From: Prevotella sp.
GTDB taxonomy: Bacteria; Bacteroidota; Bacteroidia; Bacteroidales; Bacteroidaceae
Assembly (NCBI GenBank): GCA_017443345.1
Contig: JAFSNR010000003.1
Coordinates: 1 to 41,322, forward strand
Direction of reading: 5' to 3'
DNA: 41,322 bases
The first letter of the stretch is position 1; each line of letters begins with the position of its first letter. Under the pieces are notes generated by a model. It searched no databases and was not told the origin of the DNA. It saw nothing but the letters and a program-made list of their open reading frames with translations. Shown here piece after piece: positions 1 to 41,322 of this stretch. A program made the position numbers and the translations under genes.

Positions 1-135
1 ATGTGATACTATTAATTAGACGTGCAGAAAGACAGTAAGTTTGGCCTAAATATTATGTTGTGATGATATAAAAGAACCTCTTTGTGACATAGGGCTAATA
101 TTTGAAATACCAACATAATTTCGTTCACAACATAA
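1..135. other. Left-edge non-coding stretch with repeated CAACATAA word
   Basis: No gene is visible. A perfect 9-bp inverted repeat (ATTATGTTG at 52-60, CAACATAAT at 111-119) is followed by a direct copy of CAACATAA at 128-135, just before the first open frame. Such spacing could serve a DNA-binding protein, but nothing else in the sequence confirms that. No Bacteroidetes-type promoter was recognised here. Confidence 0.4.
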
Positions 136-435
136 GTATCAACCAAGGATTTCAAGAGCAGCACTCTTGCAGAGATTCTCCTCAGCGTCCGTCACGCTAT
201 CAAGAAGAACGACGAGACCGTGTATGAATCAGCACTCCTTCCCTGCCAGCGTTGGATTCGCACCGACCAGAAGGCCGAGTATGAGAACATGAAAGGCCAG
301 CTCGTGACATGCTCAGGCTTTTTCGGGATCGACGCATACGAGACCGGTGGCGAGAAGCACTCAAAGATTACCTTCGTCCTAAAGGACATTGAAGAGGTTC
401 CTGCAAAGGACGACACCACAGAGGACGGCGAATAA
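136..435 (+). CDS. Small acidic-tailed protein, start unclear (possibly 5'-truncated)
   Basis: The frame is open from just after a TAA at 133-135 to the TAA at 433-435, but it contains no ATG. The first usual alternative start is GTG at 220, which would give 71 residues. Codons upstream of it still read like protein (a short helix-like segment), so the gene may be 5'-truncated or begin at a rare codon near 175. The product ends in an acidic tail (EDGE). The middle (residues 22-60 from GTG) alternates hydrophobic and polar residues and could be a small OB-like beta fold, which is a guess. I do not recognise the family. Transcription very likely ends at the hairpin whose loop contains the stop codon. 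Confidence 0.5.
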   Translation, partial: VSTKDFKSSTLAEILLSVRHAIKKNDETVYESALLPCQRWIRTDQKAEYENMKGQLVTCSGFFGIDAYETGGEKHSKITFVLKDIEEVPAKDDTTEDGE

Positions 436-452
436 CCGTCCTCTTTTCCTTC
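421..452 (+). terminator. Rho-independent terminator overlapping a stop codon
   Basis: A perfect 8-bp stem, GAGGACGG (421-428) with CCGTCCTC (436-443), has a 7-nt loop that holds the TAA stop. It is followed directly by TTTTCCTTCTT. This should end the transcript of the preceding ORF. Confidence 0.8.
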
Positions 453-485
453 TTACGTATGTCTCATCATTAGAAACTACCAACG

Positions 486-1007
486 ATGATTTCCGTATCA
501 CTTGTACCTTACGTTTCAAACCATGATTTGAACAATGTCTCAGTAGATGGTCTTGCCTATCGTGATTTCTGCCTTCAGTTCAAGAGCGGTCATGACTGGG
601 CTACGAAGAAGGCAGCCATGATGGTTGGTGACGGTCTGAAAAGGAATAACATGAAGAACGTTGTGTTCCTCTGTGTCCCTGCCTCTACGAGAACGAAGAC
701 TGCACGCAGATACAAGCGGTTCTCATCGATGGTATGCAGCATCTGCGGTGCAGAGGACGGTTTTTCGTATCTCTGGCGAGACAGCGATTACAAGGCAGAG
801 CACCTAACAAACCACCATTACAATCCGGAGGCTCACACCTCCAGGCTCCTCATGGATGAGGACAAGATTTCAGGAAAGAAGATCGTCCTGTTTGACGATG
901 TTTGCAGGTCAGGCAACACCATGCAAGCTGCCATTGGCGAAATACAGAAGCATGGTGGCAAGGTTGCCATAGCTATTACACTTGGTAGGACAGTACATCA
1001 TGCATGA
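486..1007 (+). CDS. ComF-like phosphoribosyltransferase domain protein
   Basis: The 173-residue protein carries the type I phosphoribosyltransferase PRPP loop at residues 134-146 (VLFDDVCRSGNTM), with the two acidic residues and the SGNT turn intact. A Cys pair (C84, C87) precedes it and could be half of a zinc site. The fold family binds PRPP and usually moves ribose phosphate. ComF-like members are involved in DNA uptake or have unknown substrates, so no reaction is assigned. It starts at the first ATG after a strong terminator. No clear TAnnTTTG promoter was seen in the 40-bp gap. It lies directly upstream of the structured RNA region, possibly on the same transcript. Confidence 0.75.
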   Translation: MISVSLVPYVSNHDLNNVSVDGLAYRDFCLQFKSGHDWATKKAAMMVGDGLKRNNMKNVVFLCVPASTRTKTARRYKRFSSMVCSICGAEDGFSYLWRDSDYKAEHLTNHHYNPEAHTSRLLMDEDKISGKKIVLFDDVCRSGNTMQAAIGEIQKHGGKVAIAITLGRTVHHA

Positions 1008-1391
1008 ACTCAGAACTCAGTGCTAAGAACTTAGAACTAATGACGGTTTCCGAAATCTACCCAACCCAGAAAAAGGTGAGGTGCAGCGAAGAGTCCCCGG
1101 CTGTTGCCAAAGAGAGGTGTTACCGTCTCTTATGTCAATAGCCAGAGACACATCGCCGTACCAGGAGCTTAGGCACAGTTTTAGGCTATGACCAGACAGA
1201 CCCTGCCTATCTTGAAGGCTTAGGCTTCCAAGACCGCTCCATGTCACCTGACCCACCCGGAATTCGGAAACCGTCGGTGCATCTGTTATGGGGGATGGTG
1301 CATCTACGATGGAAAGGGGTTCTCTCGCTCTTTCGGACTGTAGCACTCCCTTTTCCTCTCGTCACCACGTCATCGGGTTTGCTTTTCTCTG

Positions 1392-1422
1392 CAAAGTTAG
1401 CCAGTCCTAACGGCTTACCAAA
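1392..1422 (-). promoter_or_regulatory. Minus-strand promoter-like sequence inside the structured region
   Basis: Read on the minus strand, TTTG (1422-1419), a 19-bp gap and TAACTTTG (1399-1392) match the Bacteroidetes -33/-7 consensus. A transcript would run leftwards across domains A and B. It may be fortuitous, because part of it is also the 5' side of a domain C helix. Confidence 0.35.
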
Positions 1423-1529
1423 CACCGCAGGGCTATTTACGAAGATTTTTGACGGCAGGCTTCCCATTTGTCTATGATGCTCGTAGAAAATGGGTATTCC
1501 ATCAAAAATCATGGTAAATTGTATGGTAT

Positions 1530-1555
1530 GCCGTTCCCAAGGGACTGGCTTTTTT
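1530..1555 (+). terminator. Terminator-like hairpin with T6 ending the structured region
   Basis: GCCGTTCC (1530-1537) can pair with GGACTGGC (1542-1549), with one GU pair and one mismatch, and is followed by TTTTTT (1550-1555). The same bases also pair with 1399-1414 in the long arm, so two structures compete. Either one places a stable stem directly before the T-run on the plus strand. Confidence 0.55.
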
Positions 1556-1687
1556 AGGCATCGAAAAGCGAAAACCCGACGGCGACGGTACGCCGAGAAA
1601 TAAAAAAAATGTCGTGCTCCAGGAGCTTACGAGAAATAAGAAAAGCTCTTCCCCTCTGGCTCTGGAGGTCGATAAATTCAAAAAACA

Positions 1688-1984
1688 ATGCAGCGTATGG
1701 AAGCAGTAAACTCAAATCAGCACAGGTTCTACTTCGATGTAGTAGCCAAGAAGTCCGGGAACGTCATTGCCTCAGATGTTCCTTCGTACAAAGTAGCATG
1801 TCGGTATATCCGTCAGTATGCCCTAAAGACCGGTGACAGTGAAGAACGGTATGACATCATGCTCTACCGCAGGAAGAACCATCGTCGGTGGAGTGTGCTC
1901 CAGTGCGGAACAAGGTTTCGTGATGACCAAGTGCTCATTGTCAATGCCCACTATATCGAGGGCAGGAGTGCTATGTCAGCGTAG
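1688..1984 (+). CDS. Hypothetical protein, 98 aa
   Basis: The family is not recognised. The protein is small and basic, rich in Arg and Tyr, with no signal peptide or membrane segment. The first half reads as two beta strands and a helix (FYFDVVAKKSG, then a YKVACRYIRQY helix), and a basic patch with RRKNHRR follows around residues 61-67. This could suit nucleic-acid binding, which is inference only. The start is the first ATG in frame. A short hairpin (GAGCTT/AAGCTC, about 1624-1649) lies in the leader. The next gene on this strand begins 83 bp downstream. Confidence 0.6.
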   Translation: MQRMEAVNSNQHRFYFDVVAKKSGNVIASDVPSYKVACRYIRQYALKTGDSEERYDIMLYRRKNHRRWSVLQCGTRFRDDQVLIVNAHYIEGRSAMSA

Positions 1985-2067
1985 ATGTTAACCCAACCAA
2001 CATATATAGTAAACAAGAAGAAGGTAACGGCAGGCCAACCACCTGCCACACAAAAAACGAAGTAAGC

Positions 2068-2445
2068 ATGCAACAGTTATTTGCAGCAACCCGTAACTGG
2101 GTTTCTTTTGAGGGAGGAGACATCAATCTGTGGTGTCCGAGTTATGACGACGATGCAAAGATGGCTCTGGTGAGACTCTTTGATACCGTATTCGACTACT
2201 GTCAGGTGGACTATGCCAGAGACAGTAGCGGTCAGATTGTCCCTGATGAGTTTCAGGTAGGAAGGGATGATTTAGATAAGGTGATTGATGACCTTGGCAG
2301 TTGGACGATGAAGGCAGGTGATGAGATAGACAGCATCTGCACCGACCTTGGCTGCACCCAGGAAGAGCTGATAGAGATGCTTCGCACCATCTACGCCAAG
2401 GCAGATAGCGAGGTAGAATGGGTCAGACTATCGTGGATAGGGTAA
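2068..2445 (+). CDS. Hypothetical acidic protein, 125 aa
   Basis: The family is not recognised. The protein is strongly acidic, with clusters of Asp (residues 27-31 and 70-90) and no signal peptide or membrane segment, and it looks largely helical in its second half. Acidic small proteins are common among antirestriction and DNA-mimic cargo on conjugative elements, but no specific ArdA, ArdB or Ocr-like motif can be pointed to. The start is the ATG at 2068. The gene is followed by the long degenerate word-repeat spacer, so it is probably the last gene of its transcript. Confidence 0.6.
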   Translation: MQQLFAATRNWVSFEGGDINLWCPSYDDDAKMALVRLFDTVFDYCQVDYARDSSGQIVPDEFQVGRDDLDKVIDDLGSWTMKAGDEIDSICTDLGCTQEELIEMLRTIYAKADSEVEWVRLSWIG

Positions 2446-2454
2446 GTGTTAAAA

Positions 2455-2725
2455 CTATAATCCTATAGGGCTGTAGCCATGCATCCTTGTAGGACTATAG
2501 TTCCACAGGGATATAGTCATGTAAGACAATAGGAATATAGGAGTACAGGAATATAGAAAGACAGCATTGTAAGTCTGTAGAACAACAATTCTATAAGGCT
2601 ATAGGATGCCTGTTTTGTAGGACGATAAGGTTACAAAGGTATTGGCCTGTAGGCTTGTAAACCTACTGAATTACAGAAACATAGGACTTTAAGGCAATAG
2701 ACCTGTAGTCCTGTCAAACTGAATT
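2455..2725 (+). repeat. Spacer of degenerate 8-10 nt words (type NNNTATAGG)
   Basis: About 270 bp consist of loosely repeated short words such as ctataggg, ctgtagcc, gactatag, gaatatag, gagtacag and gaatatag, with a period of roughly 8 to 11 nt and a T(A/G)TAG or TACAG core. No ORF crosses it. A related spacer lies at 12629-12723, in the sense direction of that operon. It is neither a clean tandem repeat nor a CRISPR array. Confidence 0.75.
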
Positions 2726-2823
2726 AAGTTAAAACTGAAAAGAATATGTCGATGATTATGATTACTTTTGCACTGGCTTTATTGATAGCCTTTAGCCTCC
2801 ATACCTATGGAGTAGCAAGTTGT

Positions 2824-2891
2824 GCTTTTAGTTATCTAAAAGCGCCCTTGCCATCCGATTGGATGGGGAAGAGAAGGGGTCGCAACTCCCC
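2824..2891 (+). other. Candidate oriT: three consecutive hairpins upstream of mobilization genes
   Basis: Three stem-loops follow one another just before the mobilization operon. They are GCTTTTAG-TTAT-CTAAAAGC (2824-2843, perfect 8-bp stem), CCATCC-GATT-GGATGG (2851-2866, perfect 6-bp stem) and GGGG/CCCC (2876-2879 with 2888-2891). Clustered hairpins directly upstream of relaxase genes are the usual architecture of oriT in Bacteroides mobilizable and conjugative elements. The nick site cannot be placed. A weak promoter-like TACTTTTG lies at 2763-2770. Confidence 0.5.
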
Positions 2892-2920
2892 GTCTGTAGA
2901 ACTATTTAACGAGACATATC

Positions 2921-3322
2921 ATGAAGAAAGAACTGAGAAATGTGGCTCAGATGATACATCTGACACCGAGCGAGAAAGAACTCTTTTTGTCCAAGGCCAA
3001 GCACTACCGCAGTGTCAGTGCCATGATCCGTGATGCAGTAGCACACTATGATGACCGTCTGATGATGGGTAGGATAGATGCCGTGAACAGTATCGAACCT
3101 GTAATAACCCGCCACCAGGCAGAACTCTCACGTCTGGGCAATAACCTCAATCAGGTGGCTCACTACTGTAACGGACTGGCACAGACAAGTGCCTATCATA
3201 CGCAGTTTGTAGCAACCCGCATCGAGCCTTTGCTGAAGGAAATCGGTGAGAATCTGGATAAGGAGACGAGAATTGAGGATGATATTCTGAAGCAACTCCT
3301 GAAAAGTGAACGCAGAAGATGA
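2921..3322 (+). CDS. Relaxosome accessory protein, MobC-like
   Basis: The 133-residue protein begins with a short strand and a helix-turn-helix-like segment (IHLTPSEKELFLSKAK) typical of ribbon-helix-helix mobilization proteins. A region around residues 67-85 (AELSRLGNNLNQVAHYC) resembles the MobC core motif 'L.riGnNlNQ.a', and a helical tail follows. Family members bind oriT and help the relaxase open the strands. The stop overlaps the relaxase start by four bases (ATGA), so the two are translationally coupled. The candidate oriT hairpins end about 30 bp upstream. Confidence 0.85.
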   Translation: MKKELRNVAQMIHLTPSEKELFLSKAKHYRSVSAMIRDAVAHYDDRLMMGRIDAVNSIEPVITRHQAELSRLGNNLNQVAHYCNGLAQTSAYHTQFVATRIEPLLKEIGENLDKETRIEDDILKQLLKSERRR

Positions 3323-4878
3323 TAGCCACGATACTACATTCCAGCAGCAGCTTCAGTGCCGTGAGATACAACGAGCAGAAGGTACAGCACGGACAGGCAG
3401 AGCTGATTGTGATGAAGAACTTCGGAGCCATCGGTAATAGACCAGACCTTGCCAGCATACAGGACAAGCGTGACTTCCTTGTGGACTATTCTGCCAGGAA
3501 CAACCGTATCAAGAAGGCACAGTTCCATGCTGCCATCTCCTGTAAAGGCAGAGAGTATTCCAAAGAGCAGTTAGAGAAGATTGCCTGGGAGTATCTGCGA
3601 AGGATGGGCTATGGCGAGGACGGTCAGCCAGTACTGATGTACTATCATCACGATACCGGCAATAACCACCTTCATATCGTAACTAGTCGAGTGTCACCCA
3701 ACGGCAGAAAAATCAGTGACAGTAATGAGAAGATGAGATCTTTGAAAGTGATAAACCAACTAATGGGAGTCGATGAGAAACAACGGAAGGATAGTACTGT
3801 CAAGAAAGCGATGACTTACAACTTCCAGAGTGTAGCGCAGTTTATGGCCATCTTAGAAACATCTGGCTACGAGTGCTATAAGAAAGACGGCAATCTGTGC
3901 GTGAAGCGTGGAGGTATGGTGATGGACACTATCCGAATTGCAGAAATCGAGAATCGCTGCAAGCAGTACGGAGAGGAGCAGGCCAAGCGTCAGCGACAGT
4001 TAAGAGCAATCCTCAAAAAGTACCGAGATCTGAGTTCCAGCAAAGAAGAACTGCAGGAAAAGCTGAAAAAGCAGTTTGGTGTAGAACTGAAGTTCCTGGG
4101 CAAAGAGCAGAGTCCATATGGTTACATCATCGTGGATAATGCTACCAAGACTGTATTTAAGGGTGGTGATGTCCTGCCACTGAAGGAGTTGGTAGCATTC
4201 AAGAGCAAGGAAGAGCGACTGAGACAAGTGGACTTCTTCATCGAGGACAAGTTGAGGGAGAATCCGAATGTCACCACCTTTGGTCTGAACCACGATCTCA
4301 GACGCTACTATGGCTGTTATATCTCACATGGCTGCATTGTCATCGGGAAAGAAAAGACCGAGCTTGCGGACTACCTCGTCCAGAGAATCAAGTTCAATGA
4401 CAAGGTGGACTGGGTACAGGGCTTTTCACCGAAAGATGAAGCACAGGCGCGATTGCTATCGAAGCTCTTCAATGTACCAGAGGACAGACTGCATACAGAA
4501 CCAGATACAGAGACAGACGGAGCAGTCATCAACAAGATACAGACCATCATTGACTCCTCCAAAGCAAAGGATGTCTTTGATAACCTCCATGCAGAAGGTA
4601 TCTGGACGTATCGTTTCGAGGGCAAACTCTACTGCATTGACACAGCTAAGAGAACTGTGGTGGATGTGAAGGCTGCTGGAATCAAGGCTGACAAGCTAAA
4701 GGCAAACATCAATACCAAGGATGCCGATGTGATGACCTCAGAGACGAAACATCATGTAACCAAAGGCAGGGTGCCAAGAGTCAGCAATGAGATTGGTAGT
4801 GGCGACCATGTTACCCAGGATGCTAGAAATAGCTACGGTGAAGTGGATGATGAACGAGCCATGATCCGTCGCTCATAG
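3319..4878 (+). CDS. Conjugative relaxase, MOBP-like (Relaxase/mobilization nuclease domain)
   Basis: The 519-residue protein has the relaxase domain in about its first 160 residues. Y17 is the likely nucleophile in motif I (AVRYNEQK). Motif III at 110-119 (HHDTGNNHLH) holds the metal-binding histidines with the spacing of the MOBP/Relaxase family. The rest, about 200-470, contains repeated alpha/beta segments without a helicase or primase motif, and the C-terminus is polar. It would nick at oriT, stay covalently bound to the 5' end and be led to the coupling protein. It overlaps the accessory gene upstream. A ParA gene follows after 66 bp. Confidence 0.9.
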   Translation: MIATILHSSSSFSAVRYNEQKVQHGQAELIVMKNFGAIGNRPDLASIQDKRDFLVDYSARNNRIKKAQFHAAISCKGREYSKEQLEKIAWEYLRRMGYGEDGQPVLMYYHHDTGNNHLHIVTSRVSPNGRKISDSNEKMRSLKVINQLMGVDEKQRKDSTVKKAMTYNFQSVAQFMAILETSGYECYKKDGNLCVKRGGMVMDTIRIAEIENRCKQYGEEQAKRQRQLRAILKKYRDLSSSKEELQEKLKKQFGVELKFLGKEQSPYGYIIVDNATKTVFKGGDVLPLKELVAFKSKEERLRQVDFFIEDKLRENPNVTTFGLNHDLRRYYGCYISHGCIVIGKEKTELADYLVQRIKFNDKVDWVQGFSPKDEAQARLLSKLFNVPEDRLHTEPDTETDGAVINKIQTIIDSSKAKDVFDNLHAEGIWTYRFEGKLYCIDTAKRTVVDVKAAGIKADKLKANINTKDADVMTSETKHHVTKGRVPRVSNEIGSGDHVTQDARNSYGEVDDERAMIRRS

Positions 4879-4944
4879 TCACATGAGAACAATTATTAGA
4901 CAAGCAAAAAGAAAGTACAACAAATAACAATAGGAGATACGACA

Positions 4945-5634
4945 ATGAAGAAGAACATTACAATTACGTTTTCCAATCAGAAGGGAGGAGTAGGAAAGTC
5001 CACCCTCTGCGCCATGTTTGCCAACTATCTGAAGGAGAAGAACGTGGAGAACGTCACAATTATGGATTGTGACCGTCAGCACTCGATGGTCGCCAAGCGT
5101 CAGGCAGATGCGAAGTTCCTGCAGACGGAGAGCGTACCCTGCGAGTTGAAGAGTATCGAGATTGACACGCTCCAGTCGGCAGCCATGCTGATGAAGTCGG
5201 CCAAGGCGATGGATGGAGTCTGTATGTTTGACTCTCCGGGAAACATATACCTTCAAGGGATGGTGCCATTGTTGGGCTATAGCGATGTCATCATCTGTCC
5301 TTTCCAATATGAGTTCAACTGTCTGGAATCGACACTGATGTTCCTGAATGTCATCGGAAAGATATGGTTGGCCTATATGAAGGGACGTAAAAAGCCTAAG
5401 CTGATTTTTGTTCCTAACCTCGTGGTCAAGAACAGAGGTACGGCAGCAGAGGTAGAGTCTTGGAAGAAGACTGATGCAGCCCTGGTACAGGCAGGAGGTA
5501 TTGTCACTCCACCCATCTACAATCGGGCAGACCTCTCACGCTATAATACCTTTGGTAATACGAAGCAACAGGCAGAGATCGTGAGACCCGCTTTTGACAT
5601 GATATATAACGAACTCTTGAAATTGGAAGATTGA
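4945..5634 (+). CDS. ParA/MinD-type ATPase (TraA-like)
   Basis: The 229-residue protein starts with the deviant Walker A of the ParA family at residues 9-20 (FSNQKGGVGKST), and DCDRQHS (about 41-47) corresponds to the Walker A' Asp region. CTnDOT-type elements open their tra or mobilization block with such a ParA protein (TraA) paired with a DUF3408-type partner (TraB), and that pairing is seen here. The likely role is positioning or partition of the excised circle, or guiding the relaxosome. The next gene starts one base after the stop, so they are cotranscribed. Confidence 0.88.
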   Translation: MKKNITITFSNQKGGVGKSTLCAMFANYLKEKNVENVTIMDCDRQHSMVAKRQADAKFLQTESVPCELKSIEIDTLQSAAMLMKSAKAMDGVCMFDSPGNIYLQGMVPLLGYSDVIICPFQYEFNCLESTLMFLNVIGKIWLAYMKGRKKPKLIFVPNLVVKNRGTAAEVESWKKTDAALVQAGGIVTPPIYNRADLSRYNTFGNTKQQAEIVRPAFDMIYNELLKLED

Positions 5635-5635
5635 T

Positions 5636-6121
5636 ATGGCAGCAAAGAAGATTATCACACAACCCGACATCCTTGACTTGGAGAGCCTGGGTGCATTCAT
5701 GGATGCCCAGCAAGATCCTGTGGAAGACAGCCCATCAGTGGCTGTCCCACAGGCAACTGTAGAGGAGTCGGCTCAAACAGCGATAGCTCCAACAACTTCC
5801 GCTGAGAGAACCAGGCCCAAGGCAAAGGTTAAGGATAAGGAAGCATCCGAGAGGACGAGAAAGCATATTGCCCAGCATGACGGAAACGATGAGTGGGGGA
5901 CAGTGCTACGCTATGCCGGTTTTTATAACGACAACAGTACGGCAGAAAAGACGACGGTAGCCATGAATTCAGACATCAAGACTGTGCTGGAGATCATACA
6001 CAACAGCTATCGTGGAGAAATCAACTGTGGCAACCTCATAGATGCTATTTGCAGGGCATTCATCGAGCGTAACAAAGACAAGATACAGGAGCTGGCCAAA
6101 TCCAGCAGGAGCTTATTCTAA
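5636..6121 (+). CDS. TraB-like partner of ParA (DUF3408-type)
   Basis: The 161-residue protein has a low-complexity Pro/Ala/Thr and Lys-rich N-terminal half (to about residue 80). A compact helical C-terminal domain (about 95-160) contains the pattern 'MNSDIKTVLEIIHNSYRG...NLIDAICRAFIERNKD' in pieces, resembling the DUF3408 domain found next to ParA in Bacteroidales conjugative transposons. It probably binds DNA or ParA as the ParB-like adaptor. It begins immediately after parA and ends 18 bp before the next gene. Confidence 0.7.
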   Translation: MAAKKIITQPDILDLESLGAFMDAQQDPVEDSPSVAVPQATVEESAQTAIAPTTSAERTRPKAKVKDKEASERTRKHIAQHDGNDEWGTVLRYAGFYNDNSTAEKTTVAMNSDIKTVLEIIHNSYRGEINCGNLIDAICRAFIERNKDKIQELAKSSRSLF

Positions 6122-6139
6122 GTAAGAAATCAAAGTAAA

Positions 6140-6541
6140 ATGGCAATGGTAATGGTATTGAAGAAGATGGGAAGAGTTGCAGGACTGATGTTCGGCAGCT
6201 ACATTGAGAGTGTAGAGTTTCGTAAGGCAATGGTAACGCTGATGGTCTATGCCGTGCTGTTCGGCATGGGCTATCATCTGAATCTCGTGTTCGGTAATGA
6301 CAAGATAGCCCCGATATTGGATGGCTATGCCATGACTTCACTCTTTGCAGGTCTGCATTTCCTGTCTGGGGCTATGGACAGGACGATTCTGGTAGGAGGA
6401 TGCCTGGTTGTGCTGTTCACCTTGGTTCTGAGACTTGTCATCTCATTGGTTGTAGGTGCCATTATCCTACCATTCAGTGTCACCTATAATATATATAAGG
6501 TGGTGAAGAATGGATATCTGCTTGTGAAGTATGCTGTCTGA
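6140..6541 (+). CDS. Small multi-pass membrane protein
   Basis: The 133-residue protein has hydrophobic segments at about 31-50, 62-80 and 84-118, and a short C-terminal helix. There is no signal peptidase motif. It is the last gene of the relaxase-parA transcript and the family is not recognised. Position suggests a TraC/TraD-like accessory membrane protein of the transfer apparatus, which is inference. The first codons contain three methionines (1, 3, 5), so the exact start is uncertain by a few residues. Confidence 0.65.
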   Translation: MAMVMVLKKMGRVAGLMFGSYIESVEFRKAMVTLMVYAVLFGMGYHLNLVFGNDKIAPILDGYAMTSLFAGLHFLSGAMDRTILVGGCLVVLFTLVLRLVISLVVGAIILPFSVTYNIYKVVKNGYLLVKYAV

Positions 6542-6662
6542 AAGGCCCAGTACATTGAATAATGTAAGCATTATCATTAAAATTACAAACAGCAGAAATG
6601 GTTCAGATTAGCATTGAATTTCATAAAAAAAGTTATAATAATACAAGTTTTTTGATTTACAA

Positions 6663-6694
6663 TTTGTGTAAATTAAAAAATATTTGTACCTTTG
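6663..6694 (+). promoter_or_regulatory. Bacteroidetes promoter of the first higBA module
   Basis: TTTG at 6663-6666, a 20-bp gap and TACCTTTG at 6687-6694 match the Bacteroidetes -33/-7 consensus exactly. Transcription would begin near 6700, leaving only about 14 nt before the GTG start at 6714. Confidence 0.8.
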
Positions 6695-6713
6695 CAGCCA
6701 AAATAAGAAACGC

Positions 6714-7052
6714 GTGAAAATTTCATTTGGTACAAAGAAACTTGAAGAGTACGCTTCAGATGAGAAAAAGCGTATTAAGAAGCTCGGTCCTTTGAGAGCT
6801 GGCTTATATAAGCAGAGACTGGATGATCTCTACGCAGCCAGCACATTGGAAGAGACCAGATACCTGCCAGGTCATTACCACGAACTGAAGGGTGACCGAA
6901 AAGGGCAATGGGCATGTGACTTAGACCAACCCTATAGACTGATTTTCACTCCAACGGCACGTCCTATTCCGACGGATCCGAGTGGAAAATATATATGGAT
7001 AGAGATTGACAGCATTGAGATAGAAGAAATAGACAACTACCACGGCAAATAA
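6714..7052 (+). CDS. HigB/RelE-like toxin
   Basis: The 112-residue protein has the RelE-superfamily killer pattern: basic helices, then 'RAGLYKQRLDDLYAA', a central 'YHELKGDRKGQWACDLDQPYRLIF' region (split here only by description) and a C-terminal strand. This is the HigB/plasmid maintenance killer family, a ribosome-dependent mRNA interferase. GTG 6714 is taken as the start, because a longer reading from TTG 6684 would lie inside the promoter -10 equivalent. The antitoxin gene starts 19 bp downstream. Toxin-first order is typical of higBA. Confidence 0.82.
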   Translation: MKISFGTKKLEEYASDEKKRIKKLGPLRAGLYKQRLDDLYAASTLEETRYLPGHYHELKGDRKGQWACDLDQPYRLIFTPTARPIPTDPSGKYIWIEIDSIEIEEIDNYHGK

Positions 7053-7071
7053 CTTATAAAAACAAAACAAT

Positions 7072-8157
7072 ATGGCAACAAGAAACTTATACATCCCGGA
7101 AAATGTTTCTCACCCAGGTACAACCTTAGATGAGAAAATGAAAGAAATGGGTATGTCTGTCAAGGAGTTCGCAGTGCGTACTTCCAAACCAGAAAAGACT
7201 GTTATTGCCATTATTAAAGGCGACAGTTCTATTACCCCTGAAATGGCTGTAGCTTTCGAAAGCGTTACAAAAATCCCTGCTAACTTCTGGATGAACAGGC
7301 AGCGTATCTATGATGAATGCGTTGCGCGTTCAAAGCGTCAGGCTCAGATCGTGTCTTTTGCAGATTGGGCAAAAAAGTTTCCCTACGCAGACATGGCCAA
7401 TCAAGGCTGGGTTGAAAAGAAAACCGTGCAGGAAGAAAAGACAGCTGTCATTCTTAACTTCTTTGGAGTAAGTTCTCCTACAGCTTGGGAGAACTACTAT
7501 ATGAATCAACAATTAAAAGTTGCTTTTCGTATTTCTCTGGCCACCACTAAAGAACCATATGCTATCTCAGCATGGTTGAGAAAAGGTGAGCTTCAAGCAT
7601 CTGAAATCATCGTTAAAACAGACTATTCTGATAAGCTACTAAGGAGCAAGCTATTTGCTATGAAAGAACTTATGCGGAAGAAACCCGGAAATTTCCCTGA
7701 GCAATTGCAATCCTTATGTGCAGAGTGCGGAATCAAACTCATGTACACACCATGTCTTAAGAAAGCTCCAATCAGCGGCTCTGCAAGATGGATTAACAAT
7801 ATCCCTTGTATTCAACTTTCAGGAAGAAGCAAAAGATATGATACATTCTGGTTCTCATTCTTCCATGAGATAGGACATATTCTACTACATGGAAAGAAAG
7901 ACATCTTCCTTGAAGACATCGAATACAATGTAGAACAGTTGGAAAAGGAGAAGCAGGCAGACGAGTTCTCGTCAGATGTATTGTTGACAGAAAAGGAAAC
8001 CAACATTATCATTGAAGGCAATGATTTTGGAACGACTGCACTGAAGCGGTATGCAGCCCAATTTAACACTCATCCAGCAATCATAGTTGGAAGGTTGCAA
8101 CACCTTAAGATACTTCCATTTGCAAAGCACGTGGAAAGCTTTGAGCTGTTTAATTAG
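7072..8157 (+). CDS. HigA-like antitoxin fused to ImmA/IrrE metallopeptidase domain
   Basis: The 361-residue protein has two parts. Residues 1-90 form a HigA-type Xre helix-turn-helix (HPGTTLDEKMKEMGMS, then a second helix with TSKPEKTV). The C-terminal part holds a zincin motif, H265-E266-I-G-H269, typical of ImmA/IrrE peptidases. HigA proteins neutralise HigB and repress their own promoter, and ImmA/IrrE proteins cleave regulators. The long form could sense or degrade a partner as well as act as antitoxin. Its promoter is the one at 6663-6694. A bidirectional terminator follows at 8189-8226. Confidence 0.85.
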   Translation: MATRNLYIPENVSHPGTTLDEKMKEMGMSVKEFAVRTSKPEKTVIAIIKGDSSITPEMAVAFESVTKIPANFWMNRQRIYDECVARSKRQAQIVSFADWAKKFPYADMANQGWVEKKTVQEEKTAVILNFFGVSSPTAWENYYMNQQLKVAFRISLATTKEPYAISAWLRKGELQASEIIVKTDYSDKLLRSKLFAMKELMRKKPGNFPEQLQSLCAECGIKLMYTPCLKKAPISGSARWINNIPCIQLSGRSKRYDTFWFSFFHEIGHILLHGKKDIFLEDIEYNVEQLEKEKQADEFSSDVLLTEKETNIIIEGNDFGTTALKRYAAQFNTHPAIIVGRLQHLKILPFAKHVESFELFN

Positions 8158-8188
8158 AGGGCAATCACAAAAGAATTGGTAATATATC

Positions 8189-8226
8189 AAAAGGCAGAGA
8201 ATCAAACTAGGACTCCCTGCCTTTTT
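8189..8226. terminator. Bidirectional terminator between convergent transcripts
   Basis: AAAAGGCAG (8189-8197) pairs with CTGCCTTTT (8217-8225). The A-run and T-run flanking the stem allow it to work on both strands, ending the higBA transcript from the left and the long minus-strand operon from the right. Confidence 0.75.
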
Positions 8227-8249
8227 ACTTTTGTTCTTGGCAAATGCCT

Positions 8250-9101
8250 TTATACACGCCTCGAACGATGGAATGACATTGTGCCGTTCAGGATAAGCAC
8301 AAGGTTAAGACTCTTTGTCTCAAGCAAATCCTCGTCGGCGAACTGCTCTTTCATGATATAGTCGAGAATCGTACCGTCTACTACCACTTGGCTTGGCATG
8401 ATAGTGTTAATCTCACAGATTACCCGATTGTCTTCATCGAGGTCAAGGAAGGTGATGTGCGTGTCACAGAAGTCAATTCTGCCATCAACCATCTTTCTCA
8501 GATAGATGTTCATTCTGAGATTATCATGAATGCAGCAGTTTGTCTTACAGTTGAACTGGAGCAGGAATATAGACTGGTCGCCAGGATTATGCCACCAGCC
8601 AATCAGATGTGACTGCGTCAGTTCAGGAATAGCCTTACCCTTCTTGAAATGGCTAGACTTCTGCACGTTGACAGCAGTGGCCGCGTAGCGCAAGACCTCC
8701 AGTTGAAGATTTGCCTCGTCTGCCTGCTTATCGTTCTTGTCTAATCCAATAAAAACCATCTTCTTTTCATACAGTCTTTGGAAGAACGCCTGTTCCAGCC
8801 ACTCCTGTACATGAATGGTGTCTTTTCTCTTGCTCATGACGTACATCACATAGACCCCAAACTCATCTACGAAGTCAATCTCATGCAGGTTGCCTCTGGT
8901 ATCTACTGGCGATGCGACGTACAGATGCCCTGTCAGGTTCTCCATGAACTGCTGCTTTGGCAGATTCAGGATGTTGCACAGGTCATTCAGACAGACATAA
9001 CCCTTGAAATGCTTGTCACTGACTACCTTCACTTTGCCGAACTCCTTACTCTGGAGCAGACGGACTCTTACACTTGGTTGTTTTGAATTTGTCTTTTTCA
9101 T
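8250..9101 (-). CDS. Bro-N domain protein
   Basis: In the 283-residue protein, residues 15-120 follow the Bro-N pattern: a 'VKVVSDKHFKGYVCLNDLC' start, a 'VDEFGVYVMYVMSKRK' centre and a 'VQEWLEQAFFQRL' helix. These correspond to the conserved DVa/ESGLY/W-x-x-x-x-LP segments of that domain. Bro-N is a DNA-binding domain common in phages and mobile elements, often in regulators or antirepressors. The C-terminal half is not recognised. It is the last gene of the minus operon that includes topB, 33 bp after it, and is followed by the bidirectional terminator. Confidence 0.6.
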   Translation of the reverse strand: MKKTNSKQPSVRVRLLQSKEFGKVKVVSDKHFKGYVCLNDLCNILNLPKQQFMENLTGHLYVASPVDTRGNLHEIDFVDEFGVYVMYVMSKRKDTIHVQEWLEQAFFQRLYEKKMVFIGLDKNDKQADEANLQLEVLRYAATAVNVQKSSHFKKGKAIPELTQSHLIGWWHNPGDQSIFLLQFNCKTNCCIHDNLRMNIYLRKMVDGRIDFCDTHITFLDLDEDNRVICEINTIMPSQVVVDGTILDYIMKEQFADEDLLETKSLNLVLILNGTMSFHRSRRV

Positions 9102-9134
9102 TTTTGTTCTTTTTTGTGGGTTATTTGTTGATAC

Positions 9135-11192
9135 TTATTTCTTCTGATTGAATACAAAGGAGATGCCTCCCTTATCGTCTCGTTTGAGTCGTGCCTTGAA
9201 CGGCTTTCCGTCCTTACACTTGAATCCTGACAGCTCACGGGACTGACCTTTGATAATCAAGTCGGTCAGCTCACTGTTGGTCAGTTTCTTTCCCAGAATG
9301 GTACGGAAGATATGGAAGTTGCAGCCTTCATTGGAACAGTTGGCTACCTTATCGAAGAAGCGGATATGTCCCTGATGACACAAAGGACATTCTATCTCTG
9401 TCTGTTTGCCAGTCAGTATGGGCTTCAGACCAGAGTTCAGGAACTCATCGGTTACATGCTTGGTGTACTCGATGATGTCACTGTTGAACTCGTCAACGCT
9501 CATCTTTCCTCGCTCGATGTCAGCGAGCTTTGCCTCCCACTGTCCCGTCAGACTGGCATTGGCAATATCCATATCCTTGACAATCTTGTAGATTTCCATA
9601 CCCTTGGCCGTTGGAACAAGCGACTTCTTTTCCCTGACAACATACTTACGGGCTACAAGTGTTTCGATGATACCGGCTCTGGTAGCAGGTGTACCGATGC
9701 CACTGTCCTTGATGGCCTCACGCTGTGCTTCGTTATCAATCTCCTTGCCACAGGTTTCCATCGCGGCCAATAATGTTCCTTCCGTATGCAGCGGTTTTGG
9801 CTTGGTCTGCCCTTGCTGCAGTTCTGCGCCGGTAAAGCAGACAGTTTCCCCTTGTCGCCATACAGGAATAACCGGCCTTTCCTTGTCATCAACACCATAT
9901 ACAGCCCGCCATCCCATCTGAGTAATGACAGAACTGGTTACGGAGAAGAGAAAACCTCCAGCATCAACGGTATAGGTATTCACCAGTTTGATGCAAGGTA
10001 GAGAAAAGGCTTCCACCATCCTGCCGAGTATCATGTCATAGATGACCTGTTCATCGAGCTTGATGTCCTTGGTCTTGGGATTTACTCCAGTCACCAAAAG
10101 AGCATGGTGATCTTCTATTTTTGAAGCATCCACACATCTGCGAGAAGGTTTTTCTATAGCATCGATGACAGAACGGAACTTGTCGAAGACTGGATTCTGG
10201 AGCAGTCCAGGAATTGTGTCATATACATCATCTGGAATATAGGCAGCATTCGTCCTTGGGTAGGTTATCAGCTGTTTCTCATAGAGACTCTGAGCGATGT
10301 TTAGTGTCTTGTCAGCAGTATAGCCATGCTTGGAGTTGGCAGCTTTCTGCAGACCTGTCAAGTCAAAGAGCAGGGGAGGCTGTTCTGTCATCTGCTTCTT
10401 CTCTGCCTTGATAACCTTTCCACTGCGAGCTTTGCTAGCCGTATTATAGGCTCGCTCTGCTTCTGCTTTCTCATCCCACTTACCGGCACTCGTCAACTTT
10501 ACTCCATCGGTAGTGTCGAGAGTCACCTGCCAGAACGGAACGGACTTGAAGTTCTTGTTCTGCAGGTATCGCTCCACTATCATCACCAGTGTTGGTGTCT
10601 GTACCCTGCCAATGGAATAGAGTGACTTCCCTGTGATACTGCAAGCCTGTGTGGCATTCATACCTACGAGCCAGTCGGCTTCACTTCGTGCCTTGGCAGC
10701 GAGGAAGAGGTTATCATAGTTGCTGTCGGGCTGGAGGTTAGAAAATCCTTCTCGTATAGCGGCATCCGTCAGACTGTTGATCCAAAGACGCAGAACAGGC
10801 TTTTTGATACCGAGATAATTGTAAATATACCGAAAGATTGACTGACCCTCTCTGGCTGAGTCTGTCGCACATATAATGGTATCTGCCTGCTCAAAAAGGT
10901 GCTTGATGATTTTGAGCTGCTTCATCACACCAGGATCATTCTTATAGGTCTTACCCTCTTTCTTCTGCCGTGGAATCATAATAAACTCCTTGGGCAGCAT
11001 GGGAAGGTTGCCCTTCGACCAGCTGTTATAACCGTAGTTCTCAGGCATCGCCAATTGTATCAGATGACCAAAGGCATAGGTCACCTGCCAGCCGTTACCC
11101 TCATAGAAGCCATCCCTCTTCTGGGTGGCTCCTACGATTCGGGCAATGCTCTGTGCAACGCTGGGTTTCTCTGCTAATACAACCTTTCGCAT
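9135..11192 (-). CDS. topB: DNA topoisomerase III (TopB family)
   Basis: The 685-residue type IA topoisomerase has a Toprim domain at the N-terminus (E8 in LAEKPS and ATDSAREGQ at 109-117). Note DSA where many family members have DxD. The GRVQTPTL motif is at 195-202, and the nucleophile Y311 lies in ITYPRTN. The C-terminus (about 600-685) carries one zinc-finger module (CPLCHQG...C...C) with the 'Topoisomerase C-terminal repeat' GKPFKARL motif. Plasmid and ICE TopB proteins of this kind decatenate or resolve single-strand intermediates during transfer. The start is 3 bp after the lipoprotein stop. The triple-module protein at 11801-12628 repeats only its tail. Confidence 0.93.
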   Translation of the reverse strand: MRKVVLAEKPSVAQSIARIVGATQKRDGFYEGNGWQVTYAFGHLIQLAMPENYGYNSWSKGNLPMLPKEFIMIPRQKKEGKTYKNDPGVMKQLKIIKHLFEQADTIICATDSAREGQSIFRYIYNYLGIKKPVLRLWINSLTDAAIREGFSNLQPDSNYDNLFLAAKARSEADWLVGMNATQACSITGKSLYSIGRVQTPTLVMIVERYLQNKNFKSVPFWQVTLDTTDGVKLTSAGKWDEKAEAERAYNTASKARSGKVIKAEKKQMTEQPPLLFDLTGLQKAANSKHGYTADKTLNIAQSLYEKQLITYPRTNAAYIPDDVYDTIPGLLQNPVFDKFRSVIDAIEKPSRRCVDASKIEDHHALLVTGVNPKTKDIKLDEQVIYDMILGRMVEAFSLPCIKLVNTYTVDAGGFLFSVTSSVITQMGWRAVYGVDDKERPVIPVWRQGETVCFTGAELQQGQTKPKPLHTEGTLLAAMETCGKEIDNEAQREAIKDSGIGTPATRAGIIETLVARKYVVREKKSLVPTAKGMEIYKIVKDMDIANASLTGQWEAKLADIERGKMSVDEFNSDIIEYTKHVTDEFLNSGLKPILTGKQTEIECPLCHQGHIRFFDKVANCSNEGCNFHIFRTILGKKLTNSELTDLIIKGQSRELSGFKCKDGKPFKARLKRDDKGGISFVFNQKK

Positions 11193-11195
11193 CTG

Positions 11196-11768
11196 CTACT
11201 TCTGATTAGTGGAACCTTTTTGTTTCTTGCTATTGCTGGTAACCTTTTTGCTTGACTGGCTACCTACAATCGGCAGGTCAAAGTATTTGATGACTGACTT
11301 GCAGTCCTTGTCGATGAAGAACCACCGCTGAGCCTTGTAGTAACATCCGTATTTGCTCTTGGCCGTATAGGATGTACGTACTTTCCATCCCGAAAAGGCT
11401 CCTTTTGGCGATTCGCCTAAGAGATTACCATAGAGATTTGCCGATACCTGCATCTCCATGTCAGCAATCGTCATGGCGTATGCATCGTTCATGTTCGGAT
11501 CCATCATGTAGTTGGTGCGCTCCATCAGGCACTCGGTAGCATCCTTCACGCTCTTGAAAATGATACCCTTTTCCTTGGGCGTAAAGTAACGCAGACCGAA
11601 AGCAGAGTCAGGCTGTGATACCGATTCGATCTTCAGTGATGTAGGCTCTTCCAGTGTCTGTGAGAAATGCTCATTCACCAGAGACTGTATCTTACCCTCC
11701 CTGCTGGTGCAGGAAGTCATGGTGGCTACGCAGAGTATAGCCAGAGAAAATAACTTGATTGTCTTCAT
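11196..11768 (-). CDS. Putative lipoprotein, 190 aa
   Basis: The N-terminus has a charged start, a hydrophobic stretch and a lipobox-like TMTSC at about residues 16-20, so the mature protein would be lipidated at Cys20. The body is soluble with many Lys and Tyr, ends in a Lys/Ser/Gln-rich tail, and shows no recognised domain. It sits between the zinc-module protein and topB in the minus operon. Small lipoproteins in Bacteroidales conjugative elements may be entry-exclusion or envelope components, but no family is claimed. Confidence 0.7.
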   Translation of the reverse strand: MKTIKLFSLAILCVATMTSCTSREGKIQSLVNEHFSQTLEEPTSLKIESVSQPDSAFGLRYFTPKEKGIIFKSVKDATECLMERTNYMMDPNMNDAYAMTIADMEMQVSANLYGNLLGESPKGAFSGWKVRTSYTAKSKYGCYYKAQRWFFIDKDCKSVIKYFDLPIVGSQSSKKVTSNSKKQKGSTNQK

Positions 11769-11800
11769 TGTCTTGTATTTTATGTTTATATGCTATAGTG

Positions 11801-12628
11801 TTATACCAATACGATCTTTCCATCCTGGAACTTCATCTGCTTGTCGAAGGGTCTGCCGTTCTCCCTATAGAAGCGCAGCACCTCGTCCACCTGTCCGTTC
11901 TCACAGAGCTGTCTCACATCCTCAGGAGTCACTATGTGACCGTCGAGGTTGCGCCATACGAAGAACTGGCACTTCACATCCTCATTGGTATAGTTGGAAC
12001 AGTTATATGCCTTGGGCGACACATGAATGTCGCCGCCACAGACCGGACACTTACAGATGGTAGAGTTGAGAAAGACACCGCCGTCTTCCTTCAGACCAAG
12101 CAAGGAAGAGAATGGCTTTCCTCCCTTTGAGACGAATCCGTCGAGTACCTGCTTACGCCCAGCCAGAAAGTTCTCTGCCTCCTGTTCCGTAATCATGCGG
12201 TTACAGATGAAGTTGCCGATGTAGAAGTTACAGTGACTGTCACCCTCCTCGAAGAAATGCTCACAGGCATAGCCCTTGGCCGTCTTTTTCACGCGACCAC
12301 CGCAGACAGGGCATCTTCCCTCCAGATAGTGCTCGTTGAATCCAAGTGCAACCTTTCCGTCCTTCAGGATGAGCTTGGCATGAAAGGGACGGCCAGCCTT
12401 GTTGTGCATCTCCATCTCGCTGGTCTCACCCTTCGTAAGGAGGTGCAGCACCATGTCCTCTGTAACCTCACCTACGTAGTTATTGTTCTTGAAGATGACG
12501 AAGTCACAGCCTTTCCATGTACCGTCGGGCTGTTTCTCGCTGTTGTTACATGACCATCCGAAGGGATGCTCGATGATGTGGCCCTTGCCGCACTTGGGGC
12601 ACAGACCTAAATCCTTTGTGTTATCCAT
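11801..12628 (-). CDS. Three tandem TopB C-terminal zinc modules, no catalytic domain
   Basis: The 275-residue protein is built of three repeats of about 90 residues, starting near 9, 105 and 190. Each has a CPxCGxG/CPVCGG knuckle, a second Cys pair (SCNN...GC, ACEH...HC, NCSN...KC) and a 'GRPFHAKL / GKPFSSLL / GRPFDKQM' strand. This is the same module as the single tail of the neighbouring TopB. It has no Toprim or catalytic Tyr, so it cannot cleave DNA. It probably binds single-stranded DNA as a TopB helper or coat. It lies 32 bp upstream of the lipoprotein gene, in the minus operon. Confidence 0.75.
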   Translation of the reverse strand: MDNTKDLGLCPKCGKGHIIEHPFGWSCNNSEKQPDGTWKGCDFVIFKNNNYVGEVTEDMVLHLLTKGETSEMEMHNKAGRPFHAKLILKDGKVALGFNEHYLEGRCPVCGGRVKKTAKGYACEHFFEEGDSHCNFYIGNFICNRMITEQEAENFLAGRKQVLDGFVSKGGKPFSSLLGLKEDGGVFLNSTICKCPVCGGDIHVSPKAYNCSNYTNEDVKCQFFVWRNLDGHIVTPEDVRQLCENGQVDEVLRFYRENGRPFDKQMKFQDGKIVLV

Positions 12629-12723
12629 GATAAATGTGTTAAAGATGTAATTCTGTTATCCTACAATTCTATTGTCCTATAATGTTGTTATCCTGTAAAA
12701 CTGTAATCTTATGATTCTGTTGT
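12629..12723 (-). repeat. Second spacer of degenerate short words
   Basis: The 95-bp gap is filled with words such as aacagaat, cattatag, gacaatag, aattgtag and gataacag (minus-strand reading). They match in style the words at 2455-2725, again oriented with the flanking genes. No stem or promoter is obvious here. Confidence 0.55.
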
Positions 12724-13419
12724 TCACTTGAAGAGGTCATCCCAGTCCCTGATGCAGGACTCAGCCATCCATTTGCCTTGCATGTAGTTCGCCCAGGTAT
12801 CAGGATCGAGTCCTCGCCAAAGGTCTTCCCAAGACAGATACTGTATCTGCCAGGAGAGGATGTAGAGAGCGCTATTAATATCCTCTAATGATGAAACAAT
12901 CTTCTCGCAGAGCCAGTAGCGTTCTGCGGCATTCAGGAGGTTTACCTTATTGCCGTCAACCGTCTTGGTCTTGACCAGTGACGTGCAGAGAGCAGAAAGA
13001 CTGCCAATCTCGGTATATACACTCCGTATCTCATCAGAGACAGCAAGAGCAATAGCCGTTCCTTTCAGATGACCCTTGCAGGCCTTTCGGACTTCACTGA
13101 TGTTCCTTGGTATCTCCACCGTGACCAGCTCGGTCGTGCGCTTTACCTGATAGAGGTTCTGCATCAGTCCTGACACATTGGCCATATAGTCGAGAACCTT
13201 TTTCTCGATGTCATGGAGCTGTTTGAGCTGCACCTCCTCAATACCAGTAGCAGCAAGAATCTTCTCCTGAGTTTTCTTACGGGCATCAAAGAGTGTTCCC
13301 AAGGTAACAGTCTGTGCTGCCACCGCTGCCGTCAGGGCAGGATCAGTTTGCTGGGCGTGGCCCGAAAGCGTTGCCATCAGCAGCAAACATGTTGTTGCAT
13401 ATCGTATTCCTATTCTCAT
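12724..13419 (-). CDS. Periplasmic conjugation protein, paralogue of the tra-operon 258-aa gene
   Basis: The 231-residue protein has a signal peptide (hydrophobic 9-20, cleavage near HAQQ at 22). The body is helical. The C-terminal motif 'DLWRGLDPDTWANYMQGKW' (about residues 195-213), followed by IRDWDDLF, matches the ending of the protein at 30068-30829 (LDPDSW...KW...VRGWENF), so the two are paralogues. This suggests a VirB5/TraI-like periplasmic component of the transfer apparatus placed outside the tra operon. Its start overlaps the stop of the Toprim gene by four bases. Confidence 0.6.
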   Translation of the reverse strand: MRIGIRYATTCLLLMATLSGHAQQTDPALTAAVAAQTVTLGTLFDARKKTQEKILAATGIEEVQLKQLHDIEKKVLDYMANVSGLMQNLYQVKRTTELVTVEIPRNISEVRKACKGHLKGTAIALAVSDEIRSVYTEIGSLSALCTSLVKTKTVDGNKVNLLNAAERYWLCEKIVSSLEDINSALYILSWQIQYLSWEDLWRGLDPDTWANYMQGKWMAESCIRDWDDLFK

Positions 13420-14597
13420 AATGGTCTCTTTATTCTGTTCTCCCTTAAATTCTCGTCACGCTGGAACTTCGTCTTCTGGACGAGAGTATTTGCTGGCTTG
13501 TTCATTGTCACGTCGTTCCAGTCCTTGTAGCCTTTCGGCGCTTTCCAGACAGAGACATGGCGTGTGAGGTGAAACTCACCGGCCACCCTGTTAAGAGAAA
13601 GCTCGTCATTGGTGATCTTGACCGTCTTGATGCCTCGGTGCTCGATAATAGCCCCTTCGCCTGTACTCACAATGTTCAGCGTGACGCGGTTCAGAAGTGC
13701 CTCCATGCGTATGCCGTAGAGTATTCCCGCCTTGTCATTGTCAAAGCAATCCCAGTAACGGGCATGAGCATAGTAGTCGGTGACCTTACGGATCTGCATA
13801 TTCGAGAAGGAACCGCCAGTAGAGACGAATACCGATGTCGGAAGGTCAATACGGGACTTATTCACCTGATAGAACGCCATGGCATCATAGCCACTCTCGA
13901 AGAAATAGACATTTCGGACGCTTTCGGTATTGCCATCAGAAAAGTCCGCTATCCATGCAGCCGTAGAGCTGTTTGTCCCCTCGACTTTCATCTTGAAGCC
14001 ACTGTAGCCCCGCAATTCGCAGCCCTCAATGGTATCAGAGCCAGGCTGCCTGTATGGAAAGGCAAGGTTACGGTACTTGAACTCAGCCTTGGTATCGGTA
14101 ATCCGAACGAGCCAGGGGAGGAACACCCTGACTGTTTCCTCATCGATGCTACGCTGCCGGAAGTACGACATCACAGAGTCAAAATGCTCCGCAGCCGGTT
14201 CGATGACGTAGCGTGAAGCATCAAAGATTTTGGAGGATGTACTCTTAGCGAGGTCATACTCACGCTTGAAAGTGTAGTCAGTTCCCGTGAACTTGTCTAT
14301 GACAGCATCAATCATGTCATATTCCGTTTCACCGACCACGCCAAAGGCATTCAGATTCTCCTTAATCAGACTGATGACATCCCCGCCACTGCTTCCATTG
14401 CGATGAAAGTAGGTCTGGGAAGACTTGTCGTTTGGATGGCTGATGATGATGGAGTCGGTCTTGCGACCGACGCCATCACGCAGGCACATTTCAATGTACC
14501 GTCCCACACCAGCCCTTCTGTCCAGCTTATAGCCGAGGTAGGAGGCGATCTCGTCGATTCCCACCTTGGCCTTGAATGTCGTGTACTTGTCATTCAT
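13416..14597 (-). CDS. Toprim domain primase-like protein
   Basis: The 393-residue protein has an N-terminal region (1-110) with 'YFHRNGSSGGDVISLIKEN' in the place where DnaG-like primases keep the CHC2 finger, here without the cysteines. The Toprim-like domain follows, with 'VFFES/YFFESGYDAMAFYQ' and a D-x-D-like DCFDNDKAG at about 280-290. Such DUF3991/Toprim proteins accompany relaxase systems and may prime or process the transferred strand. No polymerase catalytic triad is visible beyond the Toprim acids. It is followed by the periplasmic protein with ATGA overlap. Confidence 0.75.
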   Translation of the reverse strand: MNDKYTTFKAKVGIDEIASYLGYKLDRRAGVGRYIEMCLRDGVGRKTDSIIISHPNDKSSQTYFHRNGSSGGDVISLIKENLNAFGVVGETEYDMIDAVIDKFTGTDYTFKREYDLAKSTSSKIFDASRYVIEPAAEHFDSVMSYFRQRSIDEETVRVFLPWLVRITDTKAEFKYRNLAFPYRQPGSDTIEGCELRGYSGFKMKVEGTNSSTAAWIADFSDGNTESVRNVYFFESGYDAMAFYQVNKSRIDLPTSVFVSTGGSFSNMQIRKVTDYYAHARYWDCFDNDKAGILYGIRMEALLNRVTLNIVSTGEGAIIEHRGIKTVKITNDELSLNRVAGEFHLTRHVSVWKAPKGYKDWNDVTMNKPANTLVQKTKFQRDENLRENRIKRPL

Positions 14598-14643
14598 GTC
14601 AAACGATTGGATGATTCAATGCTCAATGATTTAATGCAGACAG

Positions 14644-16500
14644 CTACATCCCCATCGCCTTGCTTTGGGAACGGCTACGTGAGTCAGAGAGTTCCTTGCC
14701 ATAGTACTTCTGCACCAGGGCTGCCTTGGTCGTGGTATGGTCGAAGAAGGCATTACGGTCTTCCTTCTGCAGAGGTTTTACGCCAAGCTGCTGACCATCC
14801 ACCATCGCACGGACACCATAGTTACCGCTCTTCATGCGGAACACGGCAAAGTGGTCAATCTTCTTGCCGTCATCAGTCTCCAGTTTGTTGAACTGATCCA
14901 AAGGGATGGTCTTGGCAACGGCAGTTGTCTGCTTGACAGCCACTGGCTGCTCCTGAGACTTCTCCTGTTTCTTCCTGTCAGCAATACGGTCACGGGCCAT
15001 ATCCTCCAGATTATCGACGATAGCCACACGATGACCGTCACGAACAAGCTTGGGCAGATACTTGTCCAAAGAAGTGTTCTTGAAGTTGACATAGGAAACT
15101 CCCTTTTCACCTTCCTTGGCTTCAAAACCCTCTTTGACCACATGCTGTTCCTTTAAGCCAGTTGACTTGGCAACTTTCTTTGCATCCTCACCAAAGGCTT
15201 CATAAAAATCGCCCTTGCGCATCAGGAGGACAGCATCAGGATGCTTCTCCTTCAAATCATGCCAGACATGGGCAGCTTCCTTGGCAATTTCAGCCTTTTC
15301 CTCAGCCTTAGTCTGTGGCTTTTCCGCTTTTGACTCTTTGCAGTCATTCACTGCCTTGGTCTCTTTGACATCCTTGACAGTCTGCCCTTTCTCATCGAGC
15401 ATCGGCTCCTTGGACTGGAGCGTGGTCATGCCCAGTTCCAGTCGCTGCTTGTCCACATGTTCGAGGATCATGCCTGAAGCCTTGCTGACATCGGCCATGA
15501 CGCTGATGATGAACTTCGGTTCCTGCTTCAGCGTATCAATCCACGAGTCCACATACTTGGCATTGTTGTCGAGGATGCGCTTGTCAAAGCCCATGGAGTT
15601 GCCGACCATTGCAGCACTCAGCTCTGCGACCAGTTCCTCCTTGGCATACTTCTTGTCACCGAACCGACCTTCCATGTCACGTGAGAGTCGGCTGTCTATG
15701 CCTGTGGAGTGAGCCATCTCATGAACCAGGGAACTGTAGTACTCCATGCCGTCCTTATAGACCTCCTTGGGATCCTCATGGATATTGAACTGTGCCTTCA
15801 AAGGAATGGTAATCTCATCCTTAGACTTGCTGTAGAAAGCACCAGACCCCTCAATGGTGTTGATCTTGCAGACCCACGCCTGCTTTTCAATCATCGCGTC
15901 GAACTCCGGGGATATAAACATACCCTTGGTGTCCTTTATCTCAGGAGCCTTGAACTGTTCCTGCAGACGGGCATACTGTTCAGGCTTGACCTCCTTGAAG
16001 TTCGTCTGGTCAAGATTATAACAATAGTAGCCCATCATAATGGGTATCGACTTGCATTTCTCCTGCTCTGCTTTGGTCATGGCATCGTACTGCTCATCAG
16101 TGACCTTCTGGCCGTTCTCATCCCTGTGGGTGATGTTCCAATAGATGACAGGCATCGCTTTCTCACCCTTGTTGATGGTAGCGCCAGCCTCGTGGATCTG
16201 CTTGAAGGTCGCATAGACGGGCATGGCATAGCTGTTCATGGCCGTATGCAGCTGGAGGAAGAAGTCGTTATGACCAGAGTAGCGACGACCTGAAATGTTT
16301 TGGGGCAGTCCCTGCGTCTTGCCCCCACCGTCTATCCAGCCCTTTTCCCACTGCTGGCCTTTCATCTCCTCCAACCGGGAGACCATCATCTCACTGAACC
16401 GCTCGACGGCTTTCTCTGCCATTGTCTTATGCTCGACTTTGGCCTGTGGCTGACTCTGCTGCTCAGTGTTCTGTTGTTTTTCGTTGTTCTCGTTTTCCAT
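14644..16500 (-). CDS. ArdC-like antirestriction metallopeptidase with MutS domain I module
   Basis: The 618-residue protein has an ArdC N-terminal ssDNA-binding domain (about 25-160) and a zincin domain with H260-E-M-A-H264. After a Lys/Glu-rich linker (about 370-400), a MutS domain I-like module at about 415-500 includes G430-D-F432-Y-E434-A-F, then 'AKKVAKSTGL' and 'LPKLVRDGHRVAIVDNLED', matching MutS 'GDFYE.F..DA' and 'a..yl.kLv..G..VAi.eq..d'. The F-x-E residues that contact mismatches in MutS are kept. ArdC proteins protect incoming DNA. The extra module may aid ssDNA or lesion binding. The C-terminus (525-618) is a separate small domain. Confidence 0.82.
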   Translation of the reverse strand: MENENNEKQQNTEQQSQPQAKVEHKTMAEKAVERFSEMMVSRLEEMKGQQWEKGWIDGGGKTQGLPQNISGRRYSGHNDFFLQLHTAMNSYAMPVYATFKQIHEAGATINKGEKAMPVIYWNITHRDENGQKVTDEQYDAMTKAEQEKCKSIPIMMGYYCYNLDQTNFKEVKPEQYARLQEQFKAPEIKDTKGMFISPEFDAMIEKQAWVCKINTIEGSGAFYSKSKDEITIPLKAQFNIHEDPKEVYKDGMEYYSSLVHEMAHSTGIDSRLSRDMEGRFGDKKYAKEELVAELSAAMVGNSMGFDKRILDNNAKYVDSWIDTLKQEPKFIISVMADVSKASGMILEHVDKQRLELGMTTLQSKEPMLDEKGQTVKDVKETKAVNDCKESKAEKPQTKAEEKAEIAKEAAHVWHDLKEKHPDAVLLMRKGDFYEAFGEDAKKVAKSTGLKEQHVVKEGFEAKEGEKGVSYVNFKNTSLDKYLPKLVRDGHRVAIVDNLEDMARDRIADRKKQEKSQEQPVAVKQTTAVAKTIPLDQFNKLETDDGKKIDHFAVFRMKSGNYGVRAMVDGQQLGVKPLQKEDRNAFFDHTTTKAALVQKYYGKELSDSRSRSQSKAMGM

Positions 16501-16534
16501 GATATATCATTTTTGGTTGTACTCAAGCTTATGC

Positions 16535-16723
16535 TTAGTCCTTGAAGAGACATTCCTCGATATACGTCATGTATGCCTCTGCGGTGTCCTCGTTCATGTC
16601 GAGGTCGTTGGTGACGCACCACGCATAGTATTCCTGTTCAACCTCCGGCTGACGGCGGATGAACTCGCGCCATCCGATGATGCCCGCTTCACGGAGCTGT
16701 GTCAATTCCTCATATGATTCCAT
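16535..16723 (-). CDS. Small acidic hypothetical protein, 62 aa
   Basis: The short acidic helical protein (MESYEELTQLREAG start, CLFKD end) has no signal peptide. It lies 34 bp before the ArdC-like gene on the same strand. Position and charge fit an accessory partner of that gene, but the family is not recognised. The ATG start is preceded by an AT-rich leader with no clear promoter. Confidence 0.5.
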   Translation of the reverse strand: MESYEELTQLREAGIIGWREFIRRQPEVEQEYYAWCVTNDLDMNEDTAEAYMTYIEECLFKD

Positions 16724-16791
16724 TGTGCTATCTGATTTTGTTGATTGTTACTGTACCCCAAATACCGAATACCCTTCAAAAGAGTGCCGTA

Positions 16792-16916
16792 GCCTCCCCA
16801 AAATGGCCAAAGGGGAGGCCAGGACACTTCTGCTTTTAATGGTATCGATTACTAAGGGTTATCCTGAAAACTTTATTCCTTTATTACTAACTAATTACCT
16901 GTCTGACTAATTACCT
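16792..16916. repeat. Intercistronic hairpin and short direct repeats
   Basis: GCCTCCCC (16792-16799) and GGGGAGGC (16812-16819) form a perfect 8-bp stem around a 12-nt loop containing palindromic TGGCCA. There is no adjoining T-run, so it is not a clear terminator and may be an RNA-processing or stabilising stem between the DUF4099 gene and the 62-aa gene. CTAATTACCT occurs twice 16 bp apart (16891-16900 and 16907-16916). No gene is seen in this 205-bp gap. Confidence 0.5.
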
Positions 16917-16928
16917 ATCTATATGTTA

Positions 16929-17696
16929 TTATGGTCTGATTTTGCGTTCGGATTTATGCTCCTCCTTTTTCTCTGGGCTTCGTTCGTCCTTGTATTTGTA
17001 TTTGTCGAGCGTCTGTTTGTACTCCCATCTGTTCTCCTCAGTCTGCCAGAAGCCGACGGCACCGGGATTGGCGATGTCCCACGCAATCTGCTGCTTGCGC
17101 TTCCACTCCTGCATGTCACCCTCGATAGCCTTGAAGCCAGAGTTCTGACTGAGGTCAACACCTACGGTGACCTTGGTATCGCCGACCTCCAGTTCTATAG
17201 GCTTACCTTCCCGGATGGCCTGTCGCTGATTCTGACCAAGGGTGATGTCCTTGACATGCTCCAGCTCATCCATACGCTTGTTCAGCTCTATGGTGCGCTC
17301 ATCGCGCATCATCAGACAGCGCGTGTCCTTATCCAGCTGAATGAACATCTGACGGCTGTACTGTCCGTCACGAACCTCCTTACGGATGGTTTCGCTTTGA
17401 CGAAGCCGTTGCTGTTCCTGCTCATTGAGTCTAAGGTTGTTTACGATGTCACGGTGGACGGGGTAGGCCACCAGCACGACACGATTGTCTTCATCACGGG
17501 TAAGGCGTAGCTTCACGGGAAGTGCCTCCTTGCGTCCGCTTTTCAGCACAGGCCTGATCTCCATGACCTGGCTTATCTCCCCCTTCATGAGAGACGAAAG
17601 CATGTCGGCAGGCATCTTGCCTATATCCAGTCCCGCTTTCTCAAAGTCCTTCAGGGGAATCTCGTTGTTGGTGAACATTGATCTTTTCTCTTTCAT
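16929..17696 (-). CDS. DUF4099/DUF3945-type protein
   Basis: The 255-residue protein starts at ATG 17696; ATG 17681 (MFTNNEIP) is also possible. The longer frame to 17804 would run into the promoter, so it is rejected. The N-terminal segment 'FEKAGLDIGKMPADML...LMKGEISQVM' and the following 'VKLRLTRDEDNRVVLVAYPVHRD' (in pieces) resemble the DUF4099 plus DUF3945 arrangement of Bacteroides conjugative-element proteins that often sit next to topB and ardC-like genes. A related helical repeat, 'LGQNQRQAIREGKPIELEVGDTKV', lies at about 160-185. The C-terminus is Lys-rich. It is the first gene of the minus operon. Confidence 0.65.
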   Translation of the reverse strand: MKEKRSMFTNNEIPLKDFEKAGLDIGKMPADMLSSLMKGEISQVMEIRPVLKSGRKEALPVKLRLTRDEDNRVVLVAYPVHRDIVNNLRLNEQEQQRLRQSETIRKEVRDGQYSRQMFIQLDKDTRCLMMRDERTIELNKRMDELEHVKDITLGQNQRQAIREGKPIELEVGDTKVTVGVDLSQNSGFKAIEGDMQEWKRKQQIAWDIANPGAVGFWQTEENRWEYKQTLDKYKYKDERSPEKKEEHKSERKIRP

Positions 17697-17726
17697 GTAC
17701 TTGTACTTCTTTTTGTTGATAGTTCT

Positions 17727-17757
17727 TTTGTATTGAACCTTTTTATGCGTACCTTTG
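17727..17757 (+). promoter_or_regulatory. Plus promoter of the cell-wall hydrolase gene
   Basis: TTTG (17727-17730), a 19-bp gap and TACCTTTG (17750-17757) form a good Bacteroidetes promoter. The expected start near 17764 gives a leader of about 70 nt. It faces the minus promoter at 17802-17833, so the two transcripts overlap at their 5' ends. Confidence 0.75.
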
Positions 17758-17801
17758 CACCCGCTATCACTTATGGATGCTAGTATATCGCTTTCGGGGT
17801 G

Positions 17802-17833
17802 CAAAATTATAAACTCTCAAAAAGATATACGAA
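17802..17833 (-). promoter_or_regulatory. Minus promoter of the DNA-processing operon
   Basis: On the minus strand, TTCG (17833-17830, weak -33), a 20-bp gap and TAATTTTG (17809-17802) precede a start near 17795. A 9-bp inverted repeat, TTTGCACCC (17754-17762) and GGGTGCAAA (17797-17805), joins this and the opposing promoter, suggesting a shared operator. Confidence 0.65.
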
Positions 17834-17836
17834 GCA

Positions 17837-18934
17837 ATGAAAAAGAAATCAAGTTCGCTAGCGCTTCTGGCAGTATGCTTAACTGCCAATGCGCAGTTTT
17901 ATACCGTTGAGAATAAGCATGTTAAGCAAGCTGTCAGTCAAAACGTGCAGGTTGAAAACCATCAGGGAAACGCCAAAGTTTCAGACTCGCTCAACTTGGA
18001 AACTAAACTGTCTGAAGAGTATTTTGAGCTGCCAGAGCACAAGGAAATAGCCATCGAGTATGACATTCCTCTGTTTGTTTCCGTCCGTGACAGTATGATG
18101 TATGAGCTGTTAGGCAGACGCAGGAATGTTGCCCTGCCTCTGGACTTTCTGAAAGTCACCTCCGACTATGGCTACCGTGCAGATCCATTTACCAAATGCT
18201 CACGCTGGCATTCAGGTCTAGATTTGCGTGCAAAGTATGCCCATGTATATGCCATGTTTCCTGGAGTCATTGAAAAGGTGGAACGTCGAAGTACAGGCTA
18301 TGGTAACAACATTATCATCAACCATGGCAATCTGCGTGTACGCTATGCGCATCTGAGCTTTATTGTCGTTAAGGAAGGACAGGTAGTATCAGCTGGAACC
18401 ATCGTTGGTATTTCAGGACGTAGTGGCCGTGCTACTGCTGAACACCTTCATCTGGAGATTTCCAAGTGGAGTCAGGATGAGCAAGGAGAATCTTGGCAGC
18501 GTGTTGACCCAGAGCCGTTCCTTTCGCACCTTAATAATTATATAGTGGCATTGCAGCAGAAGATGGATACTCTGCATTTTGATGTTCACCCCAGCCTGCC
18601 GCTCAATATCAATAACCTGTATAAGGTGATGGACAAGTATGGTATCAAGTTCCCCAAGATTGTCGCAGCCCAGAGTGTCCTGGAAAGCGGCTGGTACAGT
18701 TCAGAGCTGTGTTGCCGTTGGGGAAACATCTTTGGCCTTTTCGACAGCCGTAAAGGTGACTATTATCATTTCAACAGTTGGATGGAGTCGGTAGAGGCAT
18801 ATGGAAAGTACGTCCAGAGAAAATACAATCCACGTATTGACAAGGACTACTATGCCTTCCTGAAACGGATCAGGTATGCAGAAAACATGGAAAGCTATAT
18901 TGCTAAAGTACGTGCCATAGTGAAGACGCTATAG
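17837..18934 (+). CDS. Secreted M23 endopeptidase with C-terminal glucosaminidase domain
   Basis: The 365-residue protein has a signal peptide (hydrophobic 8-17, cut near ANAQ). An M23/LytM domain (about 100-235) carries the zinc ligands H125 and D129 (HSGLDL) and the H203-L-H205 motif. A C-terminal glucosaminidase domain (about 265-365) has the likely catalytic E283 in LESGW and a YWGN-like RWGNIFGLF. One protein could cut both peptide stems and glycan chains of peptidoglycan. Conjugative machines use such hydrolases to pass the wall (VirB1-like role), which is inferred here from context. It has its own promoter and lies apart from the tra operon. Confidence 0.88.
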   Translation: MKKKSSSLALLAVCLTANAQFYTVENKHVKQAVSQNVQVENHQGNAKVSDSLNLETKLSEEYFELPEHKEIAIEYDIPLFVSVRDSMMYELLGRRRNVALPLDFLKVTSDYGYRADPFTKCSRWHSGLDLRAKYAHVYAMFPGVIEKVERRSTGYGNNIIINHGNLRVRYAHLSFIVVKEGQVVSAGTIVGISGRSGRATAEHLHLEISKWSQDEQGESWQRVDPEPFLSHLNNYIVALQQKMDTLHFDVHPSLPLNINNLYKVMDKYGIKFPKIVAAQSVLESGWYSSELCCRWGNIFGLFDSRKGDYYHFNSWMESVEAYGKYVQRKYNPRIDKDYYAFLKRIRYAENMESYIAKVRAIVKTL

Positions 18935-18935
18935 C

Positions 18936-18973
18936 AAAAAAAAAAGCCTGACCCTTACGCAAGAGACAGGCTT
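18936..18973 (-). terminator. Rho-independent terminator, minus strand
   Basis: Read on the minus strand, AAGCCTG (18973-18967) pairs with CAGGCTT (18950-18944), followed by ten T (18945-18936, partly inside the stem). On the plus strand the stem is followed only by GTCATTTCC, so the strong direction is leftwards, although it also sits right after the hydrolase stop codon. Confidence 0.75.
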
Positions 18974-19034
18974 GTCATTTCCTTTTATAGTGCATTGAAA
19001 ATAGCCGTAACTACTTATTGCACTTGGTTAAAAC
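18936..19034 (-). ncRNA. Candidate ~100-nt small RNA
   Basis: A consensus promoter (19040-19071) and a strong terminator (18936-18973) face the same way and are about 65 nt apart, with no ORF between. The predicted RNA starts near 19034 with a GGTT/AACC hairpin (19035-19026), has AGTGCA/TGCACT (19024-19019 with 18994-18989) and ends in the terminator stem. It would be convergent with the hydrolase gene end. CTnDOT is known to use a small RNA (RteR) of similar size to lower tra expression, but similarity to RteR cannot be judged here. Confidence 0.6.
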
Positions 19035-19039
19035 CGCTG

Positions 19040-19071
19040 CAAAGTTACGATAAAATAATGAATTATGCAAA
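19040..19071 (-). promoter_or_regulatory. Promoter of the candidate small RNA
   Basis: On the minus strand, TTTG (19071-19068), exactly 20 bp and TAACTTTG (19047-19040) match the consensus. No protein gene follows in this direction before the terminator. Confidence 0.75.
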
Positions 19072-19351
19072 TTTATTGCAATAGTTTAGAGTCGATGCTA
19101 TCAATTAAATTGCTGGATTATCTCTAATTAACCATATATGTGGCGTTTACGCTATCATTTAGCCTATCAATTAGCCTGTCGTTTCGATTATCATTTCCGA
19201 ATAAGAAAACATTGAAAGGCATAATGCTATATTACGTGCCATAGCGAACACATCATATTACAAAAATGCTGTTCCGTGTGCAATAATGAACAAATAATGT
19301 TTATTTTCGCAAATGAAATAGCAAGATTGTTCAGTTTCTCATCATCTTATC
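19072..19351. other. AT-rich gap without genes
   Basis: No ORF, promoter consensus or strong stem was recognised here. Short words such as ctatcaatta, ctatcattta and cctatcaatta recur between about 19096 and 19175, giving weak repetition. The strand use of this stretch is unknown. Confidence 0.4.
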
Positions 19352-19421
19352 ACATTGCATGGGTATTTCATGTGTTAATAGACAACTTTTGTCTAACTTC
19401 GCGTAGAAAATACCCAAATGT
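19352..19421. repeat. Three-tier nested palindrome downstream of an Xre gene
   Basis: Three perfect inverted repeats lie inside one another: ACATT/AATGT (19352-19356, 19417-19421), TGGGTATTT/AAATACCCA (19360-19368, 19408-19416) and TAGACAA/TTGTCTA (19379-19385, 19389-19395) with a 3-nt loop. It begins about 30 bp from the stop of the minus-strand Xre gene. No T-run adjoins it, so it is not a standard terminator. It could be a 3' RNA structure or a DNA site. Confidence 0.6.
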
Positions 19422-19452
19422 ATTGCTTTTAGGCACAAAAATCCTTCTTCTC

Positions 19453-19719
19453 CTATTTGCTTATCTGAATCAACTTATCAGCTATTGCCTGTTCAATCCT
19501 GACAATAGTCGAGGTGGTAAAGTTATGCCTTCCTGTTAGCCACTTCGACACCTCAGAGTCCCGCTTGCCTAATCTACATGCAAGCTCATGTTGCGTGATG
19601 CCTTTCTTCTTCAATACGGCATCCAACCTCTCCGCTATACCATATGACAAATCGAACTCAGCCCTCTGTTCCTGTGGAATAGCGGAAAGGCACTGTCTGA
19701 AAAGTTCGTTTGTAACCAT
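19453..19719 (-). CDS. Xre-family HTH protein, 88 aa
   Basis: The small protein has a helix-turn-helix at about 38-66 (GITQHELACRLGKRDSEVSKWLTGRHN), the HTH_3/Cro form seen in antitoxins of HigA type, with an N-terminal helical extension of about 30 residues. It follows the GNAT-like gene on the same strand after 50 bp and could act as regulator or third partner of that pair, or be a solitary antitoxin. A weak promoter-like TATAATTTG lies in the gap. Confidence 0.75.
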   Translation of the reverse strand: MVTNELFRQCLSAIPQEQRAEFDLSYGIAERLDAVLKKKGITQHELACRLGKRDSEVSKWLTGRHNFTTSTIVRIEQAIADKLIQISK

Positions 19720-19769
19720 AGCTTATTTTTTATGTCACTAGGCTTAAGCGTTGCAAATTATAAAAAAGG

Positions 19770-20624
19770 TTATGCTTCGTCACTATCCACGTTATAGTGT
19801 TCAAAGAAATACGTCTGTTCCGAAACCAGCTTACTGGTCTCTTGGTACATAAACTTACATGTCAGGTCATAGATAGGCTTAGCTGTTGCCACATCCACAG
19901 CCTCCTTGAAATACAAGTTGTCACGATAGTAAGCCACCAATTCTTCATCATCCGTCTTGTCTGCAGCAAACAGAAACAAGTATTGGCATCCCACATGCTT
20001 CATGGCTTCTAATACCTCTTTGACAACAAATTCCCAAAACACCACGACTCCCAGTTTCTGACCCTCCACGCTCTCTTTCCAGAAATCTCTGGTGTTCTCG
20101 TTGGCACAGAAATGCACCAACTCTATACCACTGAAGGTCGAACCCACATGAGTCACATTCTCACCGATTTCCTTTTCCAAATCTTCCAATATGGTTCCGC
20201 CCTTCTTCGGAATTTGCTCAATCTCCTTTTTAGTAAGACCTTTGTGAGAACGCAGTTTTTCCCTGAACTTATTGACGATCAAAGCTTCTTCATCAGTCAA
20301 CTGCTCTTTAGAAGAAATATCATCCAGATAGGTCATCAGCTTATTCAAAAGCTTCAGGCTATGGTCATCAATGAAGCTATCATAGAGCATACCACACTTT
20401 AAGGAGAAATAAAACAGTAACTGCCCCTCTTGGTTCTTCACCACGTAATAAGCTACCTTACCTGTCTCATCCTCTTGATATGCCTCATTCTGAAGAGTAT
20501 CAGAGATAGAAGTATTCCGACTGTTGAAGAACTCATCCACAAGCCGGAAGTTCACATCATTACTGGAAAGCCTTTCACAATACAGACTGTCAATCTTAGC
20601 CCGTTGTTCCGGTGTTATCTTCAT
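19770..20624 (-). CDS. GNAT-like protein, probable toxin partner of the Panacea protein
   Basis: The 284-residue protein shows GNAT features in order. A strand pair 'VAYYVVKNQ..LLFYFSLKCG' lies at about 53-78. 'IELVHFCANENTRDFW' and 'EGQKLGVVVFWEFV' stand in the place of motif A (Q-x-x-G). 'GCQYLFLFAADK' and 'LVAYYRDNLYF' (about 222-250) match the closing 'l.l.a......fY.k.gF' motif. It would use acetyl-CoA on an unknown target. A helical insert of about 80 residues (about 90-165) separates the strands. Its start overlaps the stop of the Panacea gene by four bases, the layout of antitoxin followed by toxin. Confidence 0.65.
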   Translation of the reverse strand: MKITPEQRAKIDSLYCERLSSNDVNFRLVDEFFNSRNTSISDTLQNEAYQEDETGKVAYYVVKNQEGQLLFYFSLKCGMLYDSFIDDHSLKLLNKLMTYLDDISSKEQLTDEEALIVNKFREKLRSHKGLTKKEIEQIPKKGGTILEDLEKEIGENVTHVGSTFSGIELVHFCANENTRDFWKESVEGQKLGVVVFWEFVVKEVLEAMKHVGCQYLFLFAADKTDDEELVAYYRDNLYFKEAVDVATAKPIYDLTCKFMYQETSKLVSEQTYFFEHYNVDSDEA

Positions 20625-21112
20625 GCCACGACCTCCTTCTCCTCAATCTCCCTTAGCTTTCTCAGCATAAAACGTCGCATTTTAATACGTTCGGCATCTT
20701 TCTCTATATCATGAATATCAAGATAAGTGTCGCAACGTTCATCCCGACCTGCCGTACCCCTTGCGTGCTGCCAAGAGTAATCACTGTGTGAAAGGTTGCT
20801 TAGACTTAACGAAGATTTCGGGGCATATTGTTCAAAGACCTTATCAAACACCGGTTTATATTGATCGATTACATCATCAGTAGGTAAGTCATGGAGCGCA
20901 TCAGCCTTATAAAGCTGTCTGATACTCACAACTACTGGGCCAAACTTCCATGCAGAGAAAGGCTCATCAAACATTGGCTTACCTGTCTGAATGATGCACT
21001 CCCTCTGAGTGAAATAAAGCAGCTTATGCAGCTTCATCTCATCAATCCGCTCACCGTATTCCTGTAAGTAGCGCTGGCAGATGTAGGATGCTATTTTAAC
21101 CACACTTTCCAT
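20621..21112 (-). CDS. Panacea (DUF4065) domain antitoxin-like protein
   Basis: The 163-residue protein starts at ATG 21112; a TTG at 21136 lies inside the -7 promoter element and is rejected. Residues 1-95 follow the Panacea/SocA-like pattern: 'IASYICQRYLQEYGERIDEMKLHKLLYFTQ' in pieces, then 'PMFDEPFSAWKFGPVVVSIRQLY'. Panacea domains are known as antitoxins neutralising many unrelated toxins, including new ones encoded next door. The overlapping downstream GNAT-like gene is therefore the likely toxin. A promoter with TAATTTTG at 21141-21134 (minus) gives a very short leader. Confidence 0.8.
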   Translation of the reverse strand: MESVVKIASYICQRYLQEYGERIDEMKLHKLLYFTQRECIIQTGKPMFDEPFSAWKFGPVVVSIRQLYKADALHDLPTDDVIDQYKPVFDKVFEQYAPKSSLSLSNLSHSDYSWQHARGTAGRDERCDTYLDIHDIEKDAERIKMRRFMLRKLREIEEKEVVA

Positions 21113-21133
21113 AACTTGAACTCTTCTGTTCTG

Positions 21134-21141
21134 CAAAATTA
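21134..21141 (-). promoter_or_regulatory. -7 element of the Panacea-GNAT operon
   Basis: TAATTTTG on the minus strand matches TAnnTTTG and is followed by GCAGAA. The -33 position is not a good match, so the promoter may need help or be weak. Transcription from about 21127 would leave about 15 nt before the ATG at 21112. Confidence 0.5.
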
Positions 21142-21274
21142 AGAATAATATTTCAATTTTGTATCATTTTCCACCTTATTTTAATGATTTCAAGCAATTA
21201 TAATGCCATTTTTTGCACATTTAAACTACTTTTGCGCAAAAACACATTCTCTATTTGAAGAAATGCATGTTCTC

Positions 21275-21307
21275 TTGTGTATATTCCAAGTATTATTTGT
21301 ACCTTTG
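21275..21307 (+). promoter_or_regulatory. Promoter of the plus-strand Cro/CI regulator
   Basis: TTG at 21275-21277 and TACCTTTG at 21300-21307 with a 22-bp gap form an acceptable Bacteroidetes promoter. The regulator ATG at 21347 follows about 33 nt after the expected start. Confidence 0.65.
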
Positions 21308-21346
21308 AACCGAAAACGTGCTATTCAAATAAACTGAAGCTTCAAC

Positions 21347-21697
21347 ATGATGGCAAATAATAAAGAAATCGGCGACACTTTAAAAGAGCTTCGCTGCAGA
21401 ATGGGGTATAGTCAGGAGCAAATCAGTTCCTGTCTTGGTATCAGTCTGTCAGCATATAGCCAATATGAGAGTGGTGACACCGTCGTTTCCCAGGATTCAC
21501 TTGAGAAATTGGCTGATGTGTATGGCGTGGAGGAATACGACATTCTCACCTGTAACAAGCCACAACTGCAGACTGACATTGCATTCGCATTGACACAAAA
21601 GATTGGCAAGCTAAAAAATATTGGCCAGATTGCATCGTTCCATAAACTCGTTAGGAATTACCTTGATATGTGTGAAATTGAACAACGTCATTTTTGA
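21347..21697 (+). CDS. Cro/CI-family transcriptional regulator
   Basis: The 116-residue protein has a canonical HTH_3 domain in residues 8-62 ('LKELRCRMGYSQEQISSCLGIS' with 'YSQYESGDTVVS'), then a helical tail (75-116) for dimerisation. It is divergent from the Panacea-GNAT operon (about 235 bp between the ATGs) and convergent with the VirD4 gene. It may regulate the toxin pair or tra genes; the sequence does not decide. ATG 21350 is an equally possible start. Confidence 0.82.
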   Translation: MMANNKEIGDTLKELRCRMGYSQEQISSCLGISLSAYSQYESGDTVVSQDSLEKLADVYGVEEYDILTCNKPQLQTDIAFALTQKIGKLKNIGQIASFHKLVRNYLDMCEIEQRHF

Positions 21698-21759
21698 CTT
21701 TATCCATATCCCGCCCACTCTCCCAATCTTTGCGCGTATTATCGTTTGTTGTGGTGTTG

Positions 21760-24084
21760 CTATGCAGTTGTCTCTTTTCCAAGCAAACTGGTCGTCATCT
21801 GAGTCACTTCCTCATTGATCCTGCGAAAGTTTCTGGCAAGCATTACCTCTTTTTCGTGTTCGTTCCCGAAGCAGTATTTCTTTGGCAGTGGGATGTAGTG
21901 TTTCTTTTCTTCCTCGATATGCCGCATATCGAAGTTCGTTTTACAGAAAAACTTGGTTGTCTTGAACTCATCCGTCTCTTCCAGGTTCACCTTCTGCATG
22001 GCACTGGCCTCCGTCGGTGTGAAGTCACGAGCCGTCTGTCCGCAGATCCAACCTGTGGCCATATCCGCAATCTTAGCTGCAGGGACGAGATTGTCCATCT
22101 TCTCGTTGATGGAGGTGGAGATGCGCTCATCATTGATGCTGATGCTCTGCGTGGTCTGCTTGACCTTTCCGAAGATATCATTCTGCAGCCATTCCAGCGT
22201 CTCCTTGTTACGGGCAGAGCCGCTGAAGACATTACCGCAGGTGGTTATCACTTTCTGCATACCGTTCTTTCCGTAGTCTGCCTCCAGCTGTGGCAGTTCC
22301 TGGAATGCCATAGTCACGCTGACCTTGTTGCTTCGTGCCGTACCAATCAGACGGTCAATCTTATGGAAGTAAAGCGTCGGCAACTCATCGATGATGATGC
22401 TCACAGGCACGTTCTTACCCTGTCCGCTGTTTACACGCGTGGTCAGACGGTTCAGCACCAAGGCATTCAATGAGCCGATGACCTGCTCCTTCTCTGGGTC
22501 GTTGGCGATAATCAGGTAGGACGGATGCTGCGGGTCAGATACCTTCAAGTCAAAGTCATCACCTGAAAACACCCAGTAAGCCTCCTGAGATACCAGACGT
22601 GCAGCATTGACTCGCAATGTACCCACCATACCTTCCAGCTGATCCATGGCATTGTTGTCGTATGCCGACTTGAACGGAGCCATCAGCGACATGATGGTCT
22701 CGTCCTGCATCAGGATATTGAAGACATCATCGTAGGAGTGCTGGAGGAAACTCAGCACATGAGGCATGTCAGAGTACTCGCCAGTAAAAGTGTCCGGCTC
22801 AACCCGTTCACCGCAGTCATTCTCGTAGAACTCATCCTCGATGATAATCAGCTTACTCTCCCTATCAACATACGAAAAGTCTTTCAATGTAACAGGCATA
22901 CCGTCTTCATCCACGCTCAGGTGTCTGCCGTCCTTATCGATGAAGTCCAATACGACATTTCCCTGTTCATCCACCGCAATATAGTCATTCCACATGACGA
23001 TGCGGATCTCATACTTATGACCATCATAGATGATACAGTGGTGCAGCTTCTTGCCGTTCTTCCATGCTACAGGATGGAAAGTGATGAAGAAGTAGATGAT
23101 AGCGGCCAGGAAGTTCTCGGCAGAATTGGTAAAGAACTTGTCCGAACCACCGCCTCCAGCCTGCCCACTTCCCTTGTTCAGGGCAGCAAGCAGAGTGGCC
23201 GCAGTCTCAGAGGCAGCACTCAGATCAGGAATGTACTTCTTCTGAATCGGGTTCACGCGGTTGGAATACTCCACGTCAGTGAAGTTGATGATGTTGAACT
23301 CCATGTTTTCAGGGATGTTCCCCAGCATCTTGTTCTTGTTGAAATGATAGAACGTCATCTCTGCAAGAGCAGGAAACTTGTAGTCGTAAACTACCATCGA
23401 AAAGCCCTTTGCTGAGTGCTGTCTGATAAAGGGTTCTATGACAGAAAACGACTTACCGGAACCAGGCGTTCCGACAACCCATGTGCCACGGAAGGGATTG
23501 GAGATATTACACCAGCCATTGTGCATACGCCCCTTGTAGTAATAGATCATCGGGATGTTCACGCTGTACTTGTTGTTCACCAACTGCTCACACTGCTGGA
23601 AACTCTCGTTCTCGAAGTTAAAACGGTCTTCGCCCAGCTTGCAGTTGAAATACTGAGCCATACCGTCAAGACCCTTATGAACGAGCATGATGCCGAGTAC
23701 GGAAGTCATCAGATACAGGATGCGGTTGACAGAGTAGTAGCCCAAGACCGGTCCCCAATGTCCCGGTTGCAGGAAACAGCACAGGACAGACAGCAGAATA
23801 CCTAATATGCACGGATATATCACCTTCTTATGCACATCGAAGTTTAGGCTTCTGCGTGCCGTCGTGCCGACACAGGTGATGATGACACAGATGAGTTCCA
23901 AAACCTTGCATATCACCACGGATCCGAACACCTCCAACTTGCCAAGGATAGCAATGAATCCCTGCATGATGGATGAGCCGATGCCAATGGGCATGTTTAC
24001 GATGAGTTCCAGAATCAGGAAGATGTAGATACAACTCCTGAAAAGGTTGTATATCTGCTGCTGTTCGTGCGTTTCCTGTATCAT
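21760..24084 (-). CDS. Type IV coupling protein, VirD4/TraG family
   Basis: The 774-residue protein has N-terminal membrane segments at about 15-45, 50-73, 88-105 and 120-137, then a RecA-like domain with Walker A at 205-212 (GTPGSGKS) and the 'IIIDELPTLYF' Walker B region (about 560-570). The 'FQELPQLEADYG' and 'GNVFSGSARNKET' pieces are typical of the TraG/TraD/VirD4 ATPase core. It links the relaxosome to the channel and pumps DNA. It is the last gene of the tra operon, 59 bp after traN, and converges with the Cro/CI gene. Confidence 0.93.
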   Translation of the reverse strand: MIQETHEQQQIYNLFRSCIYIFLILELIVNMPIGIGSSIMQGFIAILGKLEVFGSVVICKVLELICVIITCVGTTARRSLNFDVHKKVIYPCILGILLSVLCCFLQPGHWGPVLGYYSVNRILYLMTSVLGIMLVHKGLDGMAQYFNCKLGEDRFNFENESFQQCEQLVNNKYSVNIPMIYYYKGRMHNGWCNISNPFRGTWVVGTPGSGKSFSVIEPFIRQHSAKGFSMVVYDYKFPALAEMTFYHFNKNKMLGNIPENMEFNIINFTDVEYSNRVNPIQKKYIPDLSAASETAATLLAALNKGSGQAGGGGSDKFFTNSAENFLAAIIYFFITFHPVAWKNGKKLHHCIIYDGHKYEIRIVMWNDYIAVDEQGNVVLDFIDKDGRHLSVDEDGMPVTLKDFSYVDRESKLIIIEDEFYENDCGERVEPDTFTGEYSDMPHVLSFLQHSYDDVFNILMQDETIMSLMAPFKSAYDNNAMDQLEGMVGTLRVNAARLVSQEAYWVFSGDDFDLKVSDPQHPSYLIIANDPEKEQVIGSLNALVLNRLTTRVNSGQGKNVPVSIIIDELPTLYFHKIDRLIGTARSNKVSVTMAFQELPQLEADYGKNGMQKVITTCGNVFSGSARNKETLEWLQNDIFGKVKQTTQSISINDERISTSINEKMDNLVPAAKIADMATGWICGQTARDFTPTEASAMQKVNLEETDEFKTTKFFCKTNFDMRHIEEEKKHYIPLPKKYCFGNEHEKEVMLARNFRRINEEVTQMTTSLLGKETTA

Positions 24085-24143
24085 AATGCTACGGATTACT
24101 TTCTTACTTCAATACCTGCAAATCATTAATCGTAAAAGAATCG

Positions 24144-24959
24144 TCAATCATCAAAACAATCTGCGTTCAGAACATCCTTGTAGTTGATGTTCAGCTCGAT
24201 GGTTCTGCCCGAAATCTGGTTCTCGCTGACCTCAATTTTCAAGACCTTGGCCTCGGGGAAGGTGAGTTTCTTAATGACCAGCACATTGCGATAACGCTTC
24301 TTGAAGTGCTTATTCCAGGCGAGCATATACTCCGGTATCAGCTCGATACTCTGGTAGTTAGTGGCCTTCTTCTGCTTCTTGTCCTCCAGCTTTACACGAA
24401 TTTCCGAAATATCGTATGGAATCTTGGTCTTGTTCTCCAACGAGAAGTCGATGAAGAAGTAATCGCCTGCCGAACAAATATGGTTCACCCATGCCTTCAT
24501 CTTATCCTTCTTGCTGTGGATGTTCTTGACAGTTCGCTTGGCATTGGACATACGGATGGCATAGCGGCTCATCTCTGCAACGGACATCGATACATCAGGA
24601 TTGATGTACTCCTGCGTGTCAGAGTAGGGGATGGTAAACCGGGTATGTACGATGCCAGGCAGTACGCTATACACCAGCTTGTACTGAGCGATATGACGCT
24701 CACCGATGACAGTCACCACGGCAGCCGTCTCACCATCAGTGAGGACGGTGTCAGGCTTGACACGGACGATGTTGTCATTCACCTGATTACCCACGACCTT
24801 ATCCGTGGAAATATCCACCAGACGGATGGTCTCAGGCATAATCAGATGAGTGGTCACCTCCTTGTTGACATAGAGTGTTGTCAGAACCTTGTCCTGTGCA
24901 ATTGCACTGCTTGTACTCATGGCTACGAGAGCCACTGCTGCTAAAATAAACTTTTTCAT
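24144..24959 (-). CDS. traN: Conjugative transposon protein TraN (VirB9-like)
   Basis: The 271-residue secreted protein has a signal peptide (hydrophobic 5-18, cut near AIAQ). The body is beta-rich with 'LMPETIRLVDIS' and a 'FFIDFSLENKTKIPYDI' segment (written as pieces), typical of Bacteroides TraN (DUF4138). The family is the outer-membrane-side ring component analogous to VirB9. The order traM-traN-virD4 and the 32-bp gap to traM support this. Confidence 0.88.
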   Translation of the reverse strand: MKKFILAAVALVAMSTSSAIAQDKVLTTLYVNKEVTTHLIMPETIRLVDISTDKVVGNQVNDNIVRVKPDTVLTDGETAAVVTVIGERHIAQYKLVYSVLPGIVHTRFTIPYSDTQEYINPDVSMSVAEMSRYAIRMSNAKRTVKNIHSKKDKMKAWVNHICSAGDYFFIDFSLENKTKIPYDISEIRVKLEDKKQKKATNYQSIELIPEYMLAWNKHFKKRYRNVLVIKKLTFPEAKVLKIEVSENQISGRTIELNINYKDVLNADCFDD

Positions 24960-24991
24960 GTTGATTTGGTGTTATTGTTATTACTGTGTTA

Positions 24992-26206
24992 CTATTGCTC
25001 GTTAATCAGATAAACGATGGTGTTATACTTAATCTTCGCACGATTCTTCTTGATGGCCTGCGAAACAGCACTCGATGTAGACTGATAGACGTTCTGAAGG
25101 GCTTGTAAGGCCAGTGCCTCGGCTGAGATACCGCTTCCACCACCAGAATCAAAGCTGATGTTGCTCTGCATGGCAGCACTTCCAGCATTCTTCATCATGT
25201 CACGGAAAGCCGACTCCGGCACATAGAATCCCTGCATACCATCAAGATCATAAACAGACAAGTGAATCTTCAGGAACTTGTCCTTGACCAGGATGCTTGT
25301 GATGTCAGCCATCACACGCTGCTGGCCGAAACCAGTCACAGTACCATAGAGATAAGTACCTTTCTTTAGCTTCACTCCCTTTACAATGACATCATCCAAC
25401 AGTTTGAAACGCAATCTCGTTCCCTCATGTGCCTTGGTCGTTTTGTCAATCATGGCCTTGATGAGCGGGTCATCGAGCTTTTCCTCATCGGTTACGGTAT
25501 TGAAGCTTTCGGCATTACCTGTCTCTGCCTTGGTGACTACGGCTACTGTGTCCTTCTTTGGCTGCTGGGCATAAACAGGATTGCCGTAAATGTCATAGCC
25601 GGTTATCTGACCGCCCGCATTCTGTGGGTATTGCTGGCTCTGGCCATTACTGGAAGAACTTCTTTCAGAGCTGTCCTCCGTAATATCGCGTGCCATTTTC
25701 CTGCTTCGCTCCTGAATCTGTCGCATCTCCTCTTCAAATCGCTCCATGTCACGTTGCTGCCCTCCGCTGGAATAGCTTCCTGTGTAATGGTCATCATAGG
25801 CGTTGACATGCTGTCTGGACTCACGCAGTTGCTGCTGGAGAGCCGCCATCTGCTGTTCCTCACGCTTCTTGGCCGCCTTCTCACGGTCGATTCTGTCCAT
25901 CTCGTTCTCAGAGTACACGTTATCCTCCGCATCCTCGGCATCATTCTCTTCGAGTTCACTGATGGCCGTATAGCCATTGCCACGGACAAGGTTGTCCTCC
26001 ATCTCTGCGTACTTGTTAAGCAGTCCGTTACTCTCCGGGTCTGGCATTGTCGTGTTGATACTGTCCGTCACCATACCCGTGTCAGTGGTCGTCCCTGCAA
26101 ACATCTGACAGGAGAAGTAGGCTATCGCTACGATAGGTACGAACAGTACCAGCGGGAACCAGTACTTCCCCTGCTTGAAATCGATTTTCCTGAAATCTAT
26201 CTTCAT
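24992..26206 (-). CDS. traM: Conjugative transposon protein TraM (VirB10-like)
   Basis: The 404-residue protein has one N-terminal membrane segment at about 16-33. A long Gln/Glu/Arg-rich coiled region (about 100-185) contains 'REEQQMAALQQQLRESRQ'. The C-terminal beta domain (about 245-404) includes 'TRLRFKLLDDVIVKGVKLKKG' in pieces and 'YLYGTVTGFGQQRV', the TraM/VirB10 type signature. It bridges the inner and outer membranes in the transfer channel. A long ORF on the opposite strand here is a shadow. Confidence 0.9.
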   Translation of the reverse strand: MKIDFRKIDFKQGKYWFPLVLFVPIVAIAYFSCQMFAGTTTDTGMVTDSINTTMPDPESNGLLNKYAEMEDNLVRGNGYTAISELEENDAEDAEDNVYSENEMDRIDREKAAKKREEQQMAALQQQLRESRQHVNAYDDHYTGSYSSGGQQRDMERFEEEMRQIQERSRKMARDITEDSSERSSSSNGQSQQYPQNAGGQITGYDIYGNPVYAQQPKKDTVAVVTKAETGNAESFNTVTDEEKLDDPLIKAMIDKTTKAHEGTRLRFKLLDDVIVKGVKLKKGTYLYGTVTGFGQQRVMADITSILVKDKFLKIHLSVYDLDGMQGFYVPESAFRDMMKNAGSAAMQSNISFDSGGGSGISAEALALQALQNVYQSTSSAVSQAIKKNRAKIKYNTIVYLINEQ

Positions 26207-26223
26207 GGTTCTTTCTTGTTTGG

Positions 26224-26700
26224 TTATTTGTTCATTATCATTTTGAGTTCATCATATTTTTCGAGTGCCAGTACGGAATCACGATGCGTCTTTCCCGGCA
26301 TGGCCATCAACGAGTCCACCTCATGCTTCAGTCTTACAGCCCTGTTACTCAAAGCAACGAAAGAGCTTTTCTCCACCTGCTTCATGTCGTGGATGCAATG
26401 TATCTGTGCAAACATCGGCTGTACCGCAGCAAAGTCCTGCATCGGGTCTGCTATCCCATTATTCGCCTTACTGTCAGCAAAGCACATTCCGAACCCTATA
26501 AGGTATATACAAAAGTTTACGGCCAGTGCTATTCCTGCAGCCTTGCGACGATGGGCATTTGCCCATGCGTTAGCCTTATTGATACGGTCACCAATCTGGT
26601 ACTTCTTTCCTATACGGTAGCCCCAGATACGGGCCGTGCGCAGACGGTGTCTCTGCTTCTCCTTGTACTCAGGAGTCTGTTTGTTCTTGAATATACTCAT
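26224..26700 (-). CDS. TraL-like inner-membrane protein
   Basis: The 158-residue protein starts at ATG 26700; the GTG three codons upstream is less likely. A basic N-terminus (KNKQTPEYKEKQRHRL) is followed by one membrane segment at about 50-70 and a helical periplasmic tail. The position between traK and traM matches TraL in CTnDOT-type operons. The sequence itself is poorly conserved, so the name is positional. Confidence 0.7.
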   Translation of the reverse strand: MSIFKNKQTPEYKEKQRHRLRTARIWGYRIGKKYQIGDRINKANAWANAHRRKAAGIALAVNFCIYLIGFGMCFADSKANNGIADPMQDFAAVQPMFAQIHCIHDMKQVEKSSFVALSNRAVRLKHEVDSLMAMPGKTHRDSVLALEKYDELKMIMNK

Positions 26701-26718
26701 AACTATCACCTCTACACT

Positions 26719-27318
26719 TTAATAAGACTTCAAATCCTTGTTCTCCAGTGTACGCCAGTTGGTAATAATCAGTCCGTGAGGATTGTTCTGCGTACGAGGC
26801 ACATTCTGTAACCTTCCGACGGTGATGATGCTTCGCCTGATGCTGCTGGTACGCCGTTTGATCATCTGTGTGCCGTAGTAGGTAAAGCTCATCTCCTGCT
26901 CGTTCAGCTGAATGCTGTCACAGATAATCGTCTCGACGGCAGAGCTGGACAACAGTTGGGAATAGAATCCCGTTTCCTCGATGGCCTGTTTCTGACGCAA
27001 GGCACTCTCATCTGCGAGATACATGGCCTTTGAAAAGGTCCATTTTAGGTACTCGTCATCTGGAGAGAGATCAAAGAAATACTGGTGGAAGAGCTGAATA
27101 TGAGCTTTCGCCTCAATACTAAACGTCATCTCGTTCTTGCTGCGTTCTGCCATGAACGGAATGGTTCCGTCAAGGACATACACCTGGCTTTGCTGTTCAC
27201 GCACGAGACTCGTGCAGAAGTAGAAACATGCCGCACAGATTACGGTGCTGGCACCTAATGCCAGCATAACCGTAACCATGGCAAGCTTCGTCTTCTTCTC
27301 TAAACTTTCTATTAACAT
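26719..27318 (-). CDS. traK: Conjugative transposon protein TraK (VirB8-like)
   Basis: The 199-residue protein has a short cytoplasmic start, one membrane segment at about 15-35 and a VirB8/NTF2-like periplasmic domain with 'AHIQLFHQYFFDLSPDDEYL' and 'SFTYYGTQMIKRRTSS' pieces typical of TraK. The C-terminal 'RRSIITVGRLQNVPRTQNNPHG' is the usual TraK ending. It is an assembly factor of the inner-membrane complex. The gap to the traL-like gene is 18 bp. Confidence 0.9.
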   Translation of the reverse strand: MLIESLEKKTKLAMVTVMLALGASTVICAACFYFCTSLVREQQSQVYVLDGTIPFMAERSKNEMTFSIEAKAHIQLFHQYFFDLSPDDEYLKWTFSKAMYLADESALRQKQAIEETGFYSQLLSSSAVETIICDSIQLNEQEMSFTYYGTQMIKRRTSSIRRSIITVGRLQNVPRTQNNPHGLIITNWRTLENKDLKSY

Positions 27319-27359
27319 TGCTATATCGTTTTTAATTTTTTACTATTAACTTTTCACTT

Positions 27360-28673
27360 CTATTTGTACTGCTTATCTCTCAGGTGCGTTCCTGCGTTGA
27401 AGTCCATACCTCGTTCAAATCCACGTTTACCTCCTGAAACGGATCCAGAAGCACCACCTTTGATGGCGCTGGCCACAGTTCCGGAGAATCCGCTACCGTT
27501 GCTTGCACCTGCTATGGTTCCTTCCACACCGCCTTTGATGATACCACCAGTGGTATGTCTGGTGACACCGATGGTTCCACCGATGATACCGCCTACCGTT
27601 CCTCCAGCCGTTGCAGCAGCCGTGGTTGTCATTCCACTGACGGCAGATCCGATGCTGGAACTTGCACCGCCAGGAATAATCCATGAGGCAAGCTCAGGAA
27701 CGAACTTGATGAGCATAGCACCTACAAGCAGTCCTACGACATACATACAGGTAGAGCCGATGCCCTGCATACCCAGACCGCCTATCTCTCCCCATGTATA
27801 GCTGGCACTGCCAAGCAGGGTGGTGTAGGCCGTCGTGTCCTGCAGGATGGTATATTTAAGGATCATGTCCGCATAGATGCTACACATGTATATTAATGGT
27901 GCCCACAGAGACAACGCTGCATATTTGGATATCCACTGGCTCCATGCACTTCCCCATGGCGGGACAATGGAGAGTGCAAAGGCTACAGGACAGAAAATCT
28001 TCAGCACGTTCATCATGAATGCCTGTCCAAGCAGCATTCCGAAGTAGATGACCTGATAGATAATCTCACCGATGTATCGGATGAGCATGTTGATCATCTC
28101 AGCAGTCTTTGTCTCAGTGATGACTGCAGCCTCTTTTGCCCATTCCTCTACGGCTTTGTCCATGTTCTTCACGGCGTATGCCACTTCTTCCCACCAATGA
28201 GAATCCTCAGAGAGCTTTGCTTCAGCCCTGCGCTTCCTGTCGAGTGAGTCGTTGTGTGCCCGTAGCTTGTCGAGATACTGGCTCTGTAGCTTTGCCTCGT
28301 GTTTCTCCAAGGCATCGATGCGCTTATGGCTGATGGTAGCCTGAGCCTTCATCGCGCGTCCCATCTGTTCACCAGGAGCAGCCACCGCATCAGCGATATT
28401 GTTGGCCCAGACGATACAGAGAGCAATTCCTGCGATACGCAGCAGCTTCATCACATCTATTCCCCTTCGTCCGAGCATCATCATCCAGCACTCGTAGCTG
28501 GTCACGCACATGGCGAGAATCAGTCCAAGAGCCTTGGCGAATCCTCCCCATGAGCCTAGGAACAGTGCATGCTGATGGATGTAGTCCAACACACTGGTCA
28601 TCACAGGGTCAAGTGTCGGTAAACCCATGGTCAGGAACAGACTGCCAATGTTTAATAATAGTTCGTTCATCAT
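27360..28673 (-). CDS. traJ: Conjugative transposon protein TraJ (VirB6-like)
   Basis: The 437-residue protein has many membrane segments (about 38-58, 70-95, 190-215, 225-245, 270-290, 320-340). A charged helix region with repeated Lys/Glu (about 105-160) lies in the first loop, and the tail is Gly/Ala-rich (about 345-437). This is the plan of VirB6-like TraJ proteins, polytopic inner-membrane channel parts. The start 'MMNELLLNIGSLF' gives the usual length. The stop is 41 bp before traK. Confidence 0.88.
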   Translation of the reverse strand: MMNELLLNIGSLFLTMGLPTLDPVMTSVLDYIHQHALFLGSWGGFAKALGLILAMCVTSYECWMMMLGRRGIDVMKLLRIAGIALCIVWANNIADAVAAPGEQMGRAMKAQATISHKRIDALEKHEAKLQSQYLDKLRAHNDSLDRKRRAEAKLSEDSHWWEEVAYAVKNMDKAVEEWAKEAAVITETKTAEMINMLIRYIGEIIYQVIYFGMLLGQAFMMNVLKIFCPVAFALSIVPPWGSAWSQWISKYAALSLWAPLIYMCSIYADMILKYTILQDTTAYTTLLGSASYTWGEIGGLGMQGIGSTCMYVVGLLVGAMLIKFVPELASWIIPGGASSSIGSAVSGMTTTAAATAGGTVGGIIGGTIGVTRHTTGGIIKGGVEGTIAGASNGSGFSGTVASAIKGGASGSVSGGKRGFERGMDFNAGTHLRDKQYK

Positions 28674-28688
28674 TTTATCTTTTTAGTT

Positions 28689-29366
28689 TTACTTCGAGAC
28701 TTCCACATACCGCATCAGGTCGATTGTACTCTGTGTTACCTTTTCCATGTCAGCCTTCAGCTTGATATAACATTCTTCCCGCTTGGCATTCTCCAGCTCA
28801 TAGCCGTTACCGCTCTTATGCACATACTTCACCTGTTCCGTGATAAAGCGGTTCTGGTTCGAGAGACTGTTTACCAAAGAGATGACATTGGCATCGCCTT
28901 TGCTGTTAGCCAGACAGTAGGTCAGTCCTGCGGAGATCTTCTTCTGCATGTTGTCAAAGTCATCCTTGAAGAGCAGATATGCCCCGTCAATCCTGCGGTC
29001 AGCAGCAGCCAGCGTTTCCTGTTCCAGCTGATGTTTGAAATCCTTCTCCTGTGAGTCGGTCGATTCCTTTGTCCACACATCAGTAGTAGCGCCAAGCGTA
29101 CGCTTTGGAATCAATGGCTTTGCATCAGATTTGTGTGGCTTCAGATGCAAGTAAAAACCAGACTTAAAGCCGTGCCACTCCCATTCCCATTCATGGTGGG
29201 CGTAGTTGTTGTGGAACAGCCAATAATAGAACTTCGGCTCGAATCCCAGTGGCCCAGTTTCCATCGACCGCCACTGCAGCCTTTTCTCTTCGTCATAGAC
29301 CTGTGCCACACTCATTTGTGGTACAAGCATTATTCCCATTGTTATTGCAATCACTGTTCTTTTCAT
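28689..29366 (-). CDS. Tra operon periplasmic protein, 225 aa
   Basis: The protein has a signal peptide (hydrophobic 4-17, cut near SVAQ). An aromatic segment at about 47-70 (YYWLFHNNYAHHEWEWEWHGF in pieces) precedes a helical part with Lys/Glu heptads (about 105-225). The family is not firmly recognised. Its place before traJ fits the TraI/VirB5-like pilus-tip or surface group of Bacteroidales operons. Two further secreted helical proteins lie upstream (29400-30071, 30068-30829), so this operon carries three such genes where CTnDOT has one. Confidence 0.6.
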   Translation of the reverse strand: MKRTVIAITMGIMLVPQMSVAQVYDEEKRLQWRSMETGPLGFEPKFYYWLFHNNYAHHEWEWEWHGFKSGFYLHLKPHKSDAKPLIPKRTLGATTDVWTKESTDSQEKDFKHQLEQETLAAADRRIDGAYLLFKDDFDNMQKKISAGLTYCLANSKGDANVISLVNSLSNQNRFITEQVKYVHKSGNGYELENAKREECYIKLKADMEKVTQSTIDLMRYVEVSK

Positions 29367-29399
29367 CCTTTTACCTTTTTACCCTTTACTTTTTTACCT

Positions 29400-30071
29400 T
29401 TAAACTGGCCACTCGTTAATCACAGTCTTTCCAATGTCTTCAAGTACCGATGAGTTCAGAATTTCCCAGATATGGTCTTCGTGTACATACCCACCCACCA
29501 ACAGGTCGCACCACATATAGGCTTGCTGGATAACATCTCGCATACGGACGATACTCTCGTTGAGTGTCCAGATGATATTCATCCGCTCCTTGTTGGTAGC
29601 GCGAAAGAAGTTGGTTCCTGTGGCAGCCACGGCAAGGTACATCTTTCGGATATTCTTCAGTTCCTTATATACTTTGTTGTTAGCTTCCAACGTATACCAT
29701 GCAACCATAGGCTTGCTGCCTGTATGTGCTGCTGCGAATTGTGTGAACTCAGAGTATTCCTTCGTCAGTTTGACAGTATTCGTCACACAACGGCTCATCT
29801 CAGCTGCAAGGGATAGGTATGCTAAGGCATCACCACTTTTCTTGTCAAGGGTAGACTTCACCTCGTCATATTTCTTGGCTACATCTTTCACCATAGCCTT
29901 AATACTGGCATTAGCGGCCAGCTGCTTGTTGCTGGCATCCTCGGCACTCATACACTCCTTGTGCTGATCAATAAGAGCCTCGATAGTCGGCAAGTCATGC
30001 GGCAAGATGCCTGCCCATCCTGTATATGGGAATACCACTCCCATCATCATTACTATCAGAAACTTTCTCAT
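29400..30071 (-). CDS. Tra operon secreted helical protein
   Basis: The 223-residue protein starts at ATG 30071, giving an ATGA overlap with the stop of the previous gene; ATG 30086 is the longer alternative. It has a signal peptide (FLIVMMMGVVFPY, cut near GWAG). The rest is helical with 'AYLSLAAEMSRCVTNTVKL' and an ending 'WEILNSSVLEDIGKTVINEW' that resembles the endings of the proteins at 30068-30829 and 12724-13419 in shape, with a Trp near the terminus. It may be a VirB5-like component; this is inference. Confidence 0.62.
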   Translation of the reverse strand: MRKFLIVMMMGVVFPYTGWAGILPHDLPTIEALIDQHKECMSAEDASNKQLAANASIKAMVKDVAKKYDEVKSTLDKKSGDALAYLSLAAEMSRCVTNTVKLTKEYSEFTQFAAAHTGSKPMVAWYTLEANNKVYKELKNIRKMYLAVAATGTNFFRATNKERMNIIWTLNESIVRMRDVIQQAYMWCDLLVGGYVHEDHIWEILNSSVLEDIGKTVINEWPV

Positions 30072-30829
30072 GCGAAGTTCTCCCATCCTCTAACGATTTC
30101 ATCAAGTGTCCACTTAAATTGCATGGCAGAGCACCAAGAATCGGGGTCAAGCTCCATGAGCAAGTCCTCCAATCCGTTGTTGGTCTGACACATAAAGATG
30201 ATGTAGTCAAGGTTGTTCCTGACTATCACCAAATCCTCCAATATGTCATTAGCCATACCCATTCGGTCAGCCCTGCTCATGAAGTTATACCCGTCATCCT
30301 TGCCGATACTGGCCCTTCCACCTCCTCCAGGTATCAGGGGATTGTTCTTCAATGGTGAAGATACATGCCCGTTATTCACGATGTTCACGAAACCGGCAAT
30401 ACACTGTTCTGTCTTCATGGTCAGATTGCTGATCTCATTCAGACACAGAGGCAGATTGATGCCAGGCTTTCTCGTAAGCCAGCTTACTGCTACAGGGATA
30501 TTGGTTACGATATACAGGGCATTCTCTCCGATGAGTCTGTAGTACATGCTTTCCTGACCGAAGCCTCCCGTATTCTGCATCGACATCTTGTACAGTTCCC
30601 TGATGACATGGATGGCAGTGGTATACTCAGCAATACGCTCCTGTTTTTTCCGCTGTTCATCAAGTGTAAGGTTATGCGCTTCCTCCACACCAGCAGCGGC
30701 TGTGGTATTCGCACCGACCTGCATCACCGTCCTCCAGTCGTAGTTCCAATGCCAGTAGGCATTGGCAGGAGTAGTGACAAGCACTGCTGCTAATAGCAAA
30801 GCAGTCACTCTTATCCGTTTGTTCTTCAT
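30068..30829 (-). CDS. Tra operon secreted protein, TraI/VirB5-like
   Basis: The 253-residue protein starts at ATG 30829, which overlaps the traG stop by four bases; ATG 30844 is possible. It has a signal peptide (VTALLLAAVLVTTPANA). 'NYDWRTVMQVGANTTAAAGVEEAHN' (in pieces) is followed by helices and the motif LDPDSW...KW...VRGWENF at the C-terminus (about residues 225-250). The protein at 12724-13419 ends in the same motif. This is the position where TraI lies in CTnDOT, between traG and traJ. Confidence 0.65.
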   Translation of the reverse strand: MKNKRIRVTALLLAAVLVTTPANAYWHWNYDWRTVMQVGANTTAAAGVEEAHNLTLDEQRKKQERIAEYTTAIHVIRELYKMSMQNTGGFGQESMYYRLIGENALYIVTNIPVAVSWLTRKPGINLPLCLNEISNLTMKTEQCIAGFVNIVNNGHVSSPLKNNPLIPGGGGRASIGKDDGYNFMSRADRMGMANDILEDLVIVRNNLDYIIFMCQTNNGLEDLLMELDPDSWCSAMQFKWTLDEIVRGWENFA

Positions 30830-33696
30830 GCTGTTTTCTCCCATAACTCCATCACTTTTTGTTGTTTGTTGACTTCATTAGCGAACTTCAGGTACTTTCC
30901 TGCAAGTCCGGCTTTCTCCATATCCTGACAAAAATGTCGTATGCCTTCGACTGTATCACCGCCATAGTGTTTGATATAGATTTTCAGAGCCTCCTTCTCA
31001 GCACGCTCCGTAGTATAGGCCATATAACACTCAGGCGGTTCTTCCACACCATAGACATCTGAGCTTTGTCCTCGGCATATCCAGACCTCCTTGAAATAGT
31101 TTCGCCCCTCATGGTTGTCCAGACTGTTAATGGTAAAGATCTGCTGACGCTGTACATCGGTGATGCCGAGGATGGCAGCTATCTCATCATATCGGTCCTT
31201 GAACTTGCTCTGATCCAGGAGTATCTTAATATCAGAGTTGTTGATGATAGCCTCCTTGACAATCGGAGAGTCAATTACGTCATTCAGTTCCTGCGTTACC
31301 ACACCTGCAATGCCATGGAACTTTCTCACAGTCTTATACAGGTATTTGATATACTCAGCCATCGTAGGGGAGGAGATGGCCTTCCATGCCTCTTCGATAA
31401 TCAGAGCCTTACGTCCCTTCTTCAGACGCATCTTTTGCAGGAATACATCCATGATGATTAAAACCACGATAGGAAAGAGAACGGGGTCATCCTTAATCTT
31501 GTCTATCTCAAAAACAATGAATTTCTCATCGAAGAGGTTCAAGTCCATATCGTTATTCAGGATGGTTTCCAGTTTTCCTCCTTTGTGGAACGGTTCCAGG
31601 ATAGCAGCAAACTCGTTGATCGGGAAAGATATACTCTTTTCCTCAATGATTTGCGGAATACGCTCGCAAGTATACTCGTAGAAGGTGTCAAAGTTTAGTC
31701 TTGTGACTTTGAGCTCACGCTTCTGTCGCTCCATACGGGCTATACGCTGGTCTATCTTCATTAGGTAGTGACCTTCTATCAGTTCCGGCATCAGACGCAT
31801 TAGCTGGTTGTTGGCGTGTTCACGCTCACCAACACTTGCTCCCTGATCATTAGCTAAGTTCTGTAGCTTTTCTACGATACGCTGTACTTTGGCATGGTGA
31901 GCCTTCTCATCTTCAGTATAGGTCTGTTTGTCGGTGGATGCTGTGTCTTCAGCATCTTCACTGACCACATCCGAATCCTTCTCTATCTGTTCGATATACT
32001 CCCCATACTTACCATTACGCTTGTCAGCCAACAAAAGCTGTTTACGCAGTTCATCTTTCTCTTCGTTGGTATAGCCTGTGAAGGGATGGAAATAGGCATC
32101 ATAGTACTCGTTCAGCACGGTATCGATAATGGTATCCTCCAGCTTCTCTGCAGGTTTGTTACCCTTGAAGATCTGGAAGATGAGCGACTTCAAAAAATTC
32201 TTCTTCTCTCCGAAGTTCTGCTGATATTCCACATCACTGACCTTGAAAGGATTCATCGAGATAGGATGCTCCTTGCTGTAAGAGATATACGTGCCGTGGA
32301 AATAGCCGCAGATACCCTCATACGAGTCACCCGTATCCACCATCACAACATCAGTGTCCTGCTCGATGAGCTGACGTACTACGGTATTCGTCGAAAAACT
32401 CTTTCCGCTTCCCGATGGTCCCAGACAGAAGAAGTTCGAGTTATTCGTCAGTTTCAACTCTCCCTCCTTGCCAGTAAAGTCAATGGCAACAGGCACACCC
32501 TGACGATCCGTATAGAAGACCTTCAGCGGTGTCACCTCGTCATGCTTCATGCGCTCCTTGTAAAAAAGACACAGGGCCGAGTCATGCAAAGTCAGGAACA
32601 GGTCGTAGTCCTTGTTGAATCGGTAGGCATTGCCTGGAAAGGAACACATGAACAGCTCCAACTGGTTATAGGCCGACTTCGAGGGAGAGATACCCACCTC
32701 AAAGAGCTTGGTCTCCAGATAGGAGGTGACCTTGGTCAAATCCTTCTGTTTGCACGACACGAGTACATTGAAGTTCGTCCATACCATCGTCTTCTGCTGT
32801 GTGGCGATGACCTCCAGCACCTCGTCGATGTCCGCCTTGGCCAGACGGTTACTCGGATCGGGCATCGAGGCATGGCGCTTCGACTTGCCGATAAGCCGCT
32901 GACGCTCCCTGCGCTGTGCCGGAATCTGAATCACCTGGTTATAGACCACGCAGTCCGTCAGAGGCACTGTGGAGAGGAACGACAGTAGGTCGGTGCTCAC
33001 CGGATAGCCGTTGACAGCCTGCGTCTTGACGGGATGAATCAGTGTCGGCAGGTCTATGGTGTCGATATCCACGAGCGGATAGCACTTGACGGTACGGTCG
33101 CCGATTTTCAGATACTCGTCCGAGCATTTGAAGTTCGTCATGCCGAAAGGCCCCTTGCGGAAGTCAAAGGCCATGAAGCGGTGGAGGTACTCGTCAATCT
33201 CCTGCCTGTCAAGGCGATGGAAGGGCAGCCCCTTCTCCTCGAAGATGTTTTCCACTTTCTGCACCTTGGCCAGGAACTCCGCCCATTTCTTGGGGTCGTA
33301 TGCGACAAAGGTGCTTCTCTTGGTATCCTGCGTGATAATGATAAAGGTACGGATCTCCGTATAGGGACGGCCTTCATAATAGCGAAAGTAGCTCTGTGAG
33401 AGGAACTCCATGTCAGGTGTGATGTCGTGGTGGTATGCCTGCCTACAAAATATGTCCTGCTTCTGCAGACAATAACCCTCGCCCAGCGTCTGGAGCACGT
33501 TGTCCCAGATATCCATGTAGGCATAGTACTGATCCGCATCGGTACACCACTGCTGTACAGGGTTCTCGATCTCGAATACAGACGACGGATTGCCGTTCTT
33601 GGAATAAAGAACGGTATGCGTGACCTTGCCTTTCGAGTCGGTGATATCCTCTATGCCTGTAAACAGGCTGTCAAAAACTTGTTTCTTGCTGCTCAT
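30826..33696 (-). CDS. traG: Conjugation ATPase TraG (VirB4-like)
   Basis: The 956-residue protein starts at ATG 33696 (MSSKKQVFD). A longer reading to 33846 would overlap traF and is rejected. Walker A is at about 426-433 (GPSGSGKS) and Walker B at 'ALIIEEAWKAISS' in the C-terminal part. The 'GIAGVVTQELNDV' and 'NNSDIKILLDQSKFKDR' segments are typical of VirB4/TraG. An inserted acidic linker lies at about 585-630. It is the main ATPase of the transfer channel. Overlaps with the next gene indicate coupled translation. Confidence 0.93.
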   Translation of the reverse strand: MSSKKQVFDSLFTGIEDITDSKGKVTHTVLYSKNGNPSSVFEIENPVQQWCTDADQYYAYMDIWDNVLQTLGEGYCLQKQDIFCRQAYHHDITPDMEFLSQSYFRYYEGRPYTEIRTFIIITQDTKRSTFVAYDPKKWAEFLAKVQKVENIFEEKGLPFHRLDRQEIDEYLHRFMAFDFRKGPFGMTNFKCSDEYLKIGDRTVKCYPLVDIDTIDLPTLIHPVKTQAVNGYPVSTDLLSFLSTVPLTDCVVYNQVIQIPAQRRERQRLIGKSKRHASMPDPSNRLAKADIDEVLEVIATQQKTMVWTNFNVLVSCKQKDLTKVTSYLETKLFEVGISPSKSAYNQLELFMCSFPGNAYRFNKDYDLFLTLHDSALCLFYKERMKHDEVTPLKVFYTDRQGVPVAIDFTGKEGELKLTNNSNFFCLGPSGSGKSFSTNTVVRQLIEQDTDVVMVDTGDSYEGICGYFHGTYISYSKEHPISMNPFKVSDVEYQQNFGEKKNFLKSLIFQIFKGNKPAEKLEDTIIDTVLNEYYDAYFHPFTGYTNEEKDELRKQLLLADKRNGKYGEYIEQIEKDSDVVSEDAEDTASTDKQTYTEDEKAHHAKVQRIVEKLQNLANDQGASVGEREHANNQLMRLMPELIEGHYLMKIDQRIARMERQKRELKVTRLNFDTFYEYTCERIPQIIEEKSISFPINEFAAILEPFHKGGKLETILNNDMDLNLFDEKFIVFEIDKIKDDPVLFPIVVLIIMDVFLQKMRLKKGRKALIIEEAWKAISSPTMAEYIKYLYKTVRKFHGIAGVVTQELNDVIDSPIVKEAIINNSDIKILLDQSKFKDRYDEIAAILGITDVQRQQIFTINSLDNHEGRNYFKEVWICRGQSSDVYGVEEPPECYMAYTTERAEKEALKIYIKHYGGDTVEGIRHFCQDMEKAGLAGKYLKFANEVNKQQKVMELWEKTA

Positions 33697-33724
33697 TCTT
33701 GCATTTGTGGTTTCTGGTATTATA

Positions 33725-34012
33725 CTATCGCTCGAAGAGACGGTTGTAAATAAATATTCCCTGATGCCGTCTCTTGGAGTGAAGTCCTTTTTTCTGCTTG
33801 ATGTAGATGGCAAGCAGTCCGCTGCCACCGGTAGCAACCGCCACAATCAGGGCAGGAATGGTTCCGAAGAGCACATAGAAAAGTATGAACCCCAGGAACG
33901 CAGCCCCGAAAGTGGCGGCAGCTATCACGATGAACCTGCCACGGATTCCCATGAATTCAAGGGGCATCTGCAGCCCCTTGAACACGGGATATCCACTGTA
34001 GTTTACATCCAT
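33725..34012 (-). CDS. traF: Conjugative transposon protein TraF (VirB3-like, DUF4133)
   Basis: The 95-residue membrane protein has two adjacent hydrophobic helices at about 28-47 and 50-68 after a short head (YPVFKGLQMPLEFMGIRG), and ends in a basic tail. The 'GLQMPLEF.GIRGRF' head is the typical DUF4133/TraF start. VirB3-like proteins work with the VirB4 ATPase encoded just downstream (28 bp). Confidence 0.9.
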   Translation of the reverse strand: MDVNYSGYPVFKGLQMPLEFMGIRGRFIVIAAATFGAAFLGFILFYVLFGTIPALIVAVATGGSGLLAIYIKQKKGLHSKRRHQGIFIYNRLFER

Positions 34013-34026
34013 TCTCCGGTCGGTTT

Positions 34027-34389
34027 TTAATATCCGAAGAACTTAGGCAGGGCAGCGGCCATAGCCAGCAGAGCAGCGCATCCGCCAATGGTCATCATGA
34101 TGGTCTTCTTTACATCTTGATCGCCATTTTGCAATTTGTAATAACAATTGAATGCACCGACAAGACTGACGATAGCAGCGAGGACATAGAGGAGGTTTCG
34201 CACAGGGTCGATGTACCCCTTGAAGGTTCCAACTGCCTGTGTAATGGCAGATGAGCCAGGATCAGCAAGAGCATAGCCCGTGCTACAGATGAACATCAGG
34301 GCCATAGCGGCCAGTCTCTTTGTCTTGCAAGAAATGAGGTTCCCCAAATTCTTTGCTGTCGAAATGACAGCATTCCAATTTTTCTGCAT
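34027..34389 (-). CDS. traE: Conjugative transposon protein TraE (VirB2-like, DUF4134)
   Basis: In the 120-residue protein, a long basic N-terminal signal region ends near ALADPG at about 43. Two hydrophobic helices follow (about 62-83 and 95-115), with 'VRNLLYVLAAIVSLVGAFNCYYKLQNGDQDV' in pieces, the DUF4134 pattern. This is the pilin-like or channel VirB2-type subunit. It precedes traF by 14 bp. Confidence 0.9.
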   Translation of the reverse strand: MQKNWNAVISTAKNLGNLISCKTKRLAAMALMFICSTGYALADPGSSAITQAVGTFKGYIDPVRNLLYVLAAIVSLVGAFNCYYKLQNGDQDVKKTIMMTIGGCAALLAMAAALPKFFGY

Positions 34390-34512
34390 TTGTGTTTCAT
34401 GGTGATTAAAAATAAATGTCCGAAAAATTCAAATAAGATATAAGTGTGTATTTATGGTTGCAGATATACTGCGAGTGTGTTCTGAAAAAGTGTTATCCTG
34501 TATCAGCACCTA

Positions 34513-34875
34513 TTAGACTTTCTCTGGTGCATATTCCGTTGATAGTACATCAGCCAGGCAGGTGGTGTTTGGTGCCTCATGCTCTCGGTCCAGCGTGTCA
34601 CATAGCTCATCGATGCTCATGCCTCCGTTGTAGCTGACCAGTTCCCCATTTTCAGGAGCAGCGTCAGCAGCCTTACTGACAGTAGGAATATCTGAGCGGT
34701 GTACCTCCGTCGGCTTGTACTTACCGACCTCGCCTGAGATGTCAACCTCTTCCTCAATTTCCAGTTCATCCTGGACAATGCTGCCCTTGGCAAAGAACAA
34801 ATCGTGGATAATCTGGTATGCGTAGTACAGAACATAAGCGACGATAATCATCGTCAGTAGTGTCTTGAATGTCAT
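34513..34875 (-). CDS. First tra-operon gene, TraD-like single-pass membrane protein
   Basis: The 120-residue protein has one N-terminal membrane helix (about 3-22, TLLTMIIVAYVLYYAYQII) and a strongly acidic soluble tail with 'DELEIEEEVDISGEV'. There is no catalytic motif. Its position before traE matches TraD of CTnDOT-like operons. The tra promoter lies 90 bp upstream. A 123-bp gap with no clear promoter separates it from traE, suggesting cotranscription. Confidence 0.65.
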   Translation of the reverse strand: MTFKTLLTMIIVAYVLYYAYQIIHDLFFAKGSIVQDELEIEEEVDISGEVGKYKPTEVHRSDIPTVSKAADAAPENGELVSYNGGMSIDELCDTLDREHEAPNTTCLADVLSTEYAPEKV

Positions 34876-34963
34876 ATCTTCCCTTCTTTAATTATTATTT
34901 CCTTTACTTTGTTCATATCAACGGAATCTGCGTGTTGTTCATGGCTTGTTCCGTTTTCGGGTG

Positions 34964-34995
34964 CAAAGTTACTACAACTTCAGCAACAAGACAAG
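34964..34995 (-). promoter_or_regulatory. Promoter of the tra operon
   Basis: On the minus strand, CTTG (34995-34992), a 20-bp gap and TAACTTTG (34971-34964) are followed by GCACCCGAAAA. The leader to the TraD-like gene is about 80 nt. The initial transcribed bases resemble those of the DNA-processing operon (GCACCCCGAAA at 17801-17791). Confidence 0.72.
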
Positions 34996-35052
34996 GAAGA
35001 AAATGAAAAATGCAGTTCGTTACAACTTCTTTTGAGACTCGATCAAAACTTA

Positions 35053-35200
35053 TAAAGGATTATAACTATTTCGGTAACAGGGAAATACTAATCCAGATGT
35101 GTAGGTTTAAAGACTAGATAATAGTTGTTTTTAATGTACAGAAGTAGATCTACGGATATCAGATAAATTGCAGCTCCACGGAGGAGGATATAATCCTTTA
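35053..35200. promoter_or_regulatory. 12-bp inverted repeat between the tra and higBA promoters
   Basis: TAAAGGATTATA (35053-35064) and TATAATCCTTTA (35189-35200) are perfect inverted copies 124 bp apart, in the gap between the divergent tra and higBA promoters. A short AGGAT-ATA-ATCCT palindrome overlaps the right copy. This could be a pair of operator half-sites for a regulator that loops the region. No gene is seen in the gap 34876-35299. Confidence 0.5.
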
Positions 35201-35206
35201 AAGGAC

Positions 35207-35232
35207 AAAAGTTCACTGATTTGTGAAGTTTT
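35207..35232 (+). promoter_or_regulatory. Operator-like palindrome of the second higBA module
   Basis: AAAAGTTCAC (35207-35216) and GTGAAGTTTT (35223-35232) form a 10-bp inverted repeat with one mismatch, ending 11 bp before the -33 element. HigA proteins repress their own promoter by binding such palindromes, so this is the likely HigA site. Confidence 0.5.
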
Positions 35233-35243
35233 TGACAAAAAAG

Positions 35244-35275
35244 CTTGGTTGTTTCAGCTATTTATTGTATTTTTG
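35244..35275 (+). promoter_or_regulatory. Promoter of the second higBA module
   Basis: CTTG (35244-35247), exactly 20 bp and TATTTTTG (35268-35275) match the consensus. The start near 35282 leaves about 18 nt before the ATG at 35300. Confidence 0.72.
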
Positions 35276-35299
35276 CACCGATAAATTTCATTGAGTGGC

Positions 35300-35596
35300 A
35301 TGAAGATATTGTTTCCAGAACGAATCGAGGAATTCTCGCGTAGGCATGCTGATGCCAAAGAGGCATTGGAGCGTTGGAGCAGTATATTGGCCGATGCCCA
35401 GTGGAAGAGTCATGCAGACTTGAAAGCCGATTTCCCATCGGCAGACTTTGTGGGCAACAACCGATATGTGTTCAATATCAAGGGTAACAACTATCGGACT
35501 GTCGTTCTGGTGGTGTTCTTTGCAGGGACGGTAGCCATCAGGTTTATCGGAACGCACGGTGAGTATGACAAGATTAAAGACATTAAAAATATATAG
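35300..35596 (+). CDS. higB: HigB-type mRNA interferase toxin
   Basis: The 98-residue protein starts at ATG 35300; TTG 35291 is less likely. The 'RYVFNIKGNNYRTVVLVVFFAG' centre (in pieces) and the 'AIRFIGTHGEYDKI' end are the hallmark of the HigB_toxin family, a ribosome-dependent RNase of the RelE fold. It differs from the first toxin at 6714, which is of the killer-protein type. The antitoxin follows after 3 bp. The promoter has an operator-like palindrome upstream. Confidence 0.9.
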   Translation: MKILFPERIEEFSRRHADAKEALERWSSILADAQWKSHADLKADFPSADFVGNNRYVFNIKGNNYRTVVLVVFFAGTVAIRFIGTHGEYDKIKDIKNI

Positions 35597-35599
35597 GCT

Positions 35600-35977
35600 A
35601 TGACTATCAGGGACGAAAAAGAGTATAAGGATTATGAGGCCCGCGTGGAAAAACTGATCGAGCGTGGAACGGAGCTGGGCGACATGGAGTTGTTGAGTCA
35701 GGAGGAGAAGGCTGAGTTCACGATGCTGAGCGAAGCCCTTGATGAGTATGGCCGTGCCTATCATCCGCTGCCTGGCAGGATGAGCTCACTGCTTACTGAT
35801 GCCATTCTGACTCAGGTGAAAGAGCGTGGACTGAAGCAAAAGGATGCTGCCCAGATGATTGGTATCAGTGCCACAACCTTCAGTGACCTGCTTCATGGTC
35901 GCAGGTCTATGAGTTTCGACATTGCCCGCAGTCTGTACAAAGTGCTGGGAGTGCCTGCAGAAGTGGTGCTCGCGTAA
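35600..35977 (+). CDS. higA: HigA-type antitoxin with HTH domain
   Basis: The 125-residue protein has an acidic helical N-terminal half (1-60) resembling the toxin-binding part of such antitoxins. A C-terminal HTH (about 70-120) holds 'ERGLKQKDAAQMIGISATTFSDLLHGRRSMSF' in pieces. It would neutralise HigB and repress the operon through the palindrome at 35207-35232. It is followed by the convergent recombinase genes. Confidence 0.88.
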   Translation: MTIRDEKEYKDYEARVEKLIERGTELGDMELLSQEEKAEFTMLSEALDEYGRAYHPLPGRMSSLLTDAILTQVKERGLKQKDAAQMIGISATTFSDLLHGRRSMSFDIARSLYKVLGVPAEVVLA

Positions 35978-36064
35978 GATACTATCCTTTCCTGACAGAA
36001 GGGGAAAAGGGTGGGTCTTCACAGAAATGACGGTAACGCTTTAATTCATTAAGAACTTTAATAG

Positions 36065-36091
36065 CAGATGAGTCCACCAAGGACTCGTCTG
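36065..36091 (-). terminator. Hairpin abutting the first recombinase stop codon
   Basis: CAGATGAGTCC (36065-36075) pairs with GGACTCGTCTG (36081-36091) over 11 bp with one GU and a 5-nt loop. It touches the TGA stop at 36092-36094. The flank on the minus strand is only moderately T-rich, so it is a probable but not perfect terminator of the recombinase operon. Confidence 0.55.
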
Positions 36092-37675
36092 TCATTTCCC
36101 ACCATTGAGTTTGTCAAGCAAATCCTTAATGCAGTTTACTTCTGCCAGGTCTATATCCTTCAGCTCCTGCTCGCATTGCTTCAAGAGAGTTTCGCAACGG
36201 TCGATGATGCTTCCGTCTGTGATCTCGAAATTCTTGTTCAGACCGTCCTTGCCCACGATGATGGAGGTGGGGATGTCCACGCTCTCATCCATGAATGTCA
36301 TCCTCATGATTACGCGCCATTTGTCCTCCGGCAACTTGTCCTGCGGGATGACCATGTAGCGTAGGCTGACAAGGCTGTCCTCCACCTCCTCCAGTGAGTC
36401 AACGAACACGGAACAGCCGAACTCTCCGTCAGGATCCACGAACGTGTTGCGCGTTCCTTCTTCCTCACGGCCTCCGAAGACATAGTCCAGAAGCCTGAAG
36501 TTGGCATCGTTGATCTCGTCAAAGCTCTGCCGCAGATACCTGTCCGTGACCCTGAACAAGTGAATACGATGGTTCAGCATCTCATGGACTACGTACTTGT
36601 TGATGCCGAGGTCGTTGGTGGCAATGGTGGCCATCGAGTGACGGGCAGCATAAAACGTCAGGTCTGGGACACCGATGATTTTTCCAATCTCTCTCAGACC
36701 GGTGCTCAGTGTGCCGTTGAATGTCCTGGTATTCTTGTATCTCCTGAAGAAGCGGAAAACCTTTCTCGGATCCAGCCGTCCAGCCTTGTATTTCTCAATC
36801 AGCGGCTTCAGACAGGGGTGGACCCTGATGACGATACGCCCCTTGTCTGCCCTGCGGTCTTTGACCTTGGCACGCTCATAGGTGATATTTCCCTCCTTGT
36901 CATATTCACATCCATACAGGTCTACAGCATTCGTACCCATCGTCATGAAGGAGATGAGGAAGGCATCACGCGCCAGGTTCCTGCGGGAGTTGTGCTGCTT
37001 CTCGTCGGGAACGGCAGCAATGTCCCGAATCTGCTGGACGGTCAACGCCCTGTGTCCTCTTGCGGGGAAGTAAGGCTTGTCCACCTTCCAGTGATCCACG
37101 TTGCGCCTGACGAACAGCGACGACGTGTCGTTGTCATTGTACATCTCCCTGATGTCGTTGAAGATGCGCCTGACAGCCCTGGGATACTTGTCCGCTGCGC
37201 AGGGACGGTCACTCAGGGAACGCTCGAAGTCCTTCAGCAGCTGTGCGGACATCCTGCTACAGGGAAAAGAGTCCTTTCCTACGAACTTCCTGAAGCCTTT
37301 CAGGGCAACCTTATAGTCGGCAATGCCCTTTTTCTTGCTCCTGTTCTCTATCCAGTGCTCAGCAAACCCGATAAAGTCGATGTCCACCTCACTCTGTGCT
37401 GTGATGAGCTTATAGACAGTATCGATGTCCAGCTCATATTCCCTGAGCTGTAGGTGCTCCAGGCGCTGGCGGTACAGACGACAGAGATCCATTGTGTCCC
37501 GGAGTACGCGCCCTTTCAGTTCATTATCCCTATCCCCCCTGATGTCCTTTGACGTGGCGTAGATGCTTGTGGGTATGACCCTCCTCTCGTAATGATGATG
37601 GAGGATGATGTCCACCTTCCACAGGTTATCCTTGTCCTTATGCTCAGGTGTGAGCGTATATCTGATCTTTGACAT
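36092..37675 (-). CDS. Tyrosine recombinase 1 with C-terminal extension
   Basis: The 527-residue protein starts at MSKIRYTL (ATG 37675), equivalent to the start of its paralogue. An N-terminal SAM-like core-binding domain (about 90-190) precedes the catalytic domain (about 210-385), with K in 'ERAKVKDRRADKGRI', R-H at about 345 (ARHSMAT), H in MLNHR, and the nucleophile Y in TDRYL at about 378. The usual box I Arg is replaced (MGTNAVDLY, Asn). About 145 residues follow the Tyr, far more than in most integrases. Nucleotide similarity with the next copy is high over long stretches. Confidence 0.88.
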   Translation of the reverse strand: MSKIRYTLTPEHKDKDNLWKVDIILHHHYERRVIPTSIYATSKDIRGDRDNELKGRVLRDTMDLCRLYRQRLEHLQLREYELDIDTVYKLITAQSEVDIDFIGFAEHWIENRSKKKGIADYKVALKGFRKFVGKDSFPCSRMSAQLLKDFERSLSDRPCAADKYPRAVRRIFNDIREMYNDNDTSSLFVRRNVDHWKVDKPYFPARGHRALTVQQIRDIAAVPDEKQHNSRRNLARDAFLISFMTMGTNAVDLYGCEYDKEGNITYERAKVKDRRADKGRIVIRVHPCLKPLIEKYKAGRLDPRKVFRFFRRYKNTRTFNGTLSTGLREIGKIIGVPDLTFYAARHSMATIATNDLGINKYVVHEMLNHRIHLFRVTDRYLRQSFDEINDANFRLLDYVFGGREEEGTRNTFVDPDGEFGCSVFVDSLEEVEDSLVSLRYMVIPQDKLPEDKWRVIMRMTFMDESVDIPTSIIVGKDGLNKNFEITDGSIIDRCETLLKQCEQELKDIDLAEVNCIKDLLDKLNGGK

Positions 37676-37733
37676 TGCAGTTCTTGACAATTATGTGTAA
37701 ATGGATGCTATTATTATCTTTCAATCGAGGAAT

Positions 37734-39308
37734 TCAATCATTGAGCGCTTCAAGCAGATCCGTGATGCTACTCAGTTCTGACAGGTCTATATCCTCCAAC
37801 TTTTGCTCGCATTGCTTAAGAAGTGTCTCGCAACGGTCGATGATGCTTCCGTCCGTAATCTCGTAGTTCTTGTTCAGGCCGTCCTTGCCGACGATGATGG
37901 AGGTGGGAATGTCCACGCTTTCATCCAGGAAAGACATTCTCATAATTACACGCCACTTGTCCTCCGGCAGCTTGTCCTGCGGGATGACCATGTAGCGTAG
38001 GCTGACAAGGCTGTCCTCAACCGCCTCCAATGCATCCACGAACACGGAACAGCCGAACTCCCCGTCAGGATCCACGAACGTATTGCTCGTTCCTTCCTCC
38101 TCACGGCCTCCGAGGACGTAGTCCAGAAGTTTGAAGTTGGCCTTGTTGATCTCGTCAAAGTTCTTCCGCAGATACCTGTCCGTGACCCTGAAAAGGTGGA
38201 TGTGGTGGTTCAGCATCTCGTGCACCACATATTTGTTGATGCCGAGGTCATTGGTGGCGATGGTGGCCATCGAGTGACGTGCTGCATAAAATGTCAGGTC
38301 CGGAATGCCGACATACTTGCCTACCTCCTTAAGCCCCCTGCTGAGCATGGTGTTGAAGACCTCACACGTGGAATAACGCTTGTGGAAGTTGAACACAAGA
38401 CGTGTTTCCCAGGCCTTCTTGTTGGCATATTTCTCCAGATAGGGCATTAATAGTGGGTGTGGTTTGATGACGATACGGGCTTTGTCTGTCCTGCGGTCTT
38501 TGACCTTGGCACGTTCATAGGTTATATTGCCGTCCTCGTCATACTCACATCCGTACAGGTCGATGGCATTGGTGCCCATCGTCATGAAGGATATGAGGAA
38601 GGCATCGCGGGCCATGTTGCGCTGTGAGTTAATGCGCTTCTCGTCAGGAATGGCGGCAATGGCGCGTATCTGCTGGACAGTCAGTGCCCTCTGGCCTCTC
38701 GCAGGGAAGTATGGATTGTCAACCTTCCAGTTGTCCAGGTTGCGCCTGACGAACAGCGACGACGTGTCGTTGTCGTTGTAGATCTCCCTGATGTCGTTAT
38801 AGATGTGCCTTATGTATCTTGGATATGCATTTGCCGAGCAAGGACGGTCGTTCAGGGAACGCTCGAACTCTTTCAGCAGCTGTGAGGACATCCTGCTGCA
38901 GGGAAAAGTGTCCTTTCCCACAAACCTCCTGAAGCTGGCCAGTGCTACCTTGTAGCAATGGATTGATTTCTTCTGACTGTTGTGCTCTATCCAGTGCTCA
39001 GCAAACCCGATAAAGTCGATGTCCACCTCACTGCTGGCCGTGATGAGCTTGTGGATGGTGTCGATGTCCAGCTCATATTCCCTGAGCTGCAAGTGCTCCA
39101 GCCTTTGGCGATACAGACGGCAGATGTCCATCGTGTCCCGGAGCACCCGGCCTTTCAGCTGCTTGTCCGGCCTGATGTCCTTTGTCGTGGCATATATGCT
39201 CGTTGGTATGACCCTTCTCTGGTAATGATGATGGAGGATGATGTCCACCTTCCACAGGTTATCCTTGCCCTTATGCTCAGGCGTGAGCGTATATCTGATC
39301 TTCGTCAT
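37734..39308 (-). CDS. Tyrosine recombinase 2 with C-terminal extension
   Basis: The 524-residue paralogue of the previous gene has the same motifs: box I MGTNAIDLY, K in 'ERAKVKDRRTDKARI', R344-H (ARHSMAT), MLNHH and TDRYL, then a shared C-terminal domain with 'FGCSVFVDALEAVEDSLVSLRYMVIPQD' in pieces. It lies 58 bp upstream of recombinase 1 on the same strand, so they are cotranscribed. The middle (about 285-320, around 'KRYSTCEVFNTML') is the most diverged part, suggesting that the pair has different partners or sites. Confidence 0.88.
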   Translation of the reverse strand: MTKIRYTLTPEHKGKDNLWKVDIILHHHYQRRVIPTSIYATTKDIRPDKQLKGRVLRDTMDICRLYRQRLEHLQLREYELDIDTIHKLITASSEVDIDFIGFAEHWIEHNSQKKSIHCYKVALASFRRFVGKDTFPCSRMSSQLLKEFERSLNDRPCSANAYPRYIRHIYNDIREIYNDNDTSSLFVRRNLDNWKVDNPYFPARGQRALTVQQIRAIAAIPDEKRINSQRNMARDAFLISFMTMGTNAIDLYGCEYDEDGNITYERAKVKDRRTDKARIVIKPHPLLMPYLEKYANKKAWETRLVFNFHKRYSTCEVFNTMLSRGLKEVGKYVGIPDLTFYAARHSMATIATNDLGINKYVVHEMLNHHIHLFRVTDRYLRKNFDEINKANFKLLDYVLGGREEEGTSNTFVDPDGEFGCSVFVDALEAVEDSLVSLRYMVIPQDKLPEDKWRVIMRMSFLDESVDIPTSIIVGKDGLNKNYEITDGSIIDRCETLLKQCEQKLEDIDLSELSSITDLLEALND

Positions 39309-39359
39309 GACAGCAATCTCTTTTCTGGTTATACTTATTGGTAATGACGACCGATGCCG

Positions 39360-39956
39360 TCAGCGGGCAAGCCTGCTGACAACATCTGCCATGTGGATGG
39401 GCATCGTGCTCTCGTTGAGGTCCGAGACCTTCCTGCGGCAGGACTCGACGAGGCCGTTGCAGCGCTCGATAACGGTAGGGCTGATGATGTTGTAGTCGCT
39501 GTTGAGGTCACGCTGCGATACCCTGACTGAAGTGCCGATCTCCTTGTACTCCCTGCCCAGCATGACACGGATGATGACGTTCCATGTGCGGTCTGCATGG
39601 ATGTCCTGCGGGATAATGTAGTACTTGAACTTGATCCTGTCCTCATGCCCCGTACCATCAAGTGAGTCCGTGAGGAGACTGTCCACGTCACCGGCCTTCT
39701 TTCTCAGTACCGGCCCCAGTACAAGGTCGATGACCTTGAAGCTGGCCTCGTTGATGTTACGGAAGTCCTTCTTGATATACATGTCAGTGATGCGGTAGAT
39801 GGGAACCTGATGGTTCAGCATCTCATGGACGGTCAGTTTGTCCACGGCAGCATCGTTCAATGCGATGGTGGCCATCGAGTGACGCAAGCAGTGGTAATTC
39901 AGCCCGAAATCAGCGGAAGGCAGATGAAAGCAGTTAGAGACATAAAACGGTAGAAA
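39360..39956 (-). pseudogene. 5'-truncated third tyrosine recombinase
   Basis: The open frame, 198 codons, begins after a stop at 39957-39959 with no valid start. It has a proper box II, HCLRHSMAT (R at 39884-39882), MLNHQ and TDMYIKKDF with the nucleophile Tyr, and then the same long C-terminal extension as recombinases 1 and 2. About 320 N-terminal residues are missing. Coding sense reaches at least the segment DFGLNYHCLRHS and perhaps 39947. It lies 51 bp upstream of recombinase 2, so the original locus was a trio that has been interrupted at about 39940-39960. Confidence 0.8.
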
Positions 39957-40186
39957 TCAGTGATTTGAGAGAAATCCGCATTTTGCAAAAAGTGCAAGGG
40001 GAAGCGGCTGGAAGCAATAGTTCAGTTACCTATCCGTTAGCAGTCCAGTTACCTAAACAGGGTGTGCTAACGGCAGCGAATGAAAGATTGTTTTTGCGAG
40101 GCATATAGTCTCTTCCATCTGCGTTCACCTGCCACCAGAGGATACTTCAGAAAAAAGTAATTTTGCAACCAAAAAACGGTAAGCGT
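39957..40186. other. Junction region with interleaved direct and inverted repeats
   Basis: No gene is seen. CAGTTACCTA occurs twice (40023-40032 and 40046-40055), and CCGTTAGCA (40034-40042) is inverted as TGCTAACGG (40065-40073). The stretch lies between the broken recombinase and the next integrase, as expected for an element end with arm-type integrase or excisionase sites. The attachment core itself is not recognised. Confidence 0.55.
40158..40165 (+). promoter_or_regulatory. -7 element of the IntDOT-like integrase
   Basis: TAATTTTG at 40158-40165 matches TAnnTTTG and is followed by CAACC. A good -33 box was not found. The ATG at 40187 lies about 15 nt after the expected start. Confidence 0.5.
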
Positions 40187-41322
40187 ATGGAAGTATCCAA
40201 ATTCAAGGTGTTGCTCTACCTCAAAAAGAGCGGATTGGACAAGCAGGGCAAGGCACCCATCATGGGGCGCATCACCCTCAATGACACTATGAGCCAGTTT
40301 TCCTGCAAGTTGTCTTGCAAGCCGGAACTGTGGAATCCCCGTGAAAGCCGACTGAACGGCAAGAGCAAGGAAGCTGTAGAGATGAATGAGCGCATTGAGA
40401 AGTTGCTCCTTGCCGTCAACTCGGCTTATGATTCTCTCGTTGCACGTCAGAACGAGTTTACCGCCACTGACGTTAAGGAAATGTTCCAAGGCAGCGTGAA
40501 GACGCAGATGACATTGATGGATGCGGTGAATAAGATGTGTGCCGATCTGGAAGCCCGCGTCGGTGTTGACCGCAAGAACGGAACTCTCGTCAAGTACAAC
40601 TACATGCGTCAGCGTCTGCAGGAGTTCATCCAAGCAAAGTACAAGACCAATGACCTTGCTTTCGGACAGTTGACAGACCAGTTCATCTACGATTTCCAGG
40701 ACTATGTGACTGATGAAGTGGGAAACAAGATTGACACAGCCAAACACTATCTGGCTCTTTTGAAAAAAGCCTGTCGGATGGCGTTCAAGGAAGGAAACAC
40801 GGACAAGCAGTATTTTGCCCACTTCAAACTGCCCGTGAGGAAGTGTAACACGCCAAAGGCATTGAGCCGTGAGCAGTTCGAGGCAATACGCGACATGGAG
40901 ATTGGCGAGAACCGTCCGCAACACCGCTATGCCCGTGACCTGTTCCTGTTCGCCTGCTATACAGGTGTGCCATACGGTGATGCCGTGACTATCACCCATG
41001 AGAACCTTGTACGTGACAAGAACGGTGACCTCTGGCTGAAGTACAAGCGTGTGAAGAATCAGATGCAGGCAGCGGTGAAACTGCTGCCGGAGGCTCTGGA
41101 ACTGATAGAGAAGTATCATGATGACAACCGTGAGACTCTTTTCCCGCACATGGAGTGCCGTGCTTTGATGGAACACATGAGAGGCATCGGAATAAGACTT
41201 GGTATAAAGGGTTTGCGATACCACATGGGGCGTCATTCTTTCTCGACCCTTATAACTTTGGAAGAAGGCGTACCCATTGAGACCATCAGCCGCATGTTGG
41301 GACATACCAACATTGAGACAAC
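40187..41322 (+). CDS. IntDOT-like tyrosine integrase (cut by window end)
   Basis: 378 codons are visible. An N-terminal arm-binding domain (about 5-90, 'FKVLLYLKKSGLDKQGKAP', 'WNPRESRLNG') and a SAM-like core-binding domain (about 105-205) precede the catalytic domain from about 225. Box I is ACYTGVPYGDAV, with Pro where most have Arg, as in IntDOT relatives. The Lys region is KYKRVKNQ. Box II has R in HMGRHSF and H in MLGHTN. The nucleophile Tyr lies beyond the window. It is unrelated in detail to the tandem recombinases and reads away from the junction, so it probably belongs to a neighbouring or inserted element. Confidence 0.9.
   Translation, partial: MEVSKFKVLLYLKKSGLDKQGKAPIMGRITLNDTMSQFSCKLSCKPELWNPRESRLNGKSKEAVEMNERIEKLLLAVNSAYDSLVARQNEFTATDVKEMFQGSVKTQMTLMDAVNKMCADLEARVGVDRKNGTLVKYNYMRQRLQEFIQAKYKTNDLAFGQLTDQFIYDFQDYVTDEVGNKIDTAKHYLALLKKACRMAFKEGNTDKQYFAHFKLPVRKCNTPKALSREQFEAIRDMEIGENRPQHRYARDLFLFACYTGVPYGDAVTITHENLVRDKNGDLWLKYKRVKNQMQAAVKLLPEALELIEKYHDDNRETLFPHMECRALMEHMRGIGIRLGIKGLRYHMGRHSFSTLITLEEGVPIETISRMLGHTNIET

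Follow-up and report, generated by a model that had tools for sequence, protein, structure and literature searches.

The locus and its gene neighbourhood

The window analysed here, i.e. the whole stretch of DNA, comprises 41,322 nt of Prevotella sp. (GCA_017443345.1, contig JAFSNR010000003.1, positions 1 to 41,322, forward strand) and appears to belong to an integrative conjugative element. Downstream of the region of interest the plus strand encodes MobC, a relaxase, a ParA-like protein and a DUF3408-like protein (Pfam; DUF3408 below cut-off). Tra-type genes follow further right and integrase-like proteins at 36-41 kb, as read from the translations and a comparison with pBF9343. The relaxase shares ~33% identity with its counterpart in pBF9343-type plasmids. 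A summary of the features is given in Table 1.

Table 1. Features in the left part of the window.
Feature	Position	Strand	Remarks
SSB-like gene	134..435	+	5' end replaced by other sequence in the window contig
Phosphoribosyltransferase-domain (PRT) gene	486..1007	+	PF00156, 3.7e-08
Domain A, multi-helix fold	1042..1275		closed by a 13-bp helix, 1042-1054 / 1263-1275
Putative promoter hairpin	1382..1566	-	an upper stem covers the promoter spacer, a lower one lies beneath the -7 box; long arm at the apex
-7 box TAACTTTG	1392..1399	-	between upper and lower stem
-33 box TTTG	1419..1422	-	19 nt from the -7 box
Putative 5' leader, single-strand transcript	1557..1687	+	conserved; RNA fold z only -1.95
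orf1688	1688..1984	+	would be the first gene under the hairpin promoter; no Pfam match
orf2068	2068..2445	+	next gene after orf1688; no Pfam match
-7-like box TACTTTTG	2763..2770	+	sense strand, upstream of mobC; by eye
MobC	2921..3322	+	PF05713, 1.2e-07
Relaxase	3319..4878	+	PF03432, 1.5e-20; NCBIfam Bacteroid_MobB 1.2e-30, below its cut-off

Homologues of the SSB-like gene are full length in two related loci (L032:5599-5946 and L062:4721-5062), and the proteins of the window and L062 share 43% identity over 69 aa. The L062 protein is 38% identical (E 2e-23) to that of L096:16979-17359, which matches Pfam SSB (1.3e-14). The proteins of the window, L032 and L062 show no Pfam hit of their own, no solved-structure relative was obtained by sequence search, and the AlphaFold model is poor (pLDDT 45.5). 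At ~133-134 the window departs from L032, L033 and L034, positions 1-133 replacing the 5' end of the gene; a contig edge, a rearrangement or an assembly join are candidates for this break. The adjacent phosphoribosyltransferase (486-1007) resembles the PADLOC ShosT model (2.2e-11).

Across syntenic loci orf1688 is 51-84% and orf2068 44-87% identical. Between orf2068 and mobC (2445-2740) degenerate short repeats (tatagg / tgtag) are seen by eye, which are weak when tested; L062 exhibits other repeats at the matching place. This stretch is a candidate oriT neighbourhood. Further downstream (6684-8157) a small RelE-like protein, recognised by eye, is followed by an HTH-M78 peptidase matching PADLOC PD-Lambda-2_B (1.5e-32).

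Secondary structure of the region 1042-1555

The stretch 1042-1555 had been proposed from sequence alone to represent a large ornate RNA of possibly new class, folded beyond what random sequence would give. The folding itself holds: none of 100 shuffles matches the region 1030-1560 on either strand when folded as RNA (z -6.75 on the plus, -6.18 on the minus strand). The perfect 13-bp helix said to close domain A is found with 208 nt between its strands, and the arm 1399-1550 is present as described, with T6 at 1550-1555. Folded as single-stranded DNA, the minus strand reaches z -7.42 for the arm (1382-1566) and -5.52 for domain A (1036-1280). In sliding 200-nt pieces the arm alone is prominent (-5.2 at 1401), while starts 1001-1201 yield -2.5 to -0.7; domain A, whose closing helix exceeds the piece length, is inconspicuous here.

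The same reading recognised no RNA class, in agreement with the Rfam scan, which gave no family at gathering score in the window and seven related loci. A relaxed-threshold scan returned three matches in the region with E 1.7-5.9. The mobile-element setting which it assumed is likewise borne out.

A putative promoter at the stem base

The base of the arm carries TTTG-N19-TAACTTTG on the minus strand, a perfect promoter overlooked by the sequence-only reading. TTTG / TAnnTTTG is the consensus of the Bacteroidota primary sigma factor as given in PMC7366714. Three of the eight bases of the -7 box are unpaired in the minimum-energy fold and six of eight in the centroid. In double-stranded form the promoter faces leftward, with orf1688 behind it.

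A 15-mer at the hairpin apex, CATTTGTCTATGATG (window 1465-1479), recurs in inverted orientation upstream of mobC in L062 (~7300-7314), L064 and L065 and is perhaps a protein site. In L047, L062 and L064 the SSB-like gene is preceded by a comparable fold that carries a -7-like box (TAACTTTG or TAACTTCG); in L047 and L062 this fold fails the strict geometry test described below. In the window this place is cut off.

Conservation and covariation

Close relatives are few, namely L032 (= G471, L068), L033 (= G354, L047) and the partial L034; L032 contains a scaffold gap with a repeated edge. A family-wide DNA search returned the own genome only (1 of 301), and a genus-wide search matched 9 of 398 genomes including the own one, two of them (G841, G777) by fewer than 40 bases. 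Five of the genus-wide matches (L061-L065) keep the right half of the region, together with the gene order orf1688, orf2068, mobC and relaxase to the extent of the contigs. Searching 248 relatives with orf2068 yielded the own genome and G471; none of 399 family genomes beyond the own one was found with orf1688. In viral contigs no relative was detected with MobC, orf2068 or relaxase, nor did a pattern scan of these contigs return any. BLASTN of 1008-1687 at 1e-5 gave no match among 72,556 plasmid records, and BLASTN against phages gave none either.

The segment 1373-1684 is 92% identical to L032/L068, and the leader 1557-1687 shows long invariant runs across seven loci. In the seven-locus alignment TAnnTTTG is kept in all seven, as is TTTG at N17-19 from the -7 box. 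The arm alignment comprises 57 pairs with 97.2% of 396 cells paired. The covariation asked for in the sequence-only reading is present in the arm: 18 of the 57 pairs are changed on both sides in the seven loci, though the independent events behind this count are few because five of these loci are closely related. None of 500 shuffles does as well for paired cells, for double changes counted by pair or by cell, or for the covariation score; on further pair types 9 of 500 do. The stem over the box spacer is rewritten between two groups of loci by compensatory changes. Counts of G-U versus A-C favour neither strand for the arm.

In a second hairpin family (L037/L038), double changes affect 15 of 90 pairs and one-sided changes 4, while 3 pairs are broken and 4 gapped. 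The L036/L039 site pair (one pair changed on both sides, two broken) and both L042/L043 site pairs (none changed on both sides, one broken each) are too alike to judge compensation.

Recurrence of the hairpin build

The geometry test considers each TAnnTTTG box and demands that at least 13 of the 20 spacer bases are paired upstream and that a stem adjoins the box, with at least 10 lower-stem bases and an energy of at most -30. The hairpin 1382-1566 passes. A first strict scan of 29 loci gave 15 of 286 boxes passing versus 3 of 2312 for twelve control 8-mers, the TAnnTTCG control giving 0 of 87. This set left out near-duplicates and pieces inside larger loci, of which an earlier 51-locus scan had many. 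Two looser scans had separated boxes from controls less sharply, with 14 of 149 (9.4%) vs 1.8-5.1% in the earlier one and 42 of 543 (7.7%) vs 2.1-5.0% in the second, on the 51 loci.

As the criteria were tightened after the second looser scan, a fair comparison comes from runs in which they were frozen. Twenty additional loci, chosen around other phosphoribosyltransferase matches, gave 20 of 313 passing boxes versus 5 of 2457 controls (TAnnTTCG 1 of 86). Six of these loci share sequence with loci scanned before; the 14 loci sharing nothing with earlier ones give 14 of 203 versus 0 of 1668 (Fisher 2e-14), and the five control hits all lie in the six overlapping loci or vanish with them. Twenty chromosome pieces of one relative gave no passing box (0 of 329). 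The 36 pooled sites make up 23 spacer families. Nine families occur in the frozen 20-locus run alone, and 7 of the 20 sites of that run belong to families seen in earlier scans. Hence hairpins of the same build around the same box, unrelated in sequence, recur in other Bacteroidaceae elements.

TTTG at -33 accompanies 7 of 15 hairpin boxes versus 30 of 271 other boxes, and TA(A/C)CTTTGC recurs in most hairpin hits. Among promoters with both boxes, spacer pairing upstream reaches z -2.4 to -9.1 at the focal site and its relatives; the others range from -1.2 to 1.5 on the plus and from -3.9 to 1.2 on the minus strand, the strongest of the latter being further candidates. At site 1584 of L042 the -7 box is largely paired. 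The feature is not universal, since 0 of 84 real boxes pass in pMMCAT (with 3 control hits, at slightly laxer limits) and no box of pBF9343 does so at the -30 limit. When adapted to sigma-70 and applied to the F leading region, the test did not pick out Frpo; the stretch before ssb of the F plasmid folds strongly.

Orientation towards the downstream genes

A transcript made from the folded single strand would be sense to the PRT gene at 34 of 35 sites (15 of 15 in the first scan, 19 of 20 in the frozen run), including all 14 sites from the non-overlapping frozen loci. The sole antisense site of the frozen run had appeared in the second looser scan. In the 29-locus scan an ORF of at least 45 aa starts 161-301 nt off in this direction at 14 of 15 sites, these ORFs being frames rather than curated genes. 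In the window the nearest frame, at 209, is not conserved, and orf1688 starts at 288. By contrast, mobC has a -7-like box on its sense strand (Table 1). A 15-mer around that box is common to L062-L065 with one mismatch, and the promoter scan reported no TTTG at -33 for it.

A single-stranded-DNA promoter as the probable explanation

The fold, covariation, boxes, recurrence, orientation and gene context support a single-stranded-DNA promoter. We thus consider 1382-1566 to be probably such a promoter, situated in the presumed leading region of the integrative conjugative element. The transferred strand would be the minus strand, which would fold on entering the recipient. The 3' arm would then present TTTG-N19-TAACTTTG as the non-template strand and the 5' arm would serve as template, with the -7 box placed in a partly open bubble between the two stems. 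In this arrangement transcription would run out of the stem to the right, towards the genes. An RNA polymerase carrying the Bacteroidota primary sigma factor would accordingly be expected to start on the folded single strand near 1557-1566 and to read into orf1688 and orf2068, so that early genes may be switched on while the element is still single-stranded in the new cell. Upon synthesis of the complement the stem would dissolve, the boxes would point left and early expression would presumably stop. Several observations speak against this. The promoter also looks perfect in duplex DNA, where it would be expected to act leftward. The -7 box has only 3 of 8 bases unpaired in the minimum-energy fold and is largely paired at the L042 site, and one of the 20 frozen-run sites points the other way. 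The sigma-70 test missed Frpo, pMMCAT and pBF9343 gave no passing box, the covariation comes mostly from close relatives with little in other site pairs, and the G-U counts favour neither strand.

The same boxes and the same fold would also be needed by a single-strand origin (sso/ssi), at which RNA polymerase on the folded strand mainly lays a primer and gene expression is secondary. According to PMC7690428, Frpo itself primes DNA synthesis in vitro, and an sso is reported for ICEBs1 (PMC4595007). The start of a reading frame 161-301 nt off at 14 of 15 sites speaks against primer laying as the main role, as do the two sites each in L042, L046, L108, L109, L115 and L121, of which a primer would need fewer. 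We regard this as possible but rather unlikely as the main role, and the two roles can coexist.

Slightly less probable to us is a promoter acting leftward on double-stranded DNA, which would yield a minus-strand ncRNA of ~345 nt including domain A, the upstream stem being a regulatory palindrome. The promoter is perfect on duplex DNA, and the consensus RNA fold of domain A is better on the minus than on the plus strand (-76.3 vs -65.1), with six pairs changed on both sides in a comparison of the window and L032 only. Also in favour, L061-L065 have a different, well-conserved non-coding stretch of ~550 bases at this position left of the promoter hairpin (5340-5935 in L062), and the L062 stretch is structured. 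Domain A itself has no BLASTN counterpart in L061-L065, which counts against this proposal. The stem over the promoter spacer, the lower stem and the recurrence in unrelated elements are left unexplained by this proposal. Domain A could be an RNA; it may represent a leftward RNA made from double-stranded DNA or further single-strand structure. A minus-strand protein in domain A was considered as well; small indels between the window and L032 speak against it.

GOLLD, ROOL and OLE RNAs are large, multi-helix RNAs in a mobile-element context. The hairpin region resembles them in all three respects; it differs in having no Rfam match and a promoter geometry instead of an RNA core. The large ornate RNA of the sequence-only reading survives in part: structured, conserved, borne by a mobile element and unfamiliar to Rfam it is, whereas a single RNA unit is not supported, the arm occurring without domain A in L061-L065. 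Nor does the T6 taken as the end of the arm persist, the T-run being lost in relatives while the antisense promoter at the arm base is kept. An RNA class is further disfavoured because similarly built hairpins surround this promoter box in unrelated elements too. A plus-strand RNA, or an attenuator or terminator of the PRT operon ending at T6, would agree with the strong plus-strand fold and the T6 of the window. Six relatives have T5, CTTTTAA, CTCTTAA or CTCTTCT instead, so that the conserved U-tract after the hairpin expected of an intrinsic terminator is not seen in the seven-locus alignment; Rfam gave no match at gathering scores, and conservation extends to the promoter boxes on the minus strand. 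Both versions are therefore very unlikely. Most improbable of all is a folded, attC-like or CTnDOT-like recombination site for a tyrosine recombinase: the box TA(A/C)CTTTGC of most hits, the integrase-like proteins read from translations and the CTnDOT core, which presumably resembles the -7 box, would fit, but TTTG is enriched at promoter spacing and the orientation rule is nearly strict.

Comparison with known systems

Single-stranded DNA promoters are an already known kind of element. Frpo1 and Frpo2 of the F plasmid and the ssi elements are said to go back to Masai and Arai in 1997. As described in PMC9849209, PMC11541004 and PMC7690428, Frpo is a stem-loop which rebuilds -10 and -35 boxes and drives leading genes. 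Like Frpo, the single-stranded-DNA promoter proposed here is a non-coding hairpin with promoter boxes rebuilt within its stem; it would likewise lie in a leading region, on the transferred strand and ahead of early genes that include ssb. It differs by TTTG / TAnnTTTG of the Bacteroidota primary sigma factor, by its occurrence in Bacteroidaceae elements and by the additional stem beneath the -7 box. In the F plasmid the tra genes shown and the majority of the leading genes share one strand, and the same holds here. Gene orientation and the SSB-like and mob neighbours of the hairpin resemble the F leading region, the leading region here being presumed. Homology to Frpo/ssi is not claimed because BLASTN gave no match, with F among the records searched.

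The sso of ICEBs1 is comparable as a single-strand signal in an integrative conjugative element (PMC4595007); it differs in that the sites described here recur before genes, sometimes two per locus. RteR of CTnDOT is also a non-coding regulator in a Bacteroides conjugative element and differs in being a 90-nt trans-encoded sRNA, as stated in PMC7366714. Among the literature matches listed, with subscription papers and preprints outside the scope, titles and abstract openings revealed no single-stranded-DNA promoter in Bacteroides, Bacteroidetes or Bacteroidales. Matches to Frpo together with Bacteroides concern Fusobacterium only, and the main text of the Nature 2024 paper contains no word beginning with Bacteroid.

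Implications

On a more speculative note, mobile elements of Bacteroidota might possess a separate, widespread class of single-stranded-DNA promoters for their own sigma factor. Each hairpin would be a strand-state switch, since duplex formation leaves the boxes intact: with the -7 box partly pre-opened, single-stranded DNA would drive the establishment genes, and double-stranded DNA would drive an opposite RNA, here with domain A. We consider this wider generalisation a tentative one.

The single-stranded-DNA promoters described in detail belong, as far as the sources at hand go, to Proteobacterial plasmids. If our interpretation is true, a dominant gut and rumen phylum would have its own version. 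The hairpins would then mark early establishment genes of mobile elements, many with function unknown such as orf1688 and orf2068. Moreover, the rule of box, spacer stem, lower stem and orientation is directly searchable and can be tested in vitro with one single-stranded template.
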